Assembly: GCF_036669915.1 (NCBI RefSeq)
Contig: NC_089319.1
Location: 20,517,385-20,581,384 of the forward strand
Direction of reading: 5' to 3'
Source: Pocillopora verrucosa
Lineage: Eukaryota; Cnidaria; Anthozoa; Scleractinia; Pocilloporidae
DNA: 64,000 nucleotides
In this document: positions 1 through 64,000 of the stretch, piece after piece
How the letters are laid out: each line of letters begins with the position of its first letter
How positions within the stretch are numbered: the first letter of the stretch is position 1
The notes under the pieces: model-generated
What the model saw: the letters and a program-made list of their open reading frames with translations, nothing else
What the model was told of the DNA's origin: nothing
The model's database searches: none
Program-made: the position numbers and the translations under genes

Positions 1-680
1 TGCAAATTCCAAACGTCCGTGCTCATGAAGCAGGTACTTTCAAACAAGTCAATCAGTTGAAAAGCTTATGACTGCATATAACGATACTTTTGAAAATAAG
101 CAGGGAAATTTTGGTACTCCTATGTAATAAAAGACTTCGACATCTACGATGTTCGGGGAAGTTCGTAGAAAGGATACTGTTCCTTGTAACGTCAAAGAGC
201 CAGCATGAAAAAAAATGGAAAGTTATTACGACAAAAAAAGTCACGATTATCGTTCGCTTTTACCGCTTTTAAGTAGAGAGAAAATTTATTTTCGAAGTGA
301 ACTTTTGAAATTAACAATCGAGATAATGATTATTAAGATGCGAAAAAAAAAATAAATAAAAAAAAGCAGATGATGAACATATTGCATTTTCCGCGGTTTG
401 TTTCTCCCTTCCGGATTTTTCAAATATTATCTTGCCATAATTAGTTTTCCTAATTTAGTAATTACCTCATTCTTTAGTCCTACAAGAATATCATTCAAAA
501 AACAGCAAAAAATAATTTCAAAAAGAGAATAGCTGTCAGGCGTATTGTAAAAATACAAAGCCTGATTTTGCCGAAAGGAAAAGACTCACTCCACCTTTTA
601 TTCAACGTTCTCTTTGTCCAAAGTCACATCCGCAATAGTTATCAATAATCGTAATCAGCAGATATAAACAGACCGGTGAC
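1..680. other. gene-free flank
   Basis: AT-rich sequence with stops in all frames beyond about 60 codons. I see no recognisable gene, repeat or RNA in it. Confidence 0.4.
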
Positions 681-2554
681 ATGGCAATTTTCACTTCTCA
701 GAGCTTAAAGTCGGCGACGTCAGGCGGTTTAGCCGCTTTACGTTTTTTCCAATCTAATTCAGTGTCACAAGCATTCTTTAAGGCGGTGTGCTCTCAACTC
801 TTAAGGAAACCGCAGAGAGGTAAGTTTTTTCCATGCATGAAAACACAACAAACTACTGAGCAGAATGTTCTACCTTTCCGGCTTTCTTTTCACAAGAAAA
901 ATCAAACTATGGAAAAGGGCCTTTTCACTCGAAGAATTCGATGTTTTATTTTCGAATGAGATTTTTTTAAAGTGTTAATATCTCGTCGCCTGAAGTTACT
1001 CTTAAAATATTCGCCCTAACTAATTATCCATCATAAGCTGTGATAGTTGCGGCAGGAAAAATGTGACCCTTTGAAATGATTGGATGAGGTTGGCCACGTG
1101 ATAGGTCAGTACTCTTCGAATACCGAGCCACAATATCGAGGGAGTAGTAATTAGTGATCCGAAAAGAGTCTTATATCAAGCGGAAAATCGCGCTCTTAAC
1201 AGTGGACAAATATTTCTTTTTCTAAATGCCGGCTTGGCGCTTACGGAGTTAAAGCTTGTGACTTGGCAACAATAGTCACCAACTGATGATAAATAGACAC
1301 TCTTCCCAGAAAACTATGTATCAAGTAAGTATGAGATAAAATTTTGGCGAAGCTTGGCTGCTAAAACCCGCAATCCATCTTCAAGTTTAGTGTGCAGAAG
1401 CAAATATTGTAGTAGTTATGAATTTTCTAGCAGTTCTGTGACACTGAGATGTGAAACGTAATGATAAGAAATTCAACGATGACTCAGGGGCTTTGACGGA
1501 GATAAGATCTGTTATCATACACGTGTAAGGAAAAGTGAGTATCCCTAGGGAAGAGTGAAGCCCAAGTTTGCCTTATCGCTTCGAGTGATTAACTTTATTG
1601 GCGACTTAATCATGATGAGTGGTGTTTTCGTGGCGCAAACAAAGTTTTACAAACATTGTTAAGATATGTCATAATTGCATGGCGCGTAGTCGATTCACAC
1701 CTAGGGTATACGTAGTATGGTAGTACCCATAGTGAAGGAAAATGAACAATGAACTGGAAATATTGACTTTAAACGAATAGTTCTCGGCAACTTTCTACGA
1801 CGGAACCGTAACAAGTTCTGTTGGAGTTGAGGCTTTGAATAATAGGGTTATCATTAGGAAAAATTATAGACATAAAGGAAGAATGTTTACACTCCAGTCG
1901 AGAATCAAAAGCTCTACAAGTCGGTATTGAAAACCTTGTGCGCAAACGTTCAAAACCATCAACTGTACTGCATATGGCTTTGTAAACTGTAAGAAATATG
2001 AGAACATAGCTAATTCCTAGACGTTTTCCAACAAGTGTGCTAATATCAAATAATATTAGTCTTGCACCAAGTAATGTTTCAAGTTCTCCAGCTCTCCGTG
2101 TTAGAGCACTTTGAGCAGAAAAACATCTGGAACATTTGAATGGTGCGTTGAAGAAAATTTGTGTATAAAGCCTTAATTAGTATTTTTAAAACTTTTAACT
2201 TTAATAGTTATGTGCATTAGTCTTAATTATGAATCGCCTTTGAGACGACAAGTTAATAAAATGATAGACTGAAAAAGTCGTCTAGTTATGGTTACTTCTT
2301 GAACAGTTTTCTTCTCGATCGAAAATAGCAGAACGAGAGAATATTTAAACAATTTCGGTTTAGCTCTAATTTGACAATAATCTTTTATTAAGATATATAT
2401 AAATATCAGTTTTTAAAAATAATTAAGGCATGTTTTCCTTTTAGCAGTTTACCCTGCTGTTCCTATTGACAAACATGGCCGGTTACAACCGGTGCCCTTA
2501 TTGTTTTCGCGTAGTGGAAAATTTCAAATCTCCTTCATAACCAATTTTCTCTAA
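681..2554 (+). CDS. possible two-exon microprotein, mitochondrial-type N terminus
   Basis: Family not recognised. Exon 1 (681-819) opens with ATG and encodes 46 residues rich in Ser, Ala, Phe, Lys and Arg with no Asp or Glu, as in a mitochondrial presequence. It ends at a good donor (AG|GTAAG) with one base left over. A frame-compatible second exon begins at 2445 or 2448, where two acceptors sit side by side (TAG then CAG, a NAGNAG site) behind a pyrimidine-rich tract. It encodes AVYPAVPIDKHGRLQPVPLL and about 16 more residues, then stops with TAA at 2552-2554. The product would be about 82 residues. Support is only splice-site quality and frame match across a 1.6-kb intron; no homologue is known to me. 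The exons could be chance open frames. Confidence 0.3.
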
Positions 2555-5500
2555 AATATAATAGATATGAAATAAGGTGGAATAACCGCTCCTTCATGTG
2601 TTCGCAATTTATTTAATACTATTTAGCCTTTGTTAAAAAACACGCATAAGGTATTTATTGGTTGATAGTTTTCATGACAAACAGCACAGGTCACATTTTT
2701 TTTAAGTTGAATATGTCTCGATAATTCTCAGTTCTGAAATTAGCACTTTCTAGCATGTCTTTTTCGGTGCACGCTTGAGTAATTTCGTAAATGTAATTAC
2801 ATTGCGGTTTTTACGGGGAACACGCAAGGCGTTTTTTTTAAAATATGATTTCCAACGAGTTTAGGAGGAAATCAGCTACACAATCTTGACTTAAATCGCA
2901 GATTTGTTCATGCTAGCAAAGCAACTTTTTTTTCGGTGCAAATGCCTATCTTAGGGGTAAACATTTTTTTTAACAAAAACATATTGTTTCGAAAGGGTTT
3001 TTTCGTTCACTTTCAAATCTTTTTCGGACGTGGGTTATTTACATTCATGACCGCAATTGTGTTTCATTTTACGGTATTAAAATATAAACAGTTGTTTCGG
3101 CTGAATCAACATGAACTGTTTCATTAGCAAAGGTGATAATTTTCTAAAGGAGCTTTGGTGCAGCGTCAGCGGGGAGTATAACATGGTAATTTAGTTTTAC
3201 CTGCTGAGTTCATAACTTAATTTGACCACCGTAAAGACTGTTTCTTAAGTTAACGTTTCAACTGTTAGCCCTTCGTTTGAGCGAAGTATAAGTGGTAGCA
3301 GCCTCGGAAACTCGCTTCTAACACTAGTTTCGGTTACGTCTGACGTGTTTCGCTTCCTTTCCTGCCAATCCAAATACAACTGAAAAATGTTAAACCAAAA
3401 TTGCTCATCTTCTCTACAAACTTTATTTGTTGAGACTTAATTTAGAGTCGCCCTTAAGTCTAAAGGCTTTTGAAAATCTTCAAACACAGGAAAAAAAAAG
3501 AGAGAATAGAGAATATAGGGGAATATTTTAAAGAGAACTATTCATTGAAGTGACAAAGGCAAAGAAGTGTTCAAGAACCGATTTCGTAGGTTTCGTATCA
3601 GTCTTTCTATTGATGCATGTATACAACACTCTCTTCACTTAAAATTCTTTAAAATTGTAGATTTAAAGGGTAAAACCATTTTTGCTATAACTCTCACCCT
3701 TTTCAGTTGGCGACGACGGTAGTTAAATTAGGTTGAGGTAGCATGAAAGTTCCGTGAAATAATAACTATGCTTAAACCTGTCTCTTTGAAAACATAATCA
3801 CCCAAGTGGAATTCTGGCGCCCGACGGCTGAGTCTTCTAGACATATTAATTTGATGATATTGATTTAGGGCCGATTGAAAGGCGACTTGTGTTTTGATAA
3901 TATCACTTCCACAAGAAGGTGCCATTCCTTTTTAGCTGAAACTTCTGAAGTGTTTGTCCTACAATTTAACTCATTGGCTAAACGTCAAGTATATTTATCC
4001 AAAAACAAAGAGCGTCTTGATGAGAATGTGTGATTTATAAGTTATTCTATTCATTTTCCATGACCGGCCAGTAACGAACCTGTAATTTTTTCATTTTCAA
4101 TAGTACCGTCTTTCAGAAACAAGTCATAATTCACTGACGCTTACTGCGATTCAGGGCTGAAAAACAAAGTTTACAAAGTCAGGTATAATACCCAGGCTCT
4201 TCGCGTTGCTAGGATATGCAGGAAAAACAACTTCGAGAAGGCTTGAAAGCGACGTGAGCCCATCATTATCTATTCCATCATCCGCGTCAGAAAACTCGCA
4301 GCAAGAAGTTTCCTACTAAGATTTGCTTTAAATGCGCCAGTTGTTTAACAGGTAAGAAGGGATTTCTGAACGTTTTCATCCCTCTAATCCCAAGTTCTGT
4401 TGAACCGCAACTGTCTCATCAGATACGAATATATTTATGTGTTGACTGCTCTTAAGAATTTGGTGTTGTTTACAGATATTTCCTTATTGATTATTTTCTA
4501 ACTTCTCACCACTTATACGTTTGTAAGTGTCTCAAAATGGTACGAAGAATTCAACACACTATACTTTTGAAAGCGGAAGGCGGCAGAAAAATCATTAATA
4601 TTTCAGTTTCGAAGGGGAAAAGTTAGTGAATAAAAAGTTTGCTACGACCTCTTTTCGACGGAGCTTTGTTTCAGGAACGTGCCATCTTAAATGAGATCAA
4701 TTTACCAATCATGCATCTTCCGTAATTTCATCGAGTGATTCATTATCATTGTGTTGATAGCTTTTATAAGTTATTATTTAGCGTTTTTAGCTGCTTTTAG
4801 CTGTTTTTAATCCCTTCGCAGATCGTATTTGTAACCTGCATTTGTTTAGGAAGCTGACTCATTTTGAGAGGCTATAATTCGAAATAAACGCCGGAACACT
4901 ATTTATAAACTTAAGCCAATTACTCTGTCCGAAAGAAACACGAAGTGATTTGAAAAATTTGTGGACTCACACCACGAGAGTTTTATTGTTTGTTGTTTAT
5001 TTGCTTATTTTGCCATTTTCAATCGTAAGACATCAGTAGAAATAAAAAGAATTACACATACGCTAATATAATATAATATAACTGAAAATTTAACAAGTGG
5101 CCGGAAAACCCGTAAAGAAACCAAGAAGCTTATGTGAGCTGCTGGCTCCTCATATTTTACAAAAGTGAGGCATCAGTTATATGGCGTGATCTAGGTTAAA
5201 AGGAAAGAACACTCATAAAACAACAACAAAATAGCAGGTACTCAAACAAACATATACTTAAGCAGCTTGAGAGGAGTGAGAAAAATATGAGGAAGAGGGG
5301 ATTTAACTTAAGAGTAATGTTCGCAATTTATATTTAAACAGGGAAATTGTGCCATTATTTTGGACTTCTATATTCAGAGAATTGAAAAATTAAGGTCCTT
5401 GGAAACATAACGCAAACTGTCTGATATTTGTTTCTGCAAGAAGGCATGTAAAAGGAATTGCATTGTCTGGTGTAATGGCAATAAATGCCACTTGAAAACG

Positions 5501-8200
5501 AAAATAATCTTTCAAGAGCATATTTGGAAAACAGTTGGTATGCAAAAAGGCATGCTTCGGAAACAGATGTGACAAATTTCTTAAAAGTGTTAAAAAGATA
5601 TCCAATTTAGAAACGGCCCCCCACCTATGGTCCTGTTTGCCTCGGTGCCATCGAACTTAGCCTCGTTCTCAACAGGCTATGCCACTTTGATTGTGGTAGC
5701 CAATCAGGTTGCAATAATTCTTTCAGCTTTTCAAATTCAGCGTTTGAGGTTAAATAGTTATCTTCTTGTATGCGAAGATAAAAGATAGGGAAATAGTAAG
5801 TCTTCTCCATCTGAAACCATCCTCGATCGTCCTTTGTTGGATCATTCCTCGGTGTTTTTTTGTCTACATGATTTCAGTCTGTTCAAGAGAAATACTCAGT
5901 ATTGAAGCGAAAACGACTCAAAATTCTGTGATTAAACTCCCTCGCATTTCTCACGAAGAACTTTTAAAACGATTCAAAATTAATTTTTAATGGTCTGCCA
6001 TGAGGTTGCAGGATTAAAGAGGTTAAGTCTATGTCTTAATTAATACGGCTTTTTGTGGTCATAATCTGTTTAGCCCGGCTTGCGTACGTGTGAGGGACAC
6101 TGACGTAAACATATCTGGGGAAAACTTTACATGACATCAAAACGAGAAGAGGAAAAATTGCTTTTTAAAGTTTTGTAAATATTGACAAATTGGCATATCG
6201 AGGATGAAGCGGTAATTTTCTATTTATAAGTAAGAACCTTGTCAAAATCGACCTTTGAAGTGATGATAAATTTTTGCTTTATCAGCGCTGTTTCAGTGGC
6301 ATGATATCGCGCCTTTACGTAAATAATGTTTAAACTGTAAAATACAATTCTCTTTGTACATGCCGGCGTGAAAAACTAGATGAGTTACGCCCAAAAATAT
6401 AAAATAATTATATTACTCTTTTCATTAAAACTGAGTCGAAAAAAAATTTTTTTAGATATGCGGTTCCCTTAGTCAAAACGAATAAATAAATTTTATCTCT
6501 CGCAGACATTATTGACAGCGGTAACAAAACAGACCTCTTGGAGGTTTTACATGTAATGCACACGATGACTTTTAAAAGGAAGTCTATTTTATACACTGGT
6601 AAGCCGTTACGTTACGCTAAGATTTTTTAAACCACTTTTAAACATTATCTCAGATATCTTCATTCCTTGGGGTTTTCTTTCATAATATATGTTTTGTCGC
6701 TTTCACGAATGTGTGCCTTAGTTAAGATTGAACCGGTGTCGAGGTTTTTGGTTCAAAATTTCGCAGTCAACAGATTTCAAAGCCCGAAGGCACGGAATAG
6801 AGAATCTCTTAAAAGTGGCATTTTATTTATCTTTTTGGCGTCATTTTTCTTGTTATGCCCTTTGCAACCTTTTTTATTTCTGCTCTGTTCGAACCCAAAG
6901 ATGTTCAAGAGTTGTTTTCGAAATCATAAAGAGTGCATCCTTAATTTCGCGGAGCGGCGGCAAAACTTGGAGTTAAAAATTAATTCAAGTAACACTACAG
7001 AAAACAGAAGTCGTTAGAAACAATGATGATTTCTTGTTTCAGAAAGTCATAGCGATAATTGGAACGGCGAGGTTGAAATATGGTGACAAATTGATCACGA
7101 CAGGTTTGAAATATAGAGCTGTACTTGGCTCAACTCTAATCATGCGCTTCGAGAAATATGACAGCTTTCTGATGTCTTATTCGTGACAAGAATGTTTTGG
7201 TTTGTCTCTTGGACAAGATAAAAGCCAGATCCTACTAACTAAGAATGAATAGGCTGCCAATAGCCGTATTAAAAAAACAAATTGTTATCCCATATATTAA
7301 TTTTGATCTGTAGGATTCTTCTCTTTTTAATAACGAAGGAAACCGTAATGATTTCTAATTTCCCATACCTAGTTGGATCTCGTAATTTGCTGATATCTTC
7401 CGTTTGAGCGCGTTTGAGTTATAAACGGTCTTTGAAAGACCTCCAATTGTTATATCGTGTTCCGTTCCATAAAAATTCACGTGAGCAGAGGTACAAGAGC
7501 TATCCGCCTGATCAGTTCAGAGAGATTCACACAAGATATTTCAAGCGCACGAAAACCACATACTGGTAAAGCATTTCAGTGTAGTTCTAAGTTAAGTACA
7601 ACAGTTTCCTAAGATTTATGACACAGTTCGAGAAGGGATTCTACATGTGCACGCGAACAGAGAAAGCAACAAAGTGAGGTCTGTGATGATATGTTCCGCG
7701 TTAGAAAGAAATTCGCTGTTCAGTGTATTTTCAAGTTATTTTTGACCAAGAATTGTTAAAACAAATCAGTGGTAGATCGGACGCTTTGAATTCATTAGTT
7801 ATTGGTGAAATGCGTGTTTTTCGCATAACCTTTAGCAAACTCGGTCAATCTTTAGCGTTATGAGTAAAACAGTTAAGGTTTGCAGATTTTACTCAATCTA
7901 GAAGCTCTTGGAGAAAATTATTCAGAAGAAAACGATCTTTTACAGTTGAACAACTTTAATAAGAGTCAGCAATTAGACTGTTTAATAATTTTCATTATTA
8001 TTCCTTTTTCAGCAATTTCGTAAACTTGATTCTTGATAAAAAAAAAAAAAATCGGAATTCGCTGCATAGTGGCGGATGGAAAGGACATCAACCCGAGCCG
8101 TGAACAGAACTTCAAGTGTTGTTAAGATATATACACGGGATAAATATTGTCCCTATTTCCGCCGCCTCTGCCGAAATAGAGCGTTCTCTGAAGCGTTGCC
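2555..8200. other. gene-poor AT-rich stretch
   Basis: No convincing exon, RNA gene or repeat was recognised here. The longest frame (6667-7017, +, 116 codons) has no family resemblance and is read in two overlapping frames, so I treat it as chance. A short AATAT microsatellite lies near 5063-5082. Confidence 0.4.
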
Positions 8201-8725
8201 TTAATCGACAGCTGATGCTGAATTGCTTAAATATTGCAAGAACTTTACACCAGTTTGAATCGTCTCGAACTCCATACCACTGAATTCAGCGTATGAGGCT
8301 ACGATGATTGTTGTAACTTTTTTGGTTTTCGTCCTCATGTAAATATGATTATCAGGAAAGTTAAAAAACGAATCGTCCCTTAAGTCCATAGCTACCACTT
8401 CCTTGAAGCGGAGGAAATGGGAGCTATCGTTTCTCCAGCGGCAGTTTCCACTATTATTGCGAGGCAACTTTAAAATATACGCCGCGATTTTGCAGTTTAA
8501 CTGCATGTTTTCGATGTCATCAATCGCCTCGGTCTCTTTCGCTATAGCGTAAGTGTTTTTCCAAACATGAATTTGTTTGCCACTTGCTCTCGTCATCACA
8601 GCAGGACAAAACATGGGCTTGAAAGCGGATTGACCAATCAGATGATGCGTACCATGTAAAGTTCGTAATAACGCAAGTTGATCAAGTTGACCACTCCTAT
8701 GTGATGTCGTCGAACGTGATTGCAA
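8201..8725 (-). CDS. unassigned reading frame, possible terminal exon
   Basis: A 174-codon frame, the longest open frame in the first 10 kb. I do not recognise the family. The C-terminal two thirds look protein-like, with mixed hydrophobic and charged residues (for example SFFNFPDNHIYM and VTTIIVASYAEFSGMEFETI), while the first 40 residues look less so. It could be the last exon of a gene whose other exons lie at higher coordinates, or a decayed copy. There is no signal peptide or membrane segment. The Mutator-like remnant starts 400 bp away on its 5' side. Confidence 0.3.
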   Translation of the reverse strand: MQSRSTTSHRSGQLDQLALLRTLHGTHHLIGQSAFKPMFCPAVMTRASGKQIHVWKNTYAIAKETEAIDDIENMQLNCKIAAYILKLPRNNSGNCRWRNDSSHFLRFKEVVAMDLRDDSFFNFPDNHIYMRTKTKKVTTIIVASYAEFSGMEFETIQTGVKFLQYLSNSASAVD

Positions 8726-8920
8726 GTTATTGTCTTAATATGTAAAGCGGCTCTTTTGTGGACTTTTAATAACTGATCGATTTTAATGCAACAGAGTAAA
8801 CTGTATCAGAAAATTTAATATTTCAGGATATCACAGCTGTACAAAAATAACCAAAAAGAAAATAGCTGATTATTATCAGCAATTTTTTTTTACCAAGCTG
8901 AAAGAAAAGGTTTACAGTCA

Positions 8921-9026
8921 AGTCGTCCGAGAGACATCTCGCCCGAAGTCATGTCGCCCGAAACCTGAGTCATACTACCCGAAATTTTAGTTATGTCGCC
9001 CGAAAAAAAAAGCCAAGTCGCCCGAG
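8921..9026. repeat. short tandem repeat, GTCGCCCGAA motif
   Basis: About six imperfect copies of a 16-20 bp unit ending in TCGCCCGAA (variants TCGTCCGAG, CTACCCGAA) follow one another. They directly precede the foldback element and may be the tip of another small transposon. Confidence 0.55.
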
Positions 9027-9137
9027 GAAACAAACAAACAAAAAAGATCAGAATTTCAGACTATTAATAAGCAATAACGTTGAGAAATTTTTTTTTATTG
9101 AAGCGCTCTTTGTTTCCGACAACACCATGAAGATTCT

Positions 9138-10514
9138 TAAAGCGTTGTTCGTTCCTAACAACAAAGGGAAACGTTGTTCGTTTCCAACAACAAAATGCAG
9201 CGTTTTTCGTTTGGTATGTAATCGTTTCTTACTCATGGACGTTTCGTAAGCTTGAGAAACTTTTTCTTGTTTTCTAACCATACTATGAAGACTTTGACTA
9301 CACAGAAATCGATCGTATGCTCGGAATTGAAATATTTTTGAGTAACGATTCTAAAAGCGTTGTTCGTTTCTAACAACAAAGAGAAGCGTTCTCCGTTTCA
9401 AACAAAAAAATGAAGTGTTGTTTGTTTTGTATGTACTCGTTTCTTACTCACGGACATTTCGTAAGCTTGGGAAACTCTTTCTTGTTTCTTAAAATGCCAT
9501 GAAGACTTTGACTACACAGAAATCGATTGTATGGTCAGAATTGAAATATGTTTGAGTAACGACTCTAAAAGCGTTGTTCGTTTCTCACAACAGAAGGAAG
9601 CGTTGTTCGTTTCTATAACAACAAAAGCATGGATGCAGCGTTATATACAAGTAAAGTTCTGTTGTGTCCATTTATGACTTTCGTAACAATAACAGATGAC
9701 ACCTGGTAAACGACTGTCAATTGTCGCGTTCGACAAGTCGGTAGAAGGTAAAGCGAGTAACATACAAATAAAATTAACTTGTTGCCTTGCGTAAGGTAAG
9801 TGTCATATTTTTAAGATAACAATCTATTGTTTATGCTTGTGACTTTGTTCACAATAGTAGTCTGATAGCATCATTTCCCTTCGGATCAGAAGAGGCAAAA
9901 ATTATGTAGTTGTGCTCTGTTTCCTATGGCGGTCGCATGTATATTTTGATCCGATCAAAGTATATATGAAGAGGGTAAAGCTAGCTACAATACGAATACG
10001 AACTGATCAAAATGAGCATTCATCCTTGCATTGAGTGTGATGATGAAATTAGACCACGTCAACAAGCCCTACAGTGCGACGATTACGGTCAATCATATGG
10101 CCTTTCTGACCATATGATCGATTTCTGCGTAGTCACAGTCTTTGTGGTCAAAGGCTTTGTTAGAAACCAAGAAAAGGTTTCCCAAGCTTACGAAATGCCC
10201 GTGAGTAAGAAACGAGTACGTACCAAACGAACAACGCTTCATTTTCTTGTTTGAAACGGAGAACGCTTCTCTTTGTTGTTAGAAACGACCAACGCTTTTA
10301 GAATCGTTACTCAAACATATTTCAATTCCGAGCATACGATCGATTTCTGTGTAGTCAAAGTATTCATGGTGTTGTTACAAAACAAGAAAAAGTTTCTCAT
10401 GCTTACGAAACGTCCATGAGTAAGAAACGATTACATATCAAACGAACAACGCTGCATTTTGTTGTTGGAAGCGAACAACATTTCCCTTTGTTGTTAGGAA
10501 CGAACAACGCTTTT
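9138..10514. mobile_element. foldback Mutator-like element remnant
   Basis: Two arms of about 400 bp are reverse complements of each other: about 9138-9540 and 10105-10514. The left arm is itself a tandem repeat with a period near 235 bp, carrying the word AGCGTTGTTCGTTTC followed by AACAACAAA, and a partial third unit runs to about 9625. Long inverted ends made of internal repeats are typical of Mutator-like or foldback elements. The only coding trace is a zinc-binding-like N terminus at 10012-10113. No intact transposase remains. Confidence 0.6.
10012..10113 (+). pseudogene. N-terminal fragment of Mutator-like transposase
   Basis: The frame starts with ATG and encodes HPCIECDDEIRPRQQALQCD, then runs directly into the inverted arm. 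I recall this Cys-x2-Cys ... RPRQ-ALQCD segment at the start of cnidarian MULE/FLYWCH-type transposases, where the motif continues Asp-x-Cys-x-x-Trp-x-His. Here the expected second CxxC-like pair is damaged (DDYGQSYG) and the catalytic region is absent. It is therefore a truncated relic, not a gene. Confidence 0.5.
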
Positions 10515-10591
10515 CATTTAACTTCATAAACCAGATTACATCGCTAACCATCTCTGTTTCTTCTTTATGCAGGTGAGCATTGAGGAGAAAT

Positions 10592-11590
10592 ATGCATACT
10601 GGCTTCGCAATCTTCTTCTCTATATTGATATTTATTAACCTGGTGGGAAATACCCTGGTGATTCTCGCAGTTAGCCTAAACAAGGCCATGAGATCTCCAA
10701 TCAACTATTTGCTGATCAACTTAGCAACCGCTGACATGATTGTGGCGCTGTTTATAGGAATACCATTCGTCGTTACACCTACCCTCACCCACCCCGAGGG
10801 AAAATCAGGCGACATTCTCTGCAAGCTGTTCACCGGTGGTAACGTGGGATGGGTGGGTGCGCTGGCTTCTGTTTTCACTCTGGTGGCTGTCGCAATTGAG
10901 CGGTACGGCGCTGTGTTATATCCTCATAGCCAGAAAGGAAAACTAACAAGAACCAGGTTAACAGTCCTTATTGCCACTTGCTGGACGCTTTCTGCTTTGT
11001 GGGCTATCCCAGGGTTCAACGCGATCACGTATATGCCGAAAATAAAAAGTTGTGCGCACAGCTGGTCGAAGCCAATCTATGCGCAATTTTACACGGTTGG
11101 GTGGTCTGTGGTCGCCGGTGTCATTCCTATAGGAATACTGGGAGCGCTTTACTCGAGAATGGTGTACCACCTGTGGCTCAGGAAGGACAACATTAGGGAA
11201 GCGACTCAGAAGGCTTTGAAACGCCACCGGAAACGCGTCACAAAGATGGTCGTTGTTGTGACAGTTATTTACGTTTTGTGCTGGGTTCCTGAACTGTTAA
11301 TATACTTTCTGGGTTTTACGGGCACCATCACTCTTGTAGGAGTCCATCACGCGATTGCTTCAGCCTTGATCGTGTTCAACTCCAGCGTGAACCCGATTGT
11401 GTACAGCTTACAGAGCAGTCAGTTTAGGAAACACTTGACTGATTTGATCTTCTGTAAGCGTAACAGGGTGGCACCCGTGAGTTCTACTGCCACGGCAAGC
11501 ACAGGAAAACGAAAAGATTTGGAAATGGAAGGCGAAACAAACATGACAGTACATCCAAGTCAAGACGTAGAGTCAGTGACAGTGACGTAG
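10592..11590 (+). CDS. rhodopsin-like (class A) G protein-coupled receptor
   Basis: A seven-helix receptor of 332 residues in one exon. Class A hallmarks are in place: GN in TM1 (residues 19-20), LATAD in TM2, the TM3 cysteine (77) and its extracellular-loop-2 partner (154), ERY in place of DRY (103-105), CWVP in TM6 (230-233) and NPIVY in TM7 (267-271), then a basic helix 8. The overall look is that of peptide receptors (galanin, allatostatin or tachykinin-like), but the ligand cannot be assigned. The start is uncertain: ATG 10592 leaves almost no extracellular N terminus. A splice acceptor-like site (ATGCAG|GTGAGC) sits just upstream, but the coding frame has a TGA at 10574, so any upstream exon would be 5' UTR. 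The cytoplasmic tail is Ser/Thr-rich. The foldback element ends about 50-80 bp upstream. Confidence 0.88.
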   Translation: MHTGFAIFFSILIFINLVGNTLVILAVSLNKAMRSPINYLLINLATADMIVALFIGIPFVVTPTLTHPEGKSGDILCKLFTGGNVGWVGALASVFTLVAVAIERYGAVLYPHSQKGKLTRTRLTVLIATCWTLSALWAIPGFNAITYMPKIKSCAHSWSKPIYAQFYTVGWSVVAGVIPIGILGALYSRMVYHLWLRKDNIREATQKALKRHRKRVTKMVVVVTVIYVLCWVPELLIYFLGFTGTITLVGVHHAIASALIVFNSSVNPIVYSLQSSQFRKHLTDLIFCKRNRVAPVSSTATASTGKRKDLEMEGETNMTVHPSQDVESVTVT

Positions 11591-12135
11591 AAAATGTTCA
11601 TATGAACATTGTAGCCCTAAGGAACAGGGAGACCAGGATGAGCACTGTTCAAATTGGGAATCTTGTGCTCAGTCAAAGAAGGAAAGATGAGGTTGAGCAG
11701 AGAAAAAGATTGAGTCGCTTTCAGTACATTGCCCAGGACAAAAGAGCGTACTTTATATCATATTTGCTTTAATATTACAGACTCACACTTTCCTCATAAG
11801 TATTCATTCCTTCGGTGTGAAGATGTTTGTTCTCTTAAGGGGGGGGGGAGAGGGGGGTGTGACAAGCCTTTGGAAGTTTTAGGTGCACAAATCATACACT
11901 TTTTGATAGATACACAGAAAAACAGAAGCTCCATAACAAACCCAGCAATACAGATTGTGAAGTTCATGCAAGTTCCTGCAGAATTATTTATTGTGAACAT
12001 ACACATGTATAAAATGACATATTAAATAACTGAACCAGCCATATATTGCTTTATGTTCCCTAAATGGTCCTGTTATGGACCTAGGACACTTGTCTTTCAC
12101 ACACAACTCACAAATAGAAGGAAAATGTGTTTCCC
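11591..12135. other. 3' flank of receptor gene
   Basis: Probable 3' UTR and spacer. It contains a G-run (about 11839-11857, with one A) and no recognisable gene. Confidence 0.4.
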
Positions 12136-12348
12136 TTAACCTTTTAACTCCCAAGATTTCATTAGTAATTCTCCCTTTTTCCTGCCATAAAATACTTACC
12201 ATTTCAATTTGGAGAATTTGGTATTGGATCAACTTGTAGTTCCTTAATTGAGTTTTTTTCTTTATTCTCCTCACTTGTCTGCTTGATTCTGTGGTGATAT
12301 TGTAAGGAGAAATTCTTTCTTGATCACTCATGGGAGTTAAAGGGTTAA
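12136..12348 (-). mobile_element. TTAA-bounded MITE, family A
   Basis: Bounded by TTAA and inverted ends TTAACCYTTTAACTCCCA / TGGGAGTTAAAGGGTTAA, about 213 bp. TTAA flanks suggest piggyBac-type mobilisation (inference). It is in the opposite orientation to most family A copies in the window. Confidence 0.65.
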
Positions 12349-12475
12349 AGAACAAAAATTTAAGGCAAAAAATAAATATTTTCTGCATTTTCATGCATTA
12401 GGGTTGAAAACGTTTTAGTTTCCTTGACAACTTTCCCTGCAAACCTTTTGTTTTAGAAAGGAAAAATAGAAAGAT

Positions 12476-12686
12476 TTAACTCTGTAACTTCCAGTGATTA
12501 ACATGTAACTTCTCCTTGTAACATCCATACTGTATTCAGCCAACACTAGGTTATAACAATGCTCGAACGTACCAGGTAGAAATTGTTATCTTGATCTATT
12601 ATCAAATCTTTGTGACTAATTTACAAGAAAATGCTTAGCAGGTAGAAGGGAGAAACAACAATCAGATCCAGGAGTTAAATGGTTAA
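12476..12686 (+). mobile_element. TTAA-bounded MITE, family B
   Basis: Begins TTAACTCTGTAACTTCCAGT and ends GGAGTTAAATGGTTAA. The interior shares the family B words GTGATTAACATGTAACTTCT and AACAATCAGATC with the copies at 20.0, 27.6 and 31.3 kb. Confidence 0.65.
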
Positions 12687-14274
12687 GCATTATGTATATA
12701 ACTTACAATGTATCAAAATTTTTTAGATTACTTACCATGCATTTCTGTTGCAGATATTTAAACATATAATTTACAAATTTAAAGATAATATTAACAGTAA
12801 CCATAGTAACCATACTGATAAATGTAGCATCCTTAAAAGAAGTGCCATTTAAAAATGCTTCACGTACAAAACTGTATCAGCAATATTTAGATTGTAATTG
12901 GGTTTAATAAAGGTTTAATCAGCAGAGTGTTTTGGAAATGTTTCCTTTTAAACTTCCACATTTTCTCCTCTGGGTACAAAGGATTTTTAAGAGTAGTTTG
13001 TTTGTTTGTTTGCTTGTTTGTTTTTAAGTCAGAGATAGAAAGAGAAAGAGAGAGAGAGAGGAGGGGGGACTAATTTCTGTACCATTAAAAAAATATATTT
13101 GAAATAAAATATGTGTGATTAAGGCCTGCATCATGTAGCAATGCTGAATGATGAAAAAGTGAGCCATGGAAATGAAACAGTCTCAGGTGTTCAGGTGAAC
13201 CAAGTGAGGTAAAAGTTATAAACTTTCCTGAAAAGGGCTTACTTTCTAAAAATTCTTTTTTACATGACAGTAGCCTTGAAAGATGTCATTTTAGGGGACT
13301 TTTAAAGTATTTGGAAGCACTGAGAGCCAGAAGGGAATTTGGAGGGGGAAAGGGAGATGGGATGTGAGATCTCCTCATGGATCAAAGCTTATGGGTATAC
13401 CTAAAAGAGCCTTCAATGAAGCCAGGTGTAAGATAATGGCACATATGACTGGGCTGGTTTTACAAATTTCAGAGACCTCTTTACACAAACCAACAGAGTA
13501 TTTCATACTTAACAACTATGTGGAGCAAACCTCTGGAAAATACACGGTGACAGCACAGACACTATTTAACACAGGCTTTTAGCCCTATAAAGGTTAACAA
13601 CTCTTTCTTATAATCTTCAGAAACAGTGGGATGTAAGTTAAAAGTGTAAGTGTGACTGTGAATTAGTAGGGCCATACATTTCATCTTAAAATACTCCCCT
13701 ATTTAGTAACTTAATATCAACTTAATTTCTCATTGTTTAGGGTAATATGTACTTTTACTGGGGCTGGATGTCAATTCAGTTGCTGTTTGATACATATGAT
13801 TCTATTTAATAATTTTATCGATTTAAATATCTTATTATTTATGTCCCCATGCAACAAATTCAATAAATCTAAATCTTAATAAGACATAGTCCACATGCAA
13901 TCAATACATTTTGATCTCCGGCCAGATGTGTCAATCATGGGTCATTCATCTACACAGTAATCCTCAGCCAGCTTCTTGTGTCTCAGGACAACAATACAGG
14001 ACAATTTCAAGCTGTTTACACTGAAAGAGGTTTCCACATCAGATGAAATTCAGCTCCTTCCAGGGTGTTCTCTATAATTGGATATAAACAATGAACATGT
14101 ATCTTTTTCTTTGAAATCTCTTTGCTTTCAATTCTTTTAATTTTGCTCAATTTCCTTACAAAGAAAACCAAGACAGAATATCATTTTACACTTCCTTACC
14201 TCTACCAAATCCCAAAGGTGTAACACACTTGAATCACTTCAAGAGGGGACTATTTGGTTTTCAAAAGTTCTGTT
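12687..14274. other. intergenic stretch
   Basis: No gene seen. Simple repeats lie at 12996-13024 (GTTT/GCTT tract) and 13036-13062 (GA-rich tract). Chance reading frames only. Confidence 0.4.
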
Positions 14275-14898
14275 TTAATCCTTCTTTTCCTCTTTTTCCT
14301 GCTCTTTGGATGTTCTCCACAACTCACTAACAAACCTGCCAAAAATGTTTAACATGTGAGAAAGAGCTGAAAATGCTGTTTCACAGACTAAATTAAGAGA
14401 GTAATGGCATAATAGAATCAAAGATTTCTGTAATAAATATGCCAGAATTTATCCCAATTTTTGTCAGAAACAAAGTAGGAAAATGAACTGATTTCTACTC
14501 TAACATAGTTGGGATTGAAGGACCCTGGTGGTATATCCCGACCAAAGCCATCCTCAGGTAGCAGCCCCCTCCCGCTTCCCCCGCTTCCTGGTTGATTGCC
14601 AACCGGTCCTGTGGGAAGGCGCTCTTTCTTTGAAGTCCTTTGTTTTGTAGTGAATATAATTCATGCGGGTGCAAGAAGTTTCATTACGTGTACGAACTCC
14701 TTTTCATCCTTACCAGTTTATAGATAGAAGAAGGCCGGTACTAAGGATGAGCAGCATCAGCACATGGATATTGAAACCAAAACTTATCAAAAGAAATACA
14801 AGCACAATCACAAGACACACGAATATGACGTTGATCGCTGTCAGAAGTCCGCTGTTCACACCGGGCTCAAATATCGACTGAATCACTGCTTGAAACAT
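14275..14898 (-). CDS. Pkr1-like V-ATPase assembly protein
   Basis: Two exons, 14898-14714 and 14335-14275, give 81 residues. The donor is AACTG|GTAAGG and the acceptor TTTTTGGCAG|G, with a split Trp codon across the junction. The protein starts MFQAVIQSIFEPG, which matches the Ser-Ile-Phe-x-Pro-Gly start of the Pkr1 family (fungal Pkr1 is an ER membrane factor for V-ATPase Vo assembly). Two hydrophobic segments follow (about residues 19-39 and 42-60), then NWFVSELW and a charged tail EQEKEEKKD. That layout fits the family. The length is shorter than the yeast protein, whose C-terminal tail is longer. The frame stays open upstream, but Met at 14898 fits the family start. The assignment rests on remembered family features. 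Transcription is divergent from nothing nearby; the ERAL1 gene ends 860 bp away on the same strand. Confidence 0.68.
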
Positions 14899-15435
14899 CG
14901 AGCCGATGTAACATTTACACGTTATCGCAATTTGCACGCGGCTCAGGGCAATTATGAGGAAAAGTTAGTAAGAGGGCAAAACGCTAGTTTCCTCGGTACT
15001 TCAATAGATTTCACCCAGGCACTTCATCAGTCCCAGGCCCTTGGGCGTTGGTAGACCCCAGGCCTTACCAAAAGTTATTACAACGACGTCACAAGATGAT
15101 GAGGTAAATGTTTGAAACAACCACCCGATTTGCTGATTGTTATTGCATTGATTTGCAAAAATTAAGTCCCACTTCATTTATAGTAGTCTGTAGTGCAATA
15201 GAGCTTTTGTCTGATTTTCTTGTAGTGACAGTCCTTGCATTAAGGTATAAAATAGTTCAGTAAAATGTCCCTTGGAAGTCAAGTGGACAGTAACTCAACA
15301 AGTGACATGCCTTTAAAAAGATATTGCCTTTCTTTTCAGTTTTAAGGTATGGTGCTCTATAGACTGAATTTAGTACTACTGCAGATTATAGGGTACAAGA
15401 AAAGAGATTTGTTTCACTCGCATGATACTGATCTA

Positions 15436-15641
15436 TACTTTACACCCTAACATCAGTATGCATATTCTCCATACTGTTCTCTTTACTCTTCCTTATGTGC
15501 TGACAAGGAGAATTTGTTTAACAATCAAGAGCTTCTTTAGTAAATGATCATTATCTTTATTCTCATGACTATGTGTCATTCAGAGACGATATTGTAAGGA
15601 GAAATTAGATGATAATCACTCTTTGGAGTCAAAGGGGTTAA
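15436..15641 (-). mobile_element. composite TTAA MITE (C and A segments)
   Basis: Begins with the family C words CACCCTAACATCAGTATGCA and TTCTCCATACTGTTCTC and ends with a family A terminus (GTAAGGAGAAATTAGATGAT ... GGGGTTAA). It looks like a chimera or a longer parent of both families. Confidence 0.5.
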
Positions 15642-15755
15642 CATTGTTCTCAAAATGGAAAGGATTCATAAGCCATCTTCACAGACCTTTAAACAAGTAT
15701 TGAACTGTGGATGAAATTATATTTTACATGTTATTCAAACTGGCTTTATTCATAT

Positions 15756-18704
15756 TCAGTAACTGTGGAGAGGTGTCTGAAAGCCAACTTTTGCACTGTA
15801 TGAAACATCTACTGTCAATTCCACAGGCTGCCCCAAAGCATCTTCTAAATCTGGTAAAACGAATTGTCTCAACTGTTCCAATTTTTCCATTACACATCTC
15901 CGCTGGCTCTTTGTGCGGCAGTATAGCTTGTGATGAATTCTCCAATGGCCCTCTCTGGCTTCGCACAATACATTCACCTGAAAGTGACAAGATCAATGGG
16001 ATATGAAACAAAAATGTTATGTAAATCATGGATAAACAGGGCTCCAAGTTCAAGTTTTTTTTTCTTTAATTCACCCATCAAGCACCTCGAACCTTTAGCT
16101 CCCAGAAGTGATAAATATGTAACTTCTCCCTATAATATCCATACATAATACAGCAAACAAGTGATGAGACCACTCCAACTTATTAGGTCGAAGTTGTTCT
16201 CTTGATGTCACAGAAAATACTGAAATGTGTAGTAGCTAGAATCAGATCGTGGTAGTTAAAGGGTTAAATTATAACATGGTCACCAGAAAAATTGAGTTGC
16301 AAAACCAAAAACAAAAAACAAAGAAAAAGACATAGTTTGAAGCTACACTGGTTTGCAGATTTAATGAATGTAACCGAAGAAGTTACAATTCATAGACCCA
16401 ACGTTTCGACACTCCTGTCTAGTGCCTTCATCAGGGGTGATCTAAACGCTGCAACAAGAGGTCCTTTTATATGATCACTAATTAGCGGCCTTTTTTCTGA
16501 CGAGGTGTAAATAGGCGTCAGGAAGCAGACCGCCATCGTCACGATTTAAAGGAGTGTGGGCGGAGTTAATGTGCCAAGCCTCCAAACAAAGGCGCTGGTG
16601 GTAACGCCGATTAGTAGTGATAATTTTAGAATTATCCCACCCAATTGTATGGTTGGTTAGGCAAGTATGCTCCGATAAAGCTGAATTTATTCTAAAATTT
16701 ATTCTAAGAATTTATTCTATAAAGCCATTTATTCTATTCCTTGCAATGACTGTGATAACGAATACATCGGACAGACCAAACGCCAGTTTGGTACACGGTT
16801 AAAAGAGCACCAAAAAGTGGTTTTTCTTTGCAAAAAGGAAAATTCAGCTTTATCGGAGCATACTTGCCTAACCAACCATACAATTGGGTGGGATAATTCT
16901 AAAATTATCACTACTAATCGGCGTTACCACCAGCGCCTTTGTTTGGAGGCTTGGCACATTAACTCCGCCCACGCTCCTTTAAATCGTGACGATGGCGGTC
17001 TGCTTCCTGACGCCTATTTACACCTCGTCAGAAAAAAGGCCGCTAATTAGTGATCATATAAAAGGACCTCTTGTTGCAGCGTTTAGATCACCCCTGATGA
17101 AGGCACTAGACAGGAGTGTCGAAACGTTGGGTCTATGAATTGTAACTTCTTCGGTTACATTCATTAAATCTGCAAACCAGTGTAGCTTCAAACTATGTCT
17201 GATTGTCCACCTGGTTGCCGTGTGAACTTTAATATATTTTATTTGAAAGAAAAAGAATAAACATTGAAAAAAATGGAAAAGGAAATTTTGTGCAAATATT
17301 TTTGGTAAACATTTATCAAACTTCAACTTTTGACCATAAACTTTATGCAAGAAATTGTCTGAACTTGCTACTTGATTATCACATAAAAGTTGTCAGATTG
17401 GCAATTTTTGTAAAAGAGAATGATAATGGTAAATTTTCAAAGCACATTCTCTATAGAAATATGCTCTAATGCACTTTACAACACTTTGCAGGGGACTCTG
17501 GCCAGAGTGCATTGACCATGAGTGTTTGTCCAAGCTGGGTTTTGAACCCTCAACCTCCTGCATGACAGTCCATCACTCTATAACCAGAGCTAACCAGGCT
17601 GCAGTATTACATACCCTTTACTTGCCCTGGGAACATAAATGATCGCACCTTCGAGTGCTGTTAAATTGCAGGGTATCTACTTTATAAAACTATCACATGA
17701 TTTGTTAATAAGCAAAGATGACCACAGGGTCCTGATTAACTACCTACCTGCCTGATCTGCCATGGTATTTCATGTTCATACAACTGCAAAATTTTCTCTC
17801 TAAAAATTTCATGCATTATCTGTTCAAAGTTCTGGTCTGTGGCTGTATCAGCAGGAAAAAGCCAATCAGCAGGCTTTGCTTTAACAGCGAAATATTTCTT
17901 GAGATCATCGATCCCATCTCCAGTTCTGGCCGAGACCATGAATACATGCTCAAACCCACTCCACCCACCCTCGTCTTTGTAACCCCATTCATCCTTTTCA
18001 CGGTCATGCACTAAGACTGTGGCTATATCAAGTAATCTGGTCTTTACTTTGACAACATCGATCTTGTTTAAGATCAGAACTGACGGCAAGTCTGTGTGAT
18101 TCTCCAAGTTGGTTAGAATTGTTTCGGGAATTACCATACTCCTTTTCCTGTCAGCAGCATCAATTAAAACAGCTATTACATCAGCGTCATGCAGTGCATC
18201 ACTTGGAGCTCGCATGTGCTCACGGGTCATTTTCAACCGTCTAGCCGTTGGGATGTTTACAATTCCTGGTGTATCTAGCAGTACTATTTGAGCATCGCCG
18301 AGTGCGAACACTCCAGTTGTCTGCCTACGTGTGGTATGAGGGACTGCTGTAACCGCAGAGATCTTGTCCCCAATTAAACAATTTGTTAACGTCGATTTTC
18401 CACTGTTTGCCTCTCCTATAATCGCCACTTTTAGTAGCCTTGTTCGTGGCAAACCTTTATTCTTTGAGTTACTTTTTAAGTCGTTCTTGTTTGTAACACT
18501 TCGATCTGCAGTTCGATCTGTTTCCACGTCTAGATTAGAATCACTTGCCAAACTCCTATGGCCCAGAAGAAAGAACCTTTCGACGTAATTCTGCGTTTGG
18601 ACAACACTGCTCGAATACTTTTGCGGATTTAAGAGAGCAAAAACATTCCCTGTCCAGATGGACCCCATTTTTCTGCCACAACTCAACCACGTGCGGGCCG
18701 CCAT
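15756..18704 (-). CDS. ERAL1: ERAL1-like mitochondrial Era GTPase
   Basis: Two exons, 18704-17748 and 15977-15756 (phase 0), encode 392 residues. In animals Era-like 1 binds mitochondrial 12S rRNA and helps assemble the small mitoribosomal subunit. Residues 1-55 are basic and Ser-rich, like a mitochondrial leader. The GTPase motifs are intact: G1 GEANSGKS (97-104), G2 TTRRQTTG, G3 DTPG (144-147), G4 NKID (213-216) and G5 SAR (258-260). REKILQLYEHEIPWQI opens the C-terminal KH region, and exon 2 continues it (WRIHHKLYCRTKSQ ... EKLEQLRQF). The usual KH GxxG loop (GPKG in the human protein as I recall it) is missing at the expected place, where VMEKLEQ stands. The intron holds the Penelope-like palindrome, a SINE and a MITE. 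The gene is divergent from the arrestin-domain gene, with 317 bp between start codons. Confidence 0.85.
16090..16267 (+). mobile_element. TTAA MITE, family B, shortened
   Basis: Shares GTAACTTCTCCCTATAATAT and ends GTTAAAGGGTTAA. It is shorter than other B copies because of internal deletions near the right end. Inside the ERAL1 intron. Confidence 0.6.
16399..16451 (-). ncRNA. hammerhead-ribozyme-like motif, left arm
   Basis: Mirror copy of the motif at 17077-17129, on the minus strand, with the same CTGATGA core, stem II and GAAA box. Confidence 0.5.
16730..17050 (+). pseudogene. Penelope GIY-YIG endonuclease fragment
   Basis: An open frame of 106 codons ending in TAG at 17048-17050. It starts YSIPCNDCDNEYIGQTKRQF and continues GTRLKEH. 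This carries the Cys-x2-Cys just before the Tyr-Ile-Gly half of GIY-YIG, the Gln-Thr-x-Arg and the Arg-x-x-Glu-His of the family, as in Penelope-like elements. The N-terminal half (reverse transcriptase) is absent, so this is a 5'-truncated copy. The second half of the frame lies inside the right arm of the inverted repeat. Confidence 0.7.
17077..17129 (+). ncRNA. hammerhead-ribozyme-like motif, right arm
   Basis: Core CTGATGA (17094-17100) and GAAA (17121-17124) enclose a 5-bp stem II (GGCAC with GTGTC, loop of 9). CAGCGT (17077-17082) pairs with ACGTTG (17124-17129) as a 6-bp stem III, leaving GTT as the NUH cleavage triplet. Stem I, formed by the ten bases before CTGATGA, is not evident, so activity is uncertain. 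Known background: Penelope elements carry hammerhead ribozymes. Confidence 0.55.
17480..17605 (-). mobile_element. tRNA-derived SINE fragment
   Basis: On the minus strand a tRNA-like head runs from about 17605 to 17535. It has an A-box-like GGTTAGCTCTGGTTATAGAG, an anticodon-arm-like GGACTGTCATGC (GTC, Asp-like) and a B-box-like GGTTCAAAACC. Mismatches exclude a working tRNA. Inside the ERAL1 intron. Confidence 0.55.
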
Positions 18705-19021
18705 GTTTGTGTTTATTCTGGCTTAGTCCTCCTCAACTTTTGATCAAAGGGCGCCTCAGCTCGCTAAACTAACGATCAGGAGCCTTCGATTCGAAAGTTT
18801 TGGAATTTATGCGAGAAGGAAATCAATTTAGGGCGTGAATTTACATTTTTCATAAATTCGAGGGGTTTAAACTACGTCTGCAAACGACGCATCTTTAGAA
18901 AGTGAGTTAAGATGAGCATATTTTAATGCAAACATTTTTTGACCCAAGGGATTTCCAAATCAGTCTTCTAGGCTAAAACACAATGAAGATCTCAAGTATG
19001 TAAGACTGATCGTCGTAGAAG
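18705..19021. promoter_or_regulatory. shared divergent promoter region
   Basis: The 317 bp between the start codons of the ERAL1 (-) and arrestin-domain (+) genes. No TATA box was seen. A bidirectional promoter is inferred from geometry alone. Confidence 0.4.
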
Positions 19022-22000
19022 ATGAGTATCAACAGGATAGCGATAAGGACAAACAAAGGAAGTTATATCGGTGGAGAAAAGATTTACGGGTAAGAATCAG
19101 TCTTTTCTTGTTGTTCTTGTAGAACTCGTTTCGCACCTTAAATTTGTCAATAATAGATCAAATTAACATATCAAGGTCCCTCAATTTAAATCTCAGTCTT
19201 TTCTGAGATTTAAATTTACTGGTCAATCTTAGCCGTGTATTAGTTTTCGTTTCGAAGCTGTATTTGTTTGCGTCATGCCGAAATTCATCACGCAAATGTC
19301 GAAAGTTTGGCAAGTTCATACTTTCAGCATTTGATTCGGCACATCTGTCGATAAGCAGCAAATTGCCCAAACACGTCACTTACAGGAAGTAGATGGTAGT
19401 GGAACGAAGGGAGAGAGGGCTGAAATTTCAAAGCGGAGAGGATGGTGCTCGGTAAGATTTCTACACAGCCACATGCCATAATCGTAAAAAAGAAGCTCTT
19501 TTCTCAAAAGCAATCTATTGTTTTTGCCATTTTTTTTTCTATCCAAGAACTGTATGCATAGTGGAACTGTGCAGAAATTTTTCTGGGTGCTCAAATGAGG
19601 ATTGTGTTCACACTAGAAAAAAAAATTGAGATTAACACTGCTCGTACATCCCTGCCCTCCCACCAAAGGTAAAAATGTTTCTGGAACAACGTGGATTCCT
19701 AAAAAAGCATCAGGACCCTGGAATTTAATCTAGCAAGGGGAACAAAAAACTGAAAGGTCATTAGAACAATTAAGATCATTTTCATATTTGTCTCAGATCT
19801 ACAGAGTGATTAATTGGGGAGTGACCAGGATATAATTTCTCCTTAGATTATCAATACAGTATCATGAAGACAAGTGATGAGAATAAATAAAATATTAATT
19901 GAGGGATTATTGGTTGATCTAATATCAAATTCTCCAAAATGACATTATAAGAATTTTGTGGCAGAGAGTAAGGAGCATTACTACTGAGATCTTTGGAGTG
20001 TAAGGGTTAAATAGCTAATTAATTTCTCCCAGAAGTGATTAACATGTAACTTCTCCCTATAATATCCATACATTATTCAGCAAACAGGTGATGAGAATAC
20101 TCAAACTCATCAGTTACAAGATATTACCTTGATCAAACACCAAATTCTTATAACTAACGTACAAAGAAATGTGTAGCTGCTAGAAGGGAGAATTAACAAT
20201 CAGATCTTGGGAGTTTAAGGGTTAAATAATGTTTATCAATTGATTTTTTTCAGGACTGTGTATCTATGGATTTGTAGCACTGATCCATGCAGAGGAGTGA
20301 AACTGAAATTCAGAGGATATGAAAAATGTAAGCTGTGACAATAAAATGTGTATTTTCTATCGATTTTTAACTCTGGATCTTATCAACCTCTTGAAACATG
20401 TGCAAAAGATGAAAAACAACTCAAACAAAACCATTAACCCTTCAATCCCTACAAGTGAAAAGGTTCTAATTCCTCTTGAAAATCTATCCCTTAAATCAAA
20501 TTTTTATTTTAAATCACAAGAATAAAGGAAATGATTGGCAACTAACAAAGGTCTTGATGGTTTTACAAATTCTCCCTGTTAGAACATAGGAAATGTATAG
20601 AGAACAGTATGGAGAATATGCATTATGATGTTAGGGTTGAAGTATCATTATGGCCAATATATTAAGTGCCTAAAATTTTGCTACTTAACAAGCAAAGCCT
20701 TATAAAACAAATGAATATAAATTTAACTTTGGGTCATTCAGTACTGCCATTTTGTTGCTCCACTTTACTCCTATATTATTGCCCTGTTCTGGCATGTAAT
20801 ATTGTGGTATATTTTGAATATGGTGATATGGTGTAATTGTGGAATGATTATATTCATAATTAAGCGATTTGGTTTTCAGGTGAATGGGAATTTCGAGAAA
20901 TACAGCAAGACGTAGAAACTCAGTTACCAGTTGAGAAGATAGGAACCAAAAATTCAAGGAGAGATATGTTCAGAGCTGAACTGCGACTCATTGAATATCC
21001 TGGTAATATTTTACATTGTAGCTTAGAAAAACACATTTTCAACAAAATTAAGATACAAAAACATGTTGAAGAGATGTCCATTAATTATGGGGTAGGTGAC
21101 CACATGTTTAACCCTTTACAACTCAATATCAACATGTGTTTTCTCAAAGCCTGTTTGCTTGCAACTGTGTTGATATTATAAGGAGAAATTATTTCTTGAT
21201 CACCTTTGGGAGTCAGCCCTTTGAACCCTAAGAGTGAATAACTTAGAATAATGGAAATGGTTATTATTCAAAGAAGTTTTTGATTGTTTGATAAATTCTC
21301 CTGGTCAGCACTTTAGAAAATTTATAGAGAAGTGAGTACAGAGTATATGCAATCTTAATTATGTAAGGATGTAAAGGAGTAAAGTCAACTTTTTCAAATT
21401 GTCTCTATCCTCTCAAGCTCAGTGCCTCCAGCTTCAGTCAGTTTCCCTGGTGAAAATCTTTCAAGGATCTTTAAGGATCTTTCAAGATCTTCATGAGGAC
21501 CTTTGAGGATCCTCTTGAGGATCTTCATGAGGATCTTCAAAATTCTTGTTAAGATCTTCAAGGATCTTTGATTTTCTTGCCAAGATCTTCAAGGATCTTT
21601 GATTTTCTTGCCAAGATCTTCAAGGATCTTTGATTTTCTTGCCAAGATCTTCAAGGATCTTTGATTTTCTTGCCAAGATCTTCAAGGATCTTTGATTTTC
21701 TTGCCAAGATCTTCAAGGATCTTTGATTTTCTTGCCAAGATCTTCGAGGATCTTTGACTTTCTTGCCAAGATCTTTAAGGATCTTTCATTTTCCTGTCAA
21801 GATCCTTGAAGATCTTGTCTGGATCTTCAAAGATCTTTACATGAACTTTGAAGATCCTTTAAAGATCTTTGAAAATTCTTTGAGGATCTTCCAAATTCTT
21901 GTTAAGATCTTTGAGGATCTCTCATTTTCTTGCCAAGATCTTCAAGGATCTTGTTGAAAATTTTGAAGATCCTTAAAGATCTTGGAAAGAAAATAAAAGA

Positions 22001-25000
22001 CCCTTAAAGATCTTGGCAATAACTTGAAAGATCTTTGAAGATCTTGGCAAAAAAAAGAAAGATCCTTGAAGATTTTGACAGCCAAATTAAAGATCTTTGC
22101 AAGAGATTTGAAGATCCTTAAAGATCTTGACAAGAATGTCAGTGAACCTTGAAGATCCTGGCAAGGAAATGGAAGATTGTTGAAGATCTTAGCAAGAATG
22201 TTATAGAACCTTCGAAATTTTGACAAGAAAATAAGCATACTTAAATCCTCATACTAAGTTAAAAAGAAAAATTGAACCAAACATAAAAAAATGAAGATAA
22301 AACTTTTTTAATTGCTAAACGAGAATTACCCATCCTCTTCTAGTAGGACTACTTCTACACTATTTCTGTTCAGACTTTAGGTTAGTACTAAGATTTTCAT
22401 TTTCCAAAAAATCTGGCAACAGTCCAGCTCAAAGATAAGAAGACCAAAATATATGTGTTCAACTTGACTAAGACTAGACTATGACCAGACTCAGACTACT
22501 CTTACAGAGGGGGTAAACATGAAAAAAAAGGCAAACAAGAGTATTTCAATGACTATATTTCTAAACCATATTAACCTATATACCAAAGGAAAGCTTAGGA
22601 ATCACACATACTGAATATAACTAATATGTTGCCCTAAACCAATTTGTTATTTGACATCAGATCAATTTGTCCACCACATGGTGTGAAAAACCTAGGTATA
22701 CTTGAGAAAAGATAACTGCACAAAGATTGCATGAAATCAAGTGTTTTTAGTGTCAAAACAAAGTACTAGGGTCGTTCTTTTGGATGAGCTGAGGAACTTT
22801 TGGAGTCGTTTATATTATGGGCACAGTGCCCGTTCAAAGTTCACCGTGATTATTAGGTGAGTTATTCCACAATATCTTACTTAAAATTCAGCTTATAGAG
22901 AAACTGTCAGCTTATCCAACTCAACTCAGTAAGAGGATACAGCCCTGAAAACCTAAGATTAATTGAACTAATACATCCTGAGGTACAAAATAAGTGTTTT
23001 CGGGAATTCATATGAAAACCTCTAAAAGAGCTTTTTAAGTTGGTTACACAGAACCAAGTAAATTCACACCTTCTTCAGAAACATGTCCTTCAGTGAGCGT
23101 CGAGGAGAATCTCTCTAGATCGATAAGCCTGTATCCTTGTCCCTGTAACACATCATTTGCATCCTCACTCTCCAAGTGCTCAGAGCAAGAATCATTAGGC
23201 GAGGATGGCATCTTCATTTTCTTTCCAGAAGTACCAATGAATTCTTTTCATTCAGCCTCAGAGTCAGAGCAATCGCGAGACCTGCTTGGAGTTTGATTGA
23301 CGATTTCGGTTGTTTCTGTCTCTCTTTTCGCTTGTTTCTGAACTCCAGAAAACGCCTTTCCTTTACTCTTATTTCTGTGTACATTTTCCCTTTAGTTCCG
23401 ACCATTGTCGATGATATTTGCCGTAACAACGAGCTTCTTATGTTTTTATGCGACCGTTAAAAATCTCGGCGCGTATAAATTCCTATCCCATAATGCAAAA
23501 CACTATTTGTTGTCATGTAAGTAGTCACAAAGTTTCCCGAAAGCCTCGAGCATGGCGTTGCTATGCAGTAACCTTCATTACAATCATTGCACAATAATTT
23601 TTTGCGAAAATTCCTTGTTGTGTTTAAATTATAAAACAGTGAGCCCTCAATATACAATTTTGTTATGTTTGAAATTACTTGAGGATTTCAAAGGAACCTA
23701 ATTCATAATGCAGAGATGTGGTAGAGATCTTGACAAAGTTGCTTTTGAGATCCACATCAAATTCAAAAAGGATCCTTACAAAGAGCTGTACAAAATCATG
23801 AAATGAATCTTTTAAAGATATTTGGAAGATGCTTTTCAATTCCTTGAGGATCTTGAAGGATTGTAGAACAGATCATGCAAAGATCTTGACTAGGATCCTT
23901 GTAACTCCTGATCAAATTCTTAAGGATCGTAGCAAAGATCTTAGCAGGATCCCTAAAAGGTTCTTTTGAAGGTCTTTAAAAGATCCTCATTAAATCCTTG
24001 AGGATCCTGAAGGATCCTTGAAAAGATCCTGCAAAGATCTTGACTTAAGGATCCTTGTAAGATCCTGATCAAATTCCTAAGGATCCTGGCAAAGATCTTT
24101 ACAGGATCCTTGAAAGGATCTTTTGTAGGTCTTTAAAAGATCCTCATTAAATCCTTGAGGATCTTGAAGGATCCTTGAAAAGATCTTGCAAAGATCTTGA
24201 GTAGGATCCTTGTAAGATCCTGATCAAATCCTTAAGGATCCTTGCAAAGATCTTAATAGGATCCTTGAAAGGATCTTTGGAAGGTCTTTAAAAGATCCTC
24301 ATTAAATCCTTGAGGATCTTGAAAGATCCTCAAAAAGATCCTGCAAAGATCTTGACTAGGATCCTTGCAAGATCCTGATTAAATCCTTAAGGATCCTTAC
24401 AAAGATCTTGAAAGGATCCTTGAAAGGATCTTTTGAGGGTCTTTGAAAGATCCTTGCTAAATCCTTGAGGATCTTGAAGGATCCTTGAAAAGAACTTTGT
24501 GAGGATCCTCATGAGGATCTTTGAAATATCCTTTGAGGATCTTTATCAAATCCTTGAGGATCTTAACAAACGTTTTTGCTTACAAAGATCTTTGAGGATC
24601 TTTTACAGATCCTTTAAAGATCTTTTAAAGATCCTTGTCCTTAAGGATCTTTGGCAGGTCTTTGTCAATCCTTGAAGATCCTCAAAGATCCTGTGAGGTT
24701 TTTCACCAGGGTTATCTTGTCTAGGTTCTCCAACAGACTTAGTGGTCATCCATTTGAAGGCCTCACAATAAATTGTTCACCAACTTTAATTTTTCTATTT
24801 TAGATGGAATACCTATGGGCTGCTATGCTTATCCCTTCCATTACACACTGCAACAAGGCTTACCAGGTAAGAAACAAATTATTTTGATTGTGATAGGGTT
24901 GATAGTTGCTCAGAATAGGGAGAAATTTAAAGTACTCCTAACGGCAGTTGAACATAGCTTTACTGTGGGACCTTCTCATCAGTGATTCCATAGATCTACT

Positions 25001-28000
25001 ACTAAGCCATTTAATATTAATATGGATTTAGAGGCTCCTCTTTCCCATGCTTGTTATTTTCAATAAGAAGTTGTTCTCAGAGGCCTAGAGGGGAGTGTGA
25101 TTTGGATACTTTCTAGATCAACACATCAACAGTATAACAGCAGGGTGCTGTAATTGCAATTAAATAAAGAGCCTTACAATCAATTCTTGAGAGTTGTACT
25201 CAAAAGACTTATCAACAGTGGTGATGGTAAAAGATTTCAAACACTGAATGATTGTCACTATTTCTAATGGTTACTAACTACTAAATTTGTTTTTTTTATC
25301 GGCAGGATCATTTGAGGGTGAAGGAAATCAAGCTAATGGGGACAAATGGAAGGCCAAGATTGTGTATAAAGTGATAGCTGAGGTTGATAGACCTGGATCA
25401 GGGGAAGTTCTTGAGGTCTGACAAAGTCCAAATACAATAAGTGGTTCTAAATTCATCAATCTTTTTACCTTCTGGAACCTTTTTTGTTATAATTTCCATT
25501 TCAAAAGAAATGGTCCTCTTTAACCCTTTAACTCTCAAGATCTGATTGTTAATTCTCCCCACTACCTGTTATAGATTTCCTGGTAAATTAGTTACCAGAA
25601 TGTAGTGTAAGATCAGGATAACATTTTCTATCTGGAGAGAGTTAAGTTGGAGTATTCTCTGTACCAGTTTACTAGATGATGAATGAATATTATAGGGAGA
25701 AGTCATATGTTAATCAATTCTAAGAGTTGAAGGGTTAAAGGATTTTTTTTATTGCAGTTATGAGCAATGATCATTTCTTTAACATTCTATCCATTTTTTT
25801 CAGGCTTCACAGGTCATCACAGTTAATGAAAATCTTCCCCTGACATCAGTCGAGCCTGAAGTTTTCACAGATCGCAGAACTGTGAAAATTTGTTGCTGTA
25901 TTCCAAAAGGGGATGTCTTGCTTAATGCTTGGTATGTTTACTTAGGGGTAACATATTTTGTGTTCATTCAGGTGGGATATACACATGATGCCAGCAAGCA
26001 TGCATACATCTGTAAACGTAAGCCAACACCATAACTTGCTCAGGGTTCTCAATAATGCAGGGGGTACTTGGCCAGCTGCTTGGAGAAAATGGCTAACAAT
26101 TCAAGAGGTGCTTCCCAGGGTCTTGAGAGCATTTTCCTGCACAGAAAAATTATTTTTGAAATGTAGAGGCTCTGAAATGCTATTTTATCTATTCTTTTGA
26201 AGGTGTATGCTACAAAATTAACTTGTAGATGGAGTTGTTTCTGATCTGGTTTTCTTTGATCAAAGGTTGGAAAAGAAGGTGTACACATCAGGAGAAACAG
26301 CTTCCCTTCATATTGATGTTAAGAACAATTCCAATGTTGACATTGATTCATTTATTGTTAAGGTAACTTCTGTTCTCCACAAAGTTTTTCTCTTGTCTTA
26401 TCGAGGTTTTTTTATCGGGTAATTCTGGCATGTGATAACCTTGACTTAACCCTTTCACTCACATGAATTTCACCTTACAATATCAATGCCATATCAAACA
26501 GAAAAGTGATGAGAATAAAGAAAAGTATCAATGAGGGGATTGTTAGTTGATCCAATACCAAATTCTCCAAACTCACTTCTTAAGAGTTGTATAGCAGACA
26601 GATACTAATAAGATCTTGGGTGTGAAAGGATTTAATCTATGTTTTAGTTTTCTATAGCATGTTTTTAAATTTGTTTTCATTTATATCTTGTACTATTTGC
26701 TTTCATGTTAGCTTTTTAGAGTGGTAAACCTAAAACCTCAGGAGAAAGATCTTTCGTCATCTGTAAGCAGCCAAGATAGCAGAGCAACTGTCATGACAAG
26801 GAGTCCATGTGTTGTAGAAAGCATGAAGGAGAAGTCACTGGATGGTTGTCAGGGAAAACAGCTGAGAAACATGTAGGACTTATAATCCTGGAAATGTTAA
26901 TACAAATTAATCAGAGAAAGTGCTTCAAAAATAATTTTTAACTCTTTATCAATTGTGATAGAAGGTTGGTGCCATTAACTAAGAAGGCCAGAAATCCCCT
27001 CAGCAAGGACAAGAAGGAGGTCACCATGGAAACTGAGTTACAACCTGTGTCCAGGCACCTGTCCACACAGCAGCAACAAACCAGTGAATGGCATGGACAC
27101 TTGCTCAAAAGTGGGGGGGAGGAGGGGGAAGGGGGCAGGAAAGGAGGGGAAACTAAACACACTTTGGTAGCATAGCAAACCAAGTGGAGCCTGCTGCAGT
27201 GACTTACTTTTAACCCTTCTTTAAGTTCTTTTAGCCTCATTTGATTTTCATTATGTGACATACTATTTCTTTTTCTTCTCCAGGGAAGTACCCCTTGAAC
27301 TTTGGAAAGAGTCCTCACGGGAAGAATTTCAACCATCTACTAGCGGTCAAATTATAAAGGTAATCCAGCTTACCATCAAGGTGCAATTTTCGGTAAAGGC
27401 AAAGAATCTGATCCTACCGACGCATCTGCCAACGCATCAGCCAATGTGTCAGCCAACACATTGGCCAACATGTTGGCTGACACACCACCGACACACTACT
27501 AATGCATTGGCTAATACATCGGTGGGATCAGATTCTTTACCTTTACCTGATAATCACATAGTTAAGTTGTTTGATAATTGTTTGTTTTTCCTTTCATGTG
27601 TTTGTTTGTTTGTTTGTTGCACAAAGATGTTGACCCTTTCACTCCCAGAAGTGATTAACTTGTAACTTCTCCCTATAATATCCATGCGATATCCAATAAT
27701 AAGGTGACGAGAACACTCAAACTTATCAGGTAGAAAATGTTAACTTGATCTAACACCAAATTCTTGTAGCTTATTCACAAACAAATGTGTAGTAGCCAGA
27801 GGGGAGAATTAACAATCAGATCTTGGGAGTTTAAGGGTTAAATCAGGTGACTACTGCCAGGTCAGTCAAGCAACTGACATATAATTTAGTGGTTACTGTA
27901 ACAGTAAACAGGTGCTCATTTTGCTTTTTTTTCATCCTCCAAGAGTACATACCATGTTGATGTTGAGATAGCCATCAGATGGGCAGTTCCAATCTCTGCT

Positions 28001-28652
28001 CAGTTGCCAATCACTTTGCGATCACCACCCAGTCAATCTGTGAGTACTTAAAAAAAAAAAGTGCACAACATTGCACAGACAATGGCTGTTATTATACATT
28101 AGAGTTACTATATAATGACTATGGTATGAGTTACTTTGATTGGCTAAGAGCATACTGTTAATATATAATTTTATAACATAGCCAGCAGAGCTGCACAATC
28201 AAATTTAGTATACGTAAGCGTGCTCAAAATCCCAATAGTGCACGCTGATAGCGTGAGCAAATTACTTCACCAGAAATTTTTTTTTTCAGAGAGGCCATTA
28301 TTAGTGCAGGTAAAATAATATATTTCACGACGATAATTGATACAAACAGAGACTCGGCCCACCAGTCCCAAAACGAAGACAATTTTCTGACCTTTTCCCT
28401 TGGGCTAGAGTTCCTAAATGAGGCAGAAAATGAGAGAAACAATGGGAAAGGAGACTCCATGAACAATCACTTCTGATATTGTTGTCCGTTTTTCGCATCG
28501 GATTTGATGCACAATTCCACTGGCTATGTTATAAAACAATTGGTTCATGCTTTTAGCTGTGCACTATTGAGTTATGGAGCACATGGGAAGTTTGGAGAGC
28601 ACTCAAGAAGCTAGATTTGTCCTTGGCTATTGCCTTGGGCATTTCTTATGCT

Positions 28653-28684
<32 letters not shown>

Positions 28685-29816
28685 CAGAACTCAATAGTAC
28701 ATGCTAAAAGCATGAACCAATTGTTTTATAACATAGCCGGTGGAATTGTGCATCAAATCCGACGTGAAAAACGGACCAACCAATTGTTAAATAGTATGTG
28801 AAGTTGTTGACATGATAACCCAATATCTGCAGCAGATACTGGGCTACATTTTTATGAGTCTATTCAGTAATAGATCACAGATGGGATCAAAATGTGGTAA
28901 CAAAAAGGGTCTTCAGTGATCTTATACTGAACATATACAGGCTAACATGGTATTAAAAAGGAACTAAAGTTTGTTAATTCTATGTCATCTATGCATCTGC
29001 CTGCCAATATATCACAAGAATTAGACCCAATCAAAGTGCATAATATATATTAATATCAATTTGGTATTGTCAACTGAGTTGATAACATAAATTGCCCACT
29101 GTTAAGAGTTTAAAAGCTGATGTTTTAAATGTTAGCTCTTTGTCAGAGTGAATGACAAAGGGCTAACACTCAAAATATGAGCTTTGAAACTCTTAAAGGT
29201 GGCCAATTTACATTATCACCTTAGCTGATAATACCAAATTACCTTGTTATACTCTCCCGCCAATGCAGCACCACAGTTTCTTTAGAAAGTTACCCCCTTC
29301 ATGTGAAACTATAAAATTCAGCTTTTTATATGAATGCAAATAAATTCTGACGTGATGTTAACTGTGTTTATCTTTTAGTGGAATGAATGGGAACCACCTC
29401 CCTGGGTGTACAACTGCAGAGTCATAAAAATCACTGGTCCCTGTTCTGTTCCCGAGCATTTATTAGGTTTGTTAAAACTCTAACCTTCAAACTCCTATTA
29501 GTGACCAAGACAGAATATTTCCTAATATTAATACAATATCAAGCAGACAAGTGATGAGAATAAAGAAAATTATCAATTATGGGATTACAAGTTGATCCAA
29601 TACCAAATTCTGCAAACTAAAATCATAAGAACTGTATGGCAGACAGTAAGGAGAATTACTAAATAAATGAGATCGTGGGAGTTAGAGAGTTAAGTTAAAA
29701 TGTGATGTCTATCTCACACTAAACAACAAACTGAGAGAAAATTTGTTTATCTTCTCTTCACTTTAGGTTCCAAATTGTTTGTCAACATTCCTGGTATTCA
29801 GGCAGATCCGTTCTGA
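19022..29816 (+). CDS. arrestin-domain-containing protein (alpha-arrestin-like)
   Basis: Twelve exons: 19022-19089, 20254-20327, 20880-21002, 24804-24866, 25306-25415, 25804-25931, 26266-26362, 26712-26872, 27284-27359, 27944-28039, 29379-29466 and 29767-29816. Together they give 377 residues with consistent phases. The family fits: an N-terminal arrestin fold (SYIGGEKIYGTVYLWI; CRGVKLKFRGYEKCEW; YPFHYTLQQGLPGSFEGEG; KIVYKVIAEVDRPG) and a C-terminal one (EKKVYTSGETASLHIDVKNN; EVPLELW ... GQIIKSTYHVDVEI ... QLPITL). Alpha-arrestins are adaptors linking membrane cargo to ubiquitin ligases. I see no PPxY motif in the short tail, which would make recruitment of NEDD4-type ligases unusual. Met 19022 is chosen because an in-frame TAG lies just upstream. 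The third intron (3.8 kb) holds the GATC-rich foldback element. The exon 8 donor (AACAT|GTAGGA) is the least certain junction. Confidence 0.82.
19806..20010 (+). mobile_element. TTAA MITE, family A
   Basis: Contains ACAAGTGATGAGAATAAAT and TTGATCTAATATCAAATTC and ends GGAGTGTAAGGGTTAA. The left end is degraded. First intron of the arrestin-domain gene. Confidence 0.6.
20020..20225 (+). mobile_element. TTAA MITE, family B
   Basis: Contains TCTCCCAGAAGTGATTAACA and ends TTGGGAGTTTAAGGGTTAA. It abuts the family A copy to its left, so the two insertions are nested or adjacent. Confidence 0.65.
20570..20640 (-). mobile_element. family C repeat fragment
   Basis: Reverse-oriented partial copy: TAGAGAACAGTATGGAGAAT and ATGCATTATGATGTTAGGG. 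Confidence 0.5.
21108..21216 (+). mobile_element. short TTAA MITE derivative
   Basis: Starts TTAACCCTTTACAACTC and ends with the family A terminus TATAAGGAGAAATTATTTCT ... TTTGGGAGTCA. It appears to be an internal deletion derivative. Confidence 0.5.
21222..21380 (-). mobile_element. family C repeat, degenerate
   Basis: Reverse-oriented family C: TTTGAACCCTAAGAGTGAAT, TCTCCTGGTCAGCACTTTAG and AGAGTATATGCAATCTTAAT are recognisable but diverged. Confidence 0.45.
21570..21815 (+). repeat. 31-bp tandem repeat (about 8 copies)
   Basis: Exact 31-bp spacing of GATTTTCTTGCCAAGATCTT followed by CAAGGATCTTT, with units starting at 21570, 21601, 21632, 21663, 21694 and 21725. Two diverged units start at 21756 and 21787. 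The first six are nearly identical, which points to recent expansion. Confidence 0.9.
21950..22230 (-). repeat. inverted run of the 31-bp repeat
   Basis: The same unit in reverse complement (AAAGATCTTGGCAA, GAAGATCCTTAAAGATCTTG), more diverged, so the left arm is itself a palindrome centred near 21950. Confidence 0.75.
23070..23405 (-). pseudogene. broken Mutator-like transposase N-terminal fragment
   Basis: The minus strand opens with ATG near 23403 and encodes KGKMYTEIRVKERRFLEFRN then KRKERQ. A change of frame continues to SRDCSDSEAE, which hits a TGA. Past the stop the same frame reads GTSGKKMKMPSSPNDSCSEH ... GYRLIDLERFSSTL. I recall this order (basic RVKERR-FRNKRKER start, Ser/acid stretch, GYRLIDL-LSSxLxE) from cnidarian Mutator-like transposases. 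At least one frameshift and one nonsense codon show that it is dead. The catalytic part is absent. Confidence 0.5.
23840..24700 (+). repeat. higher-order GATC repeat, period about 155 bp
   Basis: Corresponding ATCCTTGAGGATC landmarks fall at 23994, 24151, 24306 and 24461, a period of 155-157 bp with about four to five units. Each unit is made of GATCCTT, GATCTT and GATCCTGA words. The unit differs in length and order from the 31-bp repeat of the left arm, though the short words are shared. Confidence 0.8.
25520..25738 (-). mobile_element. TTAA MITE, family B, reverse
   Basis: Starts TTAACCCTTTAACTCTCAAG and ends TAAGAGTTGAAGGGTTAA, with clear inverted ends on both sides. Intron 5 of the arrestin-domain gene. 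Confidence 0.7.
26446..26635 (+). mobile_element. TTAA MITE, family A
   Basis: Starts TTAACCCTTTCACTCACATG and ends GATCTTGGGTGTGAAAGGAT plus TTAA. Intron 7 of the arrestin-domain gene. Confidence 0.65.
27392..27547. mobile_element. 156-bp MITE with 29-bp inverted ends
   Basis: GGTAAAGGCAAAGAATCTGA at the left is matched in reverse by TCAGATTCTTTACCTTTACC at the right; the arms are about 29 bp with two mismatches. The interior is a degenerate tandem of GCCAACGCATCA-like words. Intron 9 of the arrestin-domain gene. Confidence 0.75.
27630..27841 (+). mobile_element. TTAA MITE, family B
   Basis: Starts TTGACCCTTTCACTCCCAGA and ends GGGAGTTTAAGGGTTAA, the most complete B copy besides 31322-31537. 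It is only about 100 bp upstream of exon 10. Confidence 0.7.
28485..28776. mobile_element. foldback element, 127-bp arms
   Basis: Arms 28485-28611 and 28650-28776 are reverse complements with a few mismatches (GGATTTGATGCACAATTCCA; GGAAGTTTGGAGAGCAC). The 38-bp loop repeats CCTTGG. A partial arm copy sits at 28168-28205, and a related fragment at 55550-55650. Intron 10 of the arrestin-domain gene. Confidence 0.75.
29058..29240. mobile_element. palindromic repeat, degenerate Penelope-type terminus
   Basis: AATTTGGTATTGTCAACTGA at the left mirrors GCTGATAATACCAAATT at the right, and the centre folds at GCTCTTTGTC/GACAAAGGGC. The right half resembles a Penelope-type tail that, in better copies as I recall, has a CUGANGA ... 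GAAAC hammerhead core. Here the core is mutated (ATGACAAAGGGCTAACACTC). Confidence 0.45.
29486..29693 (+). mobile_element. TTAA MITE, family A
   Basis: Contains CAATATCAAGCAGACAAGTG and ends GTGGGAGTTAGAGAGTTAA. Intron 11 of the arrestin-domain gene. Confidence 0.6.
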
Positions 29817-30185
29817 GAACTTTGCAAGCACCAATTGCAGTGCAGTGAATTGTGTGAACCTGCTTAATAATGGAGAAGTGCTTCTCCTTAGGTAGTGATA
29901 GTCAGAATGCAGTTGGCTATGCCAAGGTCATTATAATTAGAGGAAGTACTGTCGATGTTCTGGAAGGTTTTGCTGGCCAGAAAATGTCAGCTTTTTTCCA
30001 AATTAAATTGTAGTCCCCAGATGAAGCTAAACTGATAGTAATGAATATTTAAACTTTAAATGACCTGATATGATATAACTTTTTGGTAATCCACCTTAGA
30101 CTGCAAATTGTTGAACCACTAGAGATTGCTGAGACTGTCTGGGATAGCATGTTTTCATGACTGACTCATCCCAGTAGTCTCTCAA

Positions 30186-30300
30186 CCCTTTACTCCCTAA
30201 CATCAGTATGCATATTCTCCATACTGTTCTCTATACAGTTCCTGAGGTGCTGACAAGGAGAATTAGTTTAACAATCAAGAGGCTCCATAGTTGATGATCA
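30186..30300 (+). mobile_element. family C repeat
   Basis: Starts ACCCTTTACTCCCTAACATC and contains TTCTCCATACTGTTCTC and GTGCTGACAAGGAGAAT. It lacks a clear right end. Confidence 0.55.
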
Positions 30301-31062
30301 TTTTTTTTTTACTTTTGTTACCTTAATGTGTGATTCAAAGATGGCAGCAACTGTTTAAGTGTGATTTTTTTTGTTTTTGAGATCAACGTTTATATTTATC
30401 AGAGATGAGTTCACCCACCATCCCTGGTGCGCACTTCTTGTGAACTTCCTTCTTTAATATCTAGAAATAGAGAGATGCCTGTGGGTGAGTCAGCCCCTAT
30501 AACTAGAGCATTGAAAATCTTGGGTAGCTTGTCACAGGCATTCAGTTGGTAAGACAGCTAAATTATAAACAGCAGGATTGTTGCAGCAGAATGAACATAA
30601 CAGAGGTTTGGGTTGGGTCATGCACCCCCTCCAGCATTTTTCACTCCTCTGTTACTATCACACCATTTACTATATTTGTGCTTGATTTGGCTAATTGAAC
30701 ACTACTTGAACTATTACTTGGATGCAAAATTTCTTTTGATGGAATCTTTTAAGTGGCTGATGATTGATGATAATGGTTTTTGACGTTAGATAGGAATAAA
30801 AATTAAGGTCTGAAACATTTTAGTACTTTTCCCTTTAGTTAGGGGAGTGACCATAAACCCTCAGTAGAAAAACTTTATAGTATCACTGGCAAAATCTAAA
30901 GTGTAAGAATTATTGAATTTTATTTAAATTTTAATATTGTTGTTCTTGTTATTATCACAAATACCACTAGCGACTTACAATAATGAGCTTGAAGCTGATG
31001 GAAATTGCTCTCATTTGGTGTCAAACGAGCTAATTGTAGCTATAGGTAATTGAAGACTTATG

Positions 31063-31846
31063 TTTAGTTAAAGTGATTTTTGAAGAGCAAATAAGATGAG
31101 TTTAAATCAAAACTTCCTGGAACTGATACAAAACAAAACAGGATAGAAGACATTCTCTTTGAAAAATACACATTTTAATTAAACTTGTAGAGTTGTAGAG
31201 TTTTAAAGGTACTTTTAGGAACTAATTTTAGGTTCACTATTTTATAATAATAGTAGTCATTATAGTATATTAATCAAACACTCTATTTTACTAGGCAAGT
31301 GATGTTTAGTTAAAGTGATTTTTAACCCTTTAACTCTCAGAAGTGATTAACATCTTACTTCTCCCTTTAATATCCAGACATTATCCTGCAAATAGGTGAT
31401 GAGAATACTCAAAAATACTTGGCAGGTAGAAATTGTTACCTTGATCTAACACCAAATTCTCGTAATTAATTTACAAGGAAATATGTAGTAGCTAGAGGGG
31501 AGAATTAAAAATCAGATCTTGGAAGTTTAAGGGTTAATCAGAATGATCCTACACAAGGTGTTTAAAAAGACAATCTTTAAAAGCTAGTGACACAGATTCG
31601 CCAGCCATTTTGATAAGATTGGTGATATGAAGAGCAAATAAGATGAGTTTAAATCAAAACTTCCTGGAACTGATACTAAACAAAACAGGATGGAAGACAT
31701 TCTCTTTGAAAAATACACATTTTAATTAGACTTGTATAGTTGTAAAGTTTTAAAGGTACTTTTAGGAACTAATTTTAGGTTCACTGTTTTATAATAATAG
31801 TAGTCATTATAGTATATTAATCAAACACTCTATTTTACTAGGCAAG
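31063..31846 (+). repeat. direct duplication split by a MITE
   Basis: A segment of about 237 bp (31063-31299) recurs as 31302-31323 plus 31627-31846 with few mismatches. The second copy is interrupted by 303 bp: a family B MITE followed by about 90 bp of other sequence. Confidence 0.8.
31322..31537 (+). mobile_element. TTAA MITE, family B
   Basis: Starts TTAACCCTTTAACTCTCAGA and ends GGAAGTTTAAGGGTTAA; good TTAA on both sides. It sits inside the second copy of the duplication. Confidence 0.75.
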
Positions 31847-32978
31847 CCCAGATTTACACTCATTAATTTTCATTTAGGCCCTAAAATGCAAACAAAGTGG
31901 CAGTAAAAGTAGTAAACGTAGATCAACTTAGTGTTTAAAAACCCCAACTGACAGGAGGCAGATCATTTGGTTGTATTCAAAGCATAGCTAAGGAGTTGAA
32001 TGTAAGGAAAATGGGAACAAATCAAGGAAGTGGCAGCATAGAGGGCTTGAACCCAGAAACACTAGATTCTGGCTGGGTTGGTCAAAGCTAGGTTTAGATA
32101 ACCCAGGGCTAGTTTGAAGTCTGATTTCAGATCTGAAAAGTTTAAAAGAAAGTTCAGTATAATTCTTTTGGTCTACGATTAGATGATTGGATGCTCTTCA
32201 AATAATAGAAACAATTATCCCAAAATGGCTTTCGAACAAAGGAATAGAGAAACCAAGATTAAAATTTAACCTTAAGGTGGGTTCAGAACACTAACCACTT
32301 AGCAACACTGTCTTACCACTATTTGCATAATATTTGGTACTATCCAGCTATATGTAGAATTTTGTGGAATTTTTTCTTTCTTATTTTAGGGATATTAATT
32401 TTGTTCTAAAGTTCAGTGGACAAACTCTTCTTCATTCAGAAAATCAGGGAGTTACCAGCAAGGATTTACACTGTTGTGTATTGAGTTGTCTATAACAATG
32501 AGTAACAGTTACAGATATTAACCATAGGTAATTAAGCCATTTTTACATTGAATTGAAAAAATTATTAAAATATTCTTTGCAAAAGCACTTGGAATTGTTT
32601 TATTTGGGTACTTCGCTACTCCTTTTATCATTTTCCAAAGAAATTAACCACGGTCAAAATTATCACACTCAAACTACCCAAATCTGTTTTCATTTATTTT
32701 CTTACATTAACATACTAACCACTTCACATCTTAACATGTCAAACATTCAGTTTTAGCTTCAGTTACACTGGCCTTTAGAAGGTGTCTCAATAACTTTACC
32801 CATGAGCGGCTTTTGATGATGTAAGGGTGGCTTTACTGTAAGGCAAACCCTAAACACAGAACCTGCTGGCAGGCTAAACAAACCGGTCTTACAGGTGGCA
32901 GTAGACCGCCATTGTCTATAGAAACTAATGTTTAAGAAGGTTACTGTTTTTAAGTCAATGCAAACCAGTGAAGTAACA
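31847..32978. other. intergenic stretch
   Basis: No gene recognised; stop-rich in all frames. Probably includes the 3' UTR of the SDR gene at its right end. Confidence 0.4.
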
Positions 32979-34417
32979 TTATTCTCCCTTCTGAGTCAAA
33001 TTTTCACTCAGTTCCCAAAGTTTCCTTGCCACTCCATCATCCCTAGTATTAGGAGGGAATTCTTTCACATCACAGTCAGCAAAGATTGCTCCAGAAACTT
33101 GTTTTAACTTTTCCTCAGTTGCACAGTAAACAATTGTCTGAGCTCCTTCCCACGGTCTCTTCGTCACTACTGTTGCAATTGGGTACAGGAACAATTTTTT
33201 CAACAAACTTAGTTTTGAGTTGCGATGAAGTTCTGTCCAACATAATCCAGGACACAGTGAATTGACAGTTACACCTGGAAATTGAAGATGGGAATCATTT
33301 TGAAGACAGGAAACACAGAAGTATGGGTCTGTTTTATGTGCTTGTCTTTAAAATAATATCTGTTATAATCCATCAGATAATTTTGGTCATACACAATTGG
33401 TCTAAACACCCCTACATTAGCTTCCATTTGAAACAAAGATATGCAAGTTTATTTGTCCTTGAACATTACTTGCTCTTTGTAAATCTCAGTTTTCCTTAAG
33501 CTCTGCATCAGAAAACTGTTTACTCCTCAGAAAAAATAATGTCAGTAGAGAAATATCCAAGCATATTTTAGGCCCAAATGGAGGGTATTGTTTACGTAAC
33601 TGATTTTTTTTCTACTTTCTTATCATCCTTTCTGCTTAAAAATGTCGTGATAATCCAAACAGAAAATTCTTTTTGGTCACTCCTAGTAATAAAAGGGTTG
33701 GAAGGTACAAACAAATGATCATCCCTTACCATCAGGAAGCCTTTTGTTTAACTCGTGAGCAAAAAGCATGTTTGCCAGTTTGCTTTGAGCATAGGGGCCT
33801 TTCATGCGGTATCCTCTTCCAGGTTTTTCGTGACCTTTCTCTCCGTGAATATTGTCAAAATCAATAGAAGCCCTTTTAGCCAAGCTTGATGACACAACAA
33901 CAATCCTGCTTGGAGATGATTTCTCGAGCAGATCTAATAACAAATTTGTCAACAAAAAATGCCCAAGGTGGTTTACACCAAAATGCATCTCAAAACCATC
34001 TTGGGTTTTGGGCACAGGAGGGTCCATGTAGACTCCAGCATTGTTTATCAGGACATCCAGCCTCACTTCCTCCTTTAAAATTTCGCCTGCAAACGTACGG
34101 ACTGACTCCAGAGACGACAGATCAAGACTCTTCACGACAACTGTTGCATCTCTGACCTTTGCAAGGATTTCGTCAGCAGCTTTTTGTCCTTTTTCAAGAC
34201 TCCTGCAAGCGAGGATAACCCTTGCTTCACGTCGAGCGAGCTCAAGGGCAGTTTCTTTACCGAGCCCTGTATTCGCTCCAGTGATGATCACAGTCTTCCC
34301 TTTCATCGAGACAGCATTCGTACATACTCCTCCAGCAAAATAACAACGCAAACGATAATATACAAAGGCAAGACCAGCGGTCAAAGCTGATATGACTATC
34401 ACCGCGTCATTCGCCAT
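32979..34417 (-). CDS. retinol dehydrogenase-like short-chain dehydrogenase
   Basis: Two exons, 34417-33730 and 33274-32979, encode 327 residues. The protein is an NAD(P)-dependent classical SDR of the RDH11-14 type, which oxidises or reduces retinoids or related lipids at membranes. The start [20 protein letters not shown] is a membrane anchor. The cofactor motif TGANTGLG lies at 46-53, NNAG at 125-128 and YAQSK at 209-213 (the Tyr-x3-Lys catalytic pair). The exon 1 donor GATG|GTAAGG joins the acceptor TTTCCAG|GTGTAACT to give [12 protein letters not shown], as family members have at this point. The frame stays open upstream to 34543, but using a start there would run through the neighbouring gene's first codons, so Met 34417 is preferred. 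Substrate not determinable; RDH13 or RDH14 would be the closest guess. Confidence 0.87.
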
Positions 34418-34468
34418 TTTGTAAAACCTTTCTAAAGACCTTGTTACCAGTCTACCGCGTATTTCAAG
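34418..34468. promoter_or_regulatory. very short divergent promoter
   Basis: Only 51 bp separate the start codons of the SDR (-) and PITHD1 (+) genes, so 5' UTRs must be very short or overlap. No TATA box is visible. Confidence 0.5.
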
Positions 34469-35089
34469 ATGGCGGGTTGTGGACACCAGCACCATGACCA
34501 CGAACATGACGTTTCTGAAGAAGAAAGAGGGGCTCAGTTTCACCTTTTTCTAAAGATCGATCTCTTAAAGCTTCAATGCTTGAACGAAGCTGAGGAAGAA
34601 TCGGCCAAAAACGTTTTCAAACCTTGGGATGAACGCTTGGATACTAACAAATTCGTCGAAAGTGATGTCGACGAAGAACTTTTGTTTAACATTCCTTTCG
34701 TCGGACAGGTCAAATTAAAAGGTGTTGTCGTGATTGGCGGAGAAAATGGTGAGCATCCCTCTGAAATGAAACTGTACAAGAATCGCCCTTCCATGACTTT
34801 TGATGATACAAATGCGGAGCCTGATCAGACGTTTGAAATGAGTGAGGACCACGATGGAAGTTTAGAATACACGCCTAAAGTCGCACGTTTTTCTAATGTG
34901 GAGCATCTTTCAATTTACTTTCCGCGTAACTTTGGAGCTGAAACTAGCAAAGTGTATTTCATAGGATTGAAGGGGGACTTTCAAGAGGCCCATCGCCATG
35001 GCGTGACAATTTGTACCTACGAAGCAAAACCGAACATATCTGATCACAAAACAGGCGCCTTTAACAGCGTAAATCATACGATTAGCTAG
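34469..35089 (+). CDS. PITHD1: PITH domain-containing protein 1
   Basis: An intronless gene of 206 residues, close to the human length (about 211). A Cys/His-rich start ([13 protein letters not shown]) is followed by the PITH domain: [114 protein letters not shown]. Nearly every block matches what I recall of animal PITHD1. The PITH domain is shared with thioredoxin-like 1, which binds the proteasome there; PITHD1 itself lacks the thioredoxin domain. Lack of introns in an otherwise intron-rich window could mean an old retrocopy or simple intron loss. Confidence 0.93.
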
Positions 35090-35732
35090 AGAGAAAGAAA
35101 GGGCTTTAATTATTGAGTGAAAAATTGAATGCGCTTTTGAAAGCTTGTTGCAGTGGAAAGTAACTTTTTTTGTAAAGTTCAACTTAGAGAAAGAGTGTTT
35201 CAAATAGTTTCATGTTTCATCAATTTGTCAGTTACAGCTGTTGAACCATTATTAATTCTGGTTTAGTTAGGAGCAATAAACGAGGTGTTCCATTTGAGTA
35301 TGGAAGCTTATTTTTGGGGGGGCACAGGGAGATTCGTTTTCTTTTTGAGGATGGAGGGGGGAGAATGGGGAAAAGAAGGTAATACTCTCCCTTCCCAGCC
35401 CTCCCATCTCTCGCACACCTTTGACTCATATCTCTCTTTCCACGTTATAAAACACTGCAAATCAATGATCGACAAATGTTTGTATTGCAGTGTGTCTTTC
35501 CAGCTTCCCACCCTAACATTAGTCCTCCCCTTTCATGGTTCATGTACCCTTTCCACTCCCTATTCTCTAGGACTCCTTCCCTTACTATGATGCTCTTGCT
35601 TTCTCATTTTCTTCGTTTCTAATCGCTTTTACGTGTTGCAGACCTAACATATGGGAGTCGGGGGTATCTGTTGCATCCGGGAAACCTCTTACACTTTTCG
35701 CGCGAATTTCGAGTCGACTGAACACAAACAAT
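35090..35732. other. spacer between PITHD1 and PALB2
   Basis: PITHD1 3' UTR and PALB2 promoter region. It holds G/C-rich low-complexity stretches (35317-35400). No other gene seen. Confidence 0.5.
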
Positions 35733-38700
35733 ATGGCGGCCCACTGCAGCCAAGATGAACAAAAACAGGTGAGTTTTGTTTAGGTTACTTGCCCTTTGTT
35801 TTCATAAATAACAGGACGAATGAAAAGGAAAGGGATTTTTTTTATTTTTAATTCGTTCAAATGTACGTGATAACGAGAGTTTTGTACGTGTTTTCGTCTA
35901 TTATGTGAGGAGAAGGAGAGCTCGAATTTAAATTCTCCATGATGAGCTGTGAGATTTGAAATGAAGGTGCGATCTCCGACCACATATTTGCTAACCACCC
36001 ATATATATTAAATCGAGTCACTTGCATCTTTTTCATGTGTATAGATTATGAGGCAGCGGCTGTTAGAACTTGAAAGAAAACATGCAAAGGCCTTGAGAAA
36101 ACTTAAGGTAAGTTACAGGAATTTTTTCCTAATGATTCTGCACCGGTGTTGAATTTATACAAAGCAATTCACTTTAAAAGGAGACGGTCTTTTCACTCTG
36201 ACCAGTATTTATTACTTCTTTTATAGAGAGCTGAGATTACAAAGCAAAGGCGGCAAACCTTTGGTGGTTTCACAGTCCAAGAGGAGACCACATACGGTAA
36301 TGCTCAAAACAGATCCAGTATTTCACTTTCTCGTGAATCATTTTCTCCCGGAGACGCAAATTCAAGTTCCCTTTCAGCTCACAAGAAAGGAGTCTGTAAA
36401 ACTGTGACATTTAGGGATGTTGTAGAGACTCATCAGCAACCACTTTGTGAGAGGAAATCAGAAAATCAAAATGGGATAGATGTGGCTTCCAGTGGAACGT
36501 CTAAACAAAGACCTGCCCTTGTGGAATCGTGCAAACAAGATGAGAATGTCGGTAAAATAGCACAGATTTGTGTTGGGAGCAACAATATTCATGGTTTTGA
36601 AACAGACAATGTGTGGGTCACATCATGTAATGATGATATTGTATTATGTGACAATGCAGTGCTTCCTGAAAACAGTACAGTCATATCAGAGCACAAAGAT
36701 TTTTCCAAGAGTGAGGTTGACCAAGGCCAAACTTTAAGAAATGCTGCTTGTTCTTGTGGAAATGAGGATGTACAAATTCCTTCATGGAACAATGAAAACA
36801 GTGAATCAGCAAATGAAATTTATTTTGATAATTGTGGAAAAGAAATGACTGCAACCTCTGAAGTAGTCGAACCTCTAAGTATAGGAACTGTATCAGTTTT
36901 TAATCCAGATGCCCTTAACAATGAAGGCATACAGGAATGTTTGGCAAAAGGTGAAGCTTCTGAAAAAGCAGCTGAGGCACCTGAAAAGAAAAATAGTATT
37001 AGCTGCCCCTCTGTTCATGAAAATGGAAGTTTATCTTTAGAAAGCAGGCATTGGATGCATCTATTTGAAGAAGAGTTTCCAAGTCTACAGTCCACACCCA
37101 GCTTTGGAAAGCAATCACTTGTTTCCAAGGATGGTTATTCTACACAATCAAAGAAAACAAAATCATACAGATCAAAACAATCTAGACCAAAAAAAGGAAT
37201 CAATTCACAAAGCAAAAGTAAAACCATGAAATGTAGTGCAGAACAATCATCAGTAACTTTGAAAGACAATTCACATGAACAAAGTTTGTCCAAGGGTTTT
37301 GTGTTCCCAAGACTCTCCTCAGATGAGGCAAAACCTGGTGGTCCTCTGGGTATCATTGTAGACTTTTCTTTGCCTGATAAAGAGTTTGCAAAGTTGAAAC
37401 TTGCAAAAATCAAAGCTGCTTTGCCAGCTGAGAGGATCAGTAGAGAACTAAATAACAAAAGTACAGTAAAGGTGAAAGAACATGACACTATGCCAAAGAG
37501 AGAGAAGGCTTTACAGGAGTTGAGTGGTGGTGAAATCAAAGAAGACTGTTCTCACAATTTTATTAATTCATCAATTTTATCTTCAATGCAGTTCGATAGC
37601 ACAAGTAAACCTGATGAATTGGAAAGTGTCTCTATTACAGAAACCTCAGACAGAAAGAGTATCAATCAAGCGCCACAATTCATTTCCACATCTGGAAACT
37701 TAGAGAGTCAAAAAAATTCAGAGCATTGTGTAAATCAGTACTCATCAAGTCCAAAACACCAATATGATCTTCAGTTGAAACATGAGCAAATGAATAATAG
37801 TGAAGTAGACTTCTCTCCAAGGGAAACATTGCAAGAAAATCCTATAATAGGTGTAAAGCCTTGTTTACCTTACCAGGTAGATGAAAAGTCAGTCAGTGAA
37901 GTAAATATTGGTGAAGAAACAAGCAGTATTACACACTCAACTTGTGATATTCCTCTTAAGGATGGTGTTGATGATGAAATTGGTGTTATAAGTGACAGCG
38001 GTGATGAAAACAACAAAGAGATTATGGATACCTCAGACCTTGATGGTGGAGCATTGGATAAAAATTTTCCACATCAGTGTGGTCATGAGGGACCAAAATT
38101 ATGTAAAGAAATTTCCAATGATAGGCAGCCTAAATTTGCTTCTGATTCTCCTGAAAAAGATGGTGTGAGGGAAACTAAAGCTAGAAAAATTTCATGTGAA
38201 GCTGATTCAGTCATTTGCAGAAGTCAACCAAGTTTACTTCATTTAGAAGAACAAATATTAAATCCATCATGTCCTGAACCTAGTGTTGGTGAACAAGCTA
38301 CTCCTCATGGAAAAATGACTGAGCCTTTAGAGAGCTCACAGTCATCCTGTTTAAGATCACCAGAGGATCAATCAGAACTGACTCCCATGCTGATGATGGC
38401 CTGCTTACAGGTACATATTGCTTCTAATTCCTTAACTTCCATAGTCTGGTCAGTAATTCTCTTTAATAGCTTCTATACTCTTCCTAGTTAGTTAGTAAGG
38501 AGAACTTGACAACATCTTCTACTTGATAAATTTGTCCATTCTCATCACCTTTTGTAGGGTTACTGATGACTTATGGTGACTTTGAAACTTAGCAGGTTGA
38601 GAGACTATTCTAATGTAATGGTTGATCTTTGCTTTCCTTATGAAGCAAAGGAAAAGTCTGCACTCAAGCCTTGTGACCCATCCAGCAGGAGTTGTTTTTG

Positions 38701-41700
38701 AGTTTCTGTAGCATAAGCGACTAGGAGTATGACTACTCCCCCTAGATAGGATGCCAATCCATAGCAAGGTTATCCCCTAGCATTTTATTAGGCTTCCCTG
38801 TCTTTTTGCTAGTACCAATTTATACTCCTTGGTGGAGAGATAGGCACCTTGAAAGTAAAGTATTTTGCCGAGGAACAGAGTGCAATGACCTGGCAGGTGT
38901 CGCACCTGAACCTCTTCACCCTGAGTCCAGAGAACTGACTGTAAGGCCACTGCATCTACCACATCCTTATAAAATAGCTAGGATAGCCTTATTTTGTTAT
39001 TATTAGAAGTGAAGTAAACTTTAAAAACAGTATTTTAATTATTATTAGCACTAAGTTATGTCATATCTGTTTTTGCATAGCATCATATGGAGGGTGAATG
39101 CAATGTTGTCAGGTCTGTTTCTCTGTCATCATATGAGCCAGCAAGTGGGAAAGATGTAACAGTACCAAAGATGAAGAGAGATGTTCTGGCAGTGTGTCTG
39201 GCGCATTTAATCGTCATCTGGACAGTTGTACCTGGATTGCAATGGAATGTACTTTACAAATGGAGTCTTCCTTCTGTAAGAGATCATCACTAAATTTTGT
39301 TATAATATTTTGTTTAGCCCATCAGGTGTGATGGCAGAGAGAGTCAGGAGGTTCAATATTTTTTGTGCACAAATGCACTTTCAGCTCATTAAAAGTACAA
39401 AAATGTGTGTGATAGACATATTTACCATGTGGTTTTATGGTGTGAATTTGCTATATCAGTTTCAATTTCCACATAGTGTTAAATTGTGTGTGAGTCTTGC
39501 CCCACTTTTGTTTCAAAAATAGTGGTTTTTGATGTGATGCTACAAATCTAATAGAAGAAAAAGAAATGTTAACTTTTGAATAAAGTTAAAATAATACACT
39601 TGTTGGACTTGTGATTGACACTTGAAATAATCTTGCAGAATGGAGGGGAGGAGTTTGTGAGTGTTCAAGTTGTGCCAAGGAATTCTCATGTTGTCCTTTT
39701 GGTTGGAGGGAATTTCTGTGGAGGCAATGGGAGGTAAGGAAAGGAGTCATTGGAAAGAAGCTTTTAATGAGCTAATGATGACAATTTAAAACTGGGCTGT
39801 GTGAAAGAGCATGTGCTTCAGCTTACGTTAGGAATATGGGGGCTCCATATTCCTGCATAAACCGTTTGGGATACCTATGGCAAAAGGTCATTATCCTTCA
39901 AGAATGGGCCCTGTTATAGCTACAACAGGGGATGAGACTCTTAAACTTTAGCTGTACCTACATGTGCCTATTTATGGGTCAAATTATGACATCACAATGT
40001 AGTCCACCATAGATCCTGATGCAGTGCACATGGAAATTAGGATGTTTTATTGTTTATAGAGAAAAGAAGCACTTGTCAGAGAATATTTTACTGTTTACTA
40101 CTGTACTCTTTTTGGCACAGACATATTGACACATGGAACAGTTTACTGTCATCAGTAGTTGAACTTGACTCAATTAATGCTTTTAAGAAAGCTCTTAAAT
40201 CAACATTTTTTAACTAGGCCTATAACTAAAAATTAAATTATTCTATGTATTAAACATTATTTAATTATAATTTTAAATAAAATTTTTATCTTAGATATGT
40301 CTTCTTTATTTAGATTTTATATTTATATAGATATATGCCTGTATGTAAAATGTTTCAGTATGTATATGTATATTGCATAGTATTAAATTTTTATATCTGG
40401 GGTATAGTTTGCAATGAGGATTAAGTTCCTCCCTTCCATAACCCTTTTTTAATAATAATATGTTGTACCGGTATGTTATTATTTAAATAAAGTTGTTATA
40501 TATATTCTGACTTTGGTCCGTTGCAGAATTCTCGGTTACTCAGATGATGGAGACTATTCTTTGGATTTGAAACATGATGACACTTTGTAAGTAATTTTAA
40601 TTTGTATGGGCTTGTAGGAGATATGTGTATGAAAGTAGAGGAAAACACTGCAAGCAAAGAAAGCAGGCAGATTTTCAAAAAGGGGAGTGTTTTGACCTCT
40701 CTCCAAAAACTGATGGGAATGTTGATCCTCAGAAATTTAGAACGTAGCCTCCCAAAGGTGTCACTCTGCATTTCATGGATCTAAGTTTATTTTCATCTGT
40801 TAAAAATTACAATTGTAAGCAACAAGTAATAATTCTGTGAGGTGAGGCGTAAATTTCCTTTTTAACAGCTCTCAATACCGAAATGCGTTTGAAATTTCAC
40901 CCCAACTGCTAACAGTAATAACTACTGGATTAAATTTTGAGAGGAAGATATGCTTATTTTTAAAGTAAGAATTTAAAGCAGTAGCACTTTCTTACTTTAG
41001 GAGTAACAAGCACAAATTTTCAACCATGTGCTTACTGTCTGATTCATGGGAAAAGGAGAATACCAAGGACATTGAGTTTGTTATCGCAAACAGGGAATCT
41101 TCTGAAGTAGCCTTGACAAAGTGGACGCTGGATAGTTTCTGCTTGTGAGTATTTGAACTATAAGAATTTTCACGACTGTGATAAATCTATTGAAAGACTG
41201 AAAGAACTTAAAATGATAAAAATGTAGAGCTCGAGTGTACAGTAGCGTAACAAACTGTTGTGGTCTGCTTGTGGTCTCCCCCTCCCATAAGCCCTAAGTA
41301 GCCTTCATTTGACTTGCTGGTTACACAAAATTTATAACACTCTTTTTATTTCTTTCGGAACGCGCAGAAACTTGTTTCTAATTTTGAAAATTGGAAGAAG
41401 GTTTCTGCGCGATTCAAACAGTCCGTGACTCGGACGACGAGATCAGTCTGTTTAAAGGAACTTTTAGTGCCGACAGAGTGCACCCACAAGAGCACGCGCA
41501 CCATGCGTTTATATGTCTATGACTGCACGACGGGGAGATGTTGATTTGGTAGACTTGGCCACTTTGCATCCCTTTGATGGACTCATCCTCCCCGTTTAAA
41601 ACCCGTGGAACATTTAAGCTTAGTGATGGGGTGTTTGAGATGTATTTACAACATAAGCTAGAACTTTCCGTCGTGAGTGAGAGCCGTCTACATTACTGCG

Positions 41701-44700
41701 TCACAGTGACTAAGATTGACGCCAGTTTGAGCGTGGCAGGTTCCTCTGTATCGAACAGTTAAACTATTGTTAGGATGGCCAGCTAGTAGTGAATAGCTCG
41801 GTTTTTCGGTAGGAAGATGCGGTTTGATCGTCTTTGTGAAGATACACTGTTTTCTTCAATCATGGCTAGGTGTCAAGTTTTAAAATAGTTAACAATAAAT
41901 TATTTGGTAGAGCTCTGAATTCAAGACAAAAAGTTCAAAATTATCGCGATCACTTTGCTCGAAATTCTTTGGCTTCAAGAGATTTTTTGACATTTTTCTT
42001 CCTTGTTCTATTTAGGGTAATTAAACAAAGGCAGTATTTTACTCCAATAATCACTGAAAGTGAATTTTCATCAATCCAAGCCGTTGAAGGTAGTCACTGC
42101 CTTCTCTTGGGCACAACGCAGGATCAACTCTTACTGTGGTGAGTTGTTGATATTGTCAGCATTATGATTATAACTACCGCCAATAAAATCATTGTTCTAA
42201 TCACTGGTCGTTAATGATTTTCGTATAAAGCTTCGTGAGGCGCAGTGAGAGGAATGAGATATCTCTACATCACATCTCATTTCTCAACTGGATCGTGGAG
42301 AAAAACTATTTCTCCATGGCTGAATTTTTCAAGAACTATACCCCTTTGTCCCTATATACTTTCTACTTTAACAATGGTACGATTATCTTTATCTTCTTTC
42401 TTTAGGAAGGCCAATTATACGGCACAAACGCTAGGAAAAGTTGTAGTTATTTTAATGACATTACGACAATTTTAAAATCAACTTACATTTTAATGCGCCT
42501 TTGCCTATCTTTGTCTTCGTAATCGGTATTGCTTGAAACATTGAATTTGTATACCATCTTCAGTTATAGAGCGACTTAACAAAATAGAATGAATTACAAG
42601 GTTACTTTAAAAATATTTTCCGGAAATTACACAGTAGTCTTAGTTTTTGCCGTTAGTAAAGTCGTCGTACACTTTGACATGAAACTGTCCTCATCATTCG
42701 CGTTACATCTCATGTGGTTTTTTCGTGGTAAACCTGTGGCTCCAGCTAGTTAGTATTTCGTTGTACATCTTTGGCAGCCCGAGGTTCCATCACGATTCAA
42801 GGAACCAATTCTACTCAGTACATCCCGGCAAAAGTTTGCTCTCTTACTCGGGACGTCATACCGGTCCATTCCAATTCTGATGGCAACCTGATCCCTGGCG
42901 TCGTCGATGCCACCCTTTTGAACGGTGTTGGCGGCAAACAGCAGCACCCAGCGTCGAATGCTGGCAGCGCGGCCGACGTAGCCATAGTGGATGTTTCCAG
43001 GTACATCGTAATTTACGCATCGTCCACACAGGGTCACAGTTTTTGGGCAACGATAGGGACATGATCGTCGTCTGAACGTCTGGGTGCATTTGTAATCCCA
43101 CGGCTTGCAGTTAGCGACAAGGTTGGCAAACTGAACGAGACACCTGGGCCAGAGAAAAGTGTTGTACCAGCTACGGCAACTTCTGATGGCTCTGTTGTTT
43201 CTGTTACGGTTCATTTGCCGTATAAGCCAAGATGTCACGTCCGGTCCACATCTGTCGCGAAAAAAAATTGATTTTCTTCAACATCTCTAGCTTTCGGCCT
43301 ACAGTTTATTTTAGTTGGTAAATGAGGGGAAGGTCCCTCACCTTAACATTAGAAATGCCTTAACTTTTCTGCGCGTAGCTGTTCGTCCTACCTTCGACTT
43401 CTTCGACGCCTTGGATCTTCGCTGACAACATCCGGATCCGTGTAAGGATCTTCCAACTCAGCGTAACTTCCATCCTTCTCAGGGAGGTCCAGCTCTTGAA
43501 TGCCTGGATCTTCCAACTCAACATAACTTCCATCCTCTCTCGGGAGGTCAAGCTCTTGAATGTCTGTAAATGTTAGAATTGTTAGCAGAACACGGCTTTC
43601 CCTTTTTGTTGGTAGCTTCTGAGCCCTGGAGCGATCAGAGCGACTAGGGCTTAAGATCGTACTGCCTTATTTCAAATTTGCTTCAAATGCTGTTTGCTGT
43701 GGTTTCTATCCAGTGCCACTGCGTTTTTGAAAATACTACATTTCCCGATCTGAAAAAGAAAAATCCTAGCTAAAATGTTTCCCTTTCAGGCCACCCACCC
43801 AACTATAGGTTCACAATTCTGATTCAAAACCAACTTCCAGAAGAAAAGGAAAGGCAGTCTGCTCTGGGGCTTTTTTTTATCCGACCAAATATCTCGCTTG
43901 TCTCTTTTCCAGTTTACTGGGCAAGAATCGGTGCATTTTCAGAAGGGTTATAGTTAAACATTCTTCAAACTATTGTCCGGAACTATTGTGATCTTCTACG
44001 TCTTTCATTACTAGTTGTTCTTTTCTCTAAATTTGTTTTTTTGTATTATTCATGTAAAGAAATATTTTCCATCAAAAGGGGATCTCCATTGCATGGTTTG
44101 TACCATCACCGACTTTATAGAGTGCGTCCGAAATAGGAATTACCTTCTTCCGTAAAACCGAGGCCATTTGTCACCAGAATGACAAACATCAGAGGCAGCA
44201 TAGATACCAAACGACTTTTCGACATCATTTTTGTGTTACTCTGTTTGTTAAGAAGAGCAAACACTTTAAGGAATGAACTGGAAATTTTTTTATATATGGT
44301 TTAAGTAAGTGCGTCCTTCGTCATCGTTGTCGCCTGTGTCAGTAATACTAATCAGTATTGCCTGAGCTGAAACGATCTGAAATCGCAATACTGTGACGGG
44401 CTTACTTTATCTATTCTAAGCCTTTCTTCTGAAGTGTAGTATTAATATTTATCTTTAAAGTGGTCTGTGGTGCTGCTTAACTAATTGCTTTTTAAGCACA
44501 AAATATATCCATGTATCAAGTAAGAGAGGTTGCTATCACGCCCTGCTACTAGCACTGGATTGGAAAATAAAAAAAAAACTGTTGAATGCAACTACAACAC
44601 AGATGATAAAAGTACATGTGGAACGCTGCTATTTTTTTTTCTTGTGGGGAGGGGGAGGGAGCGCATCGGAGAAACATGCAGAAAAGGTGTAAAGGTAGCC

Positions 44701-47700
44701 TTGTTTCATCTGATAACTTGAGAAAGTTATTTTTAATCAAGGATGAGTCAAAAATATATTTAAAACGTGTCAGTTCAATATTTATCGTTTAAAGCTGCCT
44801 ACAGTTACTTCAAGTTGTTTTGTGGTATAGCAGTGCACAACATTTCATGGCTCATTAGCCATTTTAAGTACCATGTATCAGAGGACAAAAAGACTTCGTC
44901 TTTCTTTCAATAACTTGTATCGAATGACATTCAAGACGCTCAATTCATTCGCGAAAAATGGAAGTAGTCGATAGAGTTGCACTAGCCCCTGATCACCTTG
45001 TTGGTCATGTTATATTCTCTTTTCGTTGAGATGCACGTGTTAATACTCGTTACAAAAGTAAAGTGTCACGTTTATGTTGAATCGTTAATGGCCACCAATC
45101 ATTTCACCTTTTGTCTTTTCATCGTTAGAGTTAATAGGAAATGTCGTCTTACAATCTCTCTTCTCACTCGATAATCATGGCGCATCTTTGTTTGTTATGT
45201 GACTTGTTAGAGAATTGTATGGGAAGTAGTTATTTTTCGTGCATAGCCTCAGAAAACGGAGAAAACGTCACTAAACATTTAAACTAACACTCCGGTTTAT
45301 ACTGCAGCTCTGCTTTTTGATTCTATCGAGTACTTTCTAAGACCATCATAACTCTTGTTAAGGAGCCGTTTAGGAGTGGATGTTAAGCTAGAGCGATGCT
45401 ATTGAAATCCTCCACATCAATTTGATCTTGGGAATAGATAGATAATAGATAAATAGTTTTTAGAAAGTAGTACAATGATCTGCTCTATCAATTGTGTACA
45501 AAGTAGCACTTTGAACCCAATTAACAGATCAGATTGTTATATTGTTTATTGAAAATATTACCTCGAAAAACACTCCGGTTGAAACGATCTGTAACGATGA
45601 TGCATGATCTATATCCGTCCATGAGAAGACTTACAAACTGAGTTGTCACATAGGCAAAAAAAAATGATCGCTAAGTTAGATGTAACTTATATTTTTTGTG
45701 ATTAATCTAGAGCAGTTGTAGTCTGCTGGCATGTACATAACAAATCAATATTCAGAGAGTTGCCCTGAGGTTGACATAACATCGTAACACCTCACCTTGT
45801 ACCCATTTCTGAATGATATCTGCTTTGAGATGCTTCTTTGCCAAGCAAACTAGAAAAACTGTGTCGCTCATTACTGCCAAACAAATGTTTTAAAAGATTA
45901 CCGAAGAGGCATAAACTTCAAGGATAAAATATTTTTTCAACTTTAAAAATTTTACTTGCCTCTTTAAAAGTGGGAAAATTTTTTCTTAGTAATGGCACCA
46001 ATGGGACTTGTTGTTGTAGAATCTTGGACATTAAAACGATATAATTTATTCGAAAGGTTTATATTGAGTCAAGAACAACCATTCATATTGAGTTTACCCT
46101 TTGCCTTTTAAGAGAGACTCGCAAATAATTTCTACAGTATCACCCCTGAATCTCACATTAAGGTAACGACAATAAAGGAAAGGGTCACAAACTAAAGAAG
46201 CTCTTGTTTGTCATAAAACGTCTCCTTGTCAGCACCTTACGAAATGTATAGAGAACAGTATGGAGAATATACATACTGATGCGAGGGTGTACTGCGCATG
46301 CGTTAAGAGAATACTCCGCACGATGATTGAATGGGTTCAAAGCATTGCTATGTTGCACTGTTCAAAACTATCCCTGATATGTATTACAAATATGTTTCTA
46401 GGATCATTTTTCATCGACAAGGAGTTTTTAAGATTATCGACTTTTAAGCAACAAGAGTATTAGGTTCATGCTTTTTTGGTTGGCTCACTTGTACTGATCA
46501 GTCCAACATAATAAGTCATAACACAACAATATTCCCTAAACATACACATGTTCACGTTTTTCTGATTTTGACTGTAAACCTATTCGTAAAAAATGTCATA
46601 ACGGTGGTTTTCGTCCTTGATTTCAGGAATCACAAGACATGCCAGGAGTTACGAACCATAAGTCTCCGTACCCAAGGTCTTGGTCAGTTGTTTTGCCTTA
46701 AAGCGTCTACTGAAAGGGTACGACCTTTATTTTGTTTCATTTTTCATAATAGTTTGGCTTCAGTCAGAGTGGACCCTAAATCAAATCCTCCCCAGAGTGA
46801 CCGATATGTAACTTCTCCGTACTATATTTATCCATTATCCAGCAAGTAAGTGGTGAGAAGACACGATTTTTCATTGTGGTGAATTATTCTCACTCATTTA
46901 GACCAAGATGTATGGAACTTAAAGGGAGAATTTCAAGTTGAATTTTGGGAGTCAGAGGGTTACAGGTGATTTGTCGCAGCTCGATTCAGGATCATTACAT
47001 AGTTTTAACAACTGTGACTCTAAAGGCTTGTCTTTTCGGTTTTAGGGGCTTCTTTTTCTTATGATGGCTGGTCGATCAGGAAAGGTATTGTTATAAAATT
47101 GTTTTTAATCTTTTTAGCACTCCTCTAGCCTTTGACGAAGTTGTTGTAACTTCAACTCCTGGTAAAAAGGATAGAGAATACGGACATTTTGAAACTCGAA
47201 CGGCGACTGATAAGCAGATACTGTCTCATCTTTTCTCACTTTGACCTCCACTGACCGATCAGTTTTAAAACCCTTGATTTGCCAGTTTTTTGCAACTGGT
47301 GGACCAAAGGATGAATCATGTCGTCTTGATAAACTAACCCTGGGCTTCGGAGGTTGGGGAAGAAAAAAACTCAAACTTGAATAAATGAGAAAGATGCTCT
47401 ATTAAAAAAAAAGACGGAGCTAACTTAAACGTCAATCTTGTAAAACGACGGCTTTACTGAGCAACACTTCCAGACATAACTAGTTGGGACACTTCTCCAG
47501 AAAACTGTCTACGTTGTTCTTTGGCTCCTCTCCCCCTTCCAATGTTTCTCTGCCATCTTGCGGACCAAAATTGAGAGAAGCAGGGGAGACGGGAGGTGTC
47601 CCAACAAATGTGTCTGGGAGTGTAAGGTTGAAATATATGCATGCAGATGGGATTCAAATTAGAAGGTACGGTATTCACATACATTCATCAACAACAACAA

Positions 47701-50169
47701 CTTTATTTGAACCCAAAAGTTAATAATAGTCATAAATTGTTAGAAAGATAGGGCAGCCACACTAAGGTGATTAATTGACGGATATTGGTGTCAGGTACTA
47801 CTCATATTTGCACACACAGATTCTTATCAGGCAATGAGGCAGACTTCTCAGTTGACTTTGTTATTTATTTAATGAACACTTGATGAAAGCACTGACTGAT
47901 ATGTCACTGACATATGCCAAACTTGGGAGACCTACTGTTGCCTACTGTCGCTTCCATACAGACCAGTGATGATCTTTTGCAATTTTCAGGAAATTCAATG
48001 TGGAGAAAGAAATTATTCTTGTTTGTTACTTGCTTTGAATCCAAAAACATCCCAAATGGTATGCCTGGAACGCTTTTTTCCAATAGATGGGTAAGTATCG
48101 TAGAGATGATCTTTAAACGAATGTGGAGTCTATGATTGATTTCTATGAAAACGAAACTAAGTAAACTTAATAAAAGTAATCACAACAGCCAGTCTGAACA
48201 AACAAGAATACCCCTTGGACTAGTTAGAAATCAAACTAAATACATGCAAACTGCTTAAAGCGCAGAATAAACGCAAGTACTAAGTTGAGTTTCGCATGAA
48301 TATTGATTGAGGGGGTGGTACGAGTTTTCTTAGCCTATGAAGGAATGAAAAGAACCAAGCGTACTTCAACCCTGGAGTAATTTCGACACTCAATTTAAAT
48401 TTGCTCTTAATTCGATTTTGCGACCCTTGACTTGACTCTGAAATAAAGTTGGTTCCATCCTAATGTTGTGTTCTTTCCGCGCTATGTGCTTAACTCTTGA
48501 TTGCCTTTTTTTTTTTTTGATGTGTTTGTCTTTTGGCTTCACGACTTGCAATCGAAAAGGCCAGTACAGTCGAGCCTGTATTAAGCGGCACCGTATTAAG
48601 TGGTCGGTTGTCAAAGTCCCGAATTTGTTTCCCCTTAATCATTGTGATTTCCACCACTATTTAGCTGTCACCTCTATTAAGTGGTCGTGATCACCCTTAA
48701 CTAAGTCCCAACGGCCAGTTTTCATATCGTTTTTCACTTGTATTGAACGGTCTCTTGAAGCGGAACCACTTAAACAAAGCTAAGAAAAATATTTCAAGTA
48801 ACTTTTAATCCATGTTTCTCTCCCGAAATCAATGTGAGTTGTATTTTGGAGTGAGTTTTTGTACATTGAGTGATCAATTATGGTATAAAATGCCGTTTTT
48901 ACTATTATTTTTTTTATAATAGCCCTATTCTGTGGAACCTTTATAAAGCGGTTAACCTGCCATTCTTCTTAGGTGACCGCCTAATGCAGGTTCAATAGTA
49001 ATCAGGTAATGTATGCATAATATTTTTTTAAGATCTAACTCGCCTATGTCAATTTTGATCTCATCAAGGTTCCACACGATAGGCACTAACGGTCAGTATA
49101 TCGCAGCAGGAGGTCAGGCCACAGGTGAGGTGAACCTGTGGAACATCACCAAAAGTCGAAGGCTTGCTTCGATGAAAGTGTTTCAAGGTATGAAAACCGT
49201 ACGAAATTCAGTGTGACAGCGTTCTTGTAAGTCTGAGAGGGGAAATACTACGGGTAGCGGTGTCACAAAGGGTCCAAATCCGTCAACGGATCTGGACCCC
49301 CCCCCTCCCTCACGGATTTGGACCCCCCCCCCGAAAAAACGTACGCTTTTAACTTTTCTACCCATCATGAATTTTTCATATGAAGTACTGCAATGTCTCT
49401 TTAAATTAAGAGTTGCAGCAGCACAGTTTTCAAACAATTAAACTTTTACTTCAGTTTAACTTATCGTCATGATCATCATCAATAGAGAGCTTTAGCAAAC
49501 CACGACGACGACAGGAACGAGGACGTGGCCAAACAAAAGATCTAATGGGCGGAGCAATAACTCAGTGCGAGCGATTAAATTTTTTTTAAATTTCTTAGAC
49601 GCTCTCTGCTAAAACAACGACGTGAAATCTCCCAAGCAGCACCAAAAACTTTGCTACATTATACAACATTTGTTGATCACACAAAGAATAGTTCAATAGG
49701 AAAATTGTGCTGGGGGGGGGGGGGGGCGGCATTTGAACTCAATTTTTGGCTTGAGGGGTGGGCAGGAATTTGAAGAAACCAACCCTCAAAAGTTTAAATG
49801 TCTGGGGGTGGATGTTGAAGCTTTGAAATGATCAACCCGTTATGCTGAACTTGAGGTTAGGCGCTGTAAGTGATGTAACATACATCCAGCCATTTGTGAA
49901 ATTATGAAAATAAAAATTTACATTTTAACATCTTCCTCTACGTTTGCCATCCTGACCCCTTAATGCCCCAAATAACAACCACAAAATCATCACCATGGTT
50001 GTCATCGGCTCCATCATTAGGGTCCATCATGAACATTTTTACAACAATGCTATATTTATCCTGCTTATATTTTCTAGATAAAGTGAGCAGTGTTGGATTT
50101 CATCGGGACTGGCCTGTTGTAGCCTTTGGTAGTGCCAGTGGCTGTGTTCATTTGTTCTCTATTGGTTGA
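35733..50169 (+). CDS. PALB2: PALB2, partner and localizer of BRCA2
   Basis: Fourteen exons: 35733-35768, 36045-36107, 36227-38410, 39081-39275, 39639-39733, 40527-40586, 40869-40964, 41001-41144, 42016-42138, 46627-46717, 47046-47084, 47990-48090, 49069-49187 and 50078-50169. All phases agree and give 1145 residues (human: 1186). PALB2 links BRCA1 to BRCA2 and RAD51 in homologous recombination. Visible: an N-terminal coiled coil (RLLELERKHAKALRKLKRAE), the region that binds BRCA1 in vertebrates; a long polar, probably disordered middle in exon 3; a conserved-looking SLPDKEFAKLKLAKIK near residue 418, like the human LPDEDFGPLKLEKV segment; and a C-terminal WD40 domain from about 765 (WNVLYKWSLPS, SHCLLLGTTQDQLLLWNHKT, GLLFLMMAG, ALNPKTSQM, GEVNLWNI, WPVVAFGSASGCVHLFS) ending like the vertebrate protein. 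Intron 9 (4.5 kb) hosts a nested gene. Exons 7 and 8 are weakly conserved and least certain. Confidence 0.86.
38640..38965 (-). mobile_element. tRNA-derived SINE
   Basis: On the minus strand it starts near 38965 with a tRNA-like head (GATGTGGTAGATGCAGTGGC; B-box-like GGTTCAGGTGCGACACC). Its body contains GGGGGAGTAGTCATACTCCT and AGTCGCTTATG, shared with the + strand copy at 60655-60960. PALB2 intron 3. Confidence 0.6.
40119..40500 (+). mobile_element. 3' end of a LINE retrotransposon
   Basis: An open end of a reverse-transcriptase frame, RHIDTWNSLLSSVVELDSIN then AFKKALKSTFFN and TAG at 40215-40217, is a typical C terminus of animal LINE ORF2. An AT-rich 3' UTR follows, ending in AAT/AATAAAG repeats. 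The tail stops about 25 bp before PALB2 exon 6. Confidence 0.6.
42750..44228 (-). CDS. secreted proprotein with polymorphic-toxin-44-like domain
   Basis: A nested gene on the strand opposite PALB2, inside intron 9. Exons 44228-44144, 43563-43392 and 43251-42750 join in phase to 252 residues. Seen in order: an N-terminal signal peptide (SRLVSMLPLMFVILVTNG); an acidic segment with a duplicated IQELDLPxxDGSYxELEDP unit; RRRRSRR, a strong candidate proprotein-convertase site; then a basic domain of about 165 residues with 12 cysteines. That domain has SWLIRQMNRNRNN, KPWDYK, NIHYGYVGRAASIRRW and DQVAIRIGMDRYD. I recall these blocks, in this order, in the bacterial polymorphic toxin type 44 family (Ntox44, predicted to act on nucleic acid). 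The even cysteine count suggests disulfides added for life outside the cell (inference). Function is unknown: antimicrobial defence, digestion or venom are all possible. The domain match is from memory; a chance resemblance is possible but unlikely over four blocks. Confidence 0.68.
44229..46217. other. PALB2 intron 9, right part
   Basis: No exon, RNA or repeat recognised. The region just right of 44228 is the likely promoter of the nested gene. Confidence 0.4.
46218..46290 (-). mobile_element. family C repeat fragment
   Basis: Reverse-oriented TATAGAGAACAGTATGGAGA and ATATACATACTGATGCGAGG. Confidence 0.5.
46785..46965 (+). mobile_element. family B MITE, degenerate
   Basis: Contains GATATGTAACTTCTCCGTAC and ends GGGAGTCAGAGGGTTA. 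The TTAA ends are mutated. PALB2 intron 10. Confidence 0.5.
47114..47374 (-). CDS. candidate terminal exon of unknown nested gene
   Basis: An 86-codon frame on the minus strand within PALB2 intron 11. Family not recognised. It looks protein-like (PPVAKNWQIKGFKTDRSVEV; ILYPFYQELKLQQLRQRLEE) and ends with a stop. On its 5' side a long pyrimidine tract ending in AG (TTTTTTTCTTCCCCAACCTC) could be a splice acceptor, in which case the exon starts at about PRVSLSRRHD. No partner exon was identified. It may instead be a decayed retrocopy. Confidence 0.3.
   Translation of the reverse strand: MSFFLPQPPKPRVSLSRRHDSSFGPPVAKNWQIKGFKTDRSVEVKVRKDETVSAYQSPFEFQNVRILYPFYQELKLQQLRQRLEEC
48567..48998. mobile_element. 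pogo/Tigger-type MITE
   Basis: Flanked by TA on both sides. The left end CAGTCGAGCCTGTATTAAGC mirrors the right end GCCTAATGCAGGTTCAATAG, with ATTAAGTGGTC repeats inside. The TA target and CAGT-type inverted end fit Tc1/mariner-pogo elements. PALB2 intron 12. Confidence 0.65.
49280..49335. repeat. C-rich short duplication
   Basis: GGATCTGGA and GGATTTGGA are each followed by a run of 10-11 C. A G-run of about 17 follows at about 49712-49728. Both are simple-sequence features in PALB2 intron 13. Confidence 0.6.
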
Positions 50170-50743
50170 AGACAAGCTGGCTACTCTCCTGAAAACTCGA
50201 AAAACTGAACCGAATTGCAAATATGTTTGGAAGTTATTTTGGGTATCAAAATATTGGTTCTGACACCACTTTACTTCTACTGAATTGACATACATTTGAT
50301 AAAATGTAAAACTGCCAAGTTTATTAGAAATGTGAAGGAGATAGGCCATACATTAGTTTTGCAAATATATCCAATATAAATTTATATCATCAATTTAAAT
50401 AAGAAAAATACTCGAGCTTTTTGGTGTTGGGATAATAAAAGGAAAAAATAATATTAATGTTTTCTGTAAACAGAAAATGGTGACCACCACTTATCAGTAT
50501 TTAAAGCTGTAATCGAGTAGTTCATTCTTGGTTTAATATTGTTTTAAACTCTGAGAAATCAGTGCCATGTAACTCCTTGTAATTCAGATCAAAACAGTAA
50601 ACAGCGGACAGTTGATGAAAATAGAAAAAACTTCTGATCGAAAAGGTGTTATCGCGACTATAACTCCACTTTTCCTTTACTAATTTACAAGCAAATCCAA
50701 GTTCCATCGAACGGTAACCCACTGGTATGTCTTCGCTCTCATA
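50170..50743. other. convergent 3' ends of PALB2 and GT8 gene
   Basis: 574 bp of AT-rich sequence, presumably both 3' UTRs. No gene or repeat recognised. Confidence 0.5.
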
Positions 50744-51913
50744 TCACAAGTCACTTTGTTTACAATCCACATAGGGTACAACACCAAACTCTTGCCTTGG
50801 TCGAAACAGCTTTGTAGATTTCCACCAGTCCTCTAAATTATACCTTTGCAATAGCTGATAAAAATTCTTCCAGAAAATTATTTCTACATCTGTTATATCA
50901 ACAATTGGTCTGTCATACTCTGCAGCTTCTTTCCTGCTTGGTCTGCAATCTGCGGACCACGGCTTGGGGGGATGATAGCCGCCTTTGCCTCCAGCAAAGT
51001 GATAAGAGTTAAAAGGTCTGTAGGTGATGAGTCTGATGTTAAACGCGTAAGGAAGTGCTCTCCATTTACCAGCATCTGCATAATAATGCCAGAGCAAAAC
51101 TTGATCGTCGGGACAAGTATCTCTTTCGGTGGTTTCTCGCCATAAGTCCATGATTTCCTGATAGTATTTCGTGTCGGGTTTAAAAACAAGGAGACCAGCA
51201 TTAAAGCAAGGATCTACTACACCAGGTCGTGCGCATGGTACGGCGGCAAAGTCATCTGGAATATCGAACAGTTGATCGATATTCGTCATCAACATGTAAT
51301 CGGCGTCGACATAAATGATTTTAGAAAATTCAGTAAATTTCCACGCGTGAAATCGAGTGTGTGTTCCTATTATTCTGTAGCCTCGTGGTCTTCCGAACAA
51401 TCCTTCGTTTCTTTCAAAGCTCAATTTTGCATCCAGCCAGTCACAGTCCATTGCTTCGACTACTCGAGTTTCCCAACCAACTCGCTGAAGTGCCCTTTGG
51501 GCTTCTTTTGTCACTGTATCTGCAATCAGAGCAATCATGTTCTTGTGGCAAGAGAACGTTCGAATGGAGTGAGCCAGAACCAACGCAGGAACGACGAAAT
51601 TATCGTTTACCACAATTGTTAGCCATGTGACATCGCTTCTTGATTGTACATTTTCTTTGCACCATTCTTGCCCAAAACGGCTTTCAATCTGGTACGTTCT
51701 CCATTCCTTACGAGCAAGCTGTAATTCATTGTCCATAATTCTTTGCTCATAGCTCATAGCTTCTGAAATAATAATCTTAGTGTATCTGAAGAAATACGAA
51801 AGCAGTATTGGTCTCCACAGAAAGATGAAAATCACCACCGCGATCGAAATCAAGACTGTCAATCCGTAAAGACGCCGATGTGATCCGCCATGTGTTTTTT
51901 TTGTGTCCTTCAT
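50744..51913 (-). CDS. GT8-family glycosyltransferase, copy 1
   Basis: Intronless, 389 residues from Met 51913; a non-ATG codon two residues upstream is less likely. It is a type II Golgi-type protein: a short basic cytoplasmic tail, one membrane segment (about 15-36), a stem, then the GT8 domain. The domain starts TWLTIVVNDNFVVPALVLAH. YVDADYM (DxD at 203-205) binds metal and UDP-sugar. CFNAGLLVFKPD and CPDDQVLLWHYY follow, as in glycogenin- and PGSIP/GUX-like enzymes. The sugar and acceptor cannot be told. Its nearest relative is the neighbouring copy 2, same strand, with the same length and motif spacing. Confidence 0.85.
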   Translation of the reverse strand: MKDTKKTHGGSHRRLYGLTVLISIAVVIFIFLWRPILLSYFFRYTKIIISEAMSYEQRIMDNELQLARKEWRTYQIESRFGQEWCKENVQSRSDVTWLTIVVNDNFVVPALVLAHSIRTFSCHKNMIALIADTVTKEAQRALQRVGWETRVVEAMDCDWLDAKLSFERNEGLFGRPRGYRIIGTHTRFHAWKFTEFSKIIYVDADYMLMTNIDQLFDIPDDFAAVPCARPGVVDPCFNAGLLVFKPDTKYYQEIMDLWRETTERDTCPDDQVLLWHYYADAGKWRALPYAFNIRLITYRPFNSYHFAGGKGGYHPPKPWSADCRPSRKEAAEYDRPIVDITDVEIIFWKNFYQLLQRYNLEDWWKSTKLFRPRQEFGVVPYVDCKQSDL

Positions 51914-53341
51914 AGTCAAGCTACTAATAATACTACAGGTTGTTTGTGGTTAGAAGACCTGTGGTTGCGAATCGCCGGGCTGGACGAAAATTCCAATTAT
52001 AATGCATATACTACATGTTAGTCGCCTTGCTGATAGACTATCAGTCGATTTTATTCCTTGTGTGACAGGTTATATGAAAACAGGATCTGTGGGCCACGTA
52101 ATCTCTCAGATGTGCAACCATTCGTTTGGGTAATTCGATATGTTTTGAACTTATTGATGGTACGGCAGGAGAAATTCGTGAATTACTTAGATATTAACTT
52201 TTTTTTAGCTTCTTGGAAAATAGAAACACCTTTAGAAGAGCAAATATGCGTTCTTCAAAATTAAGAGACTTAAAACAAAAAATTTCGTTTCTTATCCCAA
52301 GCGATTATCCCACTGTGTGACAGATGGCGAAGCTTCCTGCCTCGTGACTTAAATATTTAATCAAAACAAGCATTGTGTAGCCCTATTCAGGTTACCAGTT
52401 TCAATTTTTCTATCAAGTCTATTTTGCCCACTGAATACAAAATAATTAGAAACGTAGGAAAATAGCGATACAATATTTCTTACAGTGGAAATTTTGCTTT
52501 AAAAGGAAGTAAGCTAGTAATTGTTTGCAATCCCGCGGAGTTGGTAAACGCCTCAATAGATTGTAGAGCTTTTGAAATATCACAGGCCAGGGAAAGCCAC
52601 AGTTCTCATTAATTAGCGCGGAAAGATGTAAACATTTAACGAAAGCTCAAGGTATTTCAATTTTCTTCTGTACGGGTAGCCCGTGCTCGTTGCTGACATA
52701 AGTACATCTGCTGCATTTCGCAAAAGCAGAATTATTTATTAAAATTGTTCGAACGAGACGGTTGCATGTAGAAACCCAAAATATCCGTGATTTCACTCTA
52801 AAAGTTAGCAGACTGCTTCATTCGAACGTTTTTTCCTATCGCGGCTGGATAGGTTGCAAGGTCCTCTTCGAAAAAAAAAAAGGTGGGTGAGCTAAAAACC
52901 GCCAAATCGCTTCGAATCGACCCAACAGTCACACCGGAGCCAAAGAAACGCTAGACTGAAGTAAAGTCAGCTATCTTTATAGTTAAATCATCAATATTTG
53001 TCACCGTTTCCGCCTATACAATTCTTTTATAGTATATATGTGGTCGTATATCGAATTTGGACTACCTGTGGCTCCAACAACTGAGATCTCGTTGGACCCG
53101 CGAGCAGGAAGGAAGTGTTTTTTACTAGCGGCACTTTAGTTTTTCCTGTCGTTTTGAAGACGGTGAAAACAATCACCAAGACTTGTTTACTGAATTTATG
53201 CTGCAGTTCTTTGGTGGAATAATTCGGCTACATATTTAATGCATTGATGCGAACTGAGTCTGTTTGGCTAAGATGGCTAGATTTTTCCTTCTGTTGAACC
53301 ATGCAAACACACGTAAGGTGTGGACTGAATCAGCACTGAAC
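51914..53341. other. spacer between the two GT8 genes
   Basis: Contains the promoter of copy 1. No exon or repeat recognised; A-rich tract near 52870. Confidence 0.4.
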
Positions 53342-53560
53342 AAGGTTCGTTCGGGTCCTTGAAAACCTGGAAAGTCCTGGAAATCTTCTTAACATAAGCA
53401 ATAAAGTTTTCAGAATTTACCTTAAAAAGAAGTGTAGAAGAATTGATTTTGAAATCTTGGGAATGAGAGGATTTATGGGGAAAATTGGATTCCTAGAAAA
53501 ATCAATCTGAGTCCTGGAAAAGTCCTGGAAACTTGTTTCTGAAAAAGGGTACGAACCCTG
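53342..53560. mobile_element. hAT-like MITE
   Basis: Left end AAGGTTCGTTCGGGTCCTTG mirrors right end GAAAAAGGGTACGAACCCTG. The interior repeats CCTGGAAAGTCCTGGAAA near both ends. Flanks ACTGAAC and ACTGAAT resemble an 8-bp target duplication, as hAT elements make. Confidence 0.55.
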
Positions 53561-53995
53561 ACTGAATCGCTTCAGTTAAGTCCACTGTTCTTAGCTTTTC
53601 GACAACACACTGTGGGAGCCACACTTTGCATCTTTGAGTCATTTGCTGATACATTTGAAATTATGATACGAACCAAATTCTGCGATTGTTTGGGGAACCT
53701 TCCTCCCTCGGTGTTTTGCTCCCTCGCTACTATAGCGCTGTATACACTCGCGCTTCGTTTACTAACCGAACTAATCTCGTACCCAGATCCTGTCGGATAC
53801 AAGACTATAATTAAACGTCTACGGAACAAGCTAAGGCGCCACCTCCTAGAAATTCGAAAGGCTTACCCTTTTTCGTGTTCATGGGGTCATAAAACATTAT
53901 TTGCCAGATGTCTGATTTCTAGAAAATATCGAGTCCCAATAATTTGGGAAAGGAAGATTGATTTTAGTGAAATTGAAACTTGTTAAATATCCAAA

Positions 53996-55189
53996 TTAAG
54001 GGAGCTCAGTCCACAAAGTGAAATTGGTTCCCTGGCTGCCAACCTTGTTACAGGCAGCAAATGGCTCAGCATGAAACTCCTGATCTGGCCGAAACCATTT
54101 CGTGGATCTCCACCAGTTCTCTAAATCGTACCTCCTTAGCAATTCGTAAAACTTCTTCCAAAAAACTAATATCATGTCATCGGTTACTAATATTGGTCTG
54201 TCGTAATCTTCAGCCTCTTTCCTACTTGGTCTGCACTTTGCCGACCATGGCTTAGGCGGACTACAGCAGGCAAAATGGAATGAATTTAGGGGCCTGTAAA
54301 TGTTGCGTCTGATGTTGAATGCGTAAGGAAGCCTTTTCCAATTGCCCTCAGCGACGTAATAATACCATAGCAGAACCTGATCATTTGGACAAGTTCCTTG
54401 TCTAGTCATTTTCCACAACAAACTCAGGATATCTTGGTACTGTTGCACGTCTGGTCTGAACACCATGAGACCTGCATTGAAACATGGATCCACTACACCC
54501 GGTCTGGAGCAAGGTGCAGCAGCAAAGTCACCTGGAATATCAAACAATTGATCGATATTCGTCATCAACATGTAATCAGCATCGACATAAATGATTTTGG
54601 AAAACTCGGTGTAGTTCCAAGCGTGGAATCGAGTATGTGTACCCTTAATTCCTGCCCCTCCAGTAAATGCACGATAGTCAATCGCGTTATATTTGGTCTC
54701 AAGCCAATCACAGTCCATTGCCTCGACTATGCGGGTGTCCCAGCCAATTTTCTGAAGAGCCCTATGTGTCTCCGTGGACAACGTGTCCGAAATCAAGGCT
54801 ACCATATTCCTCTGGCAAGAAAATGTTTGGATGGAGAGACCAAGCACCAGTGCAGGAATAGCAAATTCGTCGTTGACGACAATTGTAAGCCATGTTACAT
54901 TGTTTTTTCTCGATGTAAAATTTTCTTTGCACCATTCTTGGCCAAAGCGGCTTTCAATCTGATACATTCTCCATTCCTTGAGAGCAAGTTGAAGCTCATT
55001 TTCAAGAAACCTTTCCTCATCACTCATAACATCCTTCAAGACATAGTTCGCTATTTTAAGGTAATAAGGAGGCGGAATTGGTCCCCACGCCAAAAGAAGA
55101 CCCACCACGATTATCACGCTCAATGAAATGAGTATGCCGTAATAGGACTTTCGACAGGCCCCCTTTTTCGTTTCTGGTAAACCGTCCAT
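53996..55189 (-). CDS. GT8-family glycosyltransferase, copy 2
   Basis: Intronless, 397 residues. Same plan as copy 1: basic tail, membrane segment (about 17-35), shared stem motif YQIESRFGQEWCKEN, GT8 domain with YVDADYM (DxD at 203-205), GDFAAAPCSRPGVVDPCFNA and CPNDQVLLWYYY. The C terminus is longer and ends in a different tail. By eye the two copies agree at well over half of positions, so they are an old tandem duplication rather than a recent one. Confidence 0.86.
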   Translation of the reverse strand: MDGLPETKKGACRKSYYGILISLSVIIVVGLLLAWGPIPPPYYLKIANYVLKDVMSDEERFLENELQLALKEWRMYQIESRFGQEWCKENFTSRKNNVTWLTIVVNDEFAIPALVLGLSIQTFSCQRNMVALISDTLSTETHRALQKIGWDTRIVEAMDCDWLETKYNAIDYRAFTGGAGIKGTHTRFHAWNYTEFSKIIYVDADYMLMTNIDQLFDIPGDFAAAPCSRPGVVDPCFNAGLMVFRPDVQQYQDILSLLWKMTRQGTCPNDQVLLWYYYVAEGNWKRLPYAFNIRRNIYRPLNSFHFACCSPPKPWSAKCRPSRKEAEDYDRPILVTDDMILVFWKKFYELLRRYDLENWWRSTKWFRPDQEFHAEPFAACNKVGSQGTNFTLWTELP

Positions 55190-55549
55190 TACGACGGAGC
55201 TAGACTCTTCTAGCTTAAAAATTTTTGTTTGCAGGTTTACAACATTTGCACATCAAGTCTTTATATTGAGTGACATGGCGGATATTTAAAATTCATTTTG
55301 AAACAACAGACCTCCAGGGAAAAAAAATACGAAAACATTTGTCACTAAGTATGGAAATTAGGCTTTTGAACTGAAAAAGCCTTGTGGTCATGAATCTTAC
55401 CGATGTGATGACGAGTTAAATCTCTCTTAGGGTGTGTTAAGGTATCTTTTAAAATTTAGTCCGTTGAGCAAATTTAACGATCATGTGAAACGAGCTTTAT
55501 TTTAATCAGGGTAATAAATAATTGCTCCATGCTTAGCATGCGTATATCG

Positions 55550-55650
55550 AGTTATGGATGAACACGGGAAGTTTGGAGAGCACGAGAAAAGTGTACGAGT
55601 TGCTGGAGGCGCAGCCGAGAGCAACTCTAGCTTTTTGAGTAATAACAGCA
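55550..55650. mobile_element. foldback element fragment
   Basis: GGGAAGTTTGGAGAGCACGA and CGCAGCCGAGAGCAACTCTA: the first part matches the arms of the foldback at 28485-28776; the second mirrors GAGTTGCTGGAGGCGCAGCC just before it. Confidence 0.5.
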
Positions 55651-56130
55651 TACAGACACAAGTTGTGCTCGAAAAAAACAGGTTATTACAGCTATGTCGG
55701 GTTTACCAGGTAATCGTGTTATAACCGAAAACTATGAATAAATGACAAGGCAAAAACGCCCAAGATTTATTTCGAAACCAAATCTTTATTAAAATTTAAA
55801 TTAAATTTTCTGCTCAGAAGCGAAAAACGAACAAATTTCTTGCATGTACGAGACCATGTAGTAAATTAAGCATGCTTGAATCGTTGTTTACTAGAATTAA
55901 CGGCCGGAAAATTGCGTACCATTTCAAAAGATTGAACCGAAAAGTTTTAGAACATATCAACACTTCAAAATAATATTTCAACTGAGAAACAAGTGTTAGG
56001 TCGCTTAGGAGAGGCACAAAGTTTTAGTCTGATATATCAGTGGTGGAAAGGCAACATTATTTGCGAAAGAGAGAGAGAAAGAGAGAGAGCTTTCTCAGCT
56101 TTCTGAGTGGCGCCCGGTTTCCTTCTGGGC

Positions 56131-59100
56131 ATGAAGAGAATGGCAAGTGTACTTTTCATCTGTGTTTTTGGTGTATCCAGCTTATTGACTTTGAAGATAT
56201 TTCCTGCTACTCCGTTTTGCGGTTTTCTCTATGAAGAGGATTTCACTCGTGCTTCCACTAAAACCAAAGGTATGGTCTTGCAAAAGTGCGCCAATTGAAT
56301 CAGGAGAGACGAGTCATGATCTTTCATAGTAATACAATTTTCTCTTGTTTGGGGCTGAAAGGCCCTCTCGGGGCACAGTCATAGAACACAGCTCTACAAA
56401 CAAAGCACATATTCTGTTTACTTACCAGAGCGCAAAGGTTTTTTTTCTCGTTAGTGCCTCTCCATGAAAAATTTATTCTCTTTGTTCAACACTGTTTTGT
56501 TTATCTAGTTAAATCCATGGTTTTGATTTAGTACATCCTTTTTAGGTTTGACAATGTTTTTTTAACTGCATGTTTTAGAATTAAATTACGACCGAGCTTA
56601 ATTCCCGGAAAAGAAGTTTGACCAAAAAAAAAATGGATTACGTTATTTGGATTCTGTGAAGTTGTTCGAAAAACTCAGTGGTCCGCCCTTTGTGTGCTAT
56701 CGTTTTCCAGAGGGACAAAAAAAGCCTCCGTTCTTCTTTAAAACGAAGTCAGTCTTAATTAATTCAATTTAGTCTCTCGAAAATCAGACACCCGCAAGCG
56801 ACCTGCCAGGTGGCAACCAACCAAAAACAAATTAACCTGAGCAGCTGAAGGTTTTGTGCGCGCAGGGCGCGTATCCGGCAGGCCAGCTTGTCTGGCTAAA
56901 AAATTAAATAGTTAACAATTAAGAATTTCTAACGACGAGGTTATTGTGCAATAGTGCTATCAGGTGAGGAACAACGTGACGCACGCGGTTTGTACTTTGA
57001 ATTGATATCCAGGACTGCTCCCGATTGCCTCTGTCATGATGAACAACGGATCATGTCACTGATTTTTAATCCCCTAGGTAAGCTCTCCTTACGGTAGATA
57101 TTGGAAATAATTTTTTTTTCGTCCAGTGAAGACGTCTCTGGGGTTGTAAGCAGTCTGATGGGGCTACAGGAAGGAATGAAAGAGCGTTTTCACTGGGAGC
57201 TACACAACACTACAGATGTACTTGTCACAGATGGTGGTTTCTCATCCACGTGTAAAAATTCGATGGATGTTAAAGAAGGAGATAGACATTTGTCGTACTG
57301 GAAGGACTCTTCAGTGCATAGTAAAATTCACATATTTTTCTCCACGCTTCTTTTTGCGATTGTTTTAATCGTGGAAAATATAACAAACTTCATAAAATTA
57401 GAGAACTGCAAGTCTTCAGTCTCCTTTTACTGGATACAGAGCTGCGTTATTGTATTTTCCTTTCGATTTTGGGGAAGAAAACGAAATCGAAGGTAAGTGA
57501 AATTTTCGTCCGTCCTCTATACTTCATTATGCATACAGTACTTGGATTGAAAAATGAAAAAAAAAACCAAATCGATGGCAAAATATTAGATTACGTTTGC
57601 GACCTCGGTTTTGTTTCTGAACAGTACAGGGTTACACGGAAATCTTTCTCGCCCGTAATGGAATATTCTTTATACAGCCAGAAGGTTTTTCACATTGTTG
57701 TGATTCCTATGAAAGTAACGTTGTTTGCTTGGTATAAGAGTCCTTAACGCAAGGACGACGCGCGACTAAAAATAATAACTTGCGCGTGCATATCAAATGT
57801 AATAAAGGTGTTTTTGTCACGTCGTTGTCACGCTCTCGAATGCCGCTTGATCGCAAGTCGTCGATGTTGAGAATACGGTGATCTTCCGTTAAAATAACAA
57901 ATTACTTTAAAAAAATTTTTAGCTTTACGTTTGGCTTTGTCCTTTGGTATAATGTGTATACTATTTATACTTCCGTCTTTTAAGATTTGGGGTAATTTTC
58001 CGCCATTCCGTCGCTCTGGCGGTTTTGTAAAGTCAAAGTTACCATCAAGAAAATAGAGTGCCTTCTGAGTAAATCATTCTTACCGCGCTACCATGAACAA
58101 AACTGTATATCACTGTAAAGTTTAAAAAGCGTAGATTCTGAAAGTAACCAAATATTAAAACGGCTTTTGGTTTGGTAGGCACGCGCAAGCTATAAAAACA
58201 CGATAACCTCCGCGTTACCATCATAATAGGCTAACATAGGGTGTGAGGCTTTTTCGATATTTCTATTGGTTACTGAGAAAATCTATTTATACATGTACTT
58301 CGGTAGTTTGTTCACGCCGGGACGTCACCGAATTATATTTCGAATTTCGTGAAAGCTTCACACCATTTAGTGCGTGAATATCTGGCGAATATCGTGGTCA
58401 AGTTTCATCAAAACCCGAAAAATCTAAATTCCCAATTGATTCGTTCAAGTAGAGGTAACTCGCGTTAAAGGAAACCTCGAGTTCTTTGCCTGCAGAGAAA
58501 TTCGTATTTTTCGCACATCATTGGCCCGATTTATACTAGAGACGGATCATTCGGCTAGACGGATCATCCGTCATACGGATAATCCGTCCAAGTATAAATC
58601 CGAAGACGAATTTTGACGAATAATCTGTCTAGATATAAATCGTTCGCGAGTTTCACGACGGGTGTCTCGGTGTTGAGCCGAGTGGAAGCCTGGCGAGAGC
58701 TTAAATATGGCGGCTCTCGTAGCCTTGTTGATGAAATCGAGAAGAACAGCACTGGATATGGCGGTATCTCAGAGAAGAATATCCTCTGTCAAGCGCATGT
58801 TTGAGCCGGAAAATAGCTTAATGATTTTTCATGTTACCCTTTTCTCTCGCTAATCTTGCTCAAGATAGGAAGACAAGAAGTAGAGATGAGATAAGAAACA
58901 AGAAATGGTGGGAGGACGGCCTTCAAAACTGGTCGGAGTCGCAGTTTAAAAAAAGACTTCGAATTAATAGAGACACATTTCATTTCATTCTTGGAGAAAA
59001 TTGAAAAACTATAGAAACCAGTCTCTCTCATATGGAAACTTCGTCAAAAACCGTCTTCGTTTTCCGTCTAGATAAAAATTTAGAGACGGATGATCCGTCT

Positions 59101-62100
59101 AAGACGAGCTATCCGTCTGTTAGCACGTCTTGAAGAAGTGCTGACAGACGGATCAGCCTGAGACGAATTTTGCTCCATAATTCGTCTTAGTACCGAATTT
59201 ATATTTAGACTAGTTATCCGTCTGAGACGGATGATTCGTCTCTGACGGATAACTCGTCTCTAGTATAAATTCGGCCATTTAAGAGCGTGACACAGGGGGC
59301 CATGCCGCCGACCAATGAAACGCAACATCGAATCCCCGAACGAGTCTTGTGACAGTGGAGTCACTGAAACATTCGCGGGAACGGTTTCTCGGGGAAAACA
59401 GCTTAACAACGGTAAATGAATTCCAAAAATCCATTGCGAAAAACAAATAGTAGGAAAAGTGGGCTGAAAGAAAAACGCTGGTGTGAGCGAGCTTTCTAGT
59501 AGATGTTACCTACGGCAACTTTTCTTCTTTTTGGCCGTTTCATGAAGACACTCTTCATTCAGGGTTTTAAGAAATATGAACGAAATTCCATTTATTTCCG
59601 TGGCTGTAAACTCGATTTTAACACTCTGTTGGAGGCCTTTCGGATTATGACTGAATAAATAATGACCTCTTTTTGCCCATTCAGTACCAGTTCCCCTATA
59701 ACACTCTTTCATTCGCATCTCGCTTTCTTTATTGGGTTTATTGAAGGATTTTTTTTGGAAAAATGAAATGTCGATGCTTTCGCTTACTTAGGAAAGAAAA
59801 AAAAGAAATTTTGAAAATTTGATTAGATTTTGTTGACTAAGTGAAGACTGCAAGTAACATCGACTTGCAGCTCTTTTAGTTTCTGATTTCGAGTAAGTTA
59901 ACGTAGTTGTGTCATGAGTTGTTCTTGGGAACAATTGGCTGCTATCAGCATCGGTGTATGTGCTGTTCCCACTGACCTTATTTGTTAAGCTACTTGTATC
60001 TCTGTATAGTTCTTTCATGAAGTTGAGTGAAAGACATGAAATCTTTCTATGTTAGGGAAATCCTGCTTATGAAGCAGGAAACAACTCATTGGGGTACTTG
60101 TGATACATCTTTCAGTGGATAAATATCGTTTTTTAGGAAGCAAAATTCAGCTTTACACTCATTTTTACATAGGTCATCTAAATTGAACAGGTCGTGCTGC
60201 CAGTAAGAGAATCAGTGTAAGCCTTAAGACTAGTAATGATTGACATGAGGACGTGGACGACCATGCAATAGTTTCAATGACATCCTTCTAAGTGACATCA
60301 ACCCTGCGTCAGGTCTCTATACTTCTCATTCCCATATGTGCTGTAATTGGTTATTAGCCATCCCCTTGGAGATTATTAAAATCCTATCTTAGAGTATAGC
60401 TTTGGAAGCATTGTAATTATTTAGAATAAATCATTAAATGTAAATTTCTTCTCACTCTGTAGTTTCAGGAGTCAAGAAATAAATTTCCGTCCACTCCTTT
60501 TCTACTTTGTGGCTACTGCAACTTTCTTCGGACTGGATTTTAATCATTCCACCTTTGGGATTTCTGCTGGATCTGAATCCTACTTGGTTTGTACCAATTA
60601 AAGTCTTTTTGTATATAATTATATATTTTTTATTTGTTGTAATGATTCTAATTCTACATGGTCGAAGATGTCGTGTTCTAATGGTTAGTGTTTTGGAATC
60701 AGGGTGGAGAGGTCTGGGTCAAGAGGTCTGGGTTCACAACATGGCTGAGTCATTGTGTTATGTTACATTGTGTTATGTTACCTCTCTTCAGCCAGGGGTA
60801 TGAATAGGTACCAGCACATTGTCAGGGAAGCTCAATAAAATGCTGGGACTTGCATCCCATCCAGGGGGGGAGTGGCAATACTCCTAGTCGCTTCATATTT
60901 AGGAATCCAGGATAAGCTTCAGCTGGGTGTGCCAGCTGGGTGTAGCTGGAGTACAGAGTGACTTAATTCTATACAAGTCTCAACAACTCGTTTGTTTTCA
61001 GTCAGTCATCAGCCAGTGGAAGATACCTTCTATTTTGCAAAAATAAAAATGGGAAAAAAGTTAAATAAAACAGTGGAGTGAAATAATGTCAAAACCATTT
61101 AGCCTTCTATCCAGTGCTAAAACAAAGTATAGACCCCTTGGGAGTTCTTCTCCTCTAAGTAACTCAACTCAATGATATGAGTTATTCTGACTTTTGTGAA
61201 AAGTGTTTTGGTGTTCTTTATAATTATGAAATAGTGTTCCAGCACAAATGTTGTACTCTGATTGGCCAGGCTTCTAAATCTGGTGTTTTATCAGGATTTC
61301 ACCCTTGAAGTGTTGTGTTAGTTGATTCTCCATACCTGATTGTTGAATAGAGTAGTGTTATTGTAAGGAGAATTTAGAGGTTTAAGAAGGTCTAGAGATT
61401 TCAACAACTTATTACTCCAGTCAAATTTCACTTTTTTTCTTAATCTCATAGATATCTCTGGCCTTAGTGGCACCTTTAGTGTTAATAGCATCCTGGTTGA
61501 CTGGTCGCCATGCCTATCCTGACAAGATTATCCTATTGGTGGCTGCATCAAGTTCACTTGTAATGATTCTGTTCTGCTCATTTGAAGATCGTCCTGCACA
61601 TTATAGAATGTCTTTTAATCATGGAGCTTTTGGCCTTCTAATGGGCATGTCTCTGGCTTTTTTTATTGTGCAGGCAAAAAGATGCTTGTCCAAGGTAATA
61701 ATATTAATCATGATTAAAACTGCTATAGGCTACTTGCACATAGATGAGATGAGTTTTTGATAAGTTGCTTTTCATCAGTTTGTCTTGAGTACTTGCAATA
61801 AAATACAGTCTTTTGGTTTAGACAGATGTAATTTAATTGTGAATTAGCAAGTGTGTAAATGGGTGGCCAGAGTGACAATGACATCATGGTAGCTGATGGG
61901 TGTACAGCTGGAAAGCTTAATTTAGGCTAGTCTGGTAAAAGGTTTGAACCTCTTAGTAAATTCTGTTGAGAGTGAATGTTTCATCTGAGTTAAAATCTCT
62001 TTTTACCAAGTCAATATTTCTTTTCATTTTTCAGTTGCAGGTTTCAATTTCCCAGTTACTCTATTTGCTAAATTTTAGCTGCATCATATGTCTTCCATTT

Positions 62101-63089
62101 ATTGCCCTTCTGTGTGGTGAATTACCTTATCTAGAAAAGGAACTGTTGAAACGAGGTGCACTTGAACTAATCTTCAGTATCCTCATTCTGGTGAGTCATT
62201 TGATTTTGAAAAGTGTCTTATTAATTTAGGGGTTTGTAGATTAATATAGGAATATAATATTACGCTTCCTGGAAATTTTGGATTTGGTTTTGGAAACCCA
62301 TCATGGTTTATGGTAACCTTAAATAAACCTTGTCACTGATGGTTATGGTAGAACATTAAGAAATTTTTTGATCAAGTATTTTCAAACTCCTAAACCATAC
62401 TGTAGCATAGAGTATTTTTTCTTTGTGCACAACCACAAGTTTGGTGTTTCTTTTTTTGTTATTAAGTGTTACTCTCTTACATGAAGGCACTGTGTATTTT
62501 TTATACATTGCATTCCAACTCCAGGCCCCAAGATACTTTGCTATGAAAAAATTTAAGAAAGATATCCTGAATTGACAGAGTTTCACCTTACAATATCAAC
62601 CAGATAAGTGATGAGAATAAAGAAAAATATCAATTTGGAGATAATAAGTTGATCCAATACTAAATTCTTAGAGCTAACATTATAAGAATTGTATGGTTGA
62701 CAGTAAGGAGAATGACAAACTTGAACTGGGAGTTAAAGGGTTAATGGTTATTTTAAGGCTTGTTTGCGCAATGCAAGGCCTCATAGTATCCCATGTCATT
62801 CATGAATCGTCTTGATCTGCCATTTGTAATCTCCTTTCTTGGCTTTTTATTTTAGGCTCTTCTTCGTTTGGCAAGCCAAACAGCTTGTCTTTATCACCTA
62901 AAACACTCAACTCCTCTATTGAATGCTACAGTACGAGGATTTTCTTGGATATGGATAACATTGTACATAACTTTACATACCCCAGGAGAGAGGGGTTCAC
63001 TTGTGGTGCCAGTACTTGCAGCATTCTGGTTATACGGTCTTTTCATATTTTTTCCTGCACTCTTAACAGATTTCTTTTTGATATTTTGA
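56131..63089 (+). CDS. polytopic membrane protein, family unknown
   Basis: The downstream exons agree in phase: 57127-57492, 60469-60586, 61452-61694, 62035-62190 and 62856-63089 (stop TGA). They encode an extracellular-looking stretch (HWELHNTTDVLVTDGG) and then about eight to ten hydrophobic segments, ending FFPALLTDFFLIF. A likely first exon is 56131-56269: Met, signal peptide (MASVLFICVFGVSSLLTL), then CGFLYEEDFTRAS. It leaves one extra base, but exon 57127 needs two, so at least one more exon or a different junction is missing. The well-spliced 65-bp block 57013-57077 does not fix this: joined to exon 1 it stops at TGA. I do not recognise the family; no motif points to a transporter or enzyme. 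Introns hold a Harbinger remnant and a SINE. Confidence 0.55.
58523..59276 (+). mobile_element. PIF/Harbinger-type element, internally deleted
   Basis: Inverted ends: GGCCCGATTTATACTAGAGA at the left, and at the right the reverse of GGCCGAATTTATACTAGAGA. ATT lies at both flanks as a possible 3-bp target duplication. Subterminal GACGGATNATCCGTC palindromes occur many times near both ends. Inside, 58837-59004 reads as a truncated transposase start. 754 bp, in an intron of the membrane-protein gene. Confidence 0.7.
58837..59004 (+). pseudogene. Harbinger transposase N-terminal fragment
   Basis: The frame reads RNKKWWEDGLQNWSESQFKK then RLRINRDTFHFILGEN and TGA. The W-W ... F-K-x-R-x-x-R-x-TF-x-x-L pattern is that of PIF/Harbinger transposase N termini. 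The DDE catalytic part is missing. Confidence 0.55.
60655..60960 (+). mobile_element. tRNA-derived SINE
   Basis: tRNA-like head with TCTAATGGTTAGTGTTTTGG (A box) and GGTCTGGGTTCACAACATGG (B box). The body contains GGGGGAGTGGCAATACTCCT and AGTCGCTTCAT, matching the minus-strand copy at 38640-38965. Intron of the membrane-protein gene. Confidence 0.6.
62578..62744 (+). mobile_element. TTAA MITE, family A
   Basis: Contains CACCTTACAATATCAACCAG and ends ACTGGGAGTTAAAGGGTTAA. The left end is truncated. Intron just upstream of the last exon of the membrane-protein gene. Confidence 0.6.
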
Positions 63090-63109
63090 AACAAGAAAAA
63101 TAAGTAAGA

Positions 63110-63400
63110 CACCATATTTCCTTGAATAAGCACCTATGCTCTAATAAGTGCCCCCTCCTCCTTAGAATGAGCACCCACTCCTTGGGCCGTAAAATCAAAC
63201 AAGCACCCTCTTCAATATAAGTACCCCACCTCCCTCACTTCCTAAATAGTAAGGATACAAGGAAAACCTGTTTCAATAATTGCCACTTGATTTATAACTT
63301 TTGAAGCTTCTACTGCAACTGATTTGGCACAGGGCCTCCTCTTAATTATGCACCTTCCCTTTGATAAGCACCACTGGCTGTGATTTCAGTAGGCAAATTA
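63110..63400. mobile_element. degenerate repeat with ATAAGCACCC motifs
   Basis: Repeated words TTGAATAAGCACCTA, CTAATAAGTGCCCC, GAATGAGCACCCAC and GATAAGCACCAC resemble a widespread small DNA element built of AATAAGCGCCC words. Diverged, no clear ends. It probably lies in the 3' UTR or flank of the membrane-protein gene. Confidence 0.45.
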
Positions 63401-64000
63401 ATGTAGAGATGCCTTAATTTTATGAAATATTTTCTTCAGGATTCGTATAAAGTGAAGGTGAATTCTTATGCAGAACTGTCCTTATTTCAATAAGAAGCAT
63501 ATTAATAGTTTGGTTTCTGAAAAAGTTCTCAATACCTCCTCAGAGGGCAGTCTTTGAAAAGCATCTCCTCCTGCCCAAATCTTACGAATTTTCATTCCAG
63601 TGGGTTGTTCCACTTGGATTTCCTGCTTCTTGAAAGTTTATTTCACAAAACGAATTTTGAAATGTCTTTGCCTTATTTATACATATTGAAAGAGAACTTT
63701 ATTGGGTAAGAGGAGTTATATTATGACTATTACAGACGAAAATCGAAGTACTTTATTCATATGACGAATCGCATGAAGTAATGGGAAAAAAACGTTACAA
63801 GAAATAAAAAGTGAATCTGGGGATCTTTATCCAATAAAACTAGATACTGGTTTCTATCACAAGGTCACCTTCAGCCTCACGCTGTTGTCGCGCATTTCGC
63901 CCAGTTAACAATGATGATACTGAATGGCGTCCAATTCTGTCTATAATCATGAGAGTGATTTACAAAATTGGATGACCGCGAAGCCTTTCTCTACCAATCA
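63401..64000. other. right flank
   Basis: No gene or repeat recognised in the last 600 bp. Confidence 0.4.

Follow-up and report, generated by a model that had tools for sequence, protein, structure and literature searches.

A coral Ntox44 gene whose closest bacterial relatives mostly look like eCIS cargo proteins

Transfer of the toxin domain Ntox44 to stony corals has been known since 2021, from a paper that we take to be that of Levy et al., and the gene described here, from a 64,000-nucleotide stretch of the Pocillopora verrucosa genome (the whole of the DNA analysed, hereafter the window), is a further coral example. The published account places Ntox44 of bacterial origin in three stony corals and gives these genes two introns in common, a signal peptide and a conserved genomic neighbourhood (PMC8162421, 2021). 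A relative from Stylophora, given as XP_022782305.1 in a review that repeats the coral transfer (PMC8913943), is reported to be expressed in the calicoblasts of primary polyps (PMC8162421; PMC8913943), alongside acid-rich secreted proteins (PMC8162421). In the catalogue of polymorphic toxins, the Ntox44 entries list a predicted metal-independent RNase toxin with the motifs DxK, GNxxxG and DxxxD and no immunity protein, delivered by T2SS, T6SS and T7SS, with PVC/eCIS not among the routes given, and distributed over bacteria and microsporidia, with no metazoa (PMC3482391). DUF4157, for its part, has been described as an eCIS core domain fused to toxins (PMC8213781). The eCIS are extracellular contractile injection systems, phage-tail-like machines of bacteria, one of which reportedly sets off the metamorphosis of a marine tubeworm (PMC6748791).

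Judged by description, the window gene and the scleractinian genes have the same Ntox44 domain, two introns, a signal peptide and a conserved neighbourhood (PMC8162421; PMC8913943): the window gene has two introns and a secretion leader, and its surroundings are common to Oculina. An earlier note on this DNA, made from the letters alone, had singled out a bacterial domain in a spliced animal gene; such a gene is real, but genes of this kind were already on record in 2021 (PMC8162421). The passages on coral genes in PMC8162421 and PMC8913943 mention no acidic pro-segment, cleavage site, cysteine pattern or eCIS relatives. Among papers using the word Ntox44, corals appear by title only in those two (a search that left most subscription journals and all supplements outside), none of the titles among the matches listed joins coral Ntox44 to eCIS, and PMC8213781 and PMC11297309 do not name toxin 44, PF15607 or corals in their main text. 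The features that we did not find in the literature examined are the kinship with eCIS cargo, the eight shared cysteines, and the cationic domain with a charge-matched pro-segment.

Gene structure and genomic neighbourhood

The gene lies on the minus strand. Among 108 combinations of nearby junctions, a single one has GT-AG borders at both introns together with an in-frame length, and it is open over 252 amino acids. Coding exon 1 (44144..44228) holds, by splice frame and hydrophobicity, a signal-peptide-like start, whose hydrophobic core (residues 8-19) averages 2.73 in hydrophobicity over its 12 residues, and the first residues of the pro-segment. After a GT-AG intron (43564..44143, placed by splice frame) comes exon 2 (43392..43563), which carries the acidic pro-segment (charge -18 over residues 25-77 of the precursor), a 60-bp unit duplicated in tandem (49/60 bases identical between the copies) and, at its end, the basic cluster RRRRSRR; splice frame and charge support this assignment. 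Intron 2, likewise GT-AG and set by the frame (43252..43391), falls where the pro-segment gives way to the toxin domain, and exon 3 (42750..43251), which starts one base ahead of the codon for the domain's first cysteine, encodes the mature Ntox44 domain (codons 43250-42753, 166 amino acids, net charge +19) and the stop codon. A TATATAA box on the same strand (44290..44296), recovered by a pattern scan as a match to consensus only, stands 62-68 bases 5' of the start codon.

The earlier note had read this locus as three in-phase exons encoding a signal peptide, a twice-repeated acidic unit, RRRRSRR and a bacterial-toxin-like domain with 12 cysteines. The sequence bears out these elements, the signal peptide as a signal-peptide-like start, and supports animal splicing, a secretion leader, an acidic pro-segment and a basic cleavage motif at the domain border. 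The domain assignment, which also draws on charge and signature residues, is confirmed by the profile search against exon 3 (PF15607, E 1.3e-12, 48.5 bits, curated cut-off 24); the whole precursor scores 47 bits against the same cut-off and matches no other Pfam family at E<=1. The motifs of the family are present as D52-Y-K54, G85-N-I-H-Y-G90 and D116-x3-D120 (domain numbering), and eCIS_core is absent from both the window precursor and its Oculina relative P0003, in each of which Pfam gives Ntox44 only.

Cnidarian homologues, which the earlier note had proposed to look for, were found in Oculina patagonica. The window gene is not a chance open reading frame, because the Oculina gene model P0003 matches it at full length (61% identity over 100% of the 252 amino acids) and three further uninterrupted precursor ORFs exist on short contigs (P0007, 249 aa, longest contig 2,268 b; P0026, 238 aa, 2,217 b; P0004, 217 aa, 1,545 b), which look like transcripts, to judge from their length. 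A search with the precursor returned 45 homologues, 40 of them coral-like by sequence (two named, both Oculina) and P0038, P0042, P0044 and P0045 bacterial-looking. The remaining one, P0037 (231 aa), is of the cysteine type of Ntox44, has a cysteine-rich N-terminus of its own and resembles neither the coral nor the eCIS proteins. Between the window protein and four relatives the mature domain is 60-77% identical and the pre-pro part 19-33%, and several unspliced relatives diverge right before CGPD, which would fit an intron at the same border in these relatives. The picture is one of a bacterial domain on its own exon behind an animal leader.

The 353-Mb, 52-contig assembly contains at least one Ntox44 copy, a single locus having been found; a protein search of the assembly gave one extra match at chance level (E 0.57). 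This locus sits on a 23.8-Mb contig among animal genes, one of which, an ERA-like GTPase gene, lies at 17.7-18.7 kb of the same window; the nearest named kin of its protein are Oculina ACROYT_G037803 (66%), Montipora capricornis (60%) and Nematostella vectensis (55%). Oculina patagonica has two Ntox44 genes, ACROYT_G037812 and G037815, and the contig records for these and for the ERA gene are both 33,484,490 b long; the ERA GTPase-Ntox44 neighbourhood is common to the window and Oculina. No Ntox44 match carries the name Montipora or Nematostella, although both are in the database, a weak negative given that most matches are nameless.

On the plus strand, seven exons (39081-39275, 39639-39733, 40527-40586, 41001-41144, 42016-42138, 49069-49187 and 50078-50169) join with GT/AG borders into one open frame that runs to a stop. 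The joined product has matches to WD40 families of Pfam, none of which reaches its curated cut-off, and to WD40 structures, the best at E 7.8e-11; its best-scoring stretches, residues 209-274, correspond to the last two exons; the first five (39081-42138), searched alone, gave no family match and no WD40. The toxin gene probably lies antisense within the 6,930-base intron of this WD40 gene, between the exon at 42016..42138, placed by splice borders and frame only, and the WD40-like exon at 49069..49187, the link across the intron coming from splice borders and frame only. The earlier note had called this gene PALB2, a name that we could not confirm: neither Pfam nor the best 60 of 95 PDB rows gave a PALB2 match.

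The toxin domain and its bacterial relatives

The closest bacterial relatives mostly look like eCIS-type cargo proteins. A search with the Calothrix domain gave 35 proteins, 30 of which carry eCIS_core in precomputed annotation; the five without it are P0042, P0073 and P0078, which are short (318-353 aa), P0047 (472 aa), in which Pfam finds no eCIS_core either, and P0077, which has a different N-terminus. The database name of P0065 already unites DUF4157 and Bacterial toxin 44. Two of the relatives, P0038 and P0042, have the CGPD start and the cysteines in common with the coral domain and are 50% and 49% identical to the window in the alignment (44% and 41% by BLASTP), the Calothrix domain being 51% identical in the same alignment. 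As a separate observation, P0056 (751 aa) has a lytic transglycosylase domain (PF01464) besides its eCIS_core and Ntox44 domains.

Genomes with any match to query A1 at E<=1e-3 numbered 5/386, 3/288 and 7/301 in three bacterial phyla, the strongest match being that of Calothrix (E 5.8e-61) and the next (E 1.3e-19) a divergent cysteine-type domain. The genome scan yielded five loci. The Calothrix locus (L001, 8915-10531) encodes a 538-aa protein with eCIS_core and Ntox44 and an OmpA-like stretch between them (recognized by eye, plus Pfam in the relatives P0061 and P0068); its domain is of the cysteine-rich type over its full length and 56% identical to that of P0038. Its operon neighbours include a further two eCIS_core proteins, Pvc16_N, an AAA ATPase, phage base V and gp25, together with a CIS tube match below cut-off; this operon context was seen for one bacterial relative only, that of Calothrix. 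Of the other four loci, L003 is a fragment and the rest are 26-31% identical. L003 (6725-6817 of a Verrucomicrobia contig) is apparently a degenerate cysteine-type Ntox44 piece of ~29 codons with one internal stop, directly preceding two long genes with eCIS-core-like N-termini (by eye). L018, L019 and L021, from two genomes of the same phylum set, are very divergent cysteine-bearing Ntox44-like domains, the last two with CGPD, and could represent earlier offshoots of the cysteine type. Distant Ntox44 matches came from 14 Paenibacillus phage records (33.8%) and one plasmid (27.6%).

Compared with the eCIS-associated toxins, whose eCIS_core/DUF4157 is N-terminal (PMC8213781), the coral protein has a homologous C-terminal domain, ~50% identical and with eight cysteines in common, but it is devoid of eCIS_core and of the OmpA-like part and has instead a secretion leader, a pro-segment and four additional cysteines. 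The Ntox44 domains of polymorphic toxins (listed in PMC3482391), exemplified by the PAAR-Ntox44 protein P0044, have the same DxK, GNxxxG and DxxxD motifs and match the same PF15607, but they are modules of multidomain bacterial toxins, and P0044 is free of the cysteines. Sequence searches of the PDB with the coral domain gave nothing at E<=1 (three chance-level rows in a second search), and with P0044 the PAAR part, and not the Ntox44 domain, found a convincing match.

For the comparison of cysteines and charge and for the tree we used 30 coral-type and 36 bacterial-side rows, having dropped P0001 and P0002 as near-identical to the window and P0019, P0032, P0034, P0035, P0036, P0039, P0040, P0041 and P0043 as truncated, frame-broken or odd; P0045, missed by the motif pattern, is not in the cysteine table. 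The cysteine and charge figures count related rows as separate ones. Six cysteines (C64, C68, C75, C78, C141 and C162) are present in 66/66 rows. C159 is found in 29/30 coral-type and 36/36 bacterial-side rows, and C1 in 13/13 coral-type rows that reach the site (17 are truncated there) and in 36/36 on the bacterial side. C25 and C37, in contrast, occur in 30/30 coral-type rows versus 2/36 bacterial-side ones (P0078 and P0079), and C48 and C55 go together: 15 coral-type rows have both, 15 have neither, and none of the 30 kept has only one. Some dropped rows break this pattern by eye: P0034 and P0036 have C55 without C48, P0019 and P0032 have tyrosine at C37, and arginine replaces C1 in P0019; P0035, the second gene model from Oculina, is without the CGPD start and stands outside the five precursors compared below. 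To judge from these rows, eight of the 12 cysteines were brought in by the bacterial domain, and two pairs are almost exclusive to the coral side. That the cysteines are wholly an animal addition was considered and rejected, eight of the 12 being common to the bacterial relatives. The central C-x3-C-x6-C-x2-C cysteines could hold zinc instead of forming disulfides. Eleven signature residues (W51, D52, K54, D82, G85, N86, H88, G90, G93, D116 and G127) are intact in 30/30 coral-type and 36/36 bacterial-side rows, D117 in 29/30 and 34/36, and D120 in 29/30 and 36/36.

Charge balance and processing of the precursor

Over a comparable segment, the domain has a median net charge of +14.5 in the coral-type rows (5 to 22, n=30) versus +1 on the bacterial side (-9 to 12, n=36), with a rank-test p of 1e-11 that is not a fair probability, since the rows are kin. 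The charges of pro-segment and mature part are -18/+19 in the window, -16/+20 in P0003, -11/+15 in P0007 and -12/+12 in P0026 (-6/+15 in P0004, which is N-terminally short); the four precursors nearly cancel their charges despite a fast-evolving pro-segment, with pre-pro parts only 19-33% identical to that of the window. The earlier note had suggested that the acidic pro-segment may mask the basic domain: the balance recurs in the relatives, and the masking itself is something we infer from it. Defensins and eosinophil major basic protein are charge-balanced animal proproteins of the same kind, in which an acidic pro-segment offsets a basic mature part, but built on unrelated domains.

An R-x-K/R-R motif lies at CGPD or within 4 residues of it in 4/5 precursors: RSRR directly abuts CGPD in the window, and in P0003, P0004 and P0026 the motif stands four residues ahead. 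At the corresponding border P0007 has no strict furin site, KR pairs only.

Proposed function, origin and alternatives

The explanation that we favour, with moderate confidence and from sequence, is that the gene encodes a captured eCIS-type cysteine-rich toxin module that would work as a charge-masked, convertase-activated, secreted antimicrobial RNase. The bacterial module would have been acquired on a single exon that follows an animal secretion leader, whose signal peptide, to judge from the window and its relatives, would bring the protein into the ER, and the cysteines would form disulfides or bind metal in the C-x3-C-x6-C-x2-C knuckle. The pro-segment, at -18, would neutralize the +19 of the domain and keep it quiet inside the cell, until a furin-type convertase cut at the basic cluster seen at the domain border. 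The released basic enzyme could then bind anionic microbial surfaces and degrade RNA, as the family's listing as a predicted metal-independent RNase suggests, and the published calicoblast expression in Stylophora would have it protect or clear the surface where skeleton is laid down. An immunity protein would be unneeded because the enzyme would never meet coral cytosolic RNA. The intact signature and a mature domain far better conserved than the pre-pro part fit a kept active site.

Those two properties also argue against a domain that no longer works as an enzyme and has become a cationic, cysteine-rich part of the skeletal organic matrix or of mucus, partnered by the acidic segment. Expression in calicoblasts alongside acid-rich secreted proteins (reported for Stylophora in PMC8162421) and the cationic shift of the coral-type domains speak for such a matrix role, which we nevertheless judge unlikely in view of the eleven signature residues preserved in 30/30 coral-type rows and the much stronger conservation of the mature domain.

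Returning to the enzyme, we can tentatively picture an eCIS payload rebuilt as a charge-masked, convertase-activated secreted zymogen of innate defence that is used at settlement, the cationization and the added cysteine pairs possibly being adaptations to extracellular delivery. The eCIS parentage, if true, would give the published transfer a concrete source in toxins made for machine injection, and the charge-matched pro-segment offers a simple model of how an animal may harbour a toxin of bacterial origin and need no immunity protein. Expression at the settlement stage, as reported for Stylophora, would link the gene to the way corals handle microbes at attachment.

A tree with bacterial homologues, as the earlier note had proposed, separates the coral-type from the bacterial-side rows by a 100/99 branch when distant outgroups are left out, with mean paths larger on the bacterial side (1.20) than in corals (0.71). 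Once distant outgroups are included, the root becomes unstable and the coral rows do not form one clade (3 changes; 2 in another tree), a single coral clade not being rejected in the distant-outgroup tree (p-AU 0.187). That the transfer ran from bacteria to coral is concluded from where Ntox44 occurs and from PMC8162421, without the help of a rooted tree. By path, the bacterial-side row nearest the window is P0077, which is without eCIS_core, and therefore the donor may not be an eCIS gene. Some third group, such as a protist or another bacterium, might also have passed the domain to both corals and eCIS bacteria, or corals might have passed it to bacteria. The unsettled root and the two cysteine-type proteins without eCIS_core, P0077 and P0037, lend this route some support; we hold it to be rather improbable, considering that the Ntox44 entries of PMC3482391 list bacteria, plus microsporidia, that the spread is larger on the bacterial side, and that the coral rows occupy one side of the 100/99 branch in the tree without outgroups.

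Secreted, cysteine-rich, basic proteins made in precursor form are common among venom proteins, and the coral protein has all of these properties. The option of a venom or digestive enzyme from nematocytes or gland cells, raised in the earlier note, nevertheless found no supporting evidence and seems very improbable: calicoblasts of primary polyps are where the Stylophora relative is reported to be expressed, and the accounts of its expression in PMC8162421 and PMC8913943 leave nematocytes unmentioned. Contamination, mis-assembly or a dead gene, for which the G+C of exon 3 might speak (0.512 against 0.377 for the window, with another single-exon ORF here at 0.477), is hardly credible for a gene with introns and animal neighbours on a 23.8-Mb contig and with Oculina relatives in the same neighbourhood. 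Elsewhere in the window, two adjacent single-exon-looking genes of glycosyltransferase family 8 (50747-51949 and 53999-55252, minus strand, PF01501 in both) have starts that are similar by eye and are probably a tandem duplication.
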